Source: Dehalococcoidia bacterium (GTDB lineage: Bacteria > Chloroflexota > Dehalococcoidia > Tepidiformales > Tepidiformaceae). Taken from it: 64,000 nt of DNA. Where the stretch lies: the NCBI GenBank assembly GCA_020432045.1, contig JAGQHB010000004.1, positions 62,001 to 126,000 on the forward strand. The letters run 5' to 3'. Of this stretch, positions 1 through 64,000 are shown one piece after another (position 1 is the first letter of the stretch; each line of letters opens with the position of its first letter). The translations under genes and the position numbers were made by a program. The notes beneath the pieces are model-generated. The model was not told the origin of the DNA, did not search any database, and saw nothing but the letters and a program-made list of their open reading frames with translations.

Positions 1-1502
1 CGGTGCTGACCGAACTCGGTGAGGTGCCAATCGATACTGCGGTCGTGGCTCCATTCGGCCCATTGGCCGATCTCGCCCCCCTGGAAGAGCAGCTTCTTGC
101 CGGGCTGCGCCCACTGGTAGGCAAACAGGAGCCGCAGGTTCGCGAACTTCTGCCAATCATCGCCAGGCATCTTACCGATAAGGGAACCTTTGCCGTGGAC
201 AACCTCGTCATGCGAAAGCGGCAGCACGAAATTCTCTGTATAGCCGTAGAGCATACGGAAGGTGAGCACGCCGTGGTCGTACTTGCGATGGATGGGGTCC
301 TTGGACATGTACAGCAAGGTGTCATGCATCCAGCCCATGTCCCACTTGAAGCCGAAGCCAAGTCCGCCGAGATACGTCGGCCGTGAAACCATCGGCCATG
401 CAGTTGATTCCTCCGCGAACGTCTGAGCGCCCGGTTGCGACGCGAAGACTGACTCGTTCATCTGTTGCAGGAAGGCGATCGCTTCGATGTCCTCGCGACC
501 ACCGTACTGGTTGGGAATCCACTCCCCGGCCTTCCGCGAGTAGTCGAGGTAGAGCATGGATGCGACCGCATCAACACGGAGGCCGTCGGCATGGAACACT
601 TCCAGCCAAAACGTCGCACTGCTGAGCAGGAAGCTTCGCACCTCGTTGCGGCTGTAGTTGAAAACAAGCGTCTTCCAATCGGGATGGAAACCCCGGCGTG
701 GGTCCGCATGTTCGTACAGGTGAGTGCCGTCGAAATAGGCAAGCCCGTGCTCGTCAGTCGGGAAGTGGCTCGGCACCCAGTCGAAGATGACGCCAATTTC
801 GGCCTGATGCAGGCGGTCGATGAGGTACATCAGGTCCTGCGGTGTCCCGTAACGGCTCGTCGCAGCGAAAAACCCCGTCACCTGGTAACCCCAGGAGCCA
901 TAGAATGGGTGCTCCATAAGGGGGAGGAACTCCACGTGGGTGAATCCCAGGTCCTTCAGGTAGGCGGGCAGCACGTCTGCCAGTGCCCGGTAGGACAGCG
1001 GCTGACCGTCACCGTCCCGCATCCATGAACCGGCGTGGACCTCGTAGATCGAAACCGGTGCATCAAGCGCGGAGCGCTTCACCCGCGTCTCCATCCACTC
1101 CTTGTCGGACCATTCGTAATCCGTGTCCCAGACAACGGAGCCGGTCTTGGGCGGCGTCTCAGCGTGGACGGCGTACGGGTCGGCCTTATCCACGCGATGG
1201 ACTCCGTCGCGAGAGACGATGTGATACTTATAGACGGTGCCCCGGGAGATTCCTGGCACGAATCCTTCCCAGATGCCAGATGACTCTCGCGGATGCAGCT
1301 GCGTCGCCCCGGGCTGCCAGCCGTTGAAGTCGCCGATGACGCTCACGAAACCGGCGTTTGGCGCCCAGACAGCGAACTGTGCTCCGGCCGTGCCATCGCG
1401 TACCACGGCATGCGAACCGAGCCGCTCCCACAACCTCGCATGGGTTCCTTCGTTGAACAGATACAGATCCTGGCTTGTCACCAGGCTCGTGGTTCCGGGC
1501 AT
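1..1502 (-). CDS. glgB: 1,4-alpha-glucan branching enzyme GlgB (3' part outside window)
   Basis: Partial gene whose C-terminal part lies beyond the window start. It transfers alpha-1,4 glucan segments to make alpha-1,6 branches. The translation shows an N-terminal CBM48-like domain ([18 protein letters not shown]), then a GH13 barrel with [17 protein letters not shown] (nucleophile Asp), TFAEEST (acid/base Glu) and [15 protein letters not shown] (third Asp). The ATG at 1502 follows an AAGGAGAG ribosome binding site. It starts 29 bp after the treS-mak stop, so it is probably the third gene of the glgE-treS/mak-glgB operon, where it branches the linear glucan made by GlgE. Identification is firm; the end is not visible. 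Confidence 0.95.
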
Positions 1503-1531
1503 TGGACTCTCCTTCCCGGTTTTGGCCGGCT

Positions 1532-4500
1532 TCAGACCTCTCGACCGATGCAGTCGAGGATCCCTTCAAGGGGCACGTTGATCCATGCGGGCCGGTTCTG
1601 AAGCTCGTAGTTGACTTCGTACAGTGCCTTTTCGAGGAGCAGAAGCGAGAGCATGCGCTCCCGTTCTTCATCCGTAGGTGGGAGGAATGGGCTCCCGTCG
1701 GCGCCGGCAAAGTAGCCGCGAAGGAAGGCCGCTGCCATCCACGTGAACCATGCGTCGGCCCACGGCCGTAGCCATTCGGCGTCCTGCTCGCTGATCCCGC
1801 CTCCACCAAGCTGCTGGAGGACGAAGTGTGCTGCATAGTTGTAGGAACGGACCATGCCCGCAACATCGCGGAACGGGGAACGCTTGATTCGACGCTCGCT
1901 AAGTGAGCGGGCAGGTTCGCCTTCGAAATCGATGATGACGAAGTCCCGGCCGGTGAAAAGCACCTGGCCGAGGTGGAAGTCGCCGTGATGGCGCATGCGC
2001 ATGCCGTCGAGCTTCCAGTGTGCAATCCCGCCCACGTGGGCAAGTACGTCCTGCTGGCGGGCGAGCACGGTGTCGACCAGGCCCTGGGCCGGCTCGGGAA
2101 GCCTTGCCCGGGAATCGCGCAGGGCCCGAATCGTCCGGCGCACCTGCGCCTGAAGGCCCTGCCCGAGCGATTGCTGATAGAACGGCGTGAACGGTTCCGG
2201 CTCGAAGTCCGCGTTTCCGGCGGAGTTCGCCAGTGCCCTGTGGAGCTCTCCGGTCCGGCGTCCGAGGATCTCAGCGAGCTCGAGATCACGGGCGGCCCAG
2301 CTCAGCAACGCCTCCGGTGGTTCCAGCGTCACAAGTTCCGTCCACCGGCTTGTTGCCGGTTTCGCGGGCGGTTCCGGACGTTCCGCCACGAGCGTCTCGA
2401 AGTTGTGGCGCAGCTCGTCCACAACATAGGTCCACGCGTCACATTCGCTGGGGATGAACTGCTCCAGGACTCCAGCAACATATTCGCGGCCAGCGATCGT
2501 GACGGATGCGGTGCCCGCCAGCCGGGGCACATGGCTAACGGAATCCTCTTCGGCGAGGAAGGTTTGAATCTCCACCTGCGGATGGATTCCGAACTCCAGG
2601 CGCCGGAAAAGCTTGAGTGCGTAGTCCGTTCCGAAGAACAGCGTCGTATTACTCTGTTCGCCACGCGCAACCGTGATTGGCCCTTCCGACGGGGTGCGGG
2701 GGAGCCGTAGGGGCGTCGCGAACAGCAGCCGGGCCCTGTCCCCATCAAGCGCCAATCGGCGCCGGAACGCCGCGAGAACAGTCTGCGCGAAGCTGACAGT
2801 CACTGTCGCATCCACCAGCAGAGCATCGCTCGGCAGCCCGGTGCCCGAAATGGGGCCGACCACCGCCCACGCTGTGTCTCGGCTCACCTGCTCAGCGTCA
2901 GTTCCGCTGACGACCACCAGCGGCAGCACGTAGAGGTCGCGTTCGCCTTCGTAGTATTCAACCGTGATGGTCATGTAGACCGCGCCACTCGGGTCCCTCG
3001 GCGAGACCGGCGTCACGGACTGGACTGAGAGCTCACGGATGCGGCGGGCCTTTGCTCCGAACCAGCGGCGGGCCGGGACGTATGTACGCAGCACACCCTC
3101 AAGGCCGGACCTCGCCCGTCCGTCGAAAATGCTGGTCCACGAACGCCCGCCAAAACTCAGCACGGGCGGGGGAACAGCAGCATCAGGCACCGTCGGCGCT
3201 TCAAGCTGGAACCAGTAGAACGCGTGGGGACCAAGCGAGAGGAAGTAGGGAGTGTCGGCCACGGGTGGAAACGCGTTGTGGCCGATCATCTCCACCGGCG
3301 TCGCCCCGGCATGAGCCGTGAGATTCAACTCCACTGGCTGCACGTAGCGCGAGAGGTTCGCGACGACAAGCACCGTGTCACCTTCGAACGAGCGGGTGAA
3401 CGCAAGCACCTTACGGTTGGAGACGTCGACGAACTGCATCGTCCCTCGCCCGAACGCCTTGTGCCGTTTTCGGAGGGCGATCAGGCGCTTCATCCACCAG
3501 AGGAATGTGCTCGGATTTGCCTGCTGACTCTCGACGTTCACGGCTTCGAAGTGCGCTTCGGGGTCGATTACAGCGGGCAGGAAGAGCTTCTGCGGGTTCG
3601 CCTTGCTGAAGCCGGCATTCCGTTCGGCACTCCACTGCATCGGCGTGCGCACGCCGTTCCGGTCGCCGAGGTAGATGTTGTCGCCCATGGCGATCTCGTC
3701 GCCGTAGTAAAGAACCGGAGTGCCCTGCATCGAAAACAGGAGGGCGTTCATTAGCTCCATGAGCCTGCGGTTGTATCCAAGGAGCGGCGCCAGCCGGCGG
3801 CGGATGCCGAGATTGATCCGGGCCCGCTGGTCGGCCGCATAGACCCGGTACATGTAGTCGCGGTCTTCGTCGCTCACCATTTCTAGCGTCAGCTCATCGT
3901 GGTTACGCAGGAAGATGGCCCACTGGCAGTTGTCCGGGATGGAGGGGGTCTGTTCGAGGATCTCGGTAATAGGAAACCGGTCCTCCATTCGGACAGCCAT
4001 GTACATGCGCGGCATGAGCGGAAAGTGGTAGGCCATATGGCACTCGTCACCGTCGCCAAAGTAGTCTGCGACGTCGTCGGGCCACTGGTTCGCTTCCGCA
4101 AGCAGCAATCGTCCGGGGTACTTCCGGTCCACGTATGCGCGCAGCTGCTTCAGGAACTCGTGCGTTTGGGGGAGGTTTTCCGAACTTGTCCCGTCTTCTT
4201 CGTAGAGATACGGAATCGCGTCAAGCCTGAAGCCATCCACACCCATCCCAAACCAGTAGTCGGCGAGGGCAAAGATCTCATCTCGAACCCGCGGGCTCTC
4301 GAAGTTCAGGTCCGGCTGGTGGGAATAGAAGCGGTGCCAGTAGTACTGCCCGGCCACGGGATCCCAGGCCCAGTTCGAATGTTCGAAGTCCCGGAAGATG
4401 ATGCGGACTTCTTTGTACCGGTCGGGAGTGTCGCTCCACACGTAGTACTCCCGCATCGGGCTCCCCTTCGGAGCACGGCGCGCGCGCTGGAACCAGGCGT

Positions 4501-4855
4501 GCTGGTCCGAGGTATGGTTCATCACCAGTTCGGTAATTACCCTCAAGCCGCGAGCGTGGGCTTCGTCCAGGAACGCCTGGAAGTCGCGAAGCGTGCCATA
4601 GTCGGGGTTGACAGTGCGATAGTCAGCGATGTCATAGCCATCGTCACGCAGGGGTGACGCAAAAAAAGGCTGCAGCCACAAAGTCGTGACGCCGAGATCT
4701 TGCAAGTACGGCAGCTTTTCGCGCAGGCCGGCGAAATCACCTATCCCGTCAGCGTTTGAATCGTAGAAGGCGCGAACGTGCACCTGGTAAATTACCGCAT
4801 CTTTGAACCAGAGCGGGTCAGTGTCGATCGCTGGGCGGGGCCGTCCGCGGGCCAT
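1532..4855 (-). CDS. treS: Trehalose synthase-maltokinase fusion (TreS-Mak)
   Basis: A 1107-residue fusion. Residues about 15-550 are a GH13 trehalose synthase that interconverts trehalose and maltose: GFRLDA (nucleophile Asp212), LLLAEAN (acid/base Glu254) and FLRNHDE (Asp320) are all present. After a short Pro-rich linker (about 551-570), residues about 575-1107 are a maltokinase (Mak/Pep2) that phosphorylates maltose with ATP: its typical opening [15 protein letters not shown] and the kinase-like loop [10 protein letters not shown] ... VIIDFEGEP are visible. Fused TreS-Mak proteins are known in several phyla. It lies between glgE (20 bp upstream) and glgB (29 bp downstream), so the operon can turn trehalose into maltose-1-phosphate for GlgE. 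No inactivating change was seen. Confidence 0.95.
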
Positions 4856-4875
4856 TCGTTGCTCCTCTTTGGTAC

Positions 4876-6849
4876 CTATTGGAAGTTCTCAAAATCACGT
4901 TCGGTACGTGGGTGTTGGCGCATCACAAAGATGTGAGCTGTGCCCGGGTCGAGTTCCACGTAATTTCGCGGACCCTCCCAGATGTAGCGGCCGCCGCCAA
5001 GGAGGTCTTCCGCAACGTAGCTTTCCGCCGCGTCAAACCCAAACAGCTCCAAATCGAGCTCCACATGGCCACCGTGGCGAAAGTGCGGGTCGATATTCAC
5101 GGTAATCACGACGATGTCCGCCCGGTCCGTCGTGAACTTGGCATAGCAAAGCACCTGGTTGTTATCGGATGGAAGGAACGCCAGGTTCCAGTCCTGCCGG
5201 AGCGCAGCGTGCCCACGCCGAATTGCGTTGACCCGCTGCATCAAGTGTTTCAGGCTCCAGGGCGAATCAAGGTCCCATTCGCGGACCTGGTACTTCTCGG
5301 AGTCGAGATACTCTTCGGTTCCCGGATCTCGCGGTGCTGCCTCGCATAGTTCGAATGGCGGCCCGTAGACGCCGTAGTTCGCGCCAAGCGTGGCTGCAAG
5401 CAGGAATCGCGCCATGAACGCGGGGCGGCCGCCGCTCTGAAGGTATTCAGTCAGGATGTCCGGGGTGTTCGTCCAAAGGCTCGGGCGAAGATACTCACGC
5501 CCAGGCAGCGACGTGAGTTCCGTCAGATAGGTTTCGATCTCAGAACGAGTGTTCCGCCACGGAAAGTAGTTGTAGGACTGGCTGAACCCACGCTTGGCGA
5601 GGCCATGAAGCAGCGCCGGCCGGGTAAACGCCTCGGCGAGGAAAATCGCCTCGGGGTACTGGCGTTTCACTTCGGGGATAAGCCATTCCCAAAACGGAAA
5701 CGGCTTCGTGTGCGGGTTATCGACCCTGAATGTCGTGATGCCGTGCGAAGCCCAGAACAGGAATGTTCCACAAAGCTCGTCCCAGAGGCCGCGCCAATCC
5801 GCGGATTCGAAGTCGAACGGCACCACATCTTCATACTTCTTTGGCGGATTCTCCGCGAAAGCGATGGACCCGTCCGCGCGGTGGCGGAACCATTCCGGGT
5901 GTTCCGTTATCAGCGGATGGTCGGGCGAGCATTGGAAGGCTATGTCGATTGCAACATCGAGCCCGAGTTCGCGTGCACGGGCGACGAACGCCTTGAAATC
6001 GGCGAGCGTCCCCAAGTCGGGATTCACAGACCGGTGTCCTCCAGCCGGAGAGCCAATTGCCCACGGGCTGCCCGGGTCGCCGGGTTTCGCCACCAGCGCG
6101 TTGTTCGGGCCCTTTCGATTGGTCGTCCCCACCGGATGGATTGGGGGTAGATACACCACGTCGAAACCGAGGCCCGCCACGTGCTCAAGCATGGAGGCTG
6201 CCGTCTTGAACGTGCCGGGCGAACCACCGCTGCCAGTCGACCTCGGGAAGAACTCGTACCAGGCACCATGGCGGGCACGCTCAGGTTCGACAACGATTTC
6301 CAGCTCAGCGCCGGATAGCGACGCGAACTCGGCCGGATCATGTTCCGCGACGAGGTCAAGGACGTCCTCGCCCAGCACTTGGTCCAGGCCGGCGCCGTCG
6401 GCACTGAGTGATCTGAGTGCCCCGGCGGCCAGGCGTATTCGCTGTGCGTCAGAGCCCGCGTGGCTGGCGCGCTCATCGAGCAGCGCGGCGCCGCCGCGGA
6501 GGTCCAACGCCACGTCCTGGCCGGCCTCGATTTTCCTCGTGATTCCATACAACCAGCTGCCAAACGGGTCGGTCCACGCACGTATGCGGAAGTAATAGCG
6601 GCCCAGGCGATCAACCGGGAATCCACCGTACCAGCGATCATTGAACGAAGCTGTGAGCGCGGAAACTGACCAGTCGGTCGCCGACTCATGCCGGAAGTGG
6701 ACTTCGCAACGAAGCTGGTCGTGCCCGTCGGTAAAGATCACGGCTTCGACCTCGACGATGTCGCCGATGATGCGTTTTGCGGGGAAACGCCCCTGTTCCA
6801 CAGACGGATTTACTGACTCGATAAGTACCCGGGAGCGTCCTTCAACCAT
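4876..6849 (-). CDS. glgE: Alpha-1,4-glucan:maltose-1-phosphate maltosyltransferase
   Basis: A 657-residue GH13 enzyme that adds maltosyl units from maltose-1-phosphate to a growing alpha-1,4-glucan. An N-terminal beta-sandwich/helical part is followed by the barrel, with LPPIHPVGTTNRKG (about 234-247), FRVDNPH (nucleophile Asp377) and FLAEAF (acid/base Glu406), spaced as in characterised GlgE. I chose the ATG at 6849 because the conserved start (VLIESVNPSVEQGRFPAKR) begins a few residues later. The frame stays open to a TTG at 6918, and the ribosome site before 6849 is weak (GGGAG only 2 nt away), so the start is uncertain. First gene of the glgE-treS/mak-glgB operon, divergent from the ubiB-like gene. 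Confidence 0.95.
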   Translation of the reverse strand: MVEGRSRVLIESVNPSVEQGRFPAKRIIGDIVEVEAVIFTDGHDQLRCEVHFRHESATDWSVSALTASFNDRWYGGFPVDRLGRYYFRIRAWTDPFGSWLYGITRKIEAGQDVALDLRGGAALLDERASHAGSDAQRIRLAAGALRSLSADGAGLDQVLGEDVLDLVAEHDPAEFASLSGAELEIVVEPERARHGAWYEFFPRSTGSGGSPGTFKTAASMLEHVAGLGFDVVYLPPIHPVGTTNRKGPNNALVAKPGDPGSPWAIGSPAGGHRSVNPDLGTLADFKAFVARARELGLDVAIDIAFQCSPDHPLITEHPEWFRHRADGSIAFAENPPKKYEDVVPFDFESADWRGLWDELCGTFLFWASHGITTFRVDNPHTKPFPFWEWLIPEVKRQYPEAIFLAEAFTRPALLHGLAKRGFSQSYNYFPWRNTRSEIETYLTELTSLPGREYLRPSLWTNTPDILTEYLQSGGRPAFMARFLLAATLGANYGVYGPPFELCEAAPRDPGTEEYLDSEKYQVREWDLDSPWSLKHLMQRVNAIRRGHAALRQDWNLAFLPSDNNQVLCYAKFTTDRADIVVITVNIDPHFRHGGHVELDLELFGFDAAESYVAEDLLGGGRYIWEGPRNYVELDPGTAHIFVMRQHPRTERDFENFQ

Positions 6850-6927
6850 TGCTCCCAGTCTCGCACAGGCCACCGGATCTCGAAACCTCACTTGTGCTAT
6901 GCGACAAACATTGCACAATACTTATAC
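6850..6927. promoter_or_regulatory. Divergent glgE / ubiB-like promoter region with inverted repeat
   Basis: This 78-bp AT-rich gap separates two divergent operons. It contains a perfect 6-bp inverted repeat, TTGTGC at 6892-6897 and GCACAA at 6913-6918, separated by 15 bp. On the minus strand TATAAG (6926-6921) is a plausible -10 box for glgE. On the plus strand CACAAT (6914-6919) lies 8 nt before the ATG of the ubiB-like gene. An operator is an inference from symmetry and position only. Confidence 0.4.
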
Positions 6928-8310
6928 ATGAAGCTCACATCGCCCGGTTGGTCAAAGGCCACGCGCTACTCAGCTGCAGCGTCTCGCCTGAGGCGTTCGA
7001 GCGCCCTCGCAGCTTTGAGCGCCCGGGCCGGTGTCCGCTGGGCATCGGCCCACCTCGGACGAAGCGAGAATCGTACGGCTCGAAAACAGCGGGCGATGGT
7101 GCGTACGGCTGAAGATGTCACGGCACTAATGGGCAACATGAAGGGCGTGACGATGAAGCTCGGCCAGATCATGTCCGTCATGACCGGGACTGTGCCGCCC
7201 GAATTCGCTGGATCGCTCGCGACGCTGCAATCCCGCGCGACGCCGATGGCGCCCTCACTCGTGCGCAAGGTCTTCGGTGAGGAGTTCGGCAAGAGCCCCG
7301 ACCGGCTCTTCCGGCGCTTCGAGTGGGAACCGTTCGCAGCTGCGTCAATTGGTCAGGTACACCGCGCCGAGTTGGACGACGGCACGCCGGTGGCAGTAAA
7401 GGTCCAGTATCCCGGAGCTGCTGAGGCCGTCACTGCGGACCTCGCGAACGTGGGGCTGCTCTTCGGGCTCGCCGGTTTCGCGGCTCGAGGGCTCGACCCG
7501 GGGCCTCTTGTCGACGACCTGAAATCCGGCATCCTCGGAGAGCTCGACTACGGGCGCGAGCTGGCATCCCAGGCCCGTTTCGCCGGCCTGTTCCGGGGCC
7601 ATCCTTTCGTGAAGGTTCCGGAGGTTTTCCCCGCACGGAGCACGAGGCGCGTCCTGGTCCAGGAGTACATAGCCGGGCAGCGGTTCGCGACCGCCAGTAC
7701 GTGGGATCCCATTCGCAAGAACGAGCTGGCCGAGAAGGTGTTTCGCTTCACTTTCGGGACGATGCACCGTCACGGACTGTTCCAGGCAGACCCGCACGCG
7801 GGCAACTACCTGCTCATGGACGACGGGAGGGTGGCTTTCGTCGACTACGGATGTGTCGTCGAATTCGAACCTCAGTTGCGCGACCAGCTAAACCGGATGA
7901 TCACGGGCGTTGTGCTCGGAGATATTGAGCAGTGGCGTGCAGGTATGGTGGAGGTCGGTTACGTGCCACCGGGCCTCGACCTTGAAACCGCGGAACTTTG
8001 GGAACATATGCGCCTCTACTATTCGTTCATTCTTGAGGACGGGGTGCGGTTCACGCCGGAGCTCGCATCCAGCATGGTTCGTCAGAACCTCCAGCTCTCT
8101 GGCGAGACTGGCCGTGTGAACAGGAAGCTCAACATCCCGAAAGGCGTCATCTTCACGCAGCGTATTAACTTCGGGTTTGCCGGCCTCATGGCGAGCCTGG
8201 AAGCGGCAGGGACATGGCATTCGATCATCCGCGAGTACACGCTCGGCGAGCCTCCGGCCACGGCCCTCGGACGAGCAAGTGCAGAGCACACACCGGGGAT
8301 GTGGGTCTGA
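6928..8310 (+). CDS. ABC1/UbiB-family atypical kinase
   Basis: A 460-residue member of the ABC1/ADCK/UbiB protein-kinase-like family, which in other bacteria supports isoprenoid quinone or membrane lipid metabolism through an ATPase activity. Family signatures are all visible: the KLGQ motif at residues 77-80, the Ala-rich loop AAASIGQVHRA in place of a glycine loop, VAVKVQYPG with the ATP-binding Lys, and the DPHAGNYL ... FVDYG catalytic and metal motifs. There is no obvious C-terminal transmembrane pair. The start is the ATG at 6928; there is no clear ribosome binding site, so the mRNA may be nearly leaderless. The next gene begins 2 bp after its stop. The exact substrate or pathway cannot be read from the sequence. 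Confidence 0.88.
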   Translation: MKLTSPGWSKATRYSAAASRLRRSSALAALSARAGVRWASAHLGRSENRTARKQRAMVRTAEDVTALMGNMKGVTMKLGQIMSVMTGTVPPEFAGSLATLQSRATPMAPSLVRKVFGEEFGKSPDRLFRRFEWEPFAAASIGQVHRAELDDGTPVAVKVQYPGAAEAVTADLANVGLLFGLAGFAARGLDPGPLVDDLKSGILGELDYGRELASQARFAGLFRGHPFVKVPEVFPARSTRRVLVQEYIAGQRFATASTWDPIRKNELAEKVFRFTFGTMHRHGLFQADPHAGNYLLMDDGRVAFVDYGCVVEFEPQLRDQLNRMITGVVLGDIEQWRAGMVEVGYVPPGLDLETAELWEHMRLYYSFILEDGVRFTPELASSMVRQNLQLSGETGRVNRKLNIPKGVIFTQRINFGFAGLMASLEAAGTWHSIIREYTLGEPPATALGRASAEHTPGMWV

Positions 8311-8312
8311 CC

Positions 8313-9797
8313 ATGAACCAGCGGACGGCCGTCCTCGGTGCAAGTGGGTACGTCGGCAGCCACCTGGTCCCCGCGCTAACGAGTGCCGGGTTCAACGTTC
8401 GCGCAGCCGCGCGACGCGTCGATGTGCTCCGCAGCCGGGGCTGGAAAGGGATTGAAATGGTCGCCGCCGATGCCTTCGATCCCGAGTCACTCCGGGCCGC
8501 ACTTCGCGGCGTCGACATCGCGTTCTACCTTGTGCACTCCATGGGCTCCGGAAATGAGTTTGCCCAACTGGACCGCGAAGCAGCCGCGAACTTTGCCCGC
8601 GCGGCGGCGGAAGAACACATCAAACGGATCGTCTACCTCGGAGGGCTCCAGCCAGGGGAGCCGGTCTCGGAGCACCTCGCCTCCCGCCGCGAAACCGGAC
8701 TTATCCTTCGTGCTTCCGGTGTGCCTGTGACGGAAGTCCGCGCTGGAATCGTCGTCGGCCCAGGTTCGGCGGCGTTCGAGGTCATCCGGGATCTGACGTA
8801 CCACCTTCCCGTGATGGTCACGCCCCGCTGGGTACGGTCCCGCACGCAGCCGATCGCGCTCTCTGATCTCGTTGCCTACCTCGTCCGGCTCAGCACACTC
8901 CCCGAAGCGGAAGGCCGCACCCTGGACGTCGGTGGGCCAGAGGTGATCTCTTACGGCGACCTCATGCGCCAGTTCGCAGAAGTTGCAGGAAAGCGCGTGC
9001 CGAAGCTGATCGCCGTACCGATCCTGACCCCAAGGTTGTCGTCGTACTGGCTCGATCTCGTAACCAGCGTCCCTGCCTCTATTGCGCGACCGCTGGTCGA
9101 GGGCCTGCGCCACGACCTCATCGCGAACGATGCAGCCGCACGGGCGATGGCGCCGATGGAGCTGCGCTCGTACCGCCAGGCTGTAACGGAGGCCCTCGAA
9201 ACCGAACGCCAGGAGGTGCTGGCAGCCCGGTGGGCCGAAGGCTCGCTGGCCTTCCGAGGCTACAACCCCGAGGTTTCCTACTACTCCAAGGGCGCGACGA
9301 CCCGATTTCGTGCCGAGGCGCCCGCGGAAGCCGTCTGGGACGTCCTCTGCCGCATCGGGGGAAAGAACGGATATTTCTTCGCCAACCGGCTCTGGCAGCT
9401 GCGAGGTGCGATGGATCGCCTCATCGGTGGCGTGGGCTTGCGCCGGGGAAGGCGGCACGCGGCAGACATCCGCGTCGGTGACGCCATCGATTTCTGGCGC
9501 GTCGCTGCCATCGAACCAGGCCGACGTCTCACGCTGGTCGCCGAGATGAAACTCCCCGGAATCGCCGTACTGGAGTTCGAAGTGATATCGAGCGGCGAGT
9601 CCACATCAGAGCTCATAACCACCGCCCGCTTCCATCCCGCCGGGATGCCCGGATTGCTGTATTGGTACCTCGTACTCCCGTTTCACGGCCTGATCTTCGA
9701 CCGAATGCCACAGTCCATAATCCGGATTGCCGAGCGAGCCTCAAGCCCGCCGAACATGTGGGCTGGCATTACTGGATCTTCACAAAACGAAGCCTGA
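8313..9797 (+). CDS. NAD(P)-binding SDR / DUF2867 fusion protein
   Basis: A 494-residue protein. The N-terminal half (about 1-290) is an atypical short-chain dehydrogenase/NmrA-like Rossmann fold: VLGASGYVGSHLVPAL is the nucleotide-binding loop and FYLVHSMG the region before the active site. The C-terminal part (about 330-490) resembles DUF2867, an SRPBCC-like domain (AVWDVLCRIGGKNGYFFAN). This two-domain arrangement is a recognised but uncharacterised family. The start ATG at 8313 lies 2 bp after the ubiB-like stop, indicating one transcript. The acyltransferase pair follows on the same strand. The function is unknown; binding of NAD(P) and of a hydrophobic ligand is inferred from the folds. 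Confidence 0.8.
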   Translation: MNQRTAVLGASGYVGSHLVPALTSAGFNVRAAARRVDVLRSRGWKGIEMVAADAFDPESLRAALRGVDIAFYLVHSMGSGNEFAQLDREAAANFARAAAEEHIKRIVYLGGLQPGEPVSEHLASRRETGLILRASGVPVTEVRAGIVVGPGSAAFEVIRDLTYHLPVMVTPRWVRSRTQPIALSDLVAYLVRLSTLPEAEGRTLDVGGPEVISYGDLMRQFAEVAGKRVPKLIAVPILTPRLSSYWLDLVTSVPASIARPLVEGLRHDLIANDAAARAMAPMELRSYRQAVTEALETERQEVLAARWAEGSLAFRGYNPEVSYYSKGATTRFRAEAPAEAVWDVLCRIGGKNGYFFANRLWQLRGAMDRLIGGVGLRRGRRHAADIRVGDAIDFWRVAAIEPGRRLTLVAEMKLPGIAVLEFEVISSGESTSELITTARFHPAGMPGLLYWYLVLPFHGLIFDRMPQSIIRIAERASSPPNMWAGITGSSQNEA

Positions 9798-9827
9798 CAC
9801 TGTCACCGGCGGGACACGCGGGGGCGA

Positions 9828-11255
9828 ATGCTCTTCCCCACGGTCGATTTTGCCGTGTTCTTCGCCGTGGTACTTGCCGCGTACTGGGCAACCCGGCAAT
9901 GGGCTCTTGGCTGGCGGCTGCTGCTGGTTGCCGCGAGCTACTTCTTTTATGCCTATTGGGATCCGGCATTCTGCCTGCTCCTCGGTGGCTCGACCGCCGC
10001 CAACTGGGCACTGGGCGAGGCGACGCATCGCACGCTGATCATCGGCCACCGATCGGGCCGCACAAAGCTCTTGATCTCCCTCACTGTCGCCACGAATCTC
10101 GCAGTGCTGGGTTGGTTCAAGTACTACGGGTTCTTCGCGACTGAAGCCCGGGCGAGTCTCTCCGGAGCCGGAATCGACTTGCCGCTTCCCCTCCTGCAGG
10201 TCGCGCTGCCGGTTGGCATCTCCTTTTTCACGTTCCAGGGGATGAGCTATGTCATCGATATCGCCCGCGGGACAATCGACCGGCCACTCGGATTGTTGGA
10301 TTTCACACTCTTTCAATCGTTCTTCCCGCAGCTGGTCGCGGGGCCAATTGTCCGTGCTTCGGAGATCGGCCCACAGCTCGCACGCCCGCTCAGCGCCAAA
10401 GAGATCGATGTCCAGGGGGCACTCCTCCTCATTCTTGTGGGGCTGTTCAAAAAAGTTGTGGTCTCCAGTTTCCTGGCGACGGCGATTGTTGACCCCGTGT
10501 TCGCCATGCCCGGCGACCACTCGCGTGCAGAGATCCTGCTGGCAACGTACGCGTACGCAGTGCAGATCTTTGCCGATTTCAGCGGCTACACCGATATTGC
10601 CATCGGCTGCGCGCTGCTCCTCGGCTTCCGCTTCCCCCAGAACTTCGATGCGCCGTACCGGACGCTCTCGATACAGGATTTCTGGCGTCGCTGGCACATG
10701 ACGCTATCGCGCTGGCTCAGGGACTATCTCTACGTCGGCCTCGGGGGAAACCGTGGGCGCGGCATCTTCACTGTCAGAAATTTGCTGCTGACGATGGTGC
10801 TTGGCGGGCTCTGGCACGGCGCAGCGTGGACGTTTGTCGCCTGGGGTACGATTCACGGCGTCGCCCTCGTAGCGGAGCGTTTCATACCGATTCTGCGGCC
10901 ATCGGCCAGGACGGGGTTCTCCAGCGGCAACGTCCTGCGCTGGCTGACCACGTTCCATCTCGTCGCCTTTGCCTGGGTCTTTTTCCGCGCGGAAAGCATC
11001 GATGGCGCGTCCGCGATGTTCCGCGGCTTGTGGCAAGGCGGCCCAGACCATTCCCTCGTCACGCCGCTCGTCGTCGCCGTCGTGGCGTTTGCGATCGCCT
11101 CGCAGTTCATCTCCACGGCCACCGTGGCCCGTGCGCGAAACGCGTTCAGCCGTCTTTCGCTGGCGCCACAGGTCGCATGCCTCGCTGCTGGCCTCGTGCT
11201 TGTCGACGCCTTCGGGCCGGCGGGCATCGCACCGTTCATCTACTTCCAGTTCTAA
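9828..11255 (+). CDS. MBOAT-family O-acyltransferase (AlgI-like)
   Basis: A 475-residue polytopic membrane protein of the membrane-bound O-acyltransferase family, AlgI/DltB type. It has many hydrophobic segments from the N-terminus (FPTVDFAVFFAVVLAAYW), the conserved FFPQLVAGPIVR segment, ADFSGYTDIAIG, and two key histidines, in FWRRWHMTLSRWLRDYLY (His290) and GGLWHGAAWTF (His330, the likely catalytic one). Such enzymes move acyl groups across the membrane onto extracytoplasmic polymers or lipids. An SGNH hydrolase gene starts 9 bp downstream, the usual partner that completes transfer. The acceptor is unknown; the lack of alginate genes here argues against alginate. Confidence 0.92.
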   Translation: MLFPTVDFAVFFAVVLAAYWATRQWALGWRLLLVAASYFFYAYWDPAFCLLLGGSTAANWALGEATHRTLIIGHRSGRTKLLISLTVATNLAVLGWFKYYGFFATEARASLSGAGIDLPLPLLQVALPVGISFFTFQGMSYVIDIARGTIDRPLGLLDFTLFQSFFPQLVAGPIVRASEIGPQLARPLSAKEIDVQGALLLILVGLFKKVVVSSFLATAIVDPVFAMPGDHSRAEILLATYAYAVQIFADFSGYTDIAIGCALLLGFRFPQNFDAPYRTLSIQDFWRRWHMTLSRWLRDYLYVGLGGNRGRGIFTVRNLLLTMVLGGLWHGAAWTFVAWGTIHGVALVAERFIPILRPSARTGFSSGNVLRWLTTFHLVAFAWVFFRAESIDGASAMFRGLWQGGPDHSLVTPLVVAVVAFAIASQFISTATVARARNAFSRLSLAPQVACLAAGLVLVDAFGPAGIAPFIYFQF

Positions 11256-11264
11256 GGACCTGCA

Positions 11265-12425
11265 ATGGGCGCCACGCCAACCGACCCACGCACATTTCAC
11301 CAGCCCCGCCGTCGGCTGGATGAGGTGACCGCCGTAGCCATGCGCACTCCAACAAGGCGCCGGGCCTTACGGCAGCGCCAGGCCGACCGGACGGTGACCG
11401 CCGCACAGGTTCCGGTGCGAAGCACGGTAGCATCATCGTTCTGGCGATCGGCGTCGCTGCGATTGGTGGCCACCTGCATCTTCACGCTCCTCTGCGCGGC
11501 ACTCCTCAACGCCAACGCCCTCCTCAAGGACGCCGAACGCAAGCCGTTCGGCCCCGAGCGCGACTTCTGGATGGCAACGTGGACGCCGCTGGCAAACGCG
11601 AGTTCGGTTCTCTACCTCGATCGGCCCCGCGCCTGGCTCGACCAACTCACGGGACATGCCCCGCCCCGCGGAATTGAACCCCGCACCTGGGTGGCAGGCA
11701 TTTCATCCTACGCGAACGAATGGCCTGCGCCTCCGGCGAAAGCAGACGAACCAGAACCACTCCTGCGGGCGCCCAGCGTGGATGATCCGCTCCGGCTCTG
11801 GGCGGGCGGAGACTCGATGTCGTCCGCCTTTGGCCCGGCCCTCGCACGAATGGCATCGGAAACGGGACTCGTCGCCGCTGCATACGATGCCGAGCTTTCA
11901 TCGGGGCTCACGCGGCCCGATTTCTTCGATTGGCCAGCGCACTTCGCGGAGATAGCGACCGCGAGCCAGCCAGAAGTGTTCGTGATCCTGCTGGGCGCCA
12001 ACGACGCCCAGGCAATTCGCGCGGCCGATGGCACCGTGTACCAGCCGGAGACGGCCGGATGGATCGCCGAGTACCGGAATCGCGTTCAGCGAGTGATGAC
12101 GACGCTCGACGCCCCTGGCCGGGTGGTCATCTGGGTCGGCCTGCCAATTATGGAAACTGAAGGTTTCAGCCGCCGCATGGCCGTGCAGAACGAAATCTAC
12201 CGGGAAGAGGCGGCACGCCGGAAACACGTCGAGTACTTCGATGCCTGGGATCTGCTCGGCGAGGATGGCAGGTACAGCGCCTTTCTCGATGTCGAAGGCA
12301 CGCAACAGGCCGTTCGCACGACAGACGGCGTCCACCTCACGAAAGCGGGAGCCGAGCTGCTCGCCAGGGCGGTGCTTCAACGGATTGCCGTCGACGCGCC
12401 AGCCCTGGCTCCACGCTCAGACTGA
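11265..12425 (+). CDS. SGNH/GDSL hydrolase-like protein, membrane anchored (DUF459-like)
   Basis: A 386-residue protein. About 60 basic, probably cytoplasmic residues precede one transmembrane segment (about 64-84), then an extracytoplasmic SGNH domain: LWAGGDSMSSAFG (block I, nucleophile Ser184), VFVILLGANDAQ (block III, with Asn) and TDGVHLTKAGAELL (block V, Asp-x-x-His). The triad is complete. It resembles the DUF459 family. The gene starts 9 bp after the MBOAT gene, after a GGACC ribosome-site-like sequence, so the two are probably co-transcribed and act together to acylate or deacylate a surface component. The substrate is unknown. Its stop lies 5 bp from the stop of the converging VOC gene. 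Confidence 0.85.
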   Translation: MGATPTDPRTFHQPRRRLDEVTAVAMRTPTRRRALRQRQADRTVTAAQVPVRSTVASSFWRSASLRLVATCIFTLLCAALLNANALLKDAERKPFGPERDFWMATWTPLANASSVLYLDRPRAWLDQLTGHAPPRGIEPRTWVAGISSYANEWPAPPAKADEPEPLLRAPSVDDPLRLWAGGDSMSSAFGPALARMASETGLVAAAYDAELSSGLTRPDFFDWPAHFAEIATASQPEVFVILLGANDAQAIRAADGTVYQPETAGWIAEYRNRVQRVMTTLDAPGRVVIWVGLPIMETEGFSRRMAVQNEIYREEAARRKHVEYFDAWDLLGEDGRYSAFLDVEGTQQAVRTTDGVHLTKAGAELLARAVLQRIAVDAPALAPRSD

Positions 12426-12429
12426 CCGG

Positions 12430-13017
12430 CTAGACGGTCGCTGCCTCGACGTACTTCGCGCGGTCGATCGCGCGGGCCGGCGTATGCATCGCCTCTTCCG
12501 GTGCGAACGTCCGTGTCCAGGCGGCGAACTCCAATAGGATGCCATTGGGATCCATGAAGTAGACCGAGCGCACGAACACGCCGGGATGCATGGCCTTGGC
12601 CACCTGCCACTTGCTGTCGTCGTGGTTGAGGATCTGCGTCGGCTTCAGCCCCTTGGCTTTCAGCTTTTCGACGTACTCCTCCATCTTGCTGGCATCGACA
12701 TCGAACGCGACGTGGTTCATCGAGCCGTGTGCTGTCGCGAGGTCGCCGACGCCGGGGACCGCTGCCGGAGACGCAACGCCAGGCGCGGCTTCCGGAGCGT
12801 TCGGGAACCAGAAGAAGGCCAGGCAGTCGCCGTTTCCGATGTCAAAGAAGAAGTGCTGGCCACCGTTGTTGGGAAGCTCAATCGTCTTGACCAGCGGCAT
12901 ACCCATCACATCCCGATAGAACGTGACGGTCTCGTCCATGTCGCGGCAGACGAGCGCAAGATGGTTAATGCCCCGGAGATCAAATTCTGAATTGGGCTGG
13001 GTCTGGGAGAGCGGCAT
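12430..13017 (-). CDS. VOC family (glyoxalase/extradiol-dioxygenase-like) protein
   Basis: A 195-residue vicinal-oxygen-chelate protein. Two beta-alpha-beta-beta-beta modules are visible: GINHLALVCRDMDETVTFYRD with the first metal His (about 19), then MNHVAFDV and a C-terminal FMDPNGILLEF with the second-module His and the Glu ligand. It could be a glyoxalase-like lyase/isomerase or a ring-cleaving dioxygenase; the sequence does not decide. The ATG at 13017 follows a strong GGAGG (spacing about 5), so the longer upstream reading to 13308 is rejected. It is divergent from the CMD-family gene and convergent with the SGNH gene. Confidence 0.85.
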   Translation of the reverse strand: MPLSQTQPNSEFDLRGINHLALVCRDMDETVTFYRDVMGMPLVKTIELPNNGGQHFFFDIGNGDCLAFFWFPNAPEAAPGVASPAAVPGVGDLATAHGSMNHVAFDVDASKMEEYVEKLKAKGLKPTQILNHDDSKWQVAKAMHPGVFVRSVYFMDPNGILLEFAAWTRTFAPEEAMHTPARAIDRAKYVEAATV

Positions 13018-13088
13018 CGACAGCCTCCGGTGAAATAGATTGCAGAACAGCCTACACCGCCGGCGAGCGCCCGGGGAGATCAACCCTC

Positions 13089-13121
13089 TAGAATTCGCCA
13101 AACAGCAAGTGGAGAACACGA
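13089..13121 (+). promoter_or_regulatory. Candidate -10 box and RBS for the CMD-family gene
   Basis: TAGAAT at 13089-13094 matches a sigma-70 -10 box, and GTGGAG lies about 7 nt before the ATG at 13122. This predicts a short leader of about 20 nt. No convincing -35 box was found. Confidence 0.35.
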
Positions 13122-13757
13122 ATGCCACGCCTACGCCAGGTCTCAAAGTCAGAAGCATCCGAAGAAATTCAGCAGGTCTACCAGCGCCTGTTCGGAGATC
13201 GAGACCCCGTGCAGCAGCCCGGGACGTCGACGGGGACGCCCGGCAACTGGTGGACCGTGTTCGCGGTTGTCCCCGATATCCTCGAGCACGCGCAGAGAGG
13301 CTTTGCACTATTCAACAGCAAGCACCGCAAGCTCTCTCCGATTCTCCGCGAACTCGCTTTGACGCGGACCGGGTTCGCCACGGGCAGCCAGTTCGTGTTT
13401 TCGCAGCATTGCAAGGCCGCACGCTCGGCGGGCGTCCGCGAAGAACAGATAGACGCCATTCCAGGGTGGGCAACATCGGGTGCGTATTCGGAAGCGGAGC
13501 GTGCTGTCCTCGCCTACACCGACGCCATCGTGCTGCAGGACGGGCGGGTCTCCGACGGCACGTTCGCCGCACTCAAGCAGCATCTCGACGACGAGGCGAT
13601 CCTCGAGCTCACCTACGCAGTGGCGACATACCGGCTTCACGCGACGATGAGCCGTGCGCTCCGGCTCGAGTATGACGATGTCGACGAGCGGATCGTGGAA
13701 ATCGCAGCGCCGGCGGGACAGCAGGCTGCTGACGTGATGAGCCAGATCAGCCGATAG
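13122..13757 (+). CDS. Carboxymuconolactone decarboxylase-family (AhpD-like) protein
   Basis: A 211-residue all-helical protein of the CMD/AhpD-like family. The core segment LRELALTRTGFATGSQFVFSQH matches the subfamily that keeps Glu and His but lacks the CxxC pair of the true AhpD peroxidase, so a thiol-based activity is unlikely. Such proteins often sit beside catabolic enzymes and are mostly uncharacterised. The ATG at 13122 has a GTGGAG ribosome site. Its last 11 bases overlap the end of the converging GNAT gene. Confidence 0.82.
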   Translation: MPRLRQVSKSEASEEIQQVYQRLFGDRDPVQQPGTSTGTPGNWWTVFAVVPDILEHAQRGFALFNSKHRKLSPILRELALTRTGFATGSQFVFSQHCKAARSAGVREEQIDAIPGWATSGAYSEAERAVLAYTDAIVLQDGRVSDGTFAALKQHLDDEAILELTYAVATYRLHATMSRALRLEYDDVDERIVEIAAPAGQQAADVMSQISR

Positions 13758-14349
13758 CGAGCGAGTTTGCGTTCCGATCACGGTGAACACCGGGCGGGGC
13801 AGTGCCGTCCCCGGCAGGTGGGAGCAGACGGCCCATGATGTAGAACGGGTGGCCGCCGGCGAAGAACTGCATCTCCGCGAGCTCCACAAAGCCGAGCCGC
13901 CGGTAGAGGCGGTGCGCATTGCTATCTGAACGCGTGCTGAGGACGCAGGTGCGTTCGGGCACGCCCGCGATGAGGCGCTCAATGAGCGCCCGCCCGATGC
14001 CAAATGACTGGAATGCCGGCGCTACCGCGACCTCTGCGAGCTCGTAGGCGCTCGTTAGCCAGATCGCGTAGGCGGCCGGCTCGATGACCGCCGCTACCGC
14101 ATCGTGCCACCACTGGCCGGGCTCGCTGCGGTAGCCATAGGTCATGCCGAGGACGCGGCCATCGCCATGCGTGGCACAAAATGCGCGGAAACCGGGCCTC
14201 CGGCCGTGCTGCGACGCAACACGCGTCCGCACCTCGTTCGCCCGTTCGGTATCGCTGTACGGCGGCCGCGAAAATGCTTCGCGGTAGACCGCGAGTGCAG
14301 ATTCGAATCGTGCACCGGATGTCGGCAATGGCTCAATCGTCCAGGCCAT
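13747..14349 (-). CDS. GNAT-family N-acetyltransferase
   Basis: A 200-residue acetyltransferase of the GNAT superfamily, using acetyl-CoA on an unknown amine. The acetyl-CoA binding motif A is clear: LAEVAVAPAFQSFGIGRALIERL (about residues 106-128), followed by the motif B-like segment LSTRSDSNAHRLYRRLGFVE. The start ATG at 14349 follows GGAGG with 5-nt spacing. The stop overlaps the CMD-family gene tail to tail by 11 bp, and there is no terminator between them. The substrate cannot be predicted. Confidence 0.88.
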   Translation of the reverse strand: MAWTIEPLPTSGARFESALAVYREAFSRPPYSDTERANEVRTRVASQHGRRPGFRAFCATHGDGRVLGMTYGYRSEPGQWWHDAVAAVIEPAAYAIWLTSAYELAEVAVAPAFQSFGIGRALIERLIAGVPERTCVLSTRSDSNAHRLYRRLGFVELAEMQFFAGGHPFYIMGRLLPPAGDGTAPPGVHRDRNANSLAIG

Positions 14350-14381
14350 CCGGCCTCCGATCGCGGGCCGGGGCGCAGGTG

Positions 14382-15782
14382 TTACCCCCGGTATTGGATC
14401 TTTCCACCGACCCGGTCCTTGTTCAGTCGCTTGTTGAGGTGCAGTCCCTCAAGGATGAACTCGACTGCGGCAGCCGTCTCAGCGGGGGACCCGGATCCTC
14501 CTGCCTTGGCGACCGCATCGCCGAGTCCCTCGACCTGCTCCGCCAGCCGTACGTAGGCTTCGCTTGGCGTGAGTTCGCCAACTTCAACCGCGAGCCCGGA
14601 CTTGAATCGGTTTACGGCCGGTTCCAGTTCGCCAAGGTTGAAGGTCCGGTTGAAGACCGCGACGATCGCGCCCTGGATCAGCTTTTCGATGATCTGCTCT
14701 TCGCGGCCGTCCTCGACTGTCTCGAACTCCACTTTGCCGCTGAGGCTCGGGATGATGTACGGGAGATCGCTCACACGCGGCACTACCACGTCCTCCTCCG
14801 TCACGATGGATCGCCGCATCGCGTTCGCAAGCAGGCTCTCATAGTTGGCGATGCTCGCCCGGACGCTGACGCCGGAGCGCTGATTCACATCCGGGCTCTT
14901 ACGCGCGAGGCGGCTAACTTCCGCAATCACTTCCTTCATGTACGGCGGCACGGTGACTTTGAAATCGGCCGGCGCCGGATGGTGCTCGGCATCCATGATG
15001 TCCATCTCATGTTCGATCCGGGTCGGGTAGTGCGTCCGGATCTGGGCGCCATAGCGGTCTTTCAGTGGCGTAATAATGCGGCCCCGGTTCGTGTAGTCCT
15101 CCGGGTTCGCAGACGCCACGATGAACACGTCCAACGCGAGCCGGATGCGGTAGCCGCGAATCTGGACGTCGCGCTCTTCCATGATGTTGAGCAGGCCAAC
15201 CTGGATGCGCTCGGCGAGGTCAGGCAGTTCGTTGATGCAGAAGATGCCCCGATTTGTGCGGGGGATGAGCCCATAGTGAATTGTCAGCTCGTCCGCGAGA
15301 TAGCGGCCTTCTGCCACCTTGATTGGGTCCACCTCGCCGATAAGGTCGGCGATGGTGATGTCCGGGGTTGCCAGCTTCTCGCCGTAACGGCTGTCCCGTG
15401 GGAGCCAGGTGATCGCCGCCGCGTCGCCCTCGGTAGCGATGATGTCCCGTCCTGCCTGTGAGATCGGCGCATACGGGTCTTCCGGGATTTCACAGCCGGC
15501 GAGGATCGGCGTCGCTTCATCGAGCAGGCTCGTCAGTGCGCGGATGATGCGCGACTTCGCCTGGCCACGTTCGCCCAGAAAGATGATGTCCTGGCCTGCG
15601 AGGATCGCGTTGACGACGTGAGGGATGACGGTGTCTTCGTAGCCGTGGATGCCGGGGAACAGCGTCTCACCAGTGCGGATCTTCGCAATCAAGTTCTTCC
15701 GCATCTCTTCACGAACCGGGAGCACCTTGTAGCCGGAAGCTTTCAGTTCCCCAAGCGTCTTCGCACGATCTGTCGTCGCCAT
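14382..15782 (-). CDS. ChlI/MoxR-like AAA+ ATPase
   Basis: A 466-residue AAA+ ATPase resembling the magnesium chelatase ATPase subunit (ChlI/BchI) and MoxR proteins. The P-loop is GERGQAKS (about 70-77); the Walker B region is RGIFCINELPDL with Asn-Glu rather than Asp-Glu, as is common in this branch; VASANPEDYTNRGR is sensor 1. MoxR/ChlI ATPases usually work with a von Willebrand A domain partner for metal insertion or complex assembly, but no VWA gene is adjacent. The ATG at 15782 has an AGGAGG ribosome site 7-8 nt upstream. No chlorophyll genes are in the window, so I do not call it chlI. Confidence 0.85.
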   Translation of the reverse strand: MATTDRAKTLGELKASGYKVLPVREEMRKNLIAKIRTGETLFPGIHGYEDTVIPHVVNAILAGQDIIFLGERGQAKSRIIRALTSLLDEATPILAGCEIPEDPYAPISQAGRDIIATEGDAAAITWLPRDSRYGEKLATPDITIADLIGEVDPIKVAEGRYLADELTIHYGLIPRTNRGIFCINELPDLAERIQVGLLNIMEERDVQIRGYRIRLALDVFIVASANPEDYTNRGRIITPLKDRYGAQIRTHYPTRIEHEMDIMDAEHHPAPADFKVTVPPYMKEVIAEVSRLARKSPDVNQRSGVSVRASIANYESLLANAMRRSIVTEEDVVVPRVSDLPYIIPSLSGKVEFETVEDGREEQIIEKLIQGAIVAVFNRTFNLGELEPAVNRFKSGLAVEVGELTPSEAYVRLAEQVEGLGDAVAKAGGSGSPAETAAAVEFILEGLHLNKRLNKDRVGGKIQYRG

Positions 15783-15932
15783 ACATTCATCCTCCTGGCC
15801 CGGCCACAGGCGACTCGGACCTCACCGTCGGTTTGGCGGCCGGGGCCGGCCGGAGCGGGAACTCCGAGCCCGGGCTGTGCGTGGATCGTGTGGCGGTGGG
15901 GCAAGGGTGTCAACCACGGCCCACAGGCTGCG

Positions 15933-16553
15933 TTAACGGCTGGCTGCACGCAGTCGCATCTCCACCGCGAGGAGTGCTTCGGGCGTGTTCAAATTGTCGA
16001 ATGAACGCAGCTCCGGATCGTACTCGCGGAGGTCCGCCTCCGCTATCTCAATGACGGTGAGCTGATCCAGGACCGTAAGTATGCGGCGTTCGTCCCGGTC
16101 CAGCGCAAGTGAAAGTGCCGGCAGGCTGATCGTTACGTCGTATGCCGCGACCAGCGGTTGACGGCGGCCGCCAACGACCGGCACCGCCACCGCAACCTCA
16201 GGCCCGTCCAGGTTTTGGAGGACGGCCAGTGCAAGCCCGGGCACGAGCAGCGGCGCATCAACCCCGATTACAAAGGCGCGGCCACCACCCAGCGACGTGA
16301 ATGCGGCCTCAAGCCCCGCCATCGGCCCCGTGTCCAGGCGGTGGTCGAGGACGACCTCAGCCCGGCGCAGATCCGCCAACAACGGCAGTTCCTGGCCCGG
16401 GCGGGCCGCGATCACGACTCGTTCACTGATCGCGAAAGCGGCGCGGGCGACCCATTCCAGCATCGGCACTCCCGCAAGGAGGGCGTGCGATTTGTCGGCC
16501 CGGAACCGCCTGCTGGACCCGCCCGCGAGAATCACCACCGCGTCGATTGCCAT
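15933..16553 (-). CDS. mobA: Molybdenum cofactor guanylyltransferase-like protein (MobA)
   Basis: A 206-residue nucleotidyltransferase of the MobA family, which joins GMP to molybdopterin. Visible motifs are the N-terminal AVVILAGGSSRRFRADKS (GTP loop with the conserved Lys), RLDTGPMAGLEAAF, and VIGVDAPLL, the metal-binding Asp region that reads GCDMP in the classic enzyme. The departure from GCDMP leaves open a related NTP-transferase such as MocA-like or CofC-like. It stands alone, 150 bp upstream of the AAA+ gene on the same strand. No other molybdopterin genes are in the window. Confidence 0.75.
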   Translation of the reverse strand: MAIDAVVILAGGSSRRFRADKSHALLAGVPMLEWVARAAFAISERVVIAARPGQELPLLADLRRAEVVLDHRLDTGPMAGLEAAFTSLGGGRAFVIGVDAPLLVPGLALAVLQNLDGPEVAVAVPVVGGRRQPLVAAYDVTISLPALSLALDRDERRILTVLDQLTVIEIAEADLREYDPELRSFDNLNTPEALLAVEMRLRAASR

Positions 16554-16619
16554 ACAGAAAGCGTACCCCGTGACGGCGTGCCTTGCGTGTCGTCATCGCG
16601 ATGGGCCAAGGTTGTGGTG

Positions 16620-17018
16620 ATGCTCGGATTTCGGCGCAAGCCAAGGATCACGGACGCGCTCTACGGGAACCTGATGACCTCGTTCGGCCGGACGGTCGAC
16701 CTCGATCCATTCGTTTCCGGCCCGGCCGCTGCCCTCGCGGGACGAGTCGCCGACGAACAGCCATTACTCGTATCCGAAATCGACAGAGCTCTGTACGAAG
16801 GCTCATGCATCTATCACCTGCGGCTACTCGCTGGCGCGTGGGTCATGGCCGACGAAGGCAACGTCCCCCGCGCCACGGCCGAGGTGTTCGAAGAGGCCAT
16901 CGCCTGGCGATTCGGTCCCCTGGCACGCGGCGGAGGGAGACTTCCACATCGCCTCTCGGAACTCGCGCGCGGCGAATTCGAACGACAGGGGCTTCACCCC
17001 CATGAGGGCCACCAATGA
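16620..17018 (+). CDS. Hypothetical protein
   Basis: A 132-residue soluble protein with no recognised domain. It is mainly helical in appearance and contains two Cys-free hydrophobic helices around residues 60-85. The ATG at 16620 is 7-8 nt after an AAGG, and the reading upstream of it is antisense to mobA, so I reject a longer version. Its stop overlaps the next start by 4 bp (ATGA), so it is translationally coupled to the DinB-family gene. It may therefore share that gene's role, but no function can be named. Confidence 0.65.
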   Translation: MLGFRRKPRITDALYGNLMTSFGRTVDLDPFVSGPAAALAGRVADEQPLLVSEIDRALYEGSCIYHLRLLAGAWVMADEGNVPRATAEVFEEAIAWRFGPLARGGGRLPHRLSELARGEFERQGLHPHEGHQ

Positions 17019-17482
17019 CTGATTTCTCTTCTCTCTTCGCGCACAACTCCTGGGCAAACGGTTTGCTCCTCCAGGGCCTCCGCAACGCTCCTGCCAGCTT
17101 TCTTCAACAGGATGGCAGGCCGGGAGCAGGTACTAACCTCGCCAGCCTGCAACACATGCTCGGCGTGGAACGAATATTTCTGGAGGCTCAGAGGGGAGCC
17201 GGGTTCGTGGAGCCGAATCTACCGGACGACCTCGATGGGCTCGTTGCCTATTCCGAGGCGACAGGCCACGAATACAAGGAATTCATCACGAATCTTCTCG
17301 ATCCTTCGCAGAAGGTCTACATCGCCTGGTGGGAGAGGGAGTTCACCGTAGAAGGCTGCTTTTTCCAGGTTATCGGTCATTCATGGCAGCACCGGGCTGA
17401 ACTGGCGTGGGAGTTGGCGCGTGCGGGAGTAGACACGGGGGAAATGGATTACATTCGCTGGCTGTCCCGAAACACGGCTTGA
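17015..17482 (+). CDS. DinB-superfamily protein
   Basis: A 155-residue four-helix-bundle protein of the DinB/DUF664-like superfamily (not DNA polymerase IV). Indicative segments are the N-terminal FAHNSWANGLLLQGL, the LASLQHMLGVERIF helix with a metal-ligand His, and the late HSWQHRAELAWELARAGVD with two further His residues, which together could form the family's metal site. Members include thiol-dependent transferases, but most are uncharacterised. It is coupled by a 4-bp overlap to the preceding hypothetical gene. Two more proteins of this broad fold occur in the window (23108 and 59081). Confidence 0.8.
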   Translation: MTDFSSLFAHNSWANGLLLQGLRNAPASFLQQDGRPGAGTNLASLQHMLGVERIFLEAQRGAGFVEPNLPDDLDGLVAYSEATGHEYKEFITNLLDPSQKVYIAWWEREFTVEGCFFQVIGHSWQHRAELAWELARAGVDTGEMDYIRWLSRNTA

Positions 17483-17544
17483 TGTGAGCGCCAAGGCCGT
17501 TCGCTTTGCGCCACGCGCCTGCTGAGCCGCACACTGGGAGTCGT

Positions 17545-18297
17545 ATGAAGGCCCGGAGGCGCGACATGAACAGCAGCAGCTTTGAACTAATCCGCGATAT
17601 CACGGCCGGACGCCGGCCCGATGCCGACCGCGTCTCCATCGACACACTAATCGATGGCGCCGACCGGCCCTCAAACATCATGCCGTTCGTGATCGAATCG
17701 GACGGCCGCCGCGAACGTGCCTACGACATTTACTCCTTGCTGCTGAAAGAGCGCATCGTCTTCCTCGGCACGCCGATTGACGCGATGATCGCAAACATCA
17801 TTATCGCCCAGCTGCTGTACCTGGCCCGCGAGGACGACGACAAAGACATCATGATGTATGTCAACTGCCCGGGGGGCAGTGTCACCGCCGGACTCGCCAT
17901 CTACGACACCATGAACCTTATCCGGCCGGACGTTTCGACCGTCTGCATCGGACTCGCCGCATCCATGGGGACCGTACTGCTCTGCTCCGGCACGAAAGGC
18001 AAGCGTTATGCGCTCCCTAACTCGACCATCCACCTGCACCAGGTGCTGGGCGGCGCGCAAGGCCAGGCTCGCGACATCGAGATCCAGGCACGGGAAACGC
18101 TCCGCCTGCAGTTGGTCCTCCGCCACATCATCCAGAGGAACACGGATCAGACAATGGAACGTATCGAGCGTGACACGGACCGGGACTTCTGGTTGGACCC
18201 GGAAGCCGCGCGCCAATACGGGCTTGTCGACGAAATCCTGCGCAACCCGAACGCGCCACTCGTGTCCGCCGGGAGCAACGGAACCACCGCCCGTTAG
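17545..18297 (+). CDS. clpP: ATP-dependent Clp protease proteolytic subunit
   Basis: A 250-residue ClpP serine peptidase, which forms the degradative chamber for Clp ATPases. The catalytic triad is visible: Ser140 in GLAASMGT, His165 in PNSTIHLHQ, and Asp214 in TDRDFWLDPEAA. The ATG at 17545 follows GGGAG with 5-nt spacing; another ATG lies 7 codons later. About 45 residues precede the conserved PFVIESDGRRERAYDIYS, so the N-terminus is longer than in the classic enzyme and may be a propeptide. No clpX or clpA is adjacent. The gene faces the HTH regulator tail to tail. Confidence 0.93.
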   Translation: MKARRRDMNSSSFELIRDITAGRRPDADRVSIDTLIDGADRPSNIMPFVIESDGRRERAYDIYSLLLKERIVFLGTPIDAMIANIIIAQLLYLAREDDDKDIMMYVNCPGGSVTAGLAIYDTMNLIRPDVSTVCIGLAASMGTVLLCSGTKGKRYALPNSTIHLHQVLGGAQGQARDIEIQARETLRLQLVLRHIIQRNTDQTMERIERDTDRDFWLDPEAARQYGLVDEILRNPNAPLVSAGSNGTTAR

Positions 18298-18318
18298 CAG
18301 GGCATCGTCCTGCGGGCG

Positions 18319-18951
18319 CTAGGTGGGCGCCTGGTTTCTTTCGTAGACCTCCGCCATGCCCTCGAGAACGACGTCCGCAAGCCGCAGGACGCGATCGATC
18401 GCTTCCACTGCATCTTCAGTTGAGAGGCCAGATTCGCTGGCTATCTGGACCGCCGTCTCTTCGAGCGTCACACGCAGCGAGTTGAACGTCGTCACAGCCG
18501 CTGTGAGCCCGACGTGAGCGGCGACCAGCGTACGCCCATACTCGCGACCGATGAGCCTTGCGTCCTCGGCGAACCGTTCGCCCTTGGCGCCGGTCGAAAT
18601 AAAGCGCGCGAAGAGTTCAACCAGCTGGCGGCCCAGGAGCCGCAGGCGATCCTTCGAGTCTGCGTCCAGCATGTCCGAATCCGGCATGGCGGGCCGCTGG
18701 CGCCGGCCCAGGCGCCGCTTCACCCGCGCAAGGGCCACTTCGCTCACGTGCGAGCTATCGCTGACGGCGTGGCCGCCACCCGAATTGAGCAGCCGCCGAA
18801 GGTCGTCCTCCAGCACACGCCGGTGGCCGCCGGATGTCCGGAATGACCTGACATCACCCGCATCGGCCCAACGCCGGATTGTCGACTCGCTGACACCGAG
18901 GAGCTGACTCGCGACCCCAAGGGTCAGCCAAGTCTGTTGTTCTTCGCTCAC
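18319..18951 (-). CDS. HTH regulator (excisionase/BldC-like) with C-terminal helical domain
   Basis: A 210-residue protein. Residues about 5-55 form a MerR/excisionase-type DNA-binding domain: WLTLGVASQLLGVSESTIRRWADAGDVRSF, then TSGGHRRV, the wing seen in BldC-like proteins. Residues about 100-205 form a helical domain (LGRQLVELFARFISTG ... AIDRVLRLADVVLEGM) that resembles the RsbRD/RsbR N-terminal sensor type; that match is an inference. The start is the GTG at 18951 (AGG about 9 nt upstream); a further GTG at 18993 would add 14 residues. The target genes are unknown. Confidence 0.72.
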   Translation of the reverse strand: MSEEQQTWLTLGVASQLLGVSESTIRRWADAGDVRSFRTSGGHRRVLEDDLRRLLNSGGGHAVSDSSHVSEVALARVKRRLGRRQRPAMPDSDMLDADSKDRLRLLGRQLVELFARFISTGAKGERFAEDARLIGREYGRTLVAAHVGLTAAVTTFNSLRVTLEETAVQIASESGLSTEDAVEAIDRVLRLADVVLEGMAEVYERNQAPT

Positions 18952-19002
18952 GGGCCCAAACCTATCAAAGTTAGCGGATGATGGCCCAGCCACCGGGCCG
19001 CG

Positions 19003-20211
19003 TCAACGCACCGCAACGCCACCAGTCTCAACGCCTGGGACGTCGTTCTTCGAGTCCCGTCCCGAGTCACTCACAGGCACGGGCGTCTTCTTTGGCGTTG
19101 GCGTTGCAATCGGTGTCCCAGTGCTCACCGTGGGAGCCGGCTCCACTGGCGCTGGCGACACCGCCGGTGACGGGGTTTTCGGCGTCGGTGTGTCAACAGG
19201 GGCCGGGCTGGTGGATGCGTCCGGCGGCGTCGCGGTCGCAGCAGGTTTTGTGGGCTCCGGCGAGCGCGTAGCGAGCGCAGCGGCCGGTTCGGGCGTTCGG
19301 GTCGGCTCGCCGGGCACGGTAGCCGTGACGGCAGCCTCCGGTGTCCGAGTGGGCTCGGTCGGCGGCGGCGCAGCGCCACTCAGATCGGCGCCCTCGACAC
19401 GTGCGTCCGGGCTGGCGGGATCACTTGCAGGTGCCGGACCCTCATCACCCTGTCGAACCGCCGTGCCTCTCGGTACGGGGACGCCAGTTACTGCCGCACG
19501 CGGTGTGACAGCGTTCGAAGGAGCCGCTGAGGGAGTCTCCGGTGCGCGTTGGACCATTGCGGCGCCGGGCGTCGTCATGCCGGCAGGTGGCCGTTGTCCG
19601 GGGTACAGCACCACGGTCGTGGCGACGAGTGCTCCCTCGGTCGAAAGTCGTGCTCGAACCCTAACCCTATCGCCAATCGTCACGGTCGTCCGGCGCGCCG
19701 AACCGTCCATGGCCTCGATCCGGGTCCTCCCATCGAGCCGGATCGTAACCTGGGCAGAGTCCGTCTCCAGTTCGATCTGGTCGCTTCCCGCAGCGGTCAC
19801 CATACCTTCAACGATCAGATCGGTAGCGGCAGCCGGCACAGGATTCTGAGACGCCCAGGGTCCGGACGGCATGTCGATGATCACCTGGCGGACAACCAGC
19901 GCAGGGTCCACGCCGGACGCAGCCCCTGCAACCAGGAGTCCACCACCTGCCATCGCCGCCCCAAGAATCGCGGTGCTGCGAGCGGGAGCCAGCGCGCCGC
20001 GGACGACGCCGGACGATTCCCGTGGCTCGTGCAGGGCTTCCTGTAGCCGCTGCCATCCCCGCTCAGACACAAAGGGCGCCGGGGGCCGGACGGCATCCGC
20101 AACAGACGCGACGAACGCCGCCAGCTCCTCCGCGGCGGGCGTGGATGGCTTTCCCACCACGGCGTCATCGAAGGATTGTGCCTCGGCGCTGCTGGATATG
20201 CGGTCCCACAT
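19003..20211 (-). CDS. Pro/Thr-rich membrane protein, probable partner of the ECF sigma factor
   Basis: A 402-residue protein. A soluble N-terminus of about 75 residues is followed by one hydrophobic segment (ILGAAMAGGGLLVAGAASG), a DUF5666-like beta domain (VEGMVTAAGSDQIELE ... GDRVRVRARLSTEGALV), and about 220 low-complexity residues rich in Pro, Thr and Ala with TRTPE-type repeats. The ATG at 20211 begins right after the sigma stop (TGA at 20215-20213), so the two genes are coupled. By position and topology it may be the anti-sigma factor or an envelope sensor. No zinc-binding anti-sigma motif is visible, so this is inference. Confidence 0.65.
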   Translation of the reverse strand: MWDRISSSAEAQSFDDAVVGKPSTPAAEELAAFVASVADAVRPPAPFVSERGWQRLQEALHEPRESSGVVRGALAPARSTAILGAAMAGGGLLVAGAASGVDPALVVRQVIIDMPSGPWASQNPVPAAATDLIVEGMVTAAGSDQIELETDSAQVTIRLDGRTRIEAMDGSARRTTVTIGDRVRVRARLSTEGALVATTVVLYPGQRPPAGMTTPGAAMVQRAPETPSAAPSNAVTPRAAVTGVPVPRGTAVRQGDEGPAPASDPASPDARVEGADLSGAAPPPTEPTRTPEAAVTATVPGEPTRTPEPAAALATRSPEPTKPAATATPPDASTSPAPVDTPTPKTPSPAVSPAPVEPAPTVSTGTPIATPTPKKTPVPVSDSGRDSKNDVPGVETGGVAVR

Positions 20212-20212
20212 C

Positions 20213-20785
20213 TCAGTCCACCTCCGCCTGCAAGATCTCCCGGAGGCGGGACACCGCACGGAACTGCAGCGCCTTTATCGCACCCGTCCGCTTGCGCATC
20301 ACCGTGGCGGTCTCCTGTAGCGAAAGCCCTTCAAGAAAGCGGAGGATGATGACCTGCTGCTGCTCGTCCGTAAGTTCGACAAGCGCGGTGGCGATGGCCC
20401 GGCGATCAACCACGCCAGGTGCGAAATCCGGGTCCGCAGGTTCCGGTGCGGCATCCGGTGCGACAGTGTTCGCGCGGGCGAGCCGCTTTCGCTCGTCCGC
20501 TGTGACGTTGTGGGCGATGCGATAGAGCCACGCTCGAAACGGTAGTCCCCGGTACTGGTACCTGCGGATTCCGCGGACCGCCTGCAGAAACACATCGGCT
20601 GCGAGGTCTTCTGCCGCCTCCGGGTGGGCGATTCGATACGCACAGTAGCGGTGGATGGCCGGGTAGTGGAGCGTGTACAGCTCGTCCCACGCCGGGCCTT
20701 CCATCCGCCGCGCACGTTCGATGAGCGAGGCTTCGCCAGCGGGCACACGCCCGGCATATGCCTGCTCCACCGTCGCAAGGGTCAT
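20213..20785 (-). CDS. RNA polymerase sigma factor, ECF (sigma-70) family
   Basis: A 190-residue group 4 sigma factor with region 2 (EDLAADVFLQAVRGI, then PFRAWLYRIAHNVTADERKR) and region 4 (LTDEQQQVIILRFLEGLSLQETATVM ... LREILQ). There is no region 3 and no C-terminal extension. The start is the ATG at 20785; a TTG at 20791 is less likely. TATACC at 20819-20814 on the minus strand could be a -10 box, about 28 nt upstream. The downstream membrane protein begins within 2 bp of its stop and may control it. The target promoters are unknown. Confidence 0.92.
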   Translation of the reverse strand: MTLATVEQAYAGRVPAGEASLIERARRMEGPAWDELYTLHYPAIHRYCAYRIAHPEAAEDLAADVFLQAVRGIRRYQYRGLPFRAWLYRIAHNVTADERKRLARANTVAPDAAPEPADPDFAPGVVDRRAIATALVELTDEQQQVIILRFLEGLSLQETATVMRKRTGAIKALQFRAVSRLREILQAEVD

Positions 20786-20866
20786 GCGCAATCCATCCCG
20801 ATGGCCATCACACGGTATATCCGGGTGGTGGCCCGAAAGGTTACGGCGTCCTGCAAGAACGTTCGT

Positions 20867-22033
20867 TCAATGCCGGTCTCCGAGTTCCGCCGCGCGCATC
20901 AGGGATCCATCTCCGAACTTCTCGCGCACGGCTGCGATGGTCCCCGCGAGGGCATCGCGGGCAGGGGTCTCGCCGAGGCGAAGCTGTCGCGCGCGGGGCT
21001 GCAGGCCGCTGACCCCGACTCCGATCAACCGCACCGGGCGGCGGCCGTTCTCCGCCCAGGCGGCATCGAAAAGCGACACAGCCGTTGCGTAAATATCGTC
21101 CGCGAGGTCCACCGGGCCCTCTGATCTCGCACGAGTAATCGTCTCGAACGGCGGGAAGCGCAGCTTTAGGCTCACCGTCCGGGCACTTCGACCGGTGTTG
21201 GCAAGATCGGTGGCGATGCGTTCCGCCTGCCCACGGAGGATGGCACGAAGCCGGCCCGCTTCGCTTTCGTCCTCGCCGAACGTTGTTTCGCGACTTATGG
21301 AACGGGCGCTCCCCCTACCCTCAGCGACACGCCCGGCGTGGCGGCCGTGGGCACGGTTGCGGAGCTCTCGGCCATGATTACCGAACTTCGCAACCAGGAG
21401 ACTCTCGGGCAGTGCCGCGAGATCGCCGATAGTCGTCACGCCCAGCGATTCGAGTACGGCGGCCGTCCTCGCACCGACCATCGGCAAATCCCGCAGCTTT
21501 CGTGGAGCGAGAAAGGCGGCCTCTGTGCCGGGCGAGACGACGAGCATGCCGTCGGGCTTGGCCGCATCGCTCGCCACCTTGGATACGAGCTTGTTCGCAG
21601 AAACGCCGATGGAAGCTGTGATCCCGGTTTCCGCGCGCACCCGTGCGCGAATCGTGGCGGCGATTTCGGGCCCGGTGCCGAACAGCCGCTCCGAGCCGCG
21701 CACATCGAGATAGGCCTCATCGGCGCCAGCGGGTTCAACGGCGGGCGTGAAGTCGCGCAGGATCGCGTGGAATGCGCTCGAGGCCGGGCCGTAGAACGAA
21801 AAGTCCGGTGGCAGCCATATGGCGTTGGGACAAAGCTGACGCGCAGTCGATGACGGCATCGCAGAGTGGACACCGAACCGCCGCGCCTCATAGCTGGCCG
21901 TGCTTACGACGCCCCGGGCATTTGGATGGCCGATGATGACCGGCATTCCGCGAAGCTCGGGATGGCGCAGGAGTTCCATCGACACGTAGAACGCGTCGAG
22001 GTCCACGTGCAGCACCGTCGGCGCCGGTTCCAT
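20867..22033 (-). CDS. dinB: DNA polymerase IV (Y-family)
   Basis: A 388-residue translesion DNA polymerase. Palm motifs are intact: HVDLDAFYVSME (first catalytic Asp), ADEAYLDV (catalytic Asp-Glu), and GVSANKLVSKVASDAAKPDG. The helix-hairpin-helix and little-finger regions follow (LPMVGARTAAVLESLG; RSISRETTFGEDESEAGRLR). The ATG at 22033 has no ribosome site but lies 7 nt after a TATACT box, which favours a leaderless mRNA; the GTG at 22039 is the alternative. It is divergent from the panE-like gene. No SOS-type operator is visible at its 5' end. Confidence 0.93.
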   Translation of the reverse strand: MEPAPTVLHVDLDAFYVSMELLRHPELRGMPVIIGHPNARGVVSTASYEARRFGVHSAMPSSTARQLCPNAIWLPPDFSFYGPASSAFHAILRDFTPAVEPAGADEAYLDVRGSERLFGTGPEIAATIRARVRAETGITASIGVSANKLVSKVASDAAKPDGMLVVSPGTEAAFLAPRKLRDLPMVGARTAAVLESLGVTTIGDLAALPESLLVAKFGNHGRELRNRAHGRHAGRVAEGRGSARSISRETTFGEDESEAGRLRAILRGQAERIATDLANTGRSARTVSLKLRFPPFETITRARSEGPVDLADDIYATAVSLFDAAWAENGRRPVRLIGVGVSGLQPRARQLRLGETPARDALAGTIAAVREKFGDGSLMRAAELGDRH

Positions 22034-22046
22034 CCCCACGAGTATA
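22034..22046 (-). promoter_or_regulatory. -10 box for leaderless dinB mRNA
   Basis: On the minus strand TATACT (22046-22041) ends 7 nt before the dinB ATG at 22033, and there is no Shine-Dalgarno sequence between. This spacing is what a leaderless transcript would show. No clear -35 box was found. Confidence 0.5.
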
Positions 22047-22087
22047 TCCGGGGCCCCCGGCCGCTACAGCAGGCGAGTGTCGCTCTG

Positions 22088-22099
22088 TATCCTGCACTG
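22088..22099 (+). promoter_or_regulatory. -10 box for leaderless panE-like mRNA
   Basis: TATCCT at 22088-22093 ends 6 nt before the GTG at 22100, with no Shine-Dalgarno sequence. It pairs with the divergent dinB -10 box about 45 bp away. Confidence 0.4.
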
Positions 22100-23074
22100 G
22101 TGGCATCGATCGCAATCATCGGAACAGGCGCCGTGGGGGGCTACTACGGAGCGCGGCTCGCGAAGGCCGGGCACGATGTGCGCTTCCTCGCACGAAGTGA
22201 CTACCGGGCGATCTCCGAATCAGGCCTCGATATCCGCAGCCATGAAGGCGACTTCCAGCTCCGGCCCGCCTCTGTCTTTCGCTCCGCTGCCGAGATCGGG
22301 GTCGTCGACTGGGTCATCTGCGCGCTGAAGACCACGTCGCTCGACCAGGCTCCGGCCCTTATCGCGCCGTGTGCCGGCCCCGCGACGCGGGTGCTTGCAC
22401 TGATGAACGGCCTGGGGATTGAGGAACGGCTCGCGGCATACTTCGACCGCCGCCGAATCTTCGGGGCGATGGCGTTCGTCTGCATCAACCGCACCGGGCC
22501 GGGCGTCATCCACCACCTCAAGTACGGGCGGCTCTCGATCGGCCACCTGGACGACGACCCGGCGGAGACCACCGCCCTGGCGGAACTCCTCCGCGGTGCC
22601 AACCTCGATGTCGTGACCGCGCCGAATCTCCGCTGGGCCCGTTGGGACAAGCTCTGCTGGAACATCCCCTTCAACGGGCTCAGCGTCGCCGCAGGCGGGA
22701 TCGGCACGGAGGCAATCACAGGTGACGACTTGCTTCGCGGCACGGCGGAGCGAGCCATGCGGGAAGTGGTAAGCCTCGGGAATGCGGACCTTGCTGCCGC
22801 CGGGAGCCCTGACAGGCTCGAGACGGCAGAAGTCGTCGCCCGCATGTTCAGCCTCACAGACACCATGGGAAACTATCACACGAGCATGGCGTTGGACTAC
22901 GCCCAGGCCCGGCCGCTGGAGGTCGAAACCATCCTCGGCGAACCATCACGCCGGGCGGCGGCACTCGGCGTGCACGTTCCCACGATCGACGCACTCTATA
23001 CTCTCGTGCACGCCGCTGACCTTCGACGTCGAAGCATCATTCCGTCGGTTGGCGACGGGAACGGCGGCCAGTAG
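22100..23074 (+). CDS. panE: Ketopantoate reductase-family protein (PanE-like)
   Basis: A 324-residue member of the 2-dehydropantoate 2-reductase family, which reduces ketopantoate to pantoate with NADPH on the way to coenzyme A. The N-terminus holds the NADP loop IIGTGAVGGYYGARLAKAG, then LKTTSLDQA and LMNGLGIEE; the C-terminal domain has WARWDKLCWNIPFNGLS with the catalytic Lys. The start is the GTG at 22100, immediately before the Rossmann strand; the longer reading upstream is antisense to dinB. The family also holds paralogues of other substrates, and no other pantothenate genes are near (coaD is 12 kb away), so the exact substrate is not certain. Confidence 0.82.
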   Translation: MASIAIIGTGAVGGYYGARLAKAGHDVRFLARSDYRAISESGLDIRSHEGDFQLRPASVFRSAAEIGVVDWVICALKTTSLDQAPALIAPCAGPATRVLALMNGLGIEERLAAYFDRRRIFGAMAFVCINRTGPGVIHHLKYGRLSIGHLDDDPAETTALAELLRGANLDVVTAPNLRWARWDKLCWNIPFNGLSVAAGGIGTEAITGDDLLRGTAERAMREVVSLGNADLAAAGSPDRLETAEVVARMFSLTDTMGNYHTSMALDYAQARPLEVETILGEPSRRAAALGVHVPTIDALYTLVHAADLRRRSIIPSVGDGNGGQ

Positions 23075-23107
23075 GGTGACGCAACAACCAACGAAGGAAC
23101 ACCAACC

Positions 23108-23626
23108 ATGAACGTGCAGGAAGTCTTCATCGACGGCATCACCCAGCTTTTCGACTGGATGGACGAAGCACTCGACGGGCTCAGCCCCGAACAGCTCAAC
23201 TACCTGCCGCCGGGAAAGAGTGTGAGCATGGGATTCAACGCATGGCACATCAGCCGCACGGCCGACAACCTGACGAACTTCGCCCTGCAGCGAAAGCAGC
23301 CGCTCTGGATCGCGGAAGGCTACCAGGAGCGAATGGGGCTTCCGAAGGTCGACCAGGGCACAGGCATGGGACTGGACGACGCCCGCGCGATCAAGATCAA
23401 CGATCCGGCGTTATTGCGGACGTACGCCCGCGCAGTCGAGAAGGACGTGGTCACATTCCTGACTGCCGTTCCCGATGCGGTGCTCGCAGAGGTCCAGATG
23501 GTGAAGCCGCTCGGCGAGATGCCGAAGTGGCGTGTGTTCCGGCAGGTGGTAATGACCCACGGGTTCATGCACCTGGGCGAAATCAACGCAGTGCGGGGAC
23601 AGATGGGCTTGCAGTTCTCGATCTAG
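23108..23626 (+). CDS. DinB-like four-helix protein
   Basis: A 172-residue protein of the DinB superfamily. Helix 1 (FIDGITQLFDWMDEALDGLS), the AWHISRTADNLTNFAL segment with a ligand-type His, and VMTHGFMHLGEINAVRGQMG with two late His residues fit the fold's metal site. The ATG at 23108 follows AAGGAA about 8 nt upstream. It lies 33 bp after the panE-like gene on the same strand and may be co-transcribed. The substrate or role is unknown; a stress or thiol-linked function is only a family-level possibility. Confidence 0.72.
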   Translation: MNVQEVFIDGITQLFDWMDEALDGLSPEQLNYLPPGKSVSMGFNAWHISRTADNLTNFALQRKQPLWIAEGYQERMGLPKVDQGTGMGLDDARAIKINDPALLRTYARAVEKDVVTFLTAVPDAVLAEVQMVKPLGEMPKWRVFRQVVMTHGFMHLGEINAVRGQMGLQFSI

Positions 23627-23657
23627 GCAGGTCGGCACCGGGTGCGCTGACCGTCGC

Positions 23658-24536
23658 TCAATCGTCCCTCTGGCGCCTCAGGAACTCCTCAACATCGAGG
23701 ACGGCCTCGTCTGGCGCGGGCAGTTCGATTGGCTCGTCGGAGGCGTCGTCAGCTTCGGGCTCCGCGTCGTAGGCGGTTTCAAGCCGGCCCACGTAGGCAG
23801 CGATCTCCGGGTTCGCCGCGATCGCCTGCTCGACTTCCGTGAGGAATCGCTTGCTCGACGCTTCCAGTTCGCGCATGTCGAACCGCAAGCCAACCAGCTC
23901 TTGGAGGCGGGCGAGGAGCGCACGTGTTGCGTCCGGGTTCTTCGACGCACTTATGTAATGTGGGGTATTTGCCCACAGGCTCGCCGCCGCGACGCCCTTC
24001 TGGCGCAACGAATCATGAAGGACGCCTACGATCCCCGTCGGACCTTCGTAGCGGGATGTCGTGAGCGAAAGCCGTTCGGCAACCTGCGGGTCAAACGCGC
24101 TGCCGGTGACGCGCGTGGGCCGTGTGTGGGGCACGTCCGCCAGCAACGCTCCGAGCGAAACGACGTATTCCACTGACACGCTGTTGTACAGCTCAGCATG
24201 GGCGCCAGCGAAAGACCGCCAGCGCAGATTCGGTTCCGCGCCGATCGCGATCACCATGTCGTGCGGACCCGAGGGGTTGCGCACGTAATAGAACTCGTTC
24301 TTCTGCCAGCCAATTTTTCGGACGTTGCCGGGGAGCAGGCTGACCATCGGGCGAGCGTCCGTGAAGGAATAGAACCGCTCTGCGTCGATGGTCGCAAAGC
24401 GCCGTCCGCCAAGCCGGTTGACGAGGTATCTCACGGCATCGGTGGCAGCACTGGCGGCGTCGTTCCATCCTTCGAAAGCAACGACGGCGACCGGGTTATG
24501 AAGGTCTGGCAGGCGGTCGACGATCAGGTCGGGCAT
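23658..24536 (-). CDS. PAC2-family protein
   Basis: A 292-residue protein of the PAC2 (proteasome assembly chaperone-like) family, also found in bacteria without proteasomes. The family opening PVAVVAFEGWNDAASAATDAV and the later SLGALLADVPHTRPTRVTGSA and YEGPTGIVGVLHDSLRQKG are clear. The C-terminus is acidic (EPEADDASDEPIELPAPDEA). The ATG at 24536 is preceded at 6 nt by TAGACT and has no ribosome site. No proteasome or Pup genes are in the window, so I make no claim about proteasomes. Confidence 0.85.
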   Translation of the reverse strand: MPDLIVDRLPDLHNPVAVVAFEGWNDAASAATDAVRYLVNRLGGRRFATIDAERFYSFTDARPMVSLLPGNVRKIGWQKNEFYYVRNPSGPHDMVIAIGAEPNLRWRSFAGAHAELYNSVSVEYVVSLGALLADVPHTRPTRVTGSAFDPQVAERLSLTTSRYEGPTGIVGVLHDSLRQKGVAAASLWANTPHYISASKNPDATRALLARLQELVGLRFDMRELEASSKRFLTEVEQAIAANPEIAAYVGRLETAYDAEPEADDASDEPIELPAPDEAVLDVEEFLRRQRDD

Positions 24537-24548
24537 CTCTCTAGTCTA
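24537..24548 (-). promoter_or_regulatory. -10 box for leaderless PAC2 mRNA
   Basis: On the minus strand TAGACT (24548-24543) ends 6 nt before the ATG at 24536, with no Shine-Dalgarno sequence in the gap. Confidence 0.4.
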
Positions 24549-24621
24549 CCCGACGGTCAGCTGGACGGTGGACGCGCTGCCAGCCGTTGCTCACTGGCGC
24601 GCGCCCCGCCATTCCGCGACC

Positions 24622-25362
24622 ATGACCGTTATGCATGGGATTGTCCTGCTCTCGGGCGGCCTCGATTCAACGACCGTGGCTGCGGATGCCATCAGGGCCG
24701 GGCACGATATCCGCGGCCTTTGCCTGAGCTACGGTCAGCTCCATGCCCGCGAAGTCGACGCGGCATCGGCCGTGGCCACCCGGCTCCGAATCCCCCTGGA
24801 AGTCGTCGATGCGGCGTTCTACGGCCGTCTCGCCTCGTTCTCATCCCTGGTCGGCGGCGACCCCACTTTCGTGCCTTCAGGCAGGTCCCCCGAAGCCATC
24901 GGCGAGGGTGTGCCGTCCACCTATGTCCCGTTGCGAAACACGTTTTTTGTCACCGTTGCCGCTGCTGCATTGGAGAGCTGGACGCTGGACCTCATTGAGC
25001 GGCAGGGCGTGGAGCCCTCGGCCCTCAGCCCGGCCGTGTTTGTTGGCGCCAATGCGATCGACTACTCGGGCTATCCCGATTGCCGCCCGGAGTTCTACCA
25101 GGCACTCGAGGAGGTGCTCCGCCTGGGGTCCAAGCTTGGCAGCTTCTATGGCGTGCGCATCCGGATTGAAGCGCCGATCATCCACCTGAGTAAAGCAGAC
25201 ATCGCCCGCCACGCTATCGAACTCGGCGCTCCCATCGACGTTACCTGGAGCTGTTATCGCGGTGGCGAAAGACCGTGCGGGACCTGCGACTCGTGCGTGC
25301 TCCGGGCCGAGGGGTTTGCCGCCGCCGGAATTGTTGACCCCGCGCTCCCGGCCCCCTCGTGA
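24622..25362 (+). CDS. queC: 7-cyano-7-deazaguanine synthase
   Basis: A 246-residue ATP-dependent enzyme that converts 7-carboxy-7-deazaguanine to preQ0 using ammonia. The PP-loop is VLLSGGLDSTTVAAD near the N-terminus. RNTFFVTVAAAAL and GANAIDYSGYPDCRPEF are typical QueC segments, and the C-terminus CYRGGERPCGTCDSC supplies the zinc cysteines. The ATG at 24622 precedes the PP-loop; a second ATG lies 4 codons later. Its stop overlaps the queE start by 4 bp (GTGA), so the two are coupled. Confidence 0.95.
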   Translation: MTVMHGIVLLSGGLDSTTVAADAIRAGHDIRGLCLSYGQLHAREVDAASAVATRLRIPLEVVDAAFYGRLASFSSLVGGDPTFVPSGRSPEAIGEGVPSTYVPLRNTFFVTVAAAALESWTLDLIERQGVEPSALSPAVFVGANAIDYSGYPDCRPEFYQALEEVLRLGSKLGSFYGVRIRIEAPIIHLSKADIARHAIELGAPIDVTWSCYRGGERPCGTCDSCVLRAEGFAAAGIVDPALPAPS

Positions 25363-26066
25363 ATCTCCTGCTTTCGCGGATGCCGGACGGCTCGCCGGAA
25401 ATATTCGAGTCCATCCAGGGCGAGGGCGCATCGGCGGGGATGCCCAGCACATTCGTCCGCCTTGCCGTCTGCAACCTCCAGTGTTCGTGGTGCGATACGG
25501 CGTACACGTGGGACTGGGAGCGGTACGAACGGGTCAACCAGGTAATTCAGTTGCCGGCGGACGCCGTCGTCGATTCAGTCGAAGGACGGACGCCGCGCAA
25601 CGTGGTTATCACTGGCGGCGAACCCCTGGCACAGCGTCACGCGCTCGCGGGGTTGGTGCCTGCACTGCGGAAGCGCGGCTACCGGCTCGAGGTGGAAACG
25701 AACGGGACGATCCCGCCCGGGGAGCTCTCCGGGCTCGTGGACCAGTGGAACGTCTCACCGAAGCTCGCGAGCTCCGGGAACGCTGGCCTTGTACGCATCC
25801 GCCCGGGCGTGCTCGCGCAGTTTTCCGCCGAACCCAAGGCATTTTTCAAGTTCGTGGTCAGCGGCGAGGCCGACCTTTCGGAAATCGAGACCATCCTGGA
25901 CGCCGCCAGCGTAGATTCGCAGCAAGTCATACTCATGCCGCAGGGACGGACACGAGAGGAGCTTGATTCGGCAAGTGCGTGGCTCGCGGCCGCATGCACC
26001 CAACGGGGCTGGCGATTTTCGACTCGCCTTCACATCCTGATCTGGGGTGACAAGCGAGGGGTTTAG
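25359..26066 (+). CDS. queE: 7-carboxy-7-deazaguanine synthase
   Basis: A 235-residue radical SAM enzyme that contracts the ring of 6-carboxytetrahydropterin to 7-carboxy-7-deazaguanine. The FeS motif is CNLQCSWC (CX3CX2C), after EIFESIQGEGASAGMPSTFVRLA; VVITGGEPL is the SAM-binding GGE motif. It starts with GTG inside the queC stop. QueE makes the substrate of QueC, so this pair covers two consecutive steps to preQ0. The stop codon overlaps the serS stop on the other strand. queD and queF are not in the window. Confidence 0.95.
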   Translation: MNLLLSRMPDGSPEIFESIQGEGASAGMPSTFVRLAVCNLQCSWCDTAYTWDWERYERVNQVIQLPADAVVDSVEGRTPRNVVITGGEPLAQRHALAGLVPALRKRGYRLEVETNGTIPPGELSGLVDQWNVSPKLASSGNAGLVRIRPGVLAQFSAEPKAFFKFVVSGEADLSEIETILDAASVDSQQVILMPQGRTREELDSASAWLAAACTQRGWRFSTRLHILIWGDKRGV

Positions 26067-27343
26067 CCGCGTGGTTCCACCGCCGGGATGACATCAGTGC
26101 CGACGTACGGCCGGAGGACATCTGGGACACGAATGCTCCCGTCTTCCTGCTGATAGGTCTCCATGACGCTGATCAGTGTCCGGGGCAGTGCAAGACCCGA
26201 GGCATTGAGCATGTGCGGGTGTCGCAGTGCAGCGTCGGCCTGCGGCCGGTAGCGGATATTCGCCCGCCGTGCCTGGAACTCGAGGCAGTTTGACGCCGAG
26301 CTGACCTCCAGCCATTCGCCAGCACCGGGAGACCACACTTCGATATCGAACGTCCGGGTCGCGTTGAAACCGATATCGCCGGTGCAGAGAGCGACGACGC
26401 GATACGTGAGCCCCAGCATCTCCGGGATGCGACGAGCACGCTGAACCAGCAACTCCAGCTCCGCGGTGCTGTCCTCGGGTTCGCAGTAGACGAACATCTC
26501 AACCTTTTCGAACTGGTGAAGACGCTTTATCCCACGTACGTCTCGGCCAGCACTCATCTTCTCGCGGCGGAAGCAGGGTGTGTGCGCCACCAACCGCATC
26601 GGCAACTCACCCGGCCCGATGATTTCATCCCGGTAGAGATTGACGAACGGTACCTCCGCGGTAGGGACGAAGAAGTAGTCTTCCTCCGCGTCGCGGTAGA
26701 GGTTGTCGCGGAACTTCGGAAGCTGACCGGAGGCCGTGAGTGAGGCTTCCGAGAGCATGTACGGCAGATAGTGTTCGACGAATCCGGCACTGCTGTGCTC
26801 GTTGAGCATGAACTGGATGAGCGCACGGTGAAGCCGGGCCGTGCCCCCACGAAGGGCAAAGAAGCGCGAACCAGACATCTTCACGCCGCGTTCGAGGTCT
26901 ATCCCGTCGACCAGCTCGCCAAGTTCCCAGTGCGGGCGCGGCGTAAAGGCGAATTCGGGAAGGCCGCCCACTGTTTCGAGCACAACGTTGCTGTGCTCGT
27001 CGGGACCCCGGGGCGCTTCCGGGTCGACGATGTTCGGGACTTCGAGAAGCAGCGCGTCAAGCTCGGATTCGACCGCCTTGAGATCGGCATCCAGGACGTC
27101 TATTTGGTCCGCGACCAGGCGCATTGCTTCGATCTTCGCGTTGCGGGCATCGGCATCTTTGCTCTTGCCGATCTCACGGCCGACGGCGTTCCGTTCAGCC
27201 CGAAGCTGCTCGACGTCACCGAGCACCGCGCGGCGGCGTTCATCAAGCTGCACGATGCGGTCGATAGGCGCCGACGTGTTCCGCAGTGCGAGGTCGCGCT
27301 TGACGCGATCGGTGTTATCGCGAATGAACTGTACACTCAGCAT
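26063..27343 (-). CDS. serS: Seryl-tRNA synthetase
   Basis: A 426-residue class II synthetase that charges tRNA-Ser. The N-terminal long coiled coil (about 25-100) is followed by motif 1 (RALIQFMLNEHSSAGF), motif 2 (TPCFRREKMSAGRDVRGIKRLHQFEK is the region) and motif 3 (NASGLALPRTLISVMET). The ATG at 27343 has no strong ribosome site. The 119 bp to the divergent MFS gene is too short for a full T-box, and I saw no T-box motif. It is tail to tail with queE, the stops overlapping by 4 bases. Confidence 0.96.
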   Translation of the reverse strand: MLSVQFIRDNTDRVKRDLALRNTSAPIDRIVQLDERRRAVLGDVEQLRAERNAVGREIGKSKDADARNAKIEAMRLVADQIDVLDADLKAVESELDALLLEVPNIVDPEAPRGPDEHSNVVLETVGGLPEFAFTPRPHWELGELVDGIDLERGVKMSGSRFFALRGGTARLHRALIQFMLNEHSSAGFVEHYLPYMLSEASLTASGQLPKFRDNLYRDAEEDYFFVPTAEVPFVNLYRDEIIGPGELPMRLVAHTPCFRREKMSAGRDVRGIKRLHQFEKVEMFVYCEPEDSTAELELLVQRARRIPEMLGLTYRVVALCTGDIGFNATRTFDIEVWSPGAGEWLEVSSASNCLEFQARRANIRYRPQADAALRHPHMLNASGLALPRTLISVMETYQQEDGSIRVPDVLRPYVGTDVIPAVEPRG

Positions 27344-27462
27344 GACGGTGAACCCTGGGCACGGATTGTGCCTTCATTCACCGGGCGGGCCCGGCTTCGC
27401 GAGGCTACCACTCACCATCGAGACAGAAAACGCGGCCCGATGCGGCCTGGCCGGAGGCTGAC

Positions 27463-28788
27463 GTGAACGACGGAGCGCAAACAGCGACCGCAGATCGGCG
27501 GTCCGGCCGGATGGCCGGGGTGTTCGATGTCCTCACTGGCAGACGCAAGGTGTACTACGGCTGGTGGCTGCTCGCCGGGGCGGTCGTCGCCATGGCCGTC
27601 GGCAGCGGCGTCTCCTTCTGGTCGCTCACGCTCTATGTGGAGCCGCTCGAGCGGGAGTTCGGCTGGAGCCGGGCGGAGGTAACGGGCGCGATCTCGGTTT
27701 CCGTGGGTGCTGCCGGGCTCTTTGGCCCCCTCGTCGGACGCTGGATCGACATCCGCGGGCCGCGAACCGTCATCCTCATCGGTGCCGTGCTGACGGCCGC
27801 ATCCTACCTGCTGATGTCGACGACCTCGAACCTCTGGCAGTGGTACCTCTACTCGTCCATCAATTCGGTCTTCCGGACGATGATGTTTTTCCTCCCCTTC
27901 CAGGCGCTGATCTCGCGGTTCTTCGACCGAAAGAGGGGGCTGGCACTCGGGATTCTTGGGACAGGCTTCTCGCTGGGCGGCTTCCTGATCGTCCCGCTCA
28001 TGGCACAACTGATCGACAGGTTCGATTGGAACGGGAGCTTCCTTGGGTCGGGGATCATCATCATCGCTATCTTTATGCCGATAGGCTTCCTGCTCGTGAA
28101 GAACACTCCCGCTGACGCGGGGACTTTCATCGACGGCGACATCCCGTTAGACCGCACCGCCCCGCTGGCGACTGCGACCGGGATGCGCCTCGGGGAAGCG
28201 GTGCGAACGCCGTTTTTCTGGGTCGTCGCCCTCGCCGTCACGCTCTTTTTCTATGGCATGTTCGGCTGGCTTGTTCACCAGGTCCCCTTCTACGAGTCCG
28301 TAGGCATGTCCACCGCAACAGGGAGCCTGATCGTCGCAATGGGCGCCGGGCTGGGGATTTTTACGCGTCTAGGATTCGGCATCGTTGTCGACCGCGTGGC
28401 CTCGATCGAGCTCGCGGGCATGGTGCTGGCGGCCTGTCTGTTCGGAGCGCTCGGCACGCTCTGGTTGAGCACAGGGCCCGTGGCTGTCGGCATCTTTCTC
28501 GCGTTCTGGGTCGTGGGTGCCGGTGGCGGGCCGATGCTCGAAGCCCTAATCCTCACGCGCGCCTTTGGCGTCGCCCACTTCGCCACGATCTTTGGCGTCT
28601 TCATCGTCGTCGAAACCCTGGGCCAGGTCACGAGCCCCGTGCTTGCTGGCTACCTGTACGATCGAACCGGTTCTTACGACGTAGTGCTCACGATGTGGAT
28701 GACGACGTTCTGTGTGGCGTCAGCACTGTTCTTCGTTGCGTCGCGCATGCCACGGCCGCAGTGGGCCGGCAATCCTCGGGGAGGCTAG
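27463..28788 (+). CDS. Major facilitator superfamily transporter
   Basis: A 441-residue, 12-helix transporter. About 35 cytoplasmic residues precede the first helix (YYGWWLLAGAVVAMAVG); GRWIDIRGPRTVILIGA is the motif-A loop between helices 2 and 3. The FWSLTLYVEPLEREFGWSRAEVTGA signature resembles MFS members related to oxalate/formate and monocarboxylate transporters, but the substrate cannot be fixed. It starts with GTG at 27463 behind GGAGG with 5-nt spacing. Its stop overlaps the end of lysS on the opposite strand by 4 bp. No neighbouring catabolic gene hints at a substrate. Confidence 0.88.
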   Translation: MNDGAQTATADRRSGRMAGVFDVLTGRRKVYYGWWLLAGAVVAMAVGSGVSFWSLTLYVEPLEREFGWSRAEVTGAISVSVGAAGLFGPLVGRWIDIRGPRTVILIGAVLTAASYLLMSTTSNLWQWYLYSSINSVFRTMMFFLPFQALISRFFDRKRGLALGILGTGFSLGGFLIVPLMAQLIDRFDWNGSFLGSGIIIIAIFMPIGFLLVKNTPADAGTFIDGDIPLDRTAPLATATGMRLGEAVRTPFFWVVALAVTLFFYGMFGWLVHQVPFYESVGMSTATGSLIVAMGAGLGIFTRLGFGIVVDRVASIELAGMVLAACLFGALGTLWLSTGPVAVGIFLAFWVVGAGGGPMLEALILTRAFGVAHFATIFGVFIVVETLGQVTSPVLAGYLYDRTGSYDVVLTMWMTTFCVASALFFVASRMPRPQWAGNPRGG

Positions 28789-30260
28789 CCCTTCTGTGAC
28801 CGCAGCTGCGGGAAAAGGATGACCTCGCGAATCGACGCCTGGCCGGTTAGCACCATGACGAGGCGGTCGATCCCCATGCCAAAGCCTCCACAGGGAGGCA
28901 TGCCGTGCTCAAGCGCGAAGAGGAAGTCCTCGTCCATCAACTCTGCTTCATCGTCTCCGGCCGCTTTCAGGCGCACCTGCTCTTCAAAACGGGCCCGTTG
29001 CTCGATTGGGTCGTTGAGCTCCGTGTAGGCATTGCCGAGTTCGAATCCACCGATGAAGACCTCGAAACGCTCAACAAATCGAGGGTCCTCTGGCTTTCGC
29101 TTTGCGAGGGGCGAAAGCTCAACCGGGTAGTCGAGGAGAAAGGTCGGCTGGATCAGGTGGGGCTCGACGAAGTGCGACACGGCCTCATCGACAAGCTTTC
29201 CGTAGCCTGAGGTGGGCGCAGCCGTTACGCCCCGGCGGGTAAGCTCCGTGCGCATAGCCGCCTCCGTGCGGACCTCGAACAGGTCGATGCCCGAGTGGTC
29301 CAGCAGGGCATCTCGCATCGTCAGGCGGTGCCACGGTGGCGCCAGGTCGATCTCGTGGTCGCGCCAGGTGACTGTGGTGCGTCCCAGCACCTCCTGAGCC
29401 ACGGAGCTGACCATGGTCTCCACCATATCTGCGACGCCGTTGTAATCACTGTACGCCTCGTAAGTTTCGAGCATGGTGAACTCGGGATTCCAGCGAAACC
29501 CGAGGCCTTCATTGCGGAAGATCCGTCCAAGCTCGTAGACGCGGTCGAACCCGCCCACGACCAGCCGCTTGAGGTGGAGTTCAAGGCTAATTCGCAGGAA
29601 CCGATCCTCCTCCAGCGCGTTGAAGTGCGTGACGAAAGGACGGGCTGCAGCACCGCCCGCGGCTTCCTGCAGCACCGGCGTCTCCACCTCGAGAAAGTCC
29701 CGCGAATCCAGGAACCGCCGGATTGCTGCAACTGCCTTGCTGCGGATGCGGAATACTTCGCGCGTCTGCTCGTTGGCAATCAGGTCCAGGTAGCGCCGGC
29801 GCTGCCGGATTTCAGCGTCTGCCAGCCCGTGGTACTTTTCCGGCGGCGCGTGTAGCGCCTTGGCCAGCATCACCCACGAAGTTGCGCCCACGGTCGGCTG
29901 GCCTGTCCGCGTGCGCATCGGCGTGCCTTCGAAGCCGACATAGTCCCCAAGATCGACGAGGCCGAAGAGCGAGTAATCATCCGGCCCGACGGCGTTCTGG
30001 CGCAGCAGCACCTGGAGCCGCCCGCTCGCGTCCTGGAGATCGACGAACGTCGCTTTGCCCATTTCACGCCGGGCAACGACACGGCCGGCGACATGCACAC
30101 TGCCGGCGTCGGCTTCGCCCGCCCCTTCCGGAAGTGCTTCAACCGCGGCGACGGCCTCCGCAGCCGTATGTGTCCGAGTCACTCTCGGGGGGTAAGGATC
30201 CACTCCGCGGGCGCGAAATTCTTCGATCTTCCTGGCACGTTGTGCCATCAATTCATCCAT
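28785..30260 (-). CDS. lysS: Lysyl-tRNA synthetase, class II
   Basis: A 491-residue class II LysRS that charges tRNA-Lys. The N-terminal OB fold (VHVAGRVVARREMGKATFVDLQD) is followed by motif 2 (FRNEGLGFRWNPEFTMLE) and motif 3 (GFGMGIDRLVMVLTG). Standard length. It begins 28 bp after greA on the same strand, a common bacterial pairing, so both are likely expressed from the greA promoter and feel any attenuation at the greA leader hairpin. Confidence 0.96.
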   Translation of the reverse strand: MDELMAQRARKIEEFRARGVDPYPPRVTRTHTAAEAVAAVEALPEGAGEADAGSVHVAGRVVARREMGKATFVDLQDASGRLQVLLRQNAVGPDDYSLFGLVDLGDYVGFEGTPMRTRTGQPTVGATSWVMLAKALHAPPEKYHGLADAEIRQRRRYLDLIANEQTREVFRIRSKAVAAIRRFLDSRDFLEVETPVLQEAAGGAAARPFVTHFNALEEDRFLRISLELHLKRLVVGGFDRVYELGRIFRNEGLGFRWNPEFTMLETYEAYSDYNGVADMVETMVSSVAQEVLGRTTVTWRDHEIDLAPPWHRLTMRDALLDHSGIDLFEVRTEAAMRTELTRRGVTAAPTSGYGKLVDEAVSHFVEPHLIQPTFLLDYPVELSPLAKRKPEDPRFVERFEVFIGGFELGNAYTELNDPIEQRARFEEQVRLKAAGDDEAELMDEDFLFALEHGMPPCGGFGMGIDRLVMVLTGQASIREVILFPQLRSQKG

Positions 30261-30288
30261 CAGGTATTCACCCGGGCCTGCCGCTGCC

Positions 30289-30756
30289 CTAGTCGATCTT
30301 GATGACCTTGACCTTGATAACGCCTCGCGGGACGTTTACGTCGAATTCTTCGCCGACACCGCGGCCAAGCAGGGCCCTGCCGAGCGGTGATTCGTTCGAG
30401 ATGCGGCCCTGTTTCGCGTCGGCTTCAGGCGCACCCACGATCTCATAATGTTGCGTCTCGCCGTTCTGCTCGACGCGGACGCCGCTCCCGAGGACGACAC
30501 GCGCGGAGCGATGCGCCGCTGCCGAATCGATAACGGTCGCCCGGCGCAAGATATCTTCGATCTCGAGAATGCGGCCTTCCACCATGCCCTGCTCGAGCTT
30601 AGCGTCGTCGTACTCGGCATCGCTCTGGGAGGTCCCGAGTTCCTGTGCATCGTGAATGCGCTCGGCAATGGCCTTCCGCTGCGAGCGCAACCCTTCAAGC
30701 TCTTCCTCGAGCCGGAACTTTCCGTCTGTTGTCAGTGGAACAAGCTTGTCAGGCAT
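30289..30756 (-). CDS. greA: Transcription elongation factor GreA
   Basis: A 155-residue GreA, close to the usual 158. It rescues backtracked RNA polymerase by stimulating transcript cleavage. The N-terminal coiled coil carries the acidic tip region AELGTSQSDAEYDDAKLEQG (spelled here QELGTSQSDAEYDDAK), and the C-terminal FKBP-like domain ends in LGRALLGRGVGEEFDVNVP. The ATG at 30756 fits the family start (MPDKLVPLTTDGKFRL) and has AAGGG 7 nt upstream; the ATG at 30780 is less likely. The leader has a terminator-like hairpin. lysS follows after 28 bp. Confidence 0.96.
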   Translation of the reverse strand: MPDKLVPLTTDGKFRLEEELEGLRSQRKAIAERIHDAQELGTSQSDAEYDDAKLEQGMVEGRILEIEDILRRATVIDSAAAHRSARVVLGSGVRVEQNGETQHYEIVGAPEADAKQGRISNESPLGRALLGRGVGEEFDVNVPRGVIKVKVIKID

Positions 30757-30780
30757 GCCGTACCCTTGCGCCGTGGTCAT

Positions 30781-30814
30781 CACGAAAAAAGAACTGAGGC
30801 GCAATTCGCCTCAG
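30781..30814 (-). terminator. Terminator-like hairpin in the greA leader
   Basis: Read on the minus strand, CTGAGGCG (30814-30807) pairs perfectly with CGCCTCAG (30801-30794) around a 5-nt loop, and the stem is followed at once by TTCTTTTTTCG. This is an intrinsic terminator by shape. No minus-strand gene lies upstream that it could terminate, and in the plus direction no T-tract follows, so it acts, if at all, on the greA transcript itself. It sits about 40 nt before the greA ATG. Confidence 0.7.
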
Positions 30815-30823
30815 CACTCGCGC

Positions 30824-30829
30824 AGTATA
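30824..30829 (-). promoter_or_regulatory. greA -10 box
   Basis: TATACT on the minus strand (30829-30824) is a good sigma-70 -10 box. A start site about 7 nt downstream (near 30817) would put the terminator-like hairpin at the very 5' end of the greA-lysS mRNA. No clear -35 box was found. Confidence 0.5.
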
Positions 30830-30881
30830 GGGGCCGGACGGGGCCCAGACCAGCCACCCGTGTCACGCGGTGGAATGTTCC

Positions 30882-32117
30882 ATGACTGACGAGCCTCCCG
30901 TGTGGGCACGCAGGACAGGCACGGATCGGCTGGATTGGGCCACCGGCAAGCCGGACCCGGGACCATCCGAAACGGAGGAAGGGCCTCCTCCCGGCCAGCC
31001 CGGCGCTGGGCGGACCGCGGCGAACCGTAGCCTCCTCCTGGTTGCCGCCGTAGGATTCCTTGCCGCACTCACCGGGGGTGTGGCCGGCGGGACAGTCGTT
31101 GCGATAGTCAAAGACGATTCGTCTGCACCACTGAGCGCCACCTCCCCCGGGGAGAACAGAACTACCGCTGCGACACGCGTGGACATCACAAGCGCCATTT
31201 CCGACGCCGCTGCTACGGGTCGTGCATCGGTCGTGCGGATTGAGAGTGAGCGGCGAACGGGCGGGCAGCAGATAACGGATGTTGGAAGCGGCGTCGTGAT
31301 CGACGCTGCCGGCCACATCGTCACGAACGCGCACGTGGTCCTTGGCACGTCGTCACTCCGCGTGTTCCTCGCGGACGGGACGGAGCGCCAGGCCTTCCTG
31401 ATTGGCCACGATGCACCCTTTACCGACATAGCCGTGTTGCAGATTGGCCTCGACGGCCCGCCTCCACTTCCCGTGGGCGATTCGTCGGCGCTTCAACCCG
31501 GCGAAACCGTCATTGCCGTCGGGAATCCACTCTCGGACTTTGCGGGATCGGTCACGGTTGGCGTCATCAGCGGCGTCAATCGCGTGCAGGTATTCGATGG
31601 CGTCCGCAATGACGACCTCATCCAGACGGATGCGGCGCTGAACAACGGCAACAGCGGCGGTGCGTTGTTAAACCTCGCGGGGCAGTTCGTCGGAATGCCG
31701 ACCGCCGTCCTTCGGGAATCGAGTTCCGGCCTGCCGGTGGAGGGGATTGGGTTCGCAATCCCTTCGAACCGCCTGGTGGCGATCGCCGGAGAGATCATCG
31801 CGCGGGGTGGTGCTCTGCCGCGCCCGTCTCTGGGGATCGACCATGCAGACCTGACACCCGAGGCGGCCGTCCGGGCTGGACTTCCCCCGGGCACGGGCGG
31901 CGCGGTCGTTACTGCGGTGAACGAGGGTGGTCCTGCAGGGATGGCCGGGATCCAACCTGGGTATGTGGTGACACGCGTGGGAGACTACGAGGTGTCCTTC
32001 GATGAGCCACTCCTCAACGCGCTCATGCCCCACGACCCGGAGCAGACCGTTACCGTTTACCTCGCCCGGAACGGTCAGACCATCGAAACTCGGGTCAGGT
32101 TGGGACGGCGAAGTTAG
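30882..32117 (+). CDS. HtrA/DegP-like membrane-anchored serine protease
   Basis: A 411-residue trypsin-like protease with a PDZ domain. A basic/acidic cytoplasmic N-terminus precedes one transmembrane helix (LLLVAAVGFLAALTGGVAGG, about 49-68). The triad is His in VTNAHVVLG, Asp in FTDIAVLQI, and Ser in NNGNSGGALLN. The PDZ domain covers about residues 310-400 (GGPAGMAGIQPGYVVTRV). The ATG at 30882 has GGAA 6 nt upstream; a GTG at 30870 is an alternative. It probably performs envelope protein quality control outside the cell membrane. The next gene starts 24 bp downstream. Confidence 0.92.
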   Translation: MTDEPPVWARRTGTDRLDWATGKPDPGPSETEEGPPPGQPGAGRTAANRSLLLVAAVGFLAALTGGVAGGTVVAIVKDDSSAPLSATSPGENRTTAATRVDITSAISDAAATGRASVVRIESERRTGGQQITDVGSGVVIDAAGHIVTNAHVVLGTSSLRVFLADGTERQAFLIGHDAPFTDIAVLQIGLDGPPPLPVGDSSALQPGETVIAVGNPLSDFAGSVTVGVISGVNRVQVFDGVRNDDLIQTDAALNNGNSGGALLNLAGQFVGMPTAVLRESSSGLPVEGIGFAIPSNRLVAIAGEIIARGGALPRPSLGIDHADLTPEAAVRAGLPPGTGGAVVTAVNEGGPAGMAGIQPGYVVTRVGDYEVSFDEPLLNALMPHDPEQTVTVYLARNGQTIETRVRLGRRS

Positions 32118-32141
32118 CCGGCCCGGAGGTTTGTCGCAGGC

Positions 32142-33845
32142 ATGACTCGTCGAGGCTCGGGCTGGAATGCATCGCCGGGCGGCGTTCTGTACCCGCGCCG
32201 CGGCCGCGGTGACTCGGCCCGGCCGCTGATCCTCGCCTTTATCCTGCTCGCGACGGCAGCCGTAGCGGCATTTTTTGTATTCCGGATTTGTAGCAGCGAC
32301 GATTGCACCGACGATTACTGTCCGTCAGGCGCGAGTATTGCGACACCCGATGGCTACGCCCGGCTCAGCAAGATCCTGGAGTGGCGCGGGTCCGCTGACG
32401 CGGCCGCGACCGCAGACCTCAGTGTCTCGGTCCCGCTCGACGAACAGACCGATGACGGCCGCAATCTGAGTTTTTTCCGTTACGACGCGACGACCCAGGC
32501 GTGGGAGCCATTTGCTCCGGCGATCCTCGACCAGGGCGGCCGGGCGGTGACGGCCCGGTTCAACACCGCGCCAGAAGTCGTGGCGGTCATGCGGAGACTC
32601 TCCGCTGCCGGCCATGTGGTTGCGTACCTGCCACAGAACGCGAGTCTGCATCCGGATGCCGCCGCACTCGTGACGATCGTCCACACCCGTGACTTCAGCG
32701 TCGCATCCGACGGGGGCATCATCGGAACCGTGGCTGATCCGCGCGTGATCGGGCTCGCAGAGGGCAGCCAGTCGGTCCACTACCCGAGCGTCTATGTGGA
32801 TGCAGGCAACCAGCAGTCGAAGGCGATCATCTCCGGCGTCCTCTCCAGCTCTCAAACGCGCACGGCCCATGTCCAACAGATCGTGCAGCGCACGGTGGAG
32901 GGGAATCTCCCGGGCATCGACATCTGGTACGACAACCTGCCGGTGACCGAACGGACGCAGTTTGCGCTGTTCATCTCAGAGCTAGGGCAGGCGCTGCACG
33001 CCCAAAAAAAGGTGCTCACGGTCACGCTGCCCGCCCCGATCCGCCAGCCGGACCGGGTGGACGAGGGCGCCTATGACTGGGCCGAAATTGGCCTCGCAGC
33101 CGATGTCCTACAGATGGCTGTCTACCGCGATCAGAACACGTACCGGCGGGACATGCCAACCATCCTCGAATACCTGACGCGGACCGTGCCGCCCTCAAAG
33201 ATCGTGCTGTCGGTGACCCCGTACGCGACGGAGAAGGCACCGGACGGGTCACTCCAGAGCATGAGCCTGGTGAGCGCCATGGGGATAGCGAGCAAGCTCT
33301 CAATCCACGTGGGGACGGACCAGCGGGTGACGACCAACTCGAACGTCGACGTAGTCGCCACCAACATCGACCGGACCCAGGGCCGGTCCGGGGTGACGTG
33401 GGATCCACAGGTGGCCAGCGTCGCTTTCACCTACGACCTCAACGGCGGCCGGACGGTCTGGATCGAAAACGTCTTCAGCATCGGGTTCAAGTTGGAACTC
33501 ATCCCGCGCTTCGGTCTTGGCGGCGTCGCAATCGAAGATGCGAGCGCGAATCAGCTCCTAGGCAACATCTGGCCAGCGCTCGCACCGTTCGTCGCCAGTG
33601 GTCAACCGGTGCTCGTACAGCCAAATCCTGACGACCTCGTACCAACCTGGACGGTGACGGACGGCGTCGCCGAAGGTGGCCAGAAGGGGGTACTCACCTG
33701 GTCCACGCCTGCGAAAGCAGGAACCTACACAATCACGCTCGGGCTGAGCGACGGGGTGGCACGCTTTGAAAACGAGATCCAGGTGAACGTCGAAGAAGAG
33801 TCACGCGCGGGAGGGACCGCCACCCCAACCACGGGAGCACGATAG
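32142..33845 (+). CDS. Membrane-anchored GH18-like protein with altered active site
   Basis: A 567-residue protein with a transmembrane anchor (about 28-48), three nearby cysteines (50, 55, 60), an N-terminal beta domain with VAYLPQ and VVAVMRRLSAAG segments, then a GH18/spore-germination-type barrel (about 200-480) and an Ig-like C-terminal domain (TWSTPAKAGTYTITLGLSDG). The GH18 signature DGxDxDxE is here P257-G-I-D260-I-W-Y-D264, so the catalytic Glu is Asp and one Asp is Trp. Later GH18 features (DVLQMAVYRDQ; GLGGVAIEDA) persist. It may bind glycans or peptidoglycan without cleaving. Lies between htrA and rsmD, with 3 bp to rsmD. Confidence 0.7.
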   Translation: MTRRGSGWNASPGGVLYPRRGRGDSARPLILAFILLATAAVAAFFVFRICSSDDCTDDYCPSGASIATPDGYARLSKILEWRGSADAAATADLSVSVPLDEQTDDGRNLSFFRYDATTQAWEPFAPAILDQGGRAVTARFNTAPEVVAVMRRLSAAGHVVAYLPQNASLHPDAAALVTIVHTRDFSVASDGGIIGTVADPRVIGLAEGSQSVHYPSVYVDAGNQQSKAIISGVLSSSQTRTAHVQQIVQRTVEGNLPGIDIWYDNLPVTERTQFALFISELGQALHAQKKVLTVTLPAPIRQPDRVDEGAYDWAEIGLAADVLQMAVYRDQNTYRRDMPTILEYLTRTVPPSKIVLSVTPYATEKAPDGSLQSMSLVSAMGIASKLSIHVGTDQRVTTNSNVDVVATNIDRTQGRSGVTWDPQVASVAFTYDLNGGRTVWIENVFSIGFKLELIPRFGLGGVAIEDASANQLLGNIWPALAPFVASGQPVLVQPNPDDLVPTWTVTDGVAEGGQKGVLTWSTPAKAGTYTITLGLSDGVARFENEIQVNVEEESRAGGTATPTTGAR

Positions 33846-33848
33846 CTC

Positions 33849-34409
33849 GTGGCAAGCGGAAGGTTACGCATCACTGGGGGTACTGCCCGCGGTGTACCCC
33901 TTGTCGAACCGAGGGGGGTACGGCTTCGACCCACCTCGGGGCTCGTCAGGGAAGCACTGTTCAACATTATCGGCAGCGCGACGGACGATGCCCGGGTCCT
34001 GGACCTGTTTGCGGGCACCGGCGCCCTTGGCATCGAAGCACTCAGCCGCGGCGCCGCGACCGTCACATTCGTCGAATCAGACCCCACCAGCGCACGGGCG
34101 ATCGTCCAGAGTCTCGCCCGGACGGGCTTCTCGGAACAGGGCACGGTCGTGCGGGCACGACTGCCGAACGCAGTCGCGAACCTTGAAGGAGAGTTCTCGC
34201 TAATCCTGATGGACCCCCCGTACGACGCGATCGAAGCCCCGGAGACCCTCGTCGCGGCTGCCGGGCTACTCGCGCCCACGGGGCTTTTCGTCTATGAGCA
34301 TGCGAGCCGCTACAATCCGCCCGAACGTCCGGCAGGGCTCACCTTGACCGAGCGGCGCGTCTACGGAGACAGCGCACTCGCGTTTTACCGGCGCCAGGAG
34401 GCGGAATGA
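33849..34409 (+). CDS. rsmD: 16S rRNA (guanine-966-N2)-methyltransferase
   Basis: A 186-residue SAM-dependent methyltransferase acting on the small-subunit rRNA. It has the family start RITGGTARG (residues about 6-14), the SAM loop LDLFAGTGALGIEALSRGA, FVESD, and the catalytic LMDPPYD. It begins with GTG at 33849, 3 bp after the preceding stop, and its end overlaps coaD by 4 bp (ATGA). The rsmD-coaD pair is widely conserved in bacteria, which supports both calls. Confidence 0.95.
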   Translation: MASGRLRITGGTARGVPLVEPRGVRLRPTSGLVREALFNIIGSATDDARVLDLFAGTGALGIEALSRGAATVTFVESDPTSARAIVQSLARTGFSEQGTVVRARLPNAVANLEGEFSLILMDPPYDAIEAPETLVAAAGLLAPTGLFVYEHASRYNPPERPAGLTLTERRVYGDSALAFYRRQEAE

Positions 34410-34888
34410 GGATCGCAGTCTATCCGGGTGGATTCGACCCGGTGACCAACGGCCACCTGGACCTGGTGACCCGGACGGCCCGGCTCTTCGACAAGGTGAT
34501 TGTTGCCGTCGTGAAGGGCCGAGGCAAGGACCCGATGTTCGACTGGGAAGAGCGGATCGAGCTCTTCAAGACCGCCGTCGCGGACATGCCGTCAGTCGAA
34601 GTACAGGGGTTCAGTGGTCTCACCGTCGACTATGCGCGCGCGCAGGGCGCGATCGCGCTGGTCCGCGGCATTAGAGCAGTGAGCGACTTCGAGGCCGAGT
34701 TCTCGATGGCGCTGATGAACCGGAGAATGGCGCCCGAAATCGAATCGGTGTACCTCATGACGAACAAAGACTTCCTTTACGTGAGCGCCAGCCGCATCCG
34801 TGAAGTCTCACGCCTTGGGTACGATGTGGCCGGGCTTGTGCCGGCGAACGTACGGACGGCGATCCGGCAAAAGCTCGGCCTCGACTGA
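34406..34888 (+). CDS. coaD: Phosphopantetheine adenylyltransferase
   Basis: A 160-residue enzyme of the penultimate step in coenzyme A synthesis, transferring AMP from ATP to 4'-phosphopantetheine. The nucleotidyltransferase motif is GGFDPVTNGHLDL (T/HxGH), and the C-terminal YVSASRIREVSRLG carries the ISSTxxR-like motif. Standard length. It overlaps rsmD by 4 bp and is followed after 21 bp by a coiled-coil gene on the same strand. Confidence 0.96.
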   Translation: MRIAVYPGGFDPVTNGHLDLVTRTARLFDKVIVAVVKGRGKDPMFDWEERIELFKTAVADMPSVEVQGFSGLTVDYARAQGAIALVRGIRAVSDFEAEFSMALMNRRMAPEIESVYLMTNKDFLYVSASRIREVSRLGYDVAGLVPANVRTAIRQKLGLD

Positions 34889-34909
34889 ACCGGGAGGCAC
34901 CTTAGCCGC

Positions 34910-35419
34910 GTGGATATCCTCAACCTCATTGACAGCCTGGAAGAAGTCGTCGTCCAGGCGCGGCGCCTGCCCGGTGGCAATCTGGTCGTCGACCGGAAAC
35001 GGGTACTCGACGTCATCGATCAGCTGCGGCTGGGTGTACCTGCCGATGTGCGGGAAGCGCACACCGTTCTTGAACAGCGCGACGCGATCGTGTCCGACGC
35101 ACATCAACAGGCAAGGAAACTGCTGGAACTGGCCCAGCAGGAGCGCGAGCAGCGGTTGGCCGAAACATCAGTACTTCGTGAAGCACAAGAACGCAGTCAT
35201 GCGATGTTGATCGATGCTGAGGACCGCGCACGCCAAACAATTACGGAAGCGGATGCGGTAGCGGCTGCCCACCTGAGCGAAGCTGCCGAAGCAGCTACGC
35301 GCCAGCTCGACGATGCCGATAGTTACGCCTTCGAAGTGCTGCGGCGGCTCGAAAACCAGCTACAAGCATTCCTGGACTCGATTCATTCCAGTATTGCGAG
35401 CCTGCAGGAAAACCGCTGA
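34910..35419 (+). CDS. Coiled-coil protein of unknown function
   Basis: A 169-residue protein starting with GTG at 34910. Residues about 1-45 may fold as a short domain (MDILNLIDSLEEVVVQARRL), while residues about 45-165 are a nearly continuous heptad-rich helix, strong in Ala, Gln, Arg and Glu. There is no transmembrane segment, signal or Cys. Its look is like the b-subunit stalk of ATP synthase or like DivIVA-type proteins, but such coiled coils align with many things, so I give no name. It follows coaD at 21 bp and is probably in the same operon. Confidence 0.7.
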   Translation: MDILNLIDSLEEVVVQARRLPGGNLVVDRKRVLDVIDQLRLGVPADVREAHTVLEQRDAIVSDAHQQARKLLELAQQEREQRLAETSVLREAQERSHAMLIDAEDRARQTITEADAVAAAHLSEAAEAATRQLDDADSYAFEVLRRLENQLQAFLDSIHSSIASLQENR

Positions 35420-35485
35420 CCTCTCGCTTCAGCTTCGAGGTCTCACCATTGAGGTTGCTGAACTGCGTGTTAGACTCCGCGACAG

Positions 35486-35530
35486 GTTGTCGGCTCGACA
35501 GCTGTATTATCCCATTGGAGGTCCAGCACA
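35486..35530 (+). promoter_or_regulatory. Candidate promoter and RBS for the 84-aa gene
   Basis: TATTAT lies near 35503-35508 and GGAGG near 35517-35521, the latter about 9-10 nt before the TTG at 35531. This supports an own transcript or internal promoter for the small gene. No convincing -35 box was found. Confidence 0.35.
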
Positions 35531-35785
35531 TTGGCAGAGTTCAGCGTTGTACCGGAACGCGAGGCACCGCGACCGACGCGCCAAACCGGCAGACTTGCCG
35601 CCCGCATGCGTGAATACGAAGGCTTCGTTTCTTCGGTAAAAGCCGGACAGGTCGGCAAACTGACCCCCGCCAAAGGCGAATCTGCTCGCGGAGTCGCACT
35701 TCGGGTCAGTCGCGCGGCCAAGCGCGTCAGTAAGGCCGCTGATACGTGGATCGCTGACGGATCGGTTTACTTCAAGGTCAGCTAA
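35531..35785 (+). CDS. Small basic hypothetical protein (TTG start)
   Basis: An 84-residue protein not recognised. It starts with TTG, supported by a GGAGG ribosome site and a TATTAT box just upstream. It is rich in Arg, Lys, Ala and Ser (RGVALRVSRAAKRVSKAAD) with a probable amphipathic helix and a short C-terminal strand (GSVYFKVS). There is no Cys, His or signal peptide. It could be a nucleic-acid-binding or ribosome-associated protein, but that rests only on charge. A strong hairpin follows its stop. Confidence 0.6.
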   Translation: MAEFSVVPEREAPRPTRQTGRLAARMREYEGFVSSVKAGQVGKLTPAKGESARGVALRVSRAAKRVSKAADTWIADGSVYFKVS

Positions 35786-35807
35786 TAGTTCTTGGACAAC
35801 AAACAGC

Positions 35808-35849
35808 AGTGCCGTGTCCATGGGCAAGAGTACCAATGGACACGGCACT
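35808..35849. terminator. Perfect 14-bp hairpin between convergent genes
   Basis: AGTGCCGTGTCCAT (35808-35821) is fully complementary to ATGGACACGGCACT (35836-35849), with a 14-nt loop. It lies between the small gene (plus) and bactofilin (minus), 23 and 32 bp from their stops. A clear T-run is lacking on both sides, so it may work as a bidirectional terminator or as an mRNA 3'-end stabiliser. Confidence 0.6.
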
Positions 35850-35880
35850 CATGATTTCTCAATAGCGAAGCGGCTGTGCG

Positions 35881-36501
35881 TTATTCAGATTCGGTCTCTT
35901 CTCCGGGAACGACGGCGAAGTTCGGCACTTCCCGGCCACGATTCCAGCGGCCGCCGGGCTGGGTGCCCTGCTCACCTTCGGCCGGTTGTCGCCGAGGGTT
36001 GCGGGTCACCGAAGGTAGGACGTCGGCCGATGCAACGGATGCAGTCTCGACGTTGCCACGAATCGTGGCACCTTCCTCGACCACCAGCGCCGCCGCCTTC
36101 ACCGTCCCACTCACCGTCGCCGATGCAGCAAGAAGCAGCTTGCCGGAACAGATAATGTCACCTTCGACGCGGCCGAGGACATGAGCCTCGTGCGCCTGGA
36201 TCTTCGCTTTGACCGTGGCTTCCTTCTCGATGGTCAGCCTGCCACGGCAGATGAGCTCGCCAGTAGCATTTCCCAGCACAACGAGATCGTCGCCCGCCTC
36301 ATAGCGGCCGTCGAACGTCGAAGCAGCGTCGATCACGCTCGAACTTCGCTCGGTGCGGACACCGGAGGCGATGGCACCAGCGCGGTCGGTGTCCGCTGCC
36401 AGCTGGTCGCGGAGCGGGCGTGTCGCAGGAGTGGAATCACGAGTTGAGTCGTCAGCACCAAGTCGATCGAGCCGGTCATCGCGGGGGTTGTTCCGGAGCA
36501 T
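35881..36501 (-). CDS. Bactofilin-family cytoskeletal protein
   Basis: A 206-residue bactofilin. The central beta-helical domain (about 55-145) shows the repeating hydrophobic-Gly pattern (VVLGNATGELICRGRLTIEKEATV ... ILGRVEGDIICSGKLLL in style). The N-terminal 50 and C-terminal 55 residues are polar and disordered, as usual. Bactofilins polymerise without nucleotide and act in cell shape, envelope or chromosome organisation. The ATG at 36501 has GGGAG upstream, and a 16-bp palindrome lies just before it. The gene stands alone. Confidence 0.9.
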   Translation of the reverse strand: MLRNNPRDDRLDRLGADDSTRDSTPATRPLRDQLAADTDRAGAIASGVRTERSSSVIDAASTFDGRYEAGDDLVVLGNATGELICRGRLTIEKEATVKAKIQAHEAHVLGRVEGDIICSGKLLLAASATVSGTVKAAALVVEEGATIRGNVETASVASADVLPSVTRNPRRQPAEGEQGTQPGGRWNRGREVPNFAVVPGEETESE

Positions 36502-36512
36502 AGCGTTCTCCC

Positions 36513-36550
36513 GCCCGGTGTACCGGGCATAGCATGTCCTTTACATTATG
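36513..36550 (-). promoter_or_regulatory. Bactofilin promoter with palindrome
   Basis: On the minus strand CATAAT (36550-36545) with TGGACA about 15 nt further upstream could be a promoter. Between it and the ribosome site is the inverted repeat GCCCGGT-ac-ACCGGGC (36528-36513), a possible operator or leader hairpin. The role is inferred from symmetry and position. Confidence 0.4.
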
Positions 36551-36613
36551 CGGCTGATATGGGCCTGTCCAGCATGAATCGAACGATGTCTTTCCATTCG
36601 GACCAAGAACGGC

Positions 36614-37138
36614 TCACCACGATTCCCAATGGATGTACTCGGCGGCCGCCATTCGTGGGCGCGTGCCGGTCGTAGGGTCGGCACCTTCCGGGTATCCAAA
36701 CGCAATGACATTAGCGACATAGTGACCGGCCGGCAGGGCCAGTACCTGCGCAGCCGCCGCCTCATCATGCATGGACGCGGGACAGCTTGAGATACCCTCC
36801 TCCCATGCAGCGAGCATCATGTTCTGGGCGGCGCGTCCCGCATCGAACGGACCACGGAAGAGCGTGAATGGGGCGCCAACCTGCCCGAATTCCGGGACAA
36901 GCACGAGGGCAATGACGAGCGGTGCGCTGAGCATATGTGTGGTCGAATTCCCGCACGCCGCCAGTTCGGCACGGCGATCTGCATCTCGCAGGACGACGAG
37001 CCGCACGGGCTCGGCCGCTCTCGCACTGCCTGCCATCCGGCCCGCCTGGAGAATTCTGTCCAGCACGTCATCGGGGACGGGACGATCAGCGAACGATCGA
37101 GTGTCGCGCTTTCTCACGATCGCGTCGTAGACGATCAT
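36614..37138 (-). CDS. Nitroreductase-family protein
   Basis: A 174-residue FMN-dependent nitroreductase-fold protein. The N-terminus KRDTRSFADRPVPDDVLDRIL is the usual FMN phosphate-binding part, and QNMMLAAWEEGISSCPASMHD and the late ANVIAFGYPEG (NIIALGYP in classic members) fit the family. Members reduce nitroaromatics, quinones or flavin-linked substrates with NAD(P)H; this substrate is unknown. The start overlaps the ispH stop by 4 bp, so it is coupled to ispH. Confidence 0.85.
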   Translation of the reverse strand: MIVYDAIVRKRDTRSFADRPVPDDVLDRILQAGRMAGSARAAEPVRLVVLRDADRRAELAACGNSTTHMLSAPLVIALVLVPEFGQVGAPFTLFRGPFDAGRAAQNMMLAAWEEGISSCPASMHDEAAAAQVLALPAGHYVANVIAFGYPEGADPTTGTRPRMAAAEYIHWESW

Positions 37139-38091
37139 GCTGTAGCCCGCAGCCGGGCGTCCGCAACCATTCGTCGCACGGTTGCTGGCAGCTGAAAGTG
37201 CATGGCTTCGTCACGAACGGTGCGCTCCTCGACGGTCGCACCGAAGCGGTCTACGAGGAAGCGAACGCAGTCCTGGACCAGCTCCTCGGGTGCGCTCGCC
37301 CCTGCAGTGAGCGCGACCGACTCCTTGCCTTCCAACCAGGCAGTGTCGATCTCGGCAGCGGAGTCGATGAGATACGCGGGGACCCCGAGCTCATCGGCGA
37401 TCTCGCGAAGGCGCATACTGTTGGAGCTGTTCTGGCTCCCGATGACGAGTGCAACATCCGCTTCTGGGGCAATCCGCCGGACTGCTTCCTGGCGGTTCTG
37501 GGTCGCGTAGCAAATATCTTCGCTTGGCGGCGCGACAATCGCTGGAAACCGCTGCTTGAGCCGGGCAACGATGCGGTTCGCGTCATCGACACTGAGCGTC
37601 GTCTGGCTGAGAAATGCCAGCGAGACGTCCCCGGTCACAGCGACCGTGGCAGCCTCCTCTTCGGACTGAACGAGCACCATGCGTTCCGGCGCCTCGCCCA
37701 TCGTCCCGATGATCTCGTCATGGCCTTCGTGGCCGATGAGGAGGATCGTGTGGCCCTGGCGCGCGAAACGAATCGCTTCGGAATGAACCTTGCTAACAAG
37801 CGGGCAGGTCGCATCGACGATGGTGAGGTCGCGGGCGCTGGCATCCTCGCGGAGAGAGGGCGGGACCCCATGGGCGCTGAAGACGACAGTGCCGCCGGCC
37901 GGCACTTCAGCGAGCGAGTCGACGAACACGGCACCTCGCTCCTTGAACCTATCAACCACGTGCTTGTTGTGCACGATCTCGTGGTAGACGTAGACCGGTG
38001 CACCAACCGTTTGAATCGTCTGTTCCAGTGCCTCGATCGCCATATTGACGCCTGCGCAGAATCCGCGAGGTCTTGCAAGTATGATGTGCAT
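37135..38091 (-). CDS. ispH: 4-hydroxy-3-methylbut-2-enyl diphosphate reductase
   Basis: A 318-residue FeS enzyme, last step of the MEP pathway, giving IPP and DMAPP. The three cluster cysteines are visible in ARPRGFCAGV (Cys12), DATCPLVSKVH and DICYATQNRQ. The HxH-type motifs (VYHEIVHNKHVV; GHEGHDEIIGT) and the QTTLSVDDA segment are intact. The ATG at 38091 has AGGAAG 4 nt upstream. It is divergent from the hopanoid operon and likely supplies its C5 precursors. The nitroreductase gene follows with a 4-bp overlap. Confidence 0.96.
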   Translation of the reverse strand: MHIILARPRGFCAGVNMAIEALEQTIQTVGAPVYVYHEIVHNKHVVDRFKERGAVFVDSLAEVPAGGTVVFSAHGVPPSLREDASARDLTIVDATCPLVSKVHSEAIRFARQGHTILLIGHEGHDEIIGTMGEAPERMVLVQSEEEAATVAVTGDVSLAFLSQTTLSVDDANRIVARLKQRFPAIVAPPSEDICYATQNRQEAVRRIAPEADVALVIGSQNSSNSMRLREIADELGVPAYLIDSAAEIDTAWLEGKESVALTAGASAPEELVQDCVRFLVDRFGATVEERTVRDEAMHFQLPATVRRMVADARLRATA

Positions 38092-38436
38092 GTCTTCCTG
38101 CTTTCAGATGCGAATTCGACGGAATCGTAGCCTCTGTCCAGCAGGATGAGAACACTCGCATAGTGAACCGCTTCGCAGATGGAGTGTACTTCACCGCCGT
38201 TGCCGCGCCGGATGTGAACGCCGTCTCGCAACGGCCGGAATGTTGGAGACGATCCGGTGCCGGCGTGAACTGAGTCGCAGACTGCCGTCCCGGCGGCTCC
38301 GCACACTGGCCGCAGGCTGTAGGATGAGCGGCTGAGAACACGGGGCATACGGGACATCCTCCGGATGGCCACCGGGTCTCCACCGCTACTCAGGGTCGGC
38401 CCGGCATAGTCCGGGTGCAGCCAGGAGGACCAGGCG
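38092..38436. promoter_or_regulatory. 345-bp divergent region between ispH and the hopanoid operon
   Basis: No reading frame here looks coding. For ispH, TACGAT (38129-38124, minus) with TTCTCA 17 bp upstream is a weak promoter candidate. For shc, CATAGT at 38405-38410 sits between CCCGG (38400-38404) and CCGGG (38411-38415), so a -10-like box is framed by an inverted repeat, and AGGAGG lies about 8 nt before the shc ATG. The rest shows no repeat or RNA motif that I can name. Confidence 0.4.
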
Positions 38437-40419
38437 ATGAGCGTCAGTTCAAGAAGCACGGCCCCGTCGAGACCGGTATCCGGGACGGTGAGTCCCGTTG
38501 TCGGTCTCGACGAGACGCTGGTACGCGGCCGCGAAGCGCTGCTTGCCCTGCAGTCCCCACATGGGTTCTGGTGGGCTGAACTCGAATCCAACGTGACCAT
38601 GGCGGCCGAACATCTGCTTCTCGAGCACTTCCTCGGGATCGGAGAAGCGAACCGCTGGTCCCAGACGTGCCGGTATCTGCTCCAGCATCAGAGCGCCGAT
38701 GGCTCGTGGCCCGTGTACCACGGTGGCCCCGGGGACGTGAGCGTCACAACCGAGGCCTATTTCGCGCTCAAGCTTGGGGGTATTGATCCTGAACGGCCGG
38801 AAATGGTCCGTGCCCGCGAGTTCGTACTGAAACAGGGCGGTGTCGCGAGTACGCGCATCTTCACAAAGCTGTGGCTCTCTCTGTTCGGCCAGTTCGATTG
38901 GAACGCGTTCCCGGCGATGCCACCGGAGACGCTGCTTCTGCCGGACCGCGGCCCGTTCAACATCTACGAGTTCGCATCCTGGGCACGTGCGACCATCGTC
39001 GCGATCTTCGTGGTCTGGGCATACAAGCCGGTCGTTGCTGTACCCGCCGAGCGTGGCGTCTCAGAACTGTTCGTCGATCAACGGGACCGCTCCCGAATTC
39101 GGTTCAAGCGGGACCGCAAACCCATCACCTGGCGAAACGCGTTTCTCGTCGCCGACGGCCTGCTGAAGCTGTACGACAAATCACCAATCAAGCCATTCCG
39201 GGCACGCGCACTGGACGCCTGCGAACGCTGGATCGTCGACCACCAGGAAGCCGACGGTTCGTGGGGTGGCATTCAGCCGCCGTGGGTGTATTCGCTCATC
39301 GCGCTCAAGTGCCGCGGCTACAGCAACGACCACCCGGTGATGGCGCGCGGAATTGCCGGTCTGCTGAACGAGTTCGGACTGTACGAAGACGGGACATTCA
39401 CGGTGCAGCCCTGCGTCTCACCGATCTGGGACACTTGCCTGGCGATCACCGGACTTCGCGAGGCCGGCCTCCCGCCGGATGACCCAAGACTCCGCAAGGC
39501 AGGCCTCTGGCTGTCTGCGAGAGAAGTGCGGCGCAAGGGCGACTGGGCGGTGAAGGTCCGCGACACGGAACCGGGAGGCTGGGCCTTCGAATTCGCAAAC
39601 GACGCTTATCCCGATACCGACGACACCGCGGAAGTACTGATTGCTCTGCGTTTGCTCGACCTGGACGGCACGACTCGCGATGCCGCGGAGCGCGCGACGA
39701 CCTGGCTCCGCGCCATGCAATCCTCGAATGGTGGCTGGGGATCGTTCGACAAAGACAACACGCGCCAACTGGTGACGAAGATCCCGTTCGCCGACTTCGG
39801 CGCCACGCTGGACCCTCCAACGGAAGACGTGACCGCACACGTGCTCGAATGGCTGCTGATCAATGGCTCGGACCCGGAACAAGACGCCAGCGTGCGGCGT
39901 GGCCTCGACTACCTCTGGTCCACCCAGGAACAGGACGGCAGCTGGTGGGGCCGCTGGGGCGTCAACTACATCTATGGGCTTGGCGCCGCCCTCCCGGCGC
40001 TCGCCGCTTCCGGGGTCGATCCTGCGGATGAACGTATCCGGCGCGCCGTCGCCTGGCTCGAAACGCACCAGAATGCGGACGGCGGCTGGGGCGAATCGTG
40101 CGCCAGTTATGACAATCCATCCACACGAGGGATTGGGCCGAGCACGCCGTCCCAGACGGCCTGGGCGGTGCTGGCGCTGCTCGCGGGCGGCGAACTGCAC
40201 TCCAACGCTACGGAGCGCGGCGTCCGTTACCTGGTAACGATGCAGGAGCGCGATGGTACCTGGGACGAACCGGAATTCACGGGGACAGGCTTTCCTCGGG
40301 ACTTCATGCTCAACTACCACCTCTACCGTCAGTACTGGCCGCTCTGGGCACTGGGGCGCTACCGGCGCATGCTCGCGGGCGAGGCCATCCACCGTCCGGA
40401 CGACGACCCGTGGCGCTAG
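38437..40419 (+). CDS. shc: Squalene-hopene cyclase
   Basis: A 660-residue cyclase that turns squalene into hopene/hopanol. The DxDD acid motif is D393-T-D395-D396 (in YPDTDDTAE), matching the classic Asp374/376/377 region. Several QW repeats are visible (GSWGGIQPPWVYSLIAL; GSWWGRWGVNYIYG; GGWGESCASYDN). Length is typical. ATG at 38437 has AGGAGG 8 nt upstream. First gene of a seven-gene operon; its end overlaps hpnC by 10 bp. It acts at the membrane, usually as a monotopic enzyme. Confidence 0.97.
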   Translation: MSVSSRSTAPSRPVSGTVSPVVGLDETLVRGREALLALQSPHGFWWAELESNVTMAAEHLLLEHFLGIGEANRWSQTCRYLLQHQSADGSWPVYHGGPGDVSVTTEAYFALKLGGIDPERPEMVRAREFVLKQGGVASTRIFTKLWLSLFGQFDWNAFPAMPPETLLLPDRGPFNIYEFASWARATIVAIFVVWAYKPVVAVPAERGVSELFVDQRDRSRIRFKRDRKPITWRNAFLVADGLLKLYDKSPIKPFRARALDACERWIVDHQEADGSWGGIQPPWVYSLIALKCRGYSNDHPVMARGIAGLLNEFGLYEDGTFTVQPCVSPIWDTCLAITGLREAGLPPDDPRLRKAGLWLSAREVRRKGDWAVKVRDTEPGGWAFEFANDAYPDTDDTAEVLIALRLLDLDGTTRDAAERATTWLRAMQSSNGGWGSFDKDNTRQLVTKIPFADFGATLDPPTEDVTAHVLEWLLINGSDPEQDASVRRGLDYLWSTQEQDGSWWGRWGVNYIYGLGAALPALAASGVDPADERIRRAVAWLETHQNADGGWGESCASYDNPSTRGIGPSTPSQTAWAVLALLAGGELHSNATERGVRYLVTMQERDGTWDEPEFTGTGFPRDFMLNYHLYRQYWPLWALGRYRRMLAGEAIHRPDDDPWR

Positions 40420-41294
40420 CAACTGAAGCGGCAGCGACGAGGAAGGCAAGGCTCCGAGACGCCTATTCCTGGTGCCGCGACTACGCCCGCGCCCACCAGG
40501 AGAACTTCACCGTCGTCTCGTGGGTACTGCCACGGGAACTTCGGCCGCACTTCTGGTCGCTGTATTCATTCTGCCGCTGGACCGACGACCTCGGCGACGA
40601 AGCGAAAGGCGACCGCCTGGCGTTGCTCAACGATTGGGAACGGTCCCTCATCCGCTGCTATGAAGGGATCCGCGATGAGCCGCTCTTCGTTGCTCTCGGC
40701 CGCACTATCGACCGCTTTCGAATCCCGCCTGACCCGTTCCTGAAGCTGATCGAGGCGAACCGGCGAGACCAGGAGATCACCAGGTTTCCAACGTTCGACG
40801 CACTTCTCGATTACTGCTCGTACTCTGCCACGCCGGTTGGGCGGATGGTGCTGTACGTGCTCGGCTATCGGGACGAAGAGCGTCAGCGTCTCTCGGACGA
40901 AACTTGCATTGGGCTCCAGCTGGCGAACTTCTGGCAGGATGTTTCGGTCGACTGGACGAAGGGCCGCGTCTACCTGCCGCAGGAGGATCTCGCCCGCTTC
41001 GGCGTAGCCGAGGCTGACATCGCCGCCGGTGTCGCGACGGGGCCGTCGCGGAGGCTCCTGGAATTCGAAGTGAGGCGCACGCAGGGCTATTTTGACCGTG
41101 GCCGCGCACTCGAACGCCTGGTGAGCCGAAAAGCGAGGGCCGATGTGCGGCTCTTCCGGCTGGGTGGAGAAGCAGTACTCAAGGCCATCAGAGCACACGA
41201 ATTTGACGTGCTCAGCCAGCGGCCCACCATAGCAAAGCAGCGAAAGGCGTGGATGGGGCTGGAAAGTGCCTTCCGCGTCAAGCTCGGGTTCTAA
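40410..41294 (+). CDS. hpnC: Squalene synthase subunit HpnC (hydroxysqualene synthase)
   Basis: A 294-residue trans-isoprenyl diphosphate synthase-like protein. In the HpnCDE route HpnC turns presqualene diphosphate into hydroxysqualene. The two Asp-rich motifs are SFCRWTDDLGDE and FWQDVSVDWTKGRVYLPQEDL. It begins with GTG at 40410 inside the shc end (10-bp overlap). The later hpnD gene is 15 bp downstream. HpnC and HpnD are homologous; I assign this as HpnC by its place first in the order and by its WTDDLGDE motif. Confidence 0.92.
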   Translation: MALATEAAATRKARLRDAYSWCRDYARAHQENFTVVSWVLPRELRPHFWSLYSFCRWTDDLGDEAKGDRLALLNDWERSLIRCYEGIRDEPLFVALGRTIDRFRIPPDPFLKLIEANRRDQEITRFPTFDALLDYCSYSATPVGRMVLYVLGYRDEERQRLSDETCIGLQLANFWQDVSVDWTKGRVYLPQEDLARFGVAEADIAAGVATGPSRRLLEFEVRRTQGYFDRGRALERLVSRKARADVRLFRLGGEAVLKAIRAHEFDVLSQRPTIAKQRKAWMGLESAFRVKLGF

Positions 41295-41308
41295 AGAGGG
41301 ACAAGCAC

Positions 41309-42217
41309 ATGGCGGTCGAGACAATCAGCCCAGAGGCCACCGCAACGACGCATCCCGAGCTCGCCGAAGCAATCGCGTGGTGTAAGGACTACACCAGAAC
41401 GCGCGCCAAGAACTTCTACTACGCCTTCGCGATCCTCCCACGGCAGAAGCGCGATGCCATCTATGCGGCCTACGCATTCAGTGGTTATGTAGATGACATT
41501 GCTGACGAATTGACGGACACCTCGGAGCAGCGCGCGCTCATGGACGAAGCTCGCAGAAGGCTGCGCGAATGCCGCAACGGCGAACGCGAAGGACCACTGT
41601 TCACGGCACTCGGTTGGGCCTTCGACACGTTCGATATCCCCGATGAATTCTTCGAAGAACTCGTCAACGGCGTGGAGATGGACTTCACCATGAGCCGCTA
41701 CGAGACGTGGGCCGACCTGAAGCTCTACTGCTATCGTGTTGCTTCAATGGTCGGCCTCATCTGCACGTCCGTCTTCGGGACGCGGCCAAACCCTCGATCA
41801 CGTGATTTTGCCACGCACATGGGCATCGGCCTTCAGATCGTGAACATTATGCGGGACGTCCGGGAAGACGCAGTTCGCGGCCGCGTGTACTTCGCCCAGG
41901 ACGAGCTTGCCCGGTTCGGACTCACGGACGCCGACATCCTCGCCGGCGTCAGCGACGAGCGTTTCGTCGCGTTGATGGAGCACTACGGGGCACGGGCACG
42001 ACGATTCTTCCGTAGCGGCCAGCGCCTTCTGCCACTCCTCGACCTAAGGTCCCGGATGTGTGTAAACGTGATGCAGGGCGTGTACTTCGAGCTGTTGGAG
42101 CGAATCGAAAAGCGGGACTACGACGTGCTGAGCGAGCGAGTCAGCCTCAGTACTCCCGAAAAGCTCCTCGCGATTGGCCGGCTCTGGGCTGGTGCCGCGA
42201 TGGTCCGGGCCAAGTGA
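41309..42217 (+). CDS. hpnD: Presqualene diphosphate synthase HpnD
   Basis: A 302-residue isoprenyl synthase of the squalene/phytoene synthase family; HpnD condenses two farnesyl diphosphates to presqualene diphosphate. The motifs are FSGYVDDIADE (first Asp-rich) and GLQIVNIMRDVREDAVRGRVYF (second, DxxxD). I start at the ATG at 41309, after GAGGG 9 nt upstream; the reading upstream is inside hpnC. Its stop overlaps hpnE by 4 bp (GTGA). Confidence 0.93.
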   Translation: MAVETISPEATATTHPELAEAIAWCKDYTRTRAKNFYYAFAILPRQKRDAIYAAYAFSGYVDDIADELTDTSEQRALMDEARRRLRECRNGEREGPLFTALGWAFDTFDIPDEFFEELVNGVEMDFTMSRYETWADLKLYCYRVASMVGLICTSVFGTRPNPRSRDFATHMGIGLQIVNIMRDVREDAVRGRVYFAQDELARFGLTDADILAGVSDERFVALMEHYGARARRFFRSGQRLLPLLDLRSRMCVNVMQGVYFELLERIEKRDYDVLSERVSLSTPEKLLAIGRLWAGAAMVRAK

Positions 42218-43581
42218 ACATTGCCGTCATCGGCGGGGGCCTGGCGGGCCTCGCGGCGGCATGCGAACTCGTCGACCTCGGCCACCGGCCAACCATTTTC
42301 GAGCGCCGCCCATGGGCAGGCGGCAAGACCTATTCGTATGTCGACCGTGAAACAGGCGACGAGGTCGACAACGGTCAGCACGTGTTCATGCAGTGCACAA
42401 CCGCATACACGGACTTCCTGCGAAAGCTGGGTACGCTTGGGCTCTGCCGGAGACAGCGCCGTCTCTCCGTTCCCGTCTTCAACCGTGACGGGAGCCGCTC
42501 CACGCTCCGCGCCTCCGGACTACCTGCACCGCTACACCTCGGCTGGTCGTTCCTGCGATACAAACACATCGCGGCATCGATCAAGCCCGGCATCGCTCGC
42601 ACGCTCCTCAAAGCCGCGCGAATGAGCGAGCAAGAACGAGCCTCGCTGCACGAACGCTCGCTGGGAGACTGGCTCCGCGAAAACGGACAGGGAGGCGTGG
42701 CGATCCGCGACTTCTGGGATTTCATGCTGGTCCCGACGCTCAATGCGTCATCGGAGGAAAGTAGCGCAGCTGACGCGCTGTTCGTGCTTCGAGAAGGCTT
42801 CCTCCGATCCAACCACACCGCGGCGATTGGTGTCGCCCGGTGCGGCTTGACGCGCCTGCACGTCGATCCCGCCGTGGCGTACTTCACGGCGCGAGGAGGG
42901 TCGATCCGCACCGGAACTACCGTGACCGGGCTCCGGGTCCGGGACGGCCGCATCACCGGGCTACGCGTTGAGGGCGCACAAGAGGAGGACTTCGACGCAG
43001 TCGTCTGCGCCGTGCCTCCCACCCAGGCTGCCTCGCTGCTTTCCCAGGATGGTTTCGACTTCAGTGCGCTGCGGGCCATCGAAATGGCACCGATCATCAA
43101 CCTGCATCTGTGGTTTGACCGTCCGGTTGCGGACTTCTCGCTCGCGGCGTTCGTGGGAAACGAACTTCAATGGGCGTTCAACCGGGACCGCATCGATCCC
43201 GGACTGCCCGGGAGTCAAAAGCATCGGCTCGTGGTCTCGCTCAGTGCTGCGAGTCCATACATGGGCCTGACCAGGAAGGAGCTTCGGGAGCGCTTTCTTC
43301 CGCAGCTGCACCGGGCGATTCCCGGTACAGCGGAGGCCCGGCTCGTCCATTTCCTCGCGATCAAGGAGCCTGAAGCAACGTTCGTCCCGTCGCCGGGACT
43401 TCACCGTCCTACTACGCAAACCGCGTGGCCCGACCTTGTGTTAGCCGGTACATTCACGGATACCGGCTGGCCAGCCACTATGGAATCAGCAGTTCGGAGC
43501 GGCCAGGCGGCCGCCCGGACTCTCGACGAGGCACTCGCTCCCGGTCCTCACCAACGCGCCAAGAACGGATGTAACCGATGA
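42214..43581 (+). CDS. hpnE: Hydroxysqualene dehydroxylase HpnE
   Basis: A 455-residue FAD-dependent enzyme of the phytoene-desaturase-like amine oxidase family. HpnE reduces hydroxysqualene to squalene. The FAD loop is AVIGGGLAGLAAACELVDLG, then FERRPWAGGKT and the C-terminal DLVLAGTFTDTGWPATMESAVRSG second FAD motif. It starts with GTG at 42214, inside the hpnD stop, and overlaps hpnH by 4 bp. Completes the squalene route started by HpnD and HpnC. Confidence 0.94.
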   Translation: MNIAVIGGGLAGLAAACELVDLGHRPTIFERRPWAGGKTYSYVDRETGDEVDNGQHVFMQCTTAYTDFLRKLGTLGLCRRQRRLSVPVFNRDGSRSTLRASGLPAPLHLGWSFLRYKHIAASIKPGIARTLLKAARMSEQERASLHERSLGDWLRENGQGGVAIRDFWDFMLVPTLNASSEESSAADALFVLREGFLRSNHTAAIGVARCGLTRLHVDPAVAYFTARGGSIRTGTTVTGLRVRDGRITGLRVEGAQEEDFDAVVCAVPPTQAASLLSQDGFDFSALRAIEMAPIINLHLWFDRPVADFSLAAFVGNELQWAFNRDRIDPGLPGSQKHRLVVSLSAASPYMGLTRKELRERFLPQLHRAIPGTAEARLVHFLAIKEPEATFVPSPGLHRPTTQTAWPDLVLAGTFTDTGWPATMESAVRSGQAAARTLDEALAPGPHQRAKNGCNR

Positions 43582-44600
43582 GTATTCCAGTCTCCCAGGC
43601 GATGGCGATTAGCTCCTACATCGTGAAACAGAAACTGAGCCGCAATAAGCGATATCCACTGGTTTTGATGCTCGAGCCGCTGCTCCGCTGCAATCTCGAA
43701 TGCGCCGGTTGCGGAAAGATCCAGCATCCGGAAGAGATCCTGAGCACGTACCTTACGCCGGAAGAGTGCTGGGACGCCGCCGAAGAGTGCGGCGCGCCAA
43801 TGGTCTCAATCGCCGGCGGCGAGCCGCTCATCCACCCCCATATCGACAAGATCGTGGAAGGGCTCGTCGAGCGCGGCAAGTTCGTCACGCTCTGCACGAA
43901 TGCGATCCTGCTGGAGCGGTGGCTCTCGAAGCTTCAGCCGTCCGACCATTTCTCGTTCACGATCCACCTCGACGGGATGCGCGATCTACACGACGCGATG
44001 GTCGATCGCAGTGGCGTATTCGACAAAGCAGTCGCGGGAATCCGCGAGGCAAAAGCGAGGGGCTTCCGCGTCAACACAAACACCACCGTGTACGCGGACA
44101 GTTCGACCGAAGAGATGCGTGAGCTCTTCAACTACCTTGCCGACGACCTGAAGACCGATGGCATCGTGATGTCTCCCGGGTACGACTACCCCAAGGCACC
44201 GAACCAGAAGGTTTTCATGCAGCGCGGCCAGATGATCAGCAAGTTCGAAGAGCTGCTCTCGCTCCCCGACAGCAAGCACTGGCAGTTCATCGATTCGCCG
44301 CTCTTCCTCGAGTTCCTGCAGGGCAAAGTGGCGATGCAATGCACCGCCTGGGGCAACCCCTGCCGTACGGTAATGGGCTGGCAGCGGCCGTGCTACCTCA
44401 TGAACGAGGGCTACGCCCCGACCTACAAACAGCTCATGGAAGAGACGGAGTGGGAGCGCTACGGCTACGGCCGGGATGCCCGCTGCACGAACTGCATGGC
44501 CCACTGTGGCTACGAAGCGAGTGCCGTGGAACAAACCCTCAAGAGCCCGGTTCAGAGCGTACGGGCTGGCGTTGCATCTCTGTTCGGTGGGCGTTCCTGA
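43578..44600 (+). CDS. hpnH: Adenosyl-hopene transferase HpnH
   Basis: A 340-residue radical SAM enzyme that joins adenosine to hopene (diploptene), the first step to extended C35 hopanoids. The FeS motif is C38NLEC42AGC45, and SIAGGEPL is the SAM-binding motif. A cluster of C-terminal cysteines (CTAWGNPC; CTNCMAHCGYEAS) fits the family. Starts 4 bp inside the hpnE end; its stop shares bases with the hpnG start (TGATG). Confidence 0.95.
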   Translation: MSIPVSQAMAISSYIVKQKLSRNKRYPLVLMLEPLLRCNLECAGCGKIQHPEEILSTYLTPEECWDAAEECGAPMVSIAGGEPLIHPHIDKIVEGLVERGKFVTLCTNAILLERWLSKLQPSDHFSFTIHLDGMRDLHDAMVDRSGVFDKAVAGIREAKARGFRVNTNTTVYADSSTEEMRELFNYLADDLKTDGIVMSPGYDYPKAPNQKVFMQRGQMISKFEELLSLPDSKHWQFIDSPLFLEFLQGKVAMQCTAWGNPCRTVMGWQRPCYLMNEGYAPTYKQLMEETEWERYGYGRDARCTNCMAHCGYEASAVEQTLKSPVQSVRAGVASLFGGRS

Positions 44601-45289
44601 TGAAGATCCTGTTCGCCTTTCCGTCCAGCCGGGAGGCGGCTGCTGTTCATCTGAAACACCCGCCGTTGATCACCGGAGCCGGCGAACGAGCAGGGCTCGC
44701 TGTTTCCGAGCGGCTCCACTGTGAGCGACCCGGTCTCGTCCTCCTGGCGGGTCTGGCAGGGGCGTTAGACCCTTCGCTTCGGCCCGGGAGCGTCGTTCTC
44801 TGCCGCCAGGTCACAGCCCCGGGCAGGGATATCCTCGAACCTGACCGGTTCTTCACGGAAGACGTCCGGCACGGACTCAGGACCGCCGGCAGCTCCTTCG
44901 TCTATTCCAAGCTCCTCACACTTCCCGAACCAGCCGCAACGGGCGCGGTAAAGCTCCAACTCTGGAACGAACATGGGGCGGGCGCTGTCGACATGGAGAC
45001 GTACCAGGTCGCGGCGGCCTGTGCCGAGCGGCGCATTCCGTGGATTGCGGTGCGGACGATTGTCGATACCTCGCGTCAGGCGCTGCCACGAGCCCTAAGG
45101 AGGTGGCAGCAGCCCGGCGATGAGCGAAGCGCCGTCTTCTCAGCGATGCGCTCACCCTGGGAATGGCCCGCGTACGCCCGTCTCGGTCTCCAATACTGGA
45201 CGGCACGGAAGGCACTGGCGGAGGCCCTCCCTGCCGTGGTCCGCGCGGCCAGGCAGACGCGAATCGTCGAAACCCTCGAGGTGCTCTAG
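44600..45289 (+). CDS. hpnG: Hopanoid-associated nucleoside phosphorylase HpnG
   Basis: A 229-residue protein of the purine nucleoside phosphorylase/MTA nucleosidase fold. HpnG removes adenine from adenosylhopane to give a ribosyl (phosphoribosyl) hopane. The family motif AVDMETYQVAAAC contains the substrate-binding Glu, and LLAGLAGALDPSL is the ligand loop. The ATG at 44600 overlaps the hpnH stop. The longer upstream reading is antisense-like in-frame read of hpnH and is rejected. It sits directly after hpnH, as expected for consecutive steps. The next start also overlaps its stop by 1 bp. Confidence 0.88.
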   Translation: MKILFAFPSSREAAAVHLKHPPLITGAGERAGLAVSERLHCERPGLVLLAGLAGALDPSLRPGSVVLCRQVTAPGRDILEPDRFFTEDVRHGLRTAGSSFVYSKLLTLPEPAATGAVKLQLWNEHGAGAVDMETYQVAAACAERRIPWIAVRTIVDTSRQALPRALRRWQQPGDERSAVFSAMRSPWEWPAYARLGLQYWTARKALAEALPAVVRAARQTRIVETLEVL

Positions 45290-46308
45290 TGGCGTCGCTC
45301 GGAAGCGGTGCGCCGGGCGTCATTTCGCGCCACCGAGACGCAATTGAGGAGGCGCTGCGGGCGGCTCTTGAAATTGATGAATCGCCCCTGGCAGGGCCAT
45401 CCAGGTATGTGATGGGATGGCAGGGTACGGACGGCCGCCCGATGGAAGCGGGAGGCAAACGCATCCGTCCGGCGCTCGCGCTGGTCGCCGCCGGAATTTT
45501 CAATGCCGATCCTCTGTCCGGGCTGCCGGCCGCCGTTGCCATCGAACTCATCCACAACTTCTCGCTGGTACATGACGAGATCCAGGACCACGACGATGTC
45601 CGGCATGGGCGCCCAACGGCATACACCGTCTGGGGGCCTGGCCAGGCCATCAATCTCGGCGACTTTATGTACGGCCGGGCAATCCGGGCACTCAGCGAGT
45701 CTGGTGCAGACCCGTCGCGTTGCGTCCGCGCCATGGCGGTGCTCATGCGCGCCGTCGAAGGGATGATCGCTGGCCAGTGGCGCGACATTTCGTTCGAATC
45801 GCGGGAACGCGTCTCGGTCGACGAGTACATCGAGATGATAGAGGGAAAGACGGGCGTGTTGCTTGGCGCGAGCCTCGAAATGGGCGCCACCCTCGGTGGG
45901 GCCGCGGAGTCCGAAGCCGCCACCCTCGGGCGCTGGGGCACGCGGCTCGGCCTGGCGTTCCAGGCAATTGACGACTACCTCGGCATCTGGGGAGACGAAG
46001 TGCTCACGGGCAAGACCACGACCGGCGACATTGCCCGCCGCAAAAAGACGCTGCCCATCATCCACGCGCTTGACGATCCCTTGGCCGGGCCGTTGATCCG
46101 CACGGTGTACGCCGACGAATCGCAGATGGAACGCTACGACGAAGTCGTTGCAGCGCTGGAGGCAGCGGGCGCCGACGCCCTTTGCCGCGACATGGCCAGA
46201 CGCTTTGCCAATGAAGCTGAGGACATGGTTGCCGCTCTCGAGTTGGACGATGCCGCGCGCGACACACTGCGCTCGGTAGGCGACTACTTCTGCCAGCGGG
46301 ACTTCTAG
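45289..46308 (+). CDS. Polyprenyl (farnesyl/geranylgeranyl) diphosphate synthase
   Basis: A 339-residue trans-isoprenyl diphosphate synthase that builds the C15/C20 substrate, most likely FPP for HpnD. The first Asp-rich motif is H95-D96-E97-I-Q-D100 in place of DDxxD, a conservative Asp-to-Glu change; the second is AIDDYLGIWGDE. GGKRIRPAL (about 55-63) binds the diphosphate. It starts with GTG at 45289, sharing a base with the hpnG stop (TAGTG). Chain length cannot be read with certainty. End of the hopanoid operon; maf converges 7 bp away. Confidence 0.9.
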   Translation: MASLGSGAPGVISRHRDAIEEALRAALEIDESPLAGPSRYVMGWQGTDGRPMEAGGKRIRPALALVAAGIFNADPLSGLPAAVAIELIHNFSLVHDEIQDHDDVRHGRPTAYTVWGPGQAINLGDFMYGRAIRALSESGADPSRCVRAMAVLMRAVEGMIAGQWRDISFESRERVSVDEYIEMIEGKTGVLLGASLEMGATLGGAAESEAATLGRWGTRLGLAFQAIDDYLGIWGDEVLTGKTTTGDIARRKKTLPIIHALDDPLAGPLIRTVYADESQMERYDEVVAALEAAGADALCRDMARRFANEAEDMVAALELDDAARDTLRSVGDYFCQRDF

Positions 46309-46315
46309 CGAGCGG

Positions 46316-46939
46316 CTATTCGATCACGCCCGTGCGTTCTGGGCACATGGCGCAGCGAGGCAGACGCTCAAGCGGTGCATGCGCCTCGACGCCATACTCG
46401 TACAGCAACTCCCGCGTCAGCCAGAGCGGTAGCCCCATGACGCCGCAGTAGCATCCATGCCACCGTTCAACGGTTGGTACATCTTCGTCCTGGATGGCGT
46501 AGGCTCCCGCCTTGTCCAATGGCCGGCCAGACGCGACGTAGGCCGCTATCGTGGGCTCATCCATGGCCACCATCTCCACGACCGTCTCTGAAACGGCCAC
46601 GATTGGGGACCACCCCTCCACTGCGATCGCCACACCCGTGAGCACAAGGTGGGGGCGCCCGGCAAGGTCCCGCAGCATCTCCGCCGCCTCGGCGGCATCG
46701 CGAGGCTTTCCGTACGACCGCGTCGCGTCGGCAACGATCGTGTCGGCGCCTACCACAACGGCGGACGGATCGGCCTCGAGGACGGCCCGTGCCTTCGCAA
46801 TGGCGAGCCGCGCTGCGTCTTCCCGGGGTCTATCGGTGAGCGTCTCGTCCACGCCTGCCGTCCGCACCTCGAACGACGGGACGATGGCAGCGAGCAGTTC
46901 GCGCCGGCGCGGGGACGCGGAACCAAGGACGACTCTCAT
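46316..46939 (-). CDS. maf: Maf-like nucleotide pyrophosphatase
   Basis: A 207-residue Maf/YhdE family protein, which hydrolyses dTTP, UTP or modified nucleotides and is linked to septum control. The opening VVLGSASPRRRELL (about 3-16) is the signature, then TLTDRPREDAARLAIAKARAV and VVGADTIV with the catalytic Asp; ATRSYGKPRDAAEAAEML follows. The ATG at 46939 overlaps the rlmD stop (ATGA), so the two genes are coupled. The substrate class (YhdE or YceF type) is not decided. Confidence 0.92.
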   Translation of the reverse strand: MRVVLGSASPRRRELLAAIVPSFEVRTAGVDETLTDRPREDAARLAIAKARAVLEADPSAVVVGADTIVADATRSYGKPRDAAEAAEMLRDLAGRPHLVLTGVAIAVEGWSPIVAVSETVVEMVAMDEPTIAAYVASGRPLDKAGAYAIQDEDVPTVERWHGCYCGVMGLPLWLTRELLYEYGVEAHAPLERLPRCAMCPERTGVIE

Positions 46940-48159
46940 TCCGATGGATCCTCCAACTCCAGCCGTGCCACGCATTCGATGTGGCCGGTCTGGGGAAACA
47001 TATCGATTGGCGTCACGCGATCGAGGCGGTAGCCGCGATCGACAAGTATGCGGAGGTCGCGCGCCAACGTCGCAGGGTTGCAGGACACATAGACAACCGT
47101 CCCCGCCCTGAACCGCGCAATCGAATCCAGTACTTCCGGGTGGCAGCCTGGCCTGGGCGGGTCGAGGACAACGGCATCCGGGGAGCGTTCAAGGAACGGC
47201 AGCACGTCTTCGACGCGGCCCACACGCATCTCAACATTCGGTGTCGATAGAAGGTTTGCGGCTGAGTTCCGGGCCGCAGCCACGGACTCCTCAATCGCAA
47301 CGACGCGCTCGAACCGGTCCGCGAAGAGCACCGCAAACGTGCCAACACCCGCAAAGGCATCGACCAGGAGGGCCCCGCGCTCGGGCAACGCCTCCCCGAT
47401 GAGACGGAGCATCTGTTCGGCTTGCGCATGATTCACCTGGAAGAACGCGGCTGAGCTGACATCGAACCGCCGTCCACCGAGTTCTTCCACGTACGACTTC
47501 TGGCCCGTTGGGACGCCTACATCTTCCAGCGCGGGCCAGAACAGATAGCTCCCGGTCTCCTGGCTGTGCCGCACCTGGATCTGATGGAGCCCAACGCCCT
47601 TGCCCTGGAGCGCGGGAAGCAGATCACTCACCCATGGATCCGCGATTGGGCAGGACTCGACCGTCAGCAACGACCGGCGGTTGCGGTGGATGAACCCCAC
47701 GTCACCGTACTTCTTCCCGCAGGAGAAACGCAGGTGGTTGCGGTAGCCCCATGGGTTCGCTGCGCCGGCAACCGGGCGGACCGCGGATTCATCGAGGCCG
47801 CCGATCCGTCGCAGCTGTTCGCGAACCACCTCTTCCTTCGCCGCAAGTTGGGCCGGGTACGCCATGTGCTGGAGCTGGCAGCCGCCACACTCCCCGAAAA
47901 GGCCACAGCGCGGCTCCACACGGTCCGGAGAGGGGTCGCTGACCGATTGGACCGCTGCTTCCAGGTAGTCAGCATGCACGCGTTCGACAACTGCCTCGAC
48001 GCGTTCACCGGGAATGGCGAACGAGAGGAACACGATCCGTCCATCGTCCAGCCTGCAAAGCGAAGCACCACCGAAGACAATCGGTCCGGCGGTGAGCGTG
48101 ATGACATCGCCGGCGTACGGTGGTGTTTCTGGCGTGAAGAGCTTGCGACGACGGGGCAT
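46936..48159 (-). CDS. 23S rRNA (uracil-5)-methyltransferase, RlmD/TrmA family
   Basis: A 407-residue SAM-dependent RNA uridine-C5 methyltransferase. A TRAM-like N-terminal domain precedes the FeS cysteines C85GLFGEC91GGC94, with a later Cys in ESCPIAD. The C-terminal domain has VDAFAGVGTFAVLFADRF (SAM), VLDPPRPGC and VYVSCNPATLARDL, the last with the catalytic Cys. Which uridine it modifies (RlmD- or RlmCD-like) is not clear. maf overlaps its stop by 4 bp. Confidence 0.92.
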   Translation of the reverse strand: MPRRRKLFTPETPPYAGDVITLTAGPIVFGGASLCRLDDGRIVFLSFAIPGERVEAVVERVHADYLEAAVQSVSDPSPDRVEPRCGLFGECGGCQLQHMAYPAQLAAKEEVVREQLRRIGGLDESAVRPVAGAANPWGYRNHLRFSCGKKYGDVGFIHRNRRSLLTVESCPIADPWVSDLLPALQGKGVGLHQIQVRHSQETGSYLFWPALEDVGVPTGQKSYVEELGGRRFDVSSAAFFQVNHAQAEQMLRLIGEALPERGALLVDAFAGVGTFAVLFADRFERVVAIEESVAAARNSAANLLSTPNVEMRVGRVEDVLPFLERSPDAVVLDPPRPGCHPEVLDSIARFRAGTVVYVSCNPATLARDLRILVDRGYRLDRVTPIDMFPQTGHIECVARLELEDPSE

Positions 48160-48249
48160 ACCTGGCGAGTGTAGCCCGCAGCCCGCTTACGGCGCGGCTG
48201 CGACCTTGGCACGATCGCGTTTTGGCGACCCCAGTACGGACCGTTGGGG
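48160..48249. other. Non-coding gap upstream of rlmD
   Basis: I see no gene, repeat or named motif here. It lies between the rlmD start and the stop of the luciferase-family remnant, and with it makes a 446-bp stretch (48160-48605) with no intact gene. Confidence 0.5.
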
Positions 48250-48475
48250 TCAGCTCCCGTCAACCGTGGCTGCCTTTCGTGAGGCGTGGGCCGGCTGCGC
48301 AAAGCCCGGGCGGTGCGCGACCGGGTACCGAAGCCGGTCGAAGGCAGCGGTAGCCTGCAACACCGAGGCCGTCGGGACCGCTCGATCCGTAGCCGACGAG
48401 GACCCGGTCGAAGCCCGCTTCTTCGTGTGCCCGGGCAAACTTCGCCAGGAACTCCAGGTCGGCGTGGCCATCCAC
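48250..48475 (-). pseudogene. Frameshifted remnant of a luciferase-like (alkanesulfonate monooxygenase type) flavin enzyme
   Basis: In one minus-strand frame residues read DLEFLAKFARAHEEAGFDR followed by VLVGYGSSGPDG, a typical LLM-class helix-strand-loop. Near 48345-48355 the similarity moves to another frame, which reads FDRLRYPVAHRPGFAQPAH and then SRKAATVDGS to a stop at 48250. Together they match one continuous stretch of an alkanesulfonate-monooxygenase-like protein, with a single 1-nt frameshift; about 280 further residues are missing. It has no intact start. It is different from the intact LLM protein encoded at 49330-50532. Identification rests on remembered family patterns. Confidence 0.6.
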
Positions 48476-48605
48476 GAGCGACGCGTTGGCGGCCTCGCTC
48501 GCATTCGCTCGCCGAACGCGTCCCCATCAACTCACCTCGGACGGCCTGCTCCCGTCCAGAGATGCGGCGCGACCCGCGTCTATGTACGTGACTTATTCGG
48601 TCAAG

Positions 48606-49217
48606 TTAGCCAGCATCGACCTCACCGATCTGCCGGATCCCGGCGACCACACCGGCGGCGAAGAGCATCGCGAGCCCAAGAATCGCAATTCCCGGCAGTG
48701 TTTCTTCGCCGGAGGAGCCGTTGCCGGTATTTGGCGGACGAGGCGCCGGCGGCGTGGGCGTCACGGCCGCGGTAGGAGTGGGCGTAGCGGTCGCAGTCAC
48801 GGTTGGCGACGGGGTTGCTTCCGGCACAACGGTAAACGTCACCCGCGCGTACTCCGCGGGTACAAGACAGTAGGCGCAGCTCACTACGATCTCATGAGCG
48901 CCTGCGGCCGCATCGGCCGGGACGACGATATCGACGCCCTGATAGCAGTCGTCCACCTTCCGCTGTTCGACTCCGTTGAGCAGCACGCCGTCGTCCCATG
49001 TGACCACGACAAGGGGCCCGGGTGAGCCGAAGTTCCACGAAACAACTGCTGCCGTCCCGGCCGGGCCAGACGCCGGATCGATCTTGTTGTCGATTTGTTG
49101 CGTGCAGACCACATCGTCTGACGCAGACGCCACGGCGGGGGGCGACGCGATTGCCAGGAACACACCTGACGCCAGGGCCGCACCCAACAGGAGCAGCGGA
49201 GTAGTGCGAATTCGCAT
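48606..49217 (-). CDS. Exported protein with Thr/Pro linker and C-terminal anchor
   Basis: A 203-residue surface protein of unknown function. Signal peptide: MRIRTT, then LLLLGAALASGVFLAIASPPAVASA. A beta-rich Ig/IPT-like domain (about 35-125; PASGPAGTAAVVSWNFGSPGPL) carries four Cys. Next come a TPSPTVTATATPTPT linker, a PPNTGNG motif, and a final hydrophobic helix with a basic residue after it (GIAILGLAMLFAAGVVAGIR). The tail looks like a sortase-type signal but the motif is PPNTG rather than LPxTG, so sorting is doubtful. The ATG at 49217 has an AGGTGA ribosome site. Confidence 0.75.
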   Translation of the reverse strand: MRIRTTPLLLLGAALASGVFLAIASPPAVASASDDVVCTQQIDNKIDPASGPAGTAAVVSWNFGSPGPLVVVTWDDGVLLNGVEQRKVDDCYQGVDIVVPADAAAGAHEIVVSCAYCLVPAEYARVTFTVVPEATPSPTVTATATPTPTAAVTPTPPAPRPPNTGNGSSGEETLPGIAILGLAMLFAAGVVAGIRQIGEVDAG

Positions 49218-49329
49218 GAGGTCACCTCGTGGATATGTCTGCACACCCATAGAAGCAGGGCGCCATGACGGCGTCCCCCGCCATTTGGCCGAGTGCGAAG
49301 ATCGTCATTCTGCCGGTATGTGGGACGCG

Positions 49330-50532
49330 TCACGCGAGCCCGAGAGGCGCCAGGACCTTATTCATGTAGAGGTCCAGTGATTTCGAAATCGCGAGGGCAG
49401 GCATCAGGCCGTTGTACTGCCAGGCCATCACATACGTGAGCGGCAGCCGTTCGAGCGTCTGTTCGACCTGGCGCCGCACCGTCTCAGGGCTACCTACCCA
49501 CATCAGCCCCCGCTCGTGCATCACCTCGGGCGTGACGGAGCGCGGGTCCTCTCCCGGGTGCGGGATCGCCCCGCCAAAGCCGAATGGCGCGAACCAGGCC
49601 GCGCCAACGAACGCGGCACTCTCCCGCCAGTACGCCCACGCTTCCTCGTCGGTGTCCGCGACGATCACGTCGCGAAGGACGCCGATCCCTTCACCGGGGG
49701 CGATACCGCGGCCAGCGGCCACCGCTTCGTCGTGGTACGCGTCGAAAAGAAACGACTCGAGTCCATCGTTCACGGGTGCCAGGATCGGCTGCACTCCCTG
49801 TCGCGCACACCACCGGATCGTCGATTCGCTGAAGCTGAATGGCTGCATGATGGGCGGATGCGGCTGCTGGAGGGGCCTCGGGACAACACCGATCTCGCGC
49901 ACGACGCCGCCCTCGGCACCGCGGCCCATCGTTTGCGTCGATTCGACGGTCCAGGGGATGCCCGGGGGCGGGATCTTCCAGAACTTGCCCTCGTAGCTGA
50001 ACGTATCGTTCGTCCAGGCCATCCGGACGATTTCGAAGAACTCCTCGAAGGCGGCGCGGTTGACACGGTCTACCTCCGCATCACGGTCTTTCGACGGTGC
50101 GGCGTGGACATCGTGGTACTGCTGCGCCAGCGTATCAACCCAGCGGCGTTGATAGCCACGGGCAAAGCCGGCGAACGCCCGTCCGCCGCTCATGTGGTCG
50201 AGCATTGCGATGTCTTCGGCGACACGCAGCGGCGAGTGAGCCGGAAGGACAATTCCGAGCTGTCCGACCCGGATCCGCTTCGTATGGAGCGCGACGTACG
50301 TATCGAGCAGCACCGGGTTGTTCGATAACTCAAAGCCTTCGACGTGGAAGTGGTGCTCGGTGAAAGCAATTGCGTCGTATCCAAGGTCATCGCCAACCAC
50401 GGCCACGTCGCGGATGTCGCGAAGCATGGTTTGGTACGCGTCGTTGTCGCGCCCTGCCATCCCTGCCAGCATTCGACGCCGGTCGCCGACAGATGGAAGG
50501 AAGAAGATGCCGGTCTTCAGCGCAGGACTCAT
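49330..50532 (-). CDS. LLM-class flavin-dependent oxidoreductase
   Basis: A 400-residue luciferase-like monooxygenase or F420/FMN-dependent oxidoreductase. The barrel opening KTGIFFLPSVG is followed by DDLGYDAIAFTEHHFHVEGF, IRVGQLGIVLPAHSPLRVAEDIAMLDHMSGGR and GFARGYQRRW, all standard for the family. Cofactor (FMN or F420) and substrate are not decided. The ATG at 50532 has no ribosome site but lies 7 nt after TATAAC, so it may be leaderless; upstream residues are not conserved. It stands alone, divergent from the hypothetical membrane protein gene. Confidence 0.88.
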   Translation of the reverse strand: MSPALKTGIFFLPSVGDRRRMLAGMAGRDNDAYQTMLRDIRDVAVVGDDLGYDAIAFTEHHFHVEGFELSNNPVLLDTYVALHTKRIRVGQLGIVLPAHSPLRVAEDIAMLDHMSGGRAFAGFARGYQRRWVDTLAQQYHDVHAAPSKDRDAEVDRVNRAAFEEFFEIVRMAWTNDTFSYEGKFWKIPPPGIPWTVESTQTMGRGAEGGVVREIGVVPRPLQQPHPPIMQPFSFSESTIRWCARQGVQPILAPVNDGLESFLFDAYHDEAVAAGRGIAPGEGIGVLRDVIVADTDEEAWAYWRESAAFVGAAWFAPFGFGGAIPHPGEDPRSVTPEVMHERGLMWVGSPETVRRQVEQTLERLPLTYVMAWQYNGLMPALAISKSLDLYMNKVLAPLGLA

Positions 50533-50545
50533 ACCCGGCGTTATA
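50533..50545 (-). promoter_or_regulatory. -10 box for leaderless LLM-oxidoreductase mRNA
   Basis: On the minus strand TATAAC (50545-50540) ends 7 nt before the ATG at 50532, with no Shine-Dalgarno sequence between, the same geometry as at dinB. Confidence 0.45.
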
Positions 50546-50670
50546 CGCCCTTCTTGCGCGGCTTCGTGAGGCCTTCGACTCACGCCGTGACGTAAAGGGT
50601 CCGGACATGCGCGAAAACGTCCATCGACGATCGGGCCCGGATGGCATACCGTTTCGGGACGAGGATATCG

Positions 50671-51108
50671 ATGGCAGACCGCATCGAACGCGAGATCAAC
50701 GAGATCCTGGAGAAGCTCGACGAGCTGCCTGAAGATACGGCCGTGCCCGAACGCGCACCCATCTCCATCGCGGAGCGCCGGGACCGCAAGGTAGACAGCG
50801 CGCCCGGCCGGTCACTGAACATCAGGCTCCCAAAGCTCAACACTACGGCGGCCCTGCTCACGGGCGCTGCCACTGTCATCGGCGGGCTCATACTTTCGAC
50901 GTTCTGGGCGCCTCTCGTCTGGGCTGCTTTCGGAGGGGTCGTGATCTTTCTTGCGGGCTTCATCGCCGCGCTCGTCAAGACCCCGCGGCCCGGAAAACAG
51001 GCGCCGCCCGGTGGCCACTTCTGGCGGGACCGCTATATCCAATACTCCCAGCCACAACAGGGGTCAGCTAGGACGTGGACGAAGCTCAAACGCCGCCTTC
51101 GCCGTTAA
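50671..51108 (+). CDS. Hypothetical membrane protein
   Basis: A 145-residue protein, not recognised. The acidic N-terminal helix (ADRIEREINEILEKLDELP) is followed by a polar linker and a hydrophobic hairpin of two membrane helices (about 65-115: ALLTGAATVIGGLILSTFWAPLV and AFGGVVIFLAGFIAALV), then a basic tail (LKRRLRR). The ATG at 50671 has GAGG 7-8 nt upstream; an ATG at 50641 lacks this. The N-terminal part looks like short proteins of the same kind seen in other Chloroflexota, but I cannot name a function. Confidence 0.7.
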   Translation: MADRIEREINEILEKLDELPEDTAVPERAPISIAERRDRKVDSAPGRSLNIRLPKLNTTAALLTGAATVIGGLILSTFWAPLVWAAFGGVVIFLAGFIAALVKTPRPGKQAPPGGHFWRDRYIQYSQPQQGSARTWTKLKRRLRR

Positions 51109-51162
51109 GGGCTCTGACCCGGTTCACGGCCGCTTAACTGCGCTGGGACGTAGTCTCTGACT

Positions 51163-52497
51163 GTGCACGCTCGCTACCTGTTTACGATTGGCGCTGCCCT
51201 CATCGCCTTCGCTGCGGCCGGCTGTTCGGACCGCGGCACCGCTGACCTCGTCACGACCACGGCCACGAACGAGCCATCCTCCACAGCCACGGCCACAGCA
51301 ACCACAGGCGCACCAGCGTCGCCATCTGCCACGCCGGCCCATGCCGCAGATTCCGCGTTCGATGGCGACGCTGCCTTCGCACACATCCGGCAACTCGCCG
51401 TCGCGATCGGGCCGCGCGTCTCCGGCACGGCTGCGGAAACGGCCACGGTGGACTACATCAAGCATGCATTCGAGGCGGACGGCTACACCGTCGAGCAATT
51501 CGCATTCGCGTTTCAATCCGACCCGTTCCGTGCGGCAACCGTCGAGGCAGCCGGGGAACCGATCGAAGCGTTCGCCATGACCGGCAGCGGCGGGGGCGAC
51601 GTCTCCGCGGCAGCCGTCGACATCGGCCTCGGCGACACCGCCGGTGTGGCCGGGAGAGACCTTTCCGGCAAGATCGCCATCGCTGCCAGGGGCACGCTGC
51701 GGTTCGCGGAGAAGCTTGCCAACGCCAGGTCAGCCGGTGCCATCGCGCTCATCGTGGCCAACGACCGTGAGGGCGATTTTGTCGGCAACCTCACGGGAAG
51801 CACTGATGTCCCCGTGGTCAGCGTTAGCTCTGATTCCGGCGACCGGCTTCGCGCAGCGGCTGCTTCTGGGGGGACCATCCGTGTCGTCGTCCCACCGGGC
51901 ACGTCCACGGGATCGGTCGACGTCATCGCCCGTCCGTCGGCGGGTGCCCGCTGCGACATCGTTGTCGGCGGCCACCACGACACAGTCCCGGGAGCGCCTG
52001 GAGCCCACGACAACGGCAGCGGGACCGGGATCGTCCTGGAGCTTGCCCGCGTGTTCGCGACAGACGGACTCGACCCGGGACTGTGCTTTGTCACCTTCGG
52101 CGCCGAGGAATCGGGGCTCAACGGAAGCAGGGCCTGGGTCGAGACGCTCACCAGGGCGAATGCACTGCCCCGGGTAATGGTAAACATCGACGCGATCGGC
52201 GTCGGGACGAAAGTGCAGCTCATCGGGACAAGCGAACTCACATCAGACGCGCTGGCCCTGGCAAATGCGATGGGTATCGCCGCGGAACAGACGGAGCTGG
52301 GCGCGGGGTTCGGGAGTGACCACCAGAGCTTCGAAGCAGCCGGGGTCGAGGTCATCTTCTTCGCCAGCGATCAACTCGGGTTCCTGCACACGCCACAGGA
52401 CACCATTGATTCGCTTGACCGGCCGGTCATCGACAACGGCGGTGCGCTTGCCGAAGCAACGATCCGGGCGCTGCTCAAGCGGTTTGCCGGTGGCTAG
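51163..52497 (+). CDS. M28-family metallopeptidase lipoprotein with PA domain
   Basis: A 444-residue secreted zinc aminopeptidase-type protein. A lipoprotein signal (LIAFAAAGC, Cys21) and a Thr/Ala-rich linker precede it. The protease-associated insertion (LSGKIAIAARGTLRFAEKLANARSAGA) lies at about 165-200. Zinc ligands are visible: VVGGHHDTV (His), GAHDNGSGTG (Asp), FGAEESGLNGS (Glu-Glu), and FLHTPQDT (His). It starts with GTG at 51163; no strong ribosome site. The LysM lipoprotein gene starts 14 bp downstream. Confidence 0.88.
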   Translation: MHARYLFTIGAALIAFAAAGCSDRGTADLVTTTATNEPSSTATATATTGAPASPSATPAHAADSAFDGDAAFAHIRQLAVAIGPRVSGTAAETATVDYIKHAFEADGYTVEQFAFAFQSDPFRAATVEAAGEPIEAFAMTGSGGGDVSAAAVDIGLGDTAGVAGRDLSGKIAIAARGTLRFAEKLANARSAGAIALIVANDREGDFVGNLTGSTDVPVVSVSSDSGDRLRAAAASGGTIRVVVPPGTSTGSVDVIARPSAGARCDIVVGGHHDTVPGAPGAHDNGSGTGIVLELARVFATDGLDPGLCFVTFGAEESGLNGSRAWVETLTRANALPRVMVNIDAIGVGTKVQLIGTSELTSDALALANAMGIAAEQTELGAGFGSDHQSFEAAGVEVIFFASDQLGFLHTPQDTIDSLDRPVIDNGGALAEATIRALLKRFAGG

Positions 52498-52511
52498 GAG
52501 ACAACCATAGG

Positions 52512-53099
52512 ATGACTAGACAGATGAGAATTCAGGTTCTTCTCCTGGCGGCCATCGGCAGCGCAGTAGCGTTCTGGGCAGCGGCCTGTGGCGGCGAGGG
52601 CGATACCGGCGGCACCGGATCCCGGATCACGGATCCGGCCAGCGTCCCGACTTCGACGCCGATTCAGAACCCGGTCACATTCCGGTTCAAGAACGAAGAC
52701 ATCGAGATCGCTGGCGGTGGCACCACCACGGCCGGCAGCGGGTCGAACCAGCCGCAGACACACACGGTGGCGCCCGGAGAAACGTGTGCCGAAATAGCCT
52801 CGCGGTACGGGATCAGTGTCGCCGACCTTATTCGCGTCAATCGCACGATCAACGCGGACTGCACCAACCTGCGGGAAGGCGAAAATCTGCGGGTTCCCTC
52901 CGCAGCACCGACCGCGGCAGCCGGTACGCCCACACCACGGGCAGGCGCCAGCGGCCGCACGCACACCGTCGCCGCGGGCGACACATGTGCCGACATCGCC
53001 GCGTCGTTCGGTGTCACGGTCGAAGCGCTCATCAGCGCGAACGGGCTCGATGCCGACTGCACGAACCTGCAGCTCGACCAGGTGCTCCAGATCCCGTAG
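52512..53099 (+). CDS. LysM-domain lipoprotein
   Basis: A 195-residue lipoprotein. The signal ends in FWAAAC (Cys26). Two LysM repeats lie at about 83-130 (HTVAPGETCAEIASRYG ... NLREGENLRVP) and 151-195 (HTVAAGDTCADIAASFG ... LQLDQVLQIP). Each repeat holds a Cys pair (ETCAEI with DCTNL), which could form a disulfide inside the domain. LysM binds N-acetylglucosamine glycans such as peptidoglycan. It follows the M28 lipoprotein gene closely and may be co-transcribed. Confidence 0.88.
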   Translation: MTRQMRIQVLLLAAIGSAVAFWAAACGGEGDTGGTGSRITDPASVPTSTPIQNPVTFRFKNEDIEIAGGGTTTAGSGSNQPQTHTVAPGETCAEIASRYGISVADLIRVNRTINADCTNLREGENLRVPSAAPTAAAGTPTPRAGASGRTHTVAAGDTCADIAASFGVTVEALISANGLDADCTNLQLDQVLQIP

Positions 53100-53182
53100 G
53101 TGCCCGGATGCCGGCAGATGCGCGACGCCTTCCCTGCTAGACTCGTTTCTGTCCACATCCAACGGCGCGAGGAGCATCTGCC

Positions 53183-54319
53183 ATGGACTTCCGGCTTTCA
53201 CCGGCTCAGGCTGCATTCCAACAAGAAGTGACCGCGGTCGCCGACGAACTGGCGGCCCCGGGCGGGCCCGATCTCCGCGCCGACCCCGAGTACAACGAGC
53301 ACGTGCGCATGGAGCTGGCGAAGCGGAAGTGGCTGGCAATGCCATGGCCAAAGGAATATGGCGGTCTTGGGGCCTCCCCCATGCAACAGATGCTTTACAA
53401 CGAGACGATGTCCTACCGGCGCGTCCCGGCCGGCAATATGGGCGTCTGGTGGGTTGGCCCCGCGCTTATTCTCTATGGAAACGACGAGCAGAAGGAGCGC
53501 TTCCTCCCGCGCATTACGAACGGCGACGATGTCTGGTGCACCCTGTATTCGGAACCCGGCGCGGGCTCAGACCTTGCAGCCCTGCAGACGCGTGCCGTGC
53601 GGGACGGGGACGACTACATCATCAACGGCCAGAAGATCTGGACTTCGGGAGCGCACCGGTCGAACTGGGGTTGGCTGGCCGCGCGCACCGACCCCGACGC
53701 GCCGAAGCACCGTGGCATGTCGATGTTCTGCGTTCCGATGGATGCGCCGGGACTCAGCATCCGGCCACTGGTGAACATGACCGGCAACCACGAATTCAAT
53801 GAAGTGTTTTTCGACAACGTACGCGTCCCTGCGACGCAGCGTGTCGGCGAAGAGAATCGGGGCTGGTACACCCTGGCCGTCGCCCTGGACTTCGAACGAT
53901 CGTCAATCGGCTCGACCGCAGGCGCACACCGAACGATCGATGATTTCGTCGAACTCGTGCGTTCCGGGCGCGCCGTGCTCACCGAGCAAACGCGAAACCG
54001 CCTGTCGGATTGCGCGATCTCGGTGCAGGTGCTTCGGTTCATCGGTTACCGCATCGCTGCTGAGCAGGAGCAGACGGGGATCGCGCCGACGCTCCTCGCG
54101 CAGATGGCAAAACTCTCAGCGATGGAACTCAACCAGAAGATCAGCAGCATGACGATGCAGGTGCTGGGTATGGAGGGCCAGGCTCACCCGGCCGACAGTG
54201 TTGCCGAGGCCTATACCCACGCCTTCCTGCGTTCGGTGGCGAACACCATCGAGGGCGGAACCAGCGAAATTCAACGGAACGTCATCGCTACGCGAGGATT
54301 GGGCCTCCCGCGCGGATAA
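53183..54319 (+). CDS. Acyl-CoA dehydrogenase
   Basis: A 378-residue flavoprotein of the acyl-CoA dehydrogenase family. It has the N-terminal helical domain, the FAD-binding middle region (WCTLYSEPGAGSDLAAL; YIINGQKIWTSGA) and the C-terminal helical domain ending in EGGTSEIQRNVIATRGLGLPR. The position of the catalytic Glu varies among subfamilies and I did not fix it, nor the substrate chain length. The ATG at 53183 has GGAG upstream (ggcgaggagc). The two CaiB/BaiF genes nearby on the other strand also use acyl-CoA. Confidence 0.92.
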   Translation: MDFRLSPAQAAFQQEVTAVADELAAPGGPDLRADPEYNEHVRMELAKRKWLAMPWPKEYGGLGASPMQQMLYNETMSYRRVPAGNMGVWWVGPALILYGNDEQKERFLPRITNGDDVWCTLYSEPGAGSDLAALQTRAVRDGDDYIINGQKIWTSGAHRSNWGWLAARTDPDAPKHRGMSMFCVPMDAPGLSIRPLVNMTGNHEFNEVFFDNVRVPATQRVGEENRGWYTLAVALDFERSSIGSTAGAHRTIDDFVELVRSGRAVLTEQTRNRLSDCAISVQVLRFIGYRIAAEQEQTGIAPTLLAQMAKLSAMELNQKISSMTMQVLGMEGQAHPADSVAEAYTHAFLRSVANTIEGGTSEIQRNVIATRGLGLPRG

Positions 54320-54345
54320 ATGGCCCCCGGGACCGGCAGCTACGC

Positions 54346-54558
54346 CTACACGACTGCTCGTAAGTGCGCACGGTCAAATCGCGGCTGAACTTTCGATACG
54401 ACGCGGTCGAGGTTGACCCCGAGGTCCGTGGTCGCAGCCTCAAGCGTCCAATCTAGATAGCGCGGCGATATACCGAAATCGGCCAGATCAAGGATCACGC
54501 CGGGCTCGGCCCGGACGATATCGATGACGCGGGCACTGCGGAGTTCTGCTGTAATCAT
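54346..54558 (-). CDS. Small DUF542-like protein
   Basis: A 70-residue protein. The ATG at 54558 has a near-perfect ribosome site, GGGAGGTGA, at about 6-nt spacing, so a real gene is likely although it is short. The sequence RVIDIVRAEPGVILDLADFG, then ISPRYLDWTLEAATTDLGVNLDRVV, resembles the small helical DUF542/DUF1858 fold, found at the N-terminus of the iron-sulfur repair protein ScdA/YtfE. The usual Cys pair is absent. A TATACC box lies upstream (near 54587-54592, minus). The role is unknown. It lies between the acyl-CoA dehydrogenase gene and the CaiB genes. Confidence 0.6.
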   Translation of the reverse strand: MITAELRSARVIDIVRAEPGVILDLADFGISPRYLDWTLEAATTDLGVNLDRVVSKVQPRFDRAHLRAVV

Positions 54559-54727
54559 CCTCTTCACCTCCCTTGGCCTCTCACTGGTATAGACGCTGCT
54601 CGTGTACGAATTGTTGCGAGCACGTTGCGTTGTCATGACGCAGGTAACCTGTGAGGAGCCTGATGTCCCCCACCGAACATCGGCTCTTACAGTAGCGTGC
54701 AGCAGGTGAAGTCCCGGGAATACAGGT

Positions 54728-55936
54728 TCAGACGAGGGATGCACGCAACTCAACGGTATGTTCGCCGAGCTTCGGCGCCGGGCGGCGGAGCTCCCAGGGA
54801 GTCGCACTGAACCAGTAAGGCGGTCCGGGCATCGCCGCCGGTTCCGTAACATCCTCGCCCGTCACCTTGACGAAATGTCCACGGTCCCAGAAGTGCGGAT
54901 CGTCGAGTGTCTCTTCCGGGCTGCGGACGGTACCCCAGGCCTGATCGCGCTCTTGGCCCCCCCGGTACACCGATTCACCCGGTTGTGACGCTACAAACCG
55001 CGCGACCTCGGCATAAACCTCGGACGCTTCGGCCGACCCGCGACCCGGCTGGCGGGACGCAGGAGAGTCAAATCGCTCTTCATCGAAGTTCATCCCAAAC
55101 CCGAACGACTGGAACCATTGCTTCAGCTTTCGCCAGCTCGAGTTGTCCCGGCCGATGCCGAACAGGATGAGGTCGCGTCCGTCGGCAGCGTGGACAAGCC
55201 AGCGTTCCGTCCGCCGGGCGGATGCATGCCGGGCAGTCTGGCGTACAACGTCCTCGCGGGCGTAGAGGTAGTACGGCATGCCGACCTCGACGGTGCAGCT
55301 CAGCGCTTCATGCATCGAGCAATCGACGTACTGTCCCCGGCCGGTGCGGTCCCGGAAGAGGAGCGCGGCAAGGATGCCGTGCGCGGCGTAGTGGCAGACC
55401 GTGTTGTAGCCCTGGTCACCGTGGCCGCGGATCGGCGGTGCCCCGGGGGCATCTTCCGGGTCGTAGCCGTTCATCATCATCGGGCCGCCAAGGGCAAGGC
55501 CGACGAGGTCCGACGATTTGTATTGCGCCCAGGGGCCATCCTGCCCGAACGGAGTGATCGAGCAAACGATCAGGCCCGGATGGTTCGCGGAGAGATCCGC
55601 GTAGCCGAGGCCAAGCGCGGCGAGGGCGCCGGGTGCCCGGTCTTCAATGACGATGTCCGCCGTGGCGATGAGCTTGCGGAGCACCTCCCGGTCCGCATCG
55701 TCGCTTTCAAAATCGAGCACCAGCGATCGCTTGTTGGTGTTGTGGTACCAGAAGTTCAGGGAGCGGTTGGGTGCCGGGACATCGCGGACGAAAGGCCCGA
55801 CGGTCCGCGCCGATGAACCGGCCGGCGGTTCGACTTTGATGACGTCAGCGCCCATGTCCGCGAGCAGCTTCCCCGCGTACTGGCCAAGTTCGTCGCAGAT
55901 CTCGACGACTCGGATGTCGCTCAGCGGTCCACTCAC
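54728..55936 (-). CDS. CaiB/BaiF-family CoA-transferase (second of pair)
   Basis: A 402-residue class III CoA-transferase. The N-terminal region shows IRVVEICDELGQYAGKLLADMGADVIKVEPP, RSLVLDFES and ITPFGQDGPWAQYKSSDLVGLALGG, all typical; the later YVDCSMHEAL fits the family. These enzymes move CoA between carboxylic acids through an Asp-bound intermediate. Its start overlaps the stop of the other CaiB gene by 4 bp (ATGA), so it is downstream of that gene and coupled; the two may form a heteromer, as in BbsEF. The substrate is unknown. Confidence 0.88.
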   Translation of the reverse strand: MSGPLSDIRVVEICDELGQYAGKLLADMGADVIKVEPPAGSSARTVGPFVRDVPAPNRSLNFWYHNTNKRSLVLDFESDDADREVLRKLIATADIVIEDRAPGALAALGLGYADLSANHPGLIVCSITPFGQDGPWAQYKSSDLVGLALGGPMMMNGYDPEDAPGAPPIRGHGDQGYNTVCHYAAHGILAALLFRDRTGRGQYVDCSMHEALSCTVEVGMPYYLYAREDVVRQTARHASARRTERWLVHAADGRDLILFGIGRDNSSWRKLKQWFQSFGFGMNFDEERFDSPASRQPGRGSAEASEVYAEVARFVASQPGESVYRGGQERDQAWGTVRSPEETLDDPHFWDRGHFVKVTGEDVTEPAAMPGPPYWFSATPWELRRPAPKLGEHTVELRASLV

Positions 55937-57168
55937 ATCAGCACCCCCATGGCCTCGTGCTCGGCAATCTCTTCATCTGTCATGCCCACAACCTCCCGGA
56001 GCACCTCGTGCGTGTGCTGGCCGAGCGCCGGCGCAGCCCGCTGCAGACTCCCCGGCGATTCGGAGAGCTTCGGCAGGACGCCGTCGTACTCACTTGGGCC
56101 GATCTCGGCGTGGTCGAGGACGTGCCACCAATCCCGGGACCGGAGCTGCGGATCGCGCTCATAGCGGTCAGATGCTCTCTGGCACACGCCGGCCCGAACA
56201 CCGGCCGCCTGCAATACCTCCATGGCGGCGTAATCGGTCATCGTGCTCGTCCATTCGGCGATGCGCGCATCGAGTTCGTCTTCGTTCGCGATTCGACCAG
56301 CGTTAGTGGCCCATTTCGGGTCTGCCGCCCATGCGGGCTCATCCATCGCCAGGACGATCGCCTGCCACTCGGCATCGTTCATGCAGGCAATGGCCAGCCA
56401 TCTGTCCTCGCCTGTGCAGGGGTAAGCGCCATGCGGAGCCACTTTCGGTTCCCAGGCCCGGTTGCCGGGCGGCATCCCCTCGCGGCGCCACTTCCGGCCA
56501 TTGACGGTGTAATCGAGGATAGCCGGGCCGTTCAGGACAATCCCGCCCTCGACCTGAGACATGTCGATGTGCTGACCCTCGCCGGTCCGGTTGCGGTGGT
56601 GGAGTGCCATCATGATCGCGACTGCAGCCTCATAACCGGCCGTGTGGTCCATGAAACTGTATCCCCAGCCCGCGGGCGGCTTCCCCGGAAGGCCGGATGT
56701 GTAGGTGAGGCCACCCAGTGCCTGCGCAGTCGGCCCCCACGTCGTGAAGTCCATGTCCCTGCCGAAGTGGCCGAACCCGGAAATCGAGCAGTAGATGATT
56801 TTTGGATTGATCTCCTTCAGCTGAGGGTAATCGAGGCCCCAGTTCGACATGATCCTGCTGGAGAAGTTCTCCACCACTATGTCGCTTTCTGCGATGATCT
56901 TCTTGACCACCTCGAACCCCATGGGGTGGCGGACGTTGAGTAGGACGCTGCGCTTGTTACGGTTGATGTAGTTGAAGAAGCCGCTGTTGTTGTAGGTCGG
57001 CGCATCGCCAACGATCGGGCGGCCCATCCGGACCGAGTCAACGGCTTGCGCGTGTTCGATGCGGATTACATCCGCGCCGAAGTCCCCGAGCACCCGCGTG
57101 CAGGTGGGGCCGGCGATGATCCAGGTGAAGTCACAGACGCGGATGCCCGCGAGCGGTTGGTCAGTCAT
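55933..57168 (-). CDS. CaiB/BaiF-family CoA-transferase (first of pair)
   Basis: A 411-residue class III CoA-transferase. It has IRVCDFTWIIAGPTCTRVLGDFGADVIRIE at the N-terminus, KRSVLLNVRHPMG and ISGFGHFGRDMDF, and HIDMSQVEGG. It begins with the ATG at 57168; a longer reading to 57210 lacks family similarity. Its end overlaps the second CaiB gene by 4 bp. Two adjacent, divergent-in-sequence CaiB genes suggest a two-subunit enzyme. Possible use is activation of a carboxylic acid for beta-oxidation, but this is inference. Confidence 0.88.
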   Translation of the reverse strand: MTDQPLAGIRVCDFTWIIAGPTCTRVLGDFGADVIRIEHAQAVDSVRMGRPIVGDAPTYNNSGFFNYINRNKRSVLLNVRHPMGFEVVKKIIAESDIVVENFSSRIMSNWGLDYPQLKEINPKIIYCSISGFGHFGRDMDFTTWGPTAQALGGLTYTSGLPGKPPAGWGYSFMDHTAGYEAAVAIMMALHHRNRTGEGQHIDMSQVEGGIVLNGPAILDYTVNGRKWRREGMPPGNRAWEPKVAPHGAYPCTGEDRWLAIACMNDAEWQAIVLAMDEPAWAADPKWATNAGRIANEDELDARIAEWTSTMTDYAAMEVLQAAGVRAGVCQRASDRYERDPQLRSRDWWHVLDHAEIGPSEYDGVLPKLSESPGSLQRAAPALGQHTHEVLREVVGMTDEEIAEHEAMGVLM

Positions 57169-57344
57169 GCGCGGGATTCTACGCCCGAACGGCCGGCCGT
57201 CGAACAGCACCGGCCACGTCAGACCACCAGGCAGATATTCGCCCGTGCGTCCGGCAGCGAGACACCAATCGCACGTACGGATTTGAGATTTCTCTATCCG
57301 GTCGCCTACGATCGAAGCAACTAACGAACGAGGTATCCCAGCGT

Positions 57345-57821
57345 ATGTCTGAAACCACGACCCTGAAGGTCGGCGACGAGGCCCCTGACTTTGACCTGGT
57401 CCAGGACCCGATCACCCGCGAAAAGTTCAAGCTCAGCGACCAGCGCGGGAAGAACGCGGTGATTATCAACTTCGTGCCTGCGGCGTTTTCCGGCCCCTGT
57501 AGCACGCAGCTTCCGTTGATCGAAAAGAAGAAGGCCGAATTCGCCGCACAGGGCGCCCTGCCCGTCGTGATTTCTGTCGATAACGCGTGGTCCTTGAAGG
57601 CCTGGAAGGAGCAGTTGGGAGTCGACATGCCCCTCCTTGCCGACTTCAACCCGAAAGGATCCACCGCGCAGGCCTACGGCGTCTTCCTCGACGCCGCCGG
57701 GGTCGCGAACCGCGTGGTGGTAGTTGTGGATAAGAACGGCAAAGTAGCGTGGATCCAGCCGACGGAGAAGATCACGGACATGCCGGACTATGACCCGGTC
57801 ATGGCTTGTGACATGGGCTAG
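57345..57821 (+). CDS. Peroxiredoxin (AhpC/TSA, AhpE-like)
   Basis: A 158-residue thiol peroxidase. The active-site motif reads VPAAFSGPC (Cys52 peroxidatic) where the usual form is P-x-x-x-T-x-x-C, with Ser replacing Thr. A second Cys is at 155 near the C-terminus. The N-terminal GDEAPDFDL is the standard opening. It reduces hydroperoxides with an unknown thiol partner. The ATG at 57345 is preceded by ACGAGG. A hairpin terminator follows its stop. Confidence 0.9.
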   Translation: MSETTTLKVGDEAPDFDLVQDPITREKFKLSDQRGKNAVIINFVPAAFSGPCSTQLPLIEKKKAEFAAQGALPVVISVDNAWSLKAWKEQLGVDMPLLADFNPKGSTAQAYGVFLDAAGVANRVVVVVDKNGKVAWIQPTEKITDMPDYDPVMACDMG

Positions 57822-57855
57822 GATTCAGAGCTACCCGGTCCGGTGCGATCAAAAG

Positions 57856-57879
57856 AGCGGGGGTCAGTTGGCCCCCGCT
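57856..57879. terminator. Hairpin between peroxiredoxin and alcohol dehydrogenase genes
   Basis: AGCGGGGG (57856-57863) pairs with CCCCCGCT (57872-57879) around an 8-nt loop. On the minus strand TCTTTTGATC follows, and on the plus strand TCTGATTGTTCC, so it may stop transcripts from both convergent genes. Confidence 0.7.
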
Positions 57880-57902
57880 TCTGATTGTTCCGGGAACCAG
57901 AC

Positions 57903-58994
57903 TCAGGAGTCCATGATCAGCACGGAGCGGTTGACTTCGCCACCCTTGAGCGAATCGTACGCCTCGTTGATCTGGTCCAGCGGCCAGCGCTTCGTGATGA
58001 TCTCGTCGATCTTGATGCGCTTCTGGCGGTACAGCTCCATCAGCCAGGGCATGTCGTAGGTCTGGCGTGTGGAACCGTAGTAGCTGCCGACGATACCCTT
58101 TTCGCCGAGGAAGCTGGTCCCGGCGTTGGGTAGCGTGAGCTGTTCTGCGAGCGGCAGCATCCCGACTATCACGGCCTGGCCACCACGACGCGCCATGCCC
58201 CACGCGTCCTGGGCAGTCTTCATGAGACCAATGGCCTCGAAGGCGTAATCAACGCCACCACCGGTCATCTCCTGTACCTGCTTAATGGGGTCGCCTTTCG
58301 AGGCATCGACCACGTCGGTCGCACCGAACTCCCTGGCGGCAGCGAGCTTATTCTCGAGCAGGTCCACTGCAATGATCCGCGACGCGCCCGCGAGCTTCGC
58401 ACCCTGGATGATGTTCAGCCCAACGCCGCCACAACCGACGACGGCGACGGTCTGGCCGACCTGGAGCTTCACGGTGTTGGTGACGGCGCCGACACCGGTC
58501 ATCACGCTGCAGCCGATGAGCGCGGCCACTTCCATCGGCACGTCGTCGGGGACGTGAACGCATGCCTTCGAGCTGACGAGCTGGTACTCGGCAAACGCGG
58601 ACATGCCCGCGAACTGCATGATCGGATTGCCGCCGAGCTTGATGCGGCCCATACGCTGGAGGGACTGCGTGTTCTGGCAAAGGTTCGGGCGGCCCGTCGT
58701 GCAGCGATCGCAGTTGCCGCAGGACTGGACGAAAGCGACGACCACGCGGTCGCCGGGCTTCACGTTGGTAACGCCCTCGCCAACCTTTTCGACGACGCCC
58801 GCGGATTCGTGTCCGAGCACGGCCGGCATCGGATACGTCCACTTGCCTTCCATGAAATGGAGGTCCGAGTGGCACACGCCGCTCGCGCTGGTCTTGATCA
58901 GGACTTCGCCGGCCTGCGGCTCGTCGACTTCAATGTCCTGGATCTGAAGGGGCTGATTGATGCCGTAGAGGACGGCTGCCTTGGCTGTGACCAC
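57903..58994 (-). CDS. Zinc-dependent alcohol dehydrogenase (MDR family)
   Basis: A 363-residue medium-chain dehydrogenase. The catalytic zinc site is visible in SGVCHSDLH and LGHESAGVV; the structural zinc cysteines are CGNCDRCTTGRPNLC. The Rossmann loop is AVVGCGGVGLNIIQ followed by AVDLLENKL, which suggests NAD. It starts with GTG at 58994 after GGAGGG. Similarity is greatest to class III-type ADHs, but the substrate is open. It converges with the peroxiredoxin gene. Confidence 0.92.
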   Translation of the reverse strand: MVTAKAAVLYGINQPLQIQDIEVDEPQAGEVLIKTSASGVCHSDLHFMEGKWTYPMPAVLGHESAGVVEKVGEGVTNVKPGDRVVVAFVQSCGNCDRCTTGRPNLCQNTQSLQRMGRIKLGGNPIMQFAGMSAFAEYQLVSSKACVHVPDDVPMEVAALIGCSVMTGVGAVTNTVKLQVGQTVAVVGCGGVGLNIIQGAKLAGASRIIAVDLLENKLAAAREFGATDVVDASKGDPIKQVQEMTGGGVDYAFEAIGLMKTAQDAWGMARRGGQAVIVGMLPLAEQLTLPNAGTSFLGEKGIVGSYYGSTRQTYDMPWLMELYRQKRIKIDEIITKRWPLDQINEAYDSLKGGEVNRSVLIMDS

Positions 58995-59080
58995 GTGATC
59001 CCTCCTTCTGTAACCACGGGATTGTTTCGGCGGGTGAGAGGACTGTCAAACTTGCCGCCGAGTCGGAAATTCGCGATGGC

Positions 59081-59890
59081 TCAGGGATGCAAACGCGGGA
59101 ACTGTCCGGGCTTCCGGCCTTCTCCCGGCGGCCCAGCAAACGTTTGCGCGAATTCGAGCCACTCCTCGGCGGCCGCGCCTTCGTAAGCGAGGTCCGTGTC
59201 GTTGTGATGCCTCCGCCGTGTCGCCACCTGGCAGAAGTCCAGCGCCGTACCGGTGATGCGGTTCGGTGCATTCACCTCCCCAAAGACCATCAGCTCGCCC
59301 GATGGCAGCCGCAGCTCAACGCGGACGGGTTCCGTGTTGGCCTCAAGTCCGCGCGTCGCATACGAGTAGTTCCGGGTGCGGACGCCGAGGAAGACGATGT
59401 GACGCAGCCGGTCGGAAGGCGCGCGCTTGAATGCCACCACATCCTCAACATCGAGGCCGTGGGACCAGCATTCCATCAGCCGGGCAGTGATGAACGAGGT
59501 CGCCGCCATCGGCGGCCCGTACCATGGCATCCGCCGCGACGGGTCGAGCGAGCGAGCCGCATTGACGAGTGCCGAACTCGCACGGCGCCACCAGCTCAAC
59601 AGTTCCGCGTGGGGAAGTTCGCGCGCCCGGATGATGTACGGGAACTGGCCGTCCACAACACGAGAGCCGCCACCAGCCTTTGACTCCGCCACGAACGCCG
59701 CTTCGTCCACCATCGCGAGGGTTGCGGCCTCGTCGACGTTTGCGAGATGCGCGACCTGGTCCCGCACAGTCCAGCCAGGCGCGTGTGTTGGCCGTTCAAG
59801 GTCATCGGGGCCCAGGGCGTCCAGCATCTCGGCAAACGAAGCGTGTTCGAGTGCAAGGTCGTCAACGATTTCGCGGTAGGCATCGCTCAT
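59081..59890 (-). CDS. TIGR03084-like (mycothiol-maleylpyruvate isomerase/DinB fold) protein
   Basis: A 269-residue protein. The N-terminus FAEMLDALGPDDLERPTHAPGWTVRDQVAHLANVD is the classic MDMPI/DinB-superfamily four-helix core with the first metal His; ITARLMECWSHGLDVEDV holds the other ligand region. The whole length fits the TIGR03084 family, of unknown function. The ATG at 59890 is the natural start; a longer reading to 60022 would run through the tRNA gene and is rejected. It follows the ADH gene's start by 86 bp on the same strand. Confidence 0.85.
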   Translation of the reverse strand: MSDAYREIVDDLALEHASFAEMLDALGPDDLERPTHAPGWTVRDQVAHLANVDEAATLAMVDEAAFVAESKAGGGSRVVDGQFPYIIRARELPHAELLSWWRRASSALVNAARSLDPSRRMPWYGPPMAATSFITARLMECWSHGLDVEDVVAFKRAPSDRLRHIVFLGVRTRNYSYATRGLEANTEPVRVELRLPSGELMVFGEVNAPNRITGTALDFCQVATRRRHHNDTDLAYEGAAAEEWLEFAQTFAGPPGEGRKPGQFPRLHP

Positions 59891-59977
59891 ATCAGGGCTC
59901 CCGGACTGTTGTGAGCGCACGATACAACGGCGGCCCTGCATCTGGCCGCACGCAAACAAATCCGGGAGGGGTTGAAA

Positions 59978-60054
59978 TGGTCGGGGCGCGGCGATTTGAA
60001 CGCCGGACCTCCTGAACCCCATTCAGGTGCGCTACCAGGCTGCGCTACGCCCCG
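59978..60054 (-). tRNA. tRNA-Pro (anticodon GGG)
   Basis: Read from 60054 down, all four arms form without mismatches: acceptor CGGGGCG/CGCCCCG, D stem GCGC/GCGC, anticodon stem CCTGA/TCAGG with loop ATGGGGT (anticodon GGG, followed by G), T arm CGGCG-TTCAAAT-CGCCG. The C1-G72 pair and A73 fit tRNA-Pro. CCA is encoded at 59980-59978. The tRNA body is 74 nt. Confidence 0.96.
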
Positions 60055-60146
60055 ACTGACCGGAATGGTAGCACGAGGTCACGAGATACGCCGCGCCGGC
60101 CGGTGTGGACGTTGCCACGGCGGCGGTGGCCGCCCACAATCGCGGA

Positions 60147-61172
60147 ATGGGACGCGTGGCAATCGTCGGAGCCGGAGTGGCTGGCCTCGCCGCTGCATAT
60201 GAACTTGGCCGCAACGGTGCGTCCACGACAGTCTTCGAGGCGGGATCGAGGCTGGGGGGCAGGATCTCCACGGTCGAACGCGGGCCGATTGTCTTCGACG
60301 ATGGTGCACAGTTTATCCGCACGGAGACACCCGTCTCGGAGCAGCTACTCCTCCGAGACCTCCCGGCGGACGCACTGTTCGACATCGGCCGCGATGTCCG
60401 GCCGTTCGACTACCGTGGGCACGTCGGCCCGGGCGATCCGGCCCAAAACGGCCAGCCAAAATGGGGTTACCGGGGCGGATTGCGGGTGCTCCCCCACCTC
60501 CTTACCAAGGCCTCCACAGCCACCGTGCATCTCGGCTGGCCCGTGACTCGCCTTGAGCTGTCTGGCGGCCGTTGGAAAGTGCACGGGACCAACAGTGCGG
60601 TAGGGGAGTTTGAGGCGGTCCTGGTCACGCTCCCCCCTGGTGTCGCGGTTGCCCTGCTCCGGCGCAGCGACGAAACGGCCGGCGCTGGGAAGGCCTTCGG
60701 GCAAGCCCGGCACCGCGCGATCGTCAGCGTCGCGTTCGAACCCGACCAGCCTCCTATGGCCCCCGAGGACGCATATGCCCTGGTGAACAGTGACCGGAAG
60801 CACGCGATCAGCTGGCTCGCCTTCGAATCGGCGAAGCCGGGGCACGTGCCGGCCGGCCGCGAAGTCCTGGTCGCGCAGATGGCTGAGGCCTGGAGCGCGC
60901 CCCGATTCGGGCACGCGGACCACGCCATCGCGACCGAGGCCGTTTCTCTCTGCGGAGCGCTCCTGGGCGTTCAACTCGTGGCACGTTGGACGCACGTGAC
61001 TCGCTGGTCCGAGGCGTTGCCCGACTCCCTTGCGATCGATCCAACCTCAAACGAAGGTAACGGAGTGTTCTTCGCGGGGGATAGCCTGGTGGGCGGGCGC
61101 GTGCACCTTGCGATCGAATCCGGGCTCTCGGCGGCTGGCCGGATCATGCGGCGACTGGACGCTCAATCCTGA
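60147..61172 (+). CDS. FAD-dependent oxidoreductase (renalase/amine-oxidase-like)
   Basis: A 341-residue flavoprotein. The FAD loop is AIVGAGVAGLAAAYELGRNG, then FEAGSRLGGRI (second FAD motif), FDDGAQFIRT, and the C-terminal GVFFAGDSLVGGRVHLAIESGLSAA, typical of NAD(P)-binding protoporphyrinogen-oxidase/renalase-like proteins. The ATG at 60147 lies at the fold start; the GTG at 60105 would add 14 residues. The substrate is unknown. A small membrane protein gene follows at 25 bp. Confidence 0.85.
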   Translation: MGRVAIVGAGVAGLAAAYELGRNGASTTVFEAGSRLGGRISTVERGPIVFDDGAQFIRTETPVSEQLLLRDLPADALFDIGRDVRPFDYRGHVGPGDPAQNGQPKWGYRGGLRVLPHLLTKASTATVHLGWPVTRLELSGGRWKVHGTNSAVGEFEAVLVTLPPGVAVALLRRSDETAGAGKAFGQARHRAIVSVAFEPDQPPMAPEDAYALVNSDRKHAISWLAFESAKPGHVPAGREVLVAQMAEAWSAPRFGHADHAIATEAVSLCGALLGVQLVARWTHVTRWSEALPDSLAIDPTSNEGNGVFFAGDSLVGGRVHLAIESGLSAAGRIMRRLDAQS

Positions 61173-61196
61173 AGCCAACAACATGGCTCTCAGAAC

Positions 61197-61430
61197 ATGA
61201 ACTCACCTGTCACACCCTGGGTGCTCGCCGGCCGGATCCTCTCCATCCTCGGGATGGGTTTCACGGCGGCGTCTGCAATCCTGCTGGCAATCATCCCATC
61301 TGTTTGGGCGCTGATCGCTGCCGCCGCGTTCGTCCCGTTTCTCGGGATGATCGTGCTGGTGGAGCGCTACTCAGCAAAGCACGGGCTGATTGGGCCACCA
61401 GACTCGCTGGCCGACGGTGAGAGCGACTGA
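61197..61430 (+). CDS. Small two-helix membrane protein
   Basis: A 77-residue hypothetical protein with two hydrophobic helices (about 8-32 and 35-56), a short loop between, and an acidic tail (DSLADGESD). It starts 25 bp after the FAD oxidoreductase gene and probably shares its mRNA. No ribosome binding site of strength is visible. No function can be named. Confidence 0.6.
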   Translation: MNSPVTPWVLAGRILSILGMGFTAASAILLAIIPSVWALIAAAAFVPFLGMIVLVERYSAKHGLIGPPDSLADGESD

Positions 61431-61436
61431 CGCCCT

Positions 61437-62270
61437 CTACTTCGTGATTTCGCGGATCTGAATGTCGGTGATCGTCACTTGCTCCGTTGGCGTGCCCTGT
61501 GCGGAACCTGCCCGGCCGATGGCATCCACAACATCCATTCCGCTCGTCACTTCACCGAACGGGTAGAACTTATCGCCCGGGTTTGTGTAGTCGAGCGACG
61601 GGTTGTCCTTGAGATTGATGAACCACTGACTCCCGAACTCGGAGGCGCCCTGCCGCTTGGCCATGGTGATCGTACCGCGCTTGTTCGGGACCTGGTTGGG
61701 TTCATCACTGACGTTGTATCCAGGGCCACCGGCTCCCGTCCCGAGCGGGTCTCCGGACTGGATCACAAAGTTGGTCACGATCCTGTGGAACGTGATGCCG
61801 TCGAAGTAATCTTGCTGAGCCAGGAAGACGAAGCTGTTTACGGTTTTCGGCGCCTGTTCGACGTCCAACGCGATGACGAAGTCGCCCTTGGATGTCTTGA
61901 CCACCGCCTCGTAGTTGAACTTCGTCGCGTCCACAACAGATTCCGGCGCTGCGAACTGCTTCAAAGCGGGCGTTGCACTGACGTCCGGGGTGGGTGTTGG
62001 GGTCGCGTTGGGATCGGGCGTAGGTGTGACTGTTGGCGTTGGCAGCGGATCGGCCGTCTCATTCCCACCAGTCGTTGTGAGGAACGCAGCGGCGACCATC
62101 ACGACCGCCGCGAGCGACCCGATGACGGCGAACAGGCCAATGTTGCTGAAGAGGTTCATCGGGAATCCGGGCTTGTACACCTCGGTGGGCGCCTTGCTCG
62201 CGCCGGTCGCCCGTCGGCGCGACGACTCCTGGCCAATGTGCTGCTGATCGCGCCGTCGCCGCTTCGCCAA
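61437..62270 (-). CDS. Membrane-anchored cyclophilin-type peptidyl-prolyl isomerase
   Basis: A 277-residue protein. A basic N-terminus and one transmembrane helix (about 43-66) are followed by a TPTPTVTPTPDPNATPTPTP linker region (about 75-97) and a cyclophilin domain (about 115-277). Active-site segments FHRIVTNFVIQSGDP, FGSQWFINL and FGEVTSGMDVVDAIG are intact, including the Arg of FHRI. It catalyses proline isomerisation, here most likely outside the cell membrane. The stop lies 6 bp from the stop of the small membrane protein. Confidence 0.93.
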   Translation of the reverse strand: MAKRRRRDQQHIGQESSRRRATGASKAPTEVYKPGFPMNLFSNIGLFAVIGSLAAVVMVAAAFLTTTGGNETADPLPTPTVTPTPDPNATPTPTPDVSATPALKQFAAPESVVDATKFNYEAVVKTSKGDFVIALDVEQAPKTVNSFVFLAQQDYFDGITFHRIVTNFVIQSGDPLGTGAGGPGYNVSDEPNQVPNKRGTITMAKRQGASEFGSQWFINLKDNPSLDYTNPGDKFYPFGEVTSGMDVVDAIGRAGSAQGTPTEQVTITDIQIREITK

Positions 62271-62372
62271 GGGTGGGCCTCGTGGGGATTGAAGTAGGAG
62301 CGACCGCGTGGCGGTCCTTTGGCGAGTATACGAGCCGCCGATCCACGGGCAACCCGGACAGCAAAGAGCCGG

Positions 62373-63914
62373 TTAGGCCCGGCGGAAGCCCAGCCGTGCG
62401 AGTTCTTCGCGCGCGACTGTGCGGTCGTCCCACGGCCGTGCTTCGCGCCCATAGATCATCGATTGCTCATGGCCCTTTCCACAGATCAGCACCGTGTCCC
62501 CGGGCGTGGCCCGGTTGAACGCTTCGGCGATCGCCTCCCGGCGGTCCTCCACCTCGACAAAGTCGTCACCGGCAGTGCGGCCCGCGGATTCGGCGTGGCT
62601 CGCGATTTCCCGCACGATCGCGGCCGGATCCTCGCTTCGCGGATCCTCGCTCGTGAAGATGGCGAAATCGGCGCCGTCAGCTGCAGCCCGCGCGACTCCA
62701 AAGCGCCGCCCGGGATCGCGGTCTCCGGCAGCGCCAGCAACGATCGTCAGCCTGCCAGTGGATACTTCACGGAGAACGGCGAGGGCCTTGCGCACCGCGT
62801 CACCGGTGTGGGCATAGTCGACGACCACGTTGAACGGCTGGCCCGCGTCGATCCGCTCCATTCTCCCCGGCACGCCGGCCAGCGTCTGCAACCCGTACTG
62901 AATGGCTGGCAACGGGATGTCGCAGGCGATGCCAATCGAGGCAGCGGTGAGCGCATTGGCGACGTTGAACAGCGCGGGCAGCTGGATCGTCGCGTCGATG
63001 GCACCGAGCGGCGTCACCAGCCGGAAGGAGGTGCCATCCGCGCGGAGATGCACGTTGCGGGCAAAGACATCGAGGTCCCTCGCCTCGAATCCAAACGAGA
63101 TGGACGCAGCATTCGGGGCCTGGCTGAGCATGTACTGGGCACTCGGGTCGTCGGCGTTCACGACCGCCACCCGCGGGAAGGGCTTCACCGCGGGACGCTC
63201 CAGCGCGGCAAACAGCTGTGCCTTGGCATCGCGGTATGCCTCGAACGTTTGGTGAAAGTCGAGATGGTCACCAGTGACGTTCGTGAACGCGGCCACGTCG
63301 TAGTCGACATCGTCGAGACGGTGCAATGCCAGGCCGTGACTGGTCGATTCAACGACAGCCACATCGCATCCGGCGTCGAGTGCGCGTCGCAGGATGCGGT
63401 GCACCTGGTTCGCCTCGGGGGTGCTCATCCGGCTCGGAGGCTCACCCTCGAGTCCGGGGATGTATGTGTCGACGGTACCCATCCGCGCGGCACGAGCGCC
63501 GGCCGCCTCGAACACGCTGGAAACCATGTGCGAGGTTGTGGTCTTGCCGTCGGTTCCGGTGATGCCGATGACGCGCATCTGGCGAGCCGGGTAGCCATAG
63601 AACCAGGCTGCGACCCTCGAAAGCACCACCCTGCTATCCGGGACGGCGATGATCGCGACCTCATCGGACAGCCCCGTGGCAGCCTCCACATGGTCATCCT
63701 GGACAAGGACAGCCACCGCGCCGGCACGCACCGCGTCTGCCAGGAACCGGTGGCCATCAACACTGAAGCCCGGTATCGCGACGAAGAGCGAGCCCCGGAT
63801 AACCGCCCGCGAGTCATGGTCAACAGCAGCGACCCGCGTCGAGCCGGCACCGCGAACGAGGCGAGCACCGGGGAGGTCGGAGAGCAGCGAAGCGATTATC
63901 CGGTCATCCGTCAT
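62373..63914 (-). CDS. murE: UDP-N-acetylmuramyl tripeptide synthetase MurE
   Basis: A 513-residue Mur ligase that adds the third amino acid of the peptidoglycan stem. The ATP loop is GITGTDGKTTTSHMV, then NVTGDHLDFH, and the C-terminal GTDGK-linked segments VVDYAHTGDAVRKAL and GAAGDRDPGRR. The residue-selecting motif reads SEDPRSEDP, whereas the meso-diaminopimelate enzymes have DNPR; so the amino acid (DAP, Lys or Orn) is not decided. The ATG at 63914 is used; the frame upstream has no better start. Genes that usually precede it lie outside the window. Confidence 0.95.
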   Translation of the reverse strand: MTDDRIIASLLSDLPGARLVRGAGSTRVAAVDHDSRAVIRGSLFVAIPGFSVDGHRFLADAVRAGAVAVLVQDDHVEAATGLSDEVAIIAVPDSRVVLSRVAAWFYGYPARQMRVIGITGTDGKTTTSHMVSSVFEAAGARAARMGTVDTYIPGLEGEPPSRMSTPEANQVHRILRRALDAGCDVAVVESTSHGLALHRLDDVDYDVAAFTNVTGDHLDFHQTFEAYRDAKAQLFAALERPAVKPFPRVAVVNADDPSAQYMLSQAPNAASISFGFEARDLDVFARNVHLRADGTSFRLVTPLGAIDATIQLPALFNVANALTAASIGIACDIPLPAIQYGLQTLAGVPGRMERIDAGQPFNVVVDYAHTGDAVRKALAVLREVSTGRLTIVAGAAGDRDPGRRFGVARAAADGADFAIFTSEDPRSEDPAAIVREIASHAESAGRTAGDDFVEVEDRREAIAEAFNRATPGDTVLICGKGHEQSMIYGREARPWDDRTVAREELARLGFRRA

Positions 63915-64000
63915 GGCGCTGCCATGGTATCCGGGGCGTGCGATCGGCGGTACCGCCCCTGGATCAGCGCACTGTCGACCATACTTCGAGAAGGTTACTG
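63915..64000. other. Window end, possible 3' tip of an upstream gene
   Basis: On the minus strand one frame reads SNLLEVWSTVR to a TGA at 63966-63964. It could be the last residues of a gene preceding murE, such as a penicillin-binding protein, but 11 codons prove nothing. No terminator or promoter is seen. Confidence 0.2.

Follow-up and report, generated by a model that had tools for sequence, protein, structure and literature searches.

A small cysteine-free protein with a predicted ScdA_N/DUF1858-type fold, often encoded behind a family III CoA-transferase gene pair in Tepidiforma-related Dehalococcoidia

The locus

The stretch of DNA analysed, 64,000 nts long and termed the window here, carries on its minus strand two genes for CoA-transferases of family III followed by a small gene. 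From 5′ to 3′ on that strand the features are:

55933..57210, minus strand: caiB1, CoA-transferase family III, 425 amino acids from GTG 57210; closest structure 9FN0 chain B
54728..55936, minus strand: caiB2, CoA-transferase family III, 402 amino acids; closest solved structure 9FN0 chain A
54564..54571, minus strand: Shine-Dalgarno sequence GGAGGTGA, 5 nts ahead of the small-gene ATG
54346..54558 including the stop, minus strand: small gene, ATG start, 70 codons plus stop; subgroup A (see below), with GISPRYLDWT at residues 29-38

The caiB pair lies upstream of the small gene and on the same strand, and its two genes overlap by 4 nts. To judge from relatives of 411 amino acids, ATG 57168 appears likelier as the start of caiB1 than GTG 57210. 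The spacer between caiB2 and the small gene has 169 nts (54559..54727, minus strand), and neither a terminator-like nor a sigma-70-like site was found within 54250-54800.

A reading made from the sequence alone had proposed a real gene of 70 residues with a ribosome site. That proposal is borne out, though the span given for it, 54346-54592, covers the gene and adds 34 nts upstream of its ATG. The GGAGGTGA 8-mer is present twice in the window against 2.4 copies expected by chance, so that the weight it carries comes from its position at the start codon and not from rarity. The small gene was chosen by the gene caller and its codon score is positive (+10.9, natural-log odds, from an in-frame model whose training set was 33 long ORFs of the window). 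Among the 177 other frames between 60 and 85 amino acids long, 5 score higher, and codon bias alone is therefore modest evidence. It is the comparative evidence that is decisive: the 19 homologues described below, and a dN/dS that spans 0.04-0.64 over 11 pairs and is less than 0.5 for 10 of them (several dS values being saturated), confirm that the small gene is real and conserved. Inspection by eye reveals a purine-rich Shine-Dalgarno-like stretch upstream of most of the homologues.

A family of small proteins

An initial search of the genome contigs with the small-protein sequence gave no matches. An alignment-profile search of the 38 genomes of the window's family, a Tepidiforma-related lineage of Dehalococcoidia, matched 21 genomes. 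Two of these were dropped, G013 for a CC-bearing ScdA_N protein and G011 for a match of E 8.8e-4 within a 265-amino-acid frame, as was a second weak match in G029. This leaves 19 carriers among the 38 genomes and 20 clear members, the window protein and 19 homologues from 18 other genomes. They are 61-81 amino acids long, have a net charge of −1 to +4 (−1 for the window protein) and are 13-61% identical to the window protein. Four residues, R16, G29, A42 and G47, are invariant. The tree of the 20 proteins separates subgroup A (5 rows, the window protein among them) from subgroup B (15 rows) with support of 100/99. Subgroup A has GI[S/G]PRYxxWT in all five rows, and in subgroup B the column of Arg33 is Asp or Glu in 15/15. 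Members of subgroup B occur in the genus Tepidiforma, for example at L154.

Beyond the family, a profile designated A1 matched 35 of 294 genomes of the class at E of 0.01 or less, 17 in the family and 18 outside it (the latter at E of at least 1.8e-4). Profile A2, at E of 1e-3 or less, matched 11 of 400 genomes of the phylum, and of the 6 inspected G000, G012 and G017 hold true members. Its matches in G013 (the CC-bearing ScdA_N protein) and G386 (a C..C DUF1858-like protein) are not members, and that in G413 (3.3e-4) resembles, on inspection by eye, an rRNA methyltransferase and would be a false positive. Since the class and phylum searches scored 14-20 candidates per genome, members outside the family are possible.

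A search of open-licence literature on ScdA_N/DUF1858, small proteins with CaiB, BbsEF and Tepidiforma turned up nothing on this protein family. In a Tepidiforma paper (PMC10284905), CaiB and CoA-transferase are absent from the text.

Predicted fold and distant homology

The sequence-only reading had called the product DUF542-like. As to fold and distant homology this stands, but as to Pfam membership it does not. The window protein matches no Pfam family at E up to 10, an NCBIfam scan is also empty, and searching the sequences of the PDB with a profile brought up nothing but helical chains that are designed or unrelated. Pfam matches of the family as a whole are sparse: 4 of 20 members match ScdA_N (PF04405; gathering score 32.5 bits) with a best E of 5.3e-4, two of them scoring 15.1 and 17.1 bits, and 3 of 20 match DUF1858 (PF08984; gathering score 32.2 bits) with a best E of 0.026, below the cut-off in all those scanned. 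TIGR03980 is matched, also below its cut-off, by 3 of 12 members (best E 0.063). Failing the gathering scores, the window protein is not a formal member of ScdA_N or DUF1858.

Comparison of profile with profile (hhalign) detects the relationship. The family profile aligns to ScdA_N with a probability of 94.5 and a score of 38.1, against 15.2 for the best of 200 column shuffles and 10.4 for the reversed profile; for DUF1858 the values are 93.5 and 36.6, against 18.3 and 7.2. Subgroup A alone matches ScdA_N with a probability of 95.6 and subgroup B alone with 72.8. The ScdA_N and DUF1858 profiles match each other with a score of 59, far above that of either with the small-protein family, and the family is thus a distant branch. 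The protein in G013, the only genuine ScdA_N found in the family's genomes, is the next-best match of the profile (6.4e-5).

The same relatives emerge when the window protein is modelled with AlphaFold2 (pLDDT 90.4, pTM 0.75). In VIA alignments the model superposes on 2k53 (Z 10.8, rmsd 1.6, 66 residues), on YtfE residues 2-64 in 5fnn (Z 9.8, rmsd 2.1, 62 residues), on 2k5e (Z 9.2, rmsd 4.5, 68 residues) and on 2fi0 (Z 6.2, rmsd 2.6, 61 residues), with the next row at Z 3.0; as a Z of less than about 13 may reflect an arrangement common in helical bundles, weight is given to the drop in Z between these structures and the rows that follow, and to the profile comparison, which is independent. 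For a subgroup B model (pLDDT 80.8) the same structures lead, with Z of 5.0-8.4 and the next at 3.7. Foldseek also has 2k5e and 2k53 at the top (probabilities 1.00 and 0.99, E 0.27 and 0.39, with none at 0.001 or less). The DUF1858 profile matches 2fi0, 2k53 and 2k5e, and that of ScdA_N matches ScdA/YtfE chains. By structure prediction, together with the profile homology, the small protein has the ScdA_N/DUF1858 fold and is a distant homologue of both.

With ScdA_N/DUF542, the domain at the N-terminus of YtfE and ScdA, the small protein has in common its length, five short helices, their order and the profile match. It differs in being standalone and single-domain, with no hemerythrin domain, and in having Arg33-Tyr34 at the Cys-Cys position. 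The C-terminal hemerythrin-like di-iron domain of the RIC proteins (YtfE/ScdA) is missing, as the frame ends at residue 70. The DUF1858/TIGR03980 domain (prismane_assoc, redox disulfide) has the same fold and also has small standalone members, but the loop after the conserved Gly is shorter in the small protein and the genomic setting is different.

The missing cysteines

The 70-residue product is free of Cys, as the sequence-only reading had stated. When the profiles are aligned, Arg33-Tyr34 falls at the Cys-Cys that 12/12 of the ScdA_N rows used have, and the window protein does not have the DxCCGG motif. No member has Cys at the motif columns (0/20), and the four Cys that the 20 proteins contain are all elsewhere. 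The same reading had taken the absent pair as a hint of a new role. In 9 of 11 aligned DUF1858 rows from the same class the loop is without Cys, so that Cys loss is not unusual, nor in itself new, in the superfamily. One of these nine (L082, 301-1713) is a 74-amino-acid standalone DUF1858 protein that starts 3 nts after the gene for a DUF438-hemerythrin-PAS protein. Within the same class there is thus a precedent for encoding a small module that lacks Cys immediately after a larger protein.

The CoA-transferase pair

The best match of CaiB1 is chain B of 9FN0, benzylsuccinate CoA-transferase (3.3e-80), and that of CaiB2 is chain A (8e-54). The catalytic Asp188 of CaiB1 has its counterpart in the Asp of chain B of 9FN0 and is conserved in 30/30 rows, those of the G014 and G020 loci being missing because of cut contigs. 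At this column CaiB2 is aromatic (Tyr in 30, Phe in 1 and Trp in 1 of 32). An invariant Asp is present three residues earlier in CaiB2, and the aromatic column is thus no proof of inactivity. Chain A of 9FN0 is likewise aromatic at the catalytic-Asp column, with its partner keeping the Asp, and in the BbsEF-type enzyme, as here, two different family III subunits are encoded side by side. The matches to the two chains and the Asp/aromatic column make it likely from sequence that the enzyme encoded by the caiB pair is heteromeric, one of its subunits being active and the other inactive. For bbs operons, a third gene of small size is not known to us.

Genomic setting and presence pattern

A search of 61 genomes with CaiB2 gave 32 close relatives at 54% identity or more (the next is at 50%; the cut was set after the gap was seen). 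Scanning named records for CaiB2 gave 21 loci, in, for example, 'Dehalococcoidia bacterium' and 'Tepidiforma sp. KatS3mg062'. That homologues might adjoin CaiB genes had been put forward for checking, and they do: in 17 of the 32 caiB-pair loci a small gene is downstream of caiB2 on the same strand. The distance between the two is 72-376 nts in 16 of the 17. At the other (G024, L139 3294-5008) a gene that looks by eye like a methyltransferase gene is between them. For an AT-rich stretch of G008, the open frames were assessed visually and with the profile. Subgroup A only is present at 3 of the 17, subgroup B only at 13 and both at one, as if either subgroup suffices behind caiB2. The locus with both (G003, L087 5406-5618 and 5758-5964) has tandem small genes behind caiB2, A and then B. 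This caiB-linked, operon-like location is the new element here.

The association is not universal. The small gene is absent from 13 of the 32 caiB loci, with no clear member elsewhere in those genomes (the weak G011 match being set aside); the G005 contig ends 218 nts past its caiB2 match, and this locus is left out of the count of absences. Two members are apart from the pair. In G016 (L092 8002-8214) the member is far from it, 378 nts before a gene that by eye is probably for an acyl-CoA carboxylase. The closest relative of the window protein (61% identity, in G004) is encoded at a contig edge, with caiB2 not on the visible upstream side, and a close caiB2 was not found in that draft, which is 82% complete. 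On the CaiB tree the presence pattern takes 3 changes without G005, or 4 with it as absent, and fits a single gain with a small number of losses.

Further along the window (50671-53099) are genes for a MADRIEREIEE-type small protein with no Pfam match, an M28 peptidase and a LysM lipoprotein. The block that these form with caiB is conserved across much of the family, including where the small gene is absent, and for this reason part of the association between caiB2 and the small gene is inherited order. At the other loci read, the LysM lipoprotein gene usually faces caiB2 or the small gene directly. The window is different: an acyl-CoA dehydrogenase gene (53183..54319, plus strand) converges on the small gene and parts it from the LysM gene (52524-53099). 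An acyl-CoA dehydrogenase neighbour, which the sequence-only reading had suggested looking for next to homologues, is accordingly peculiar to the window. That reading was right that no hemerythrin partner follows, the next called gene downstream on the minus strand being that of a luciferase-like monooxygenase (49330-50532).

A possible role behind the CoA-transferase

For ScdA_N/DUF1858 relatives, disulfide or metal chemistry has been proposed. With the Cys-Cys turn replaced, in subgroup A by Arg-Tyr and in B by an acidic residue, the small protein, a member of a lineage-specific family, cannot act through thiols as the N-terminal domain of YtfE/ScdA would. This leaves a compact module of helices whose exposed turn is conserved, and which probably acts by interaction with another protein. 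Co-expressed, and probably co-transcribed, with the upstream caiB1-caiB2, it would bind the putative heteromeric CoA-transferase and may thereby tune its assembly, stability or activity. The usual place of the small gene behind the enzyme pair is what suggests such a binding partner. The reading we favour, then, is that the small protein serves the BbsEF-like CoA-transferase, without redox chemistry, as an interaction partner or a regulator. Its probability is put at about 0.4, because the pair is often without the small gene and two members are apart from the pair. With 13 of 32 caiB loci lacking the small gene, the enzyme does not generally need the small protein. Also counting against a partner are the 72-376 nt spacers, which allow a separate promoter, and the synteny, which may mean mere inheritance. 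A closer form of partnership, with the small protein, as a redox-dead module, a third, non-catalytic subunit of the CoA-transferase and the former Cys-Cys turn a contact or ligand site, is unlikely but deserves mention. To our knowledge no other family III CoA-transferase has a subunit of ScdA_N/DUF1858 type, and if there is one here it would be the first such enzyme and a new use of the fold.

Nearly as likely as a partner of the CoA-transferase is a standalone regulator or sensor of DUF1858/ScdA_N type with a different target, the adjacency to caiB2 then being inherited order. The members apart from caiB2 in G016 and G004 fit it, as do the surrounding synteny kept where the small gene is absent and the L082 protein behind its DUF438-hemerythrin-PAS neighbour. 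A role in nitrate signalling proposed for DrpB, a Thermus protein of three domains of unknown function, can be added, DUF1858 being mentioned in the same source (PMC6282519). Such a regulator leaves less well explained that 17 of the 19 carrier genomes keep the small gene behind caiB2, and that in the window the link to caiB2 stays even where the acyl-CoA dehydrogenase gene has split the small gene from LysM. If the regulator were instead a DNA-binding helix-turn-helix protein acting on the caiB operon, the weak Pfam matches of some members to HTH_31 (3/20, best E 0.0063) and HTH_23 (2/20, best E 0.025) would be accounted for. This is improbable, as helix-turn-helix structures reach Z of no more than 3.0 against 9-11 for DUF1858/ScdA_N structures, and the window protein, with its net charge of −1, matches no helix-turn-helix family at E up to 10.

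An iron or redox repair role like that of ScdA/YtfE, with the metal site provided by a partner, is in keeping with the fold common to their N-terminal domain, and the di-iron centre of YtfE does not need the Cys motif according to PMC9268430. The motif Cys are, however, missing in 20/20 members, no hemerythrin gene adjoins the small gene in the window, and no iron-sulfur or nitrosative-stress neighbour was recognisable by eye in the loci read, which together make such a role quite improbable. Least credible of all is a decaying gene or chance frame. Fast divergence (down to 13% identity), several losses on the tree and the one pair with a dN/dS of 0.64 could be cited for it, but the low dN/dS of the other pairs, the intact frames with Shine-Dalgarno-like sequence upstream, the conserved fold and the four invariant residues speak strongly to the contrary.

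For a Cys-free family a putative new role, whether as partner of the CoA-transferase or otherwise, is plausible. Domains of ScdA_N and DUF1858 type occur widely and for the most part lack an explanation, the Cys pair having so far been the main handle on function. A Cys-free family under selection, with a new conserved turn and a candidate partner encoded alongside, makes a non-thiol use of the fold testable. It also raises the prospect that pairs of family III CoA-transferases may be accompanied by accessory proteins whose small size keeps them from being annotated.

Other features of the window

A 168-amino-acid frame from ATG 54852 was considered as the true gene and rejected: it has no Pfam match, would overlap caiB2 and is not needed. 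Tandem repeats were sought and none were found. A search for RNA elements with Rfam gave none but one tRNA gene, elsewhere in the window (59981-60054, minus strand), which overlaps the start of a long ORF reading listed at 59081-60022.
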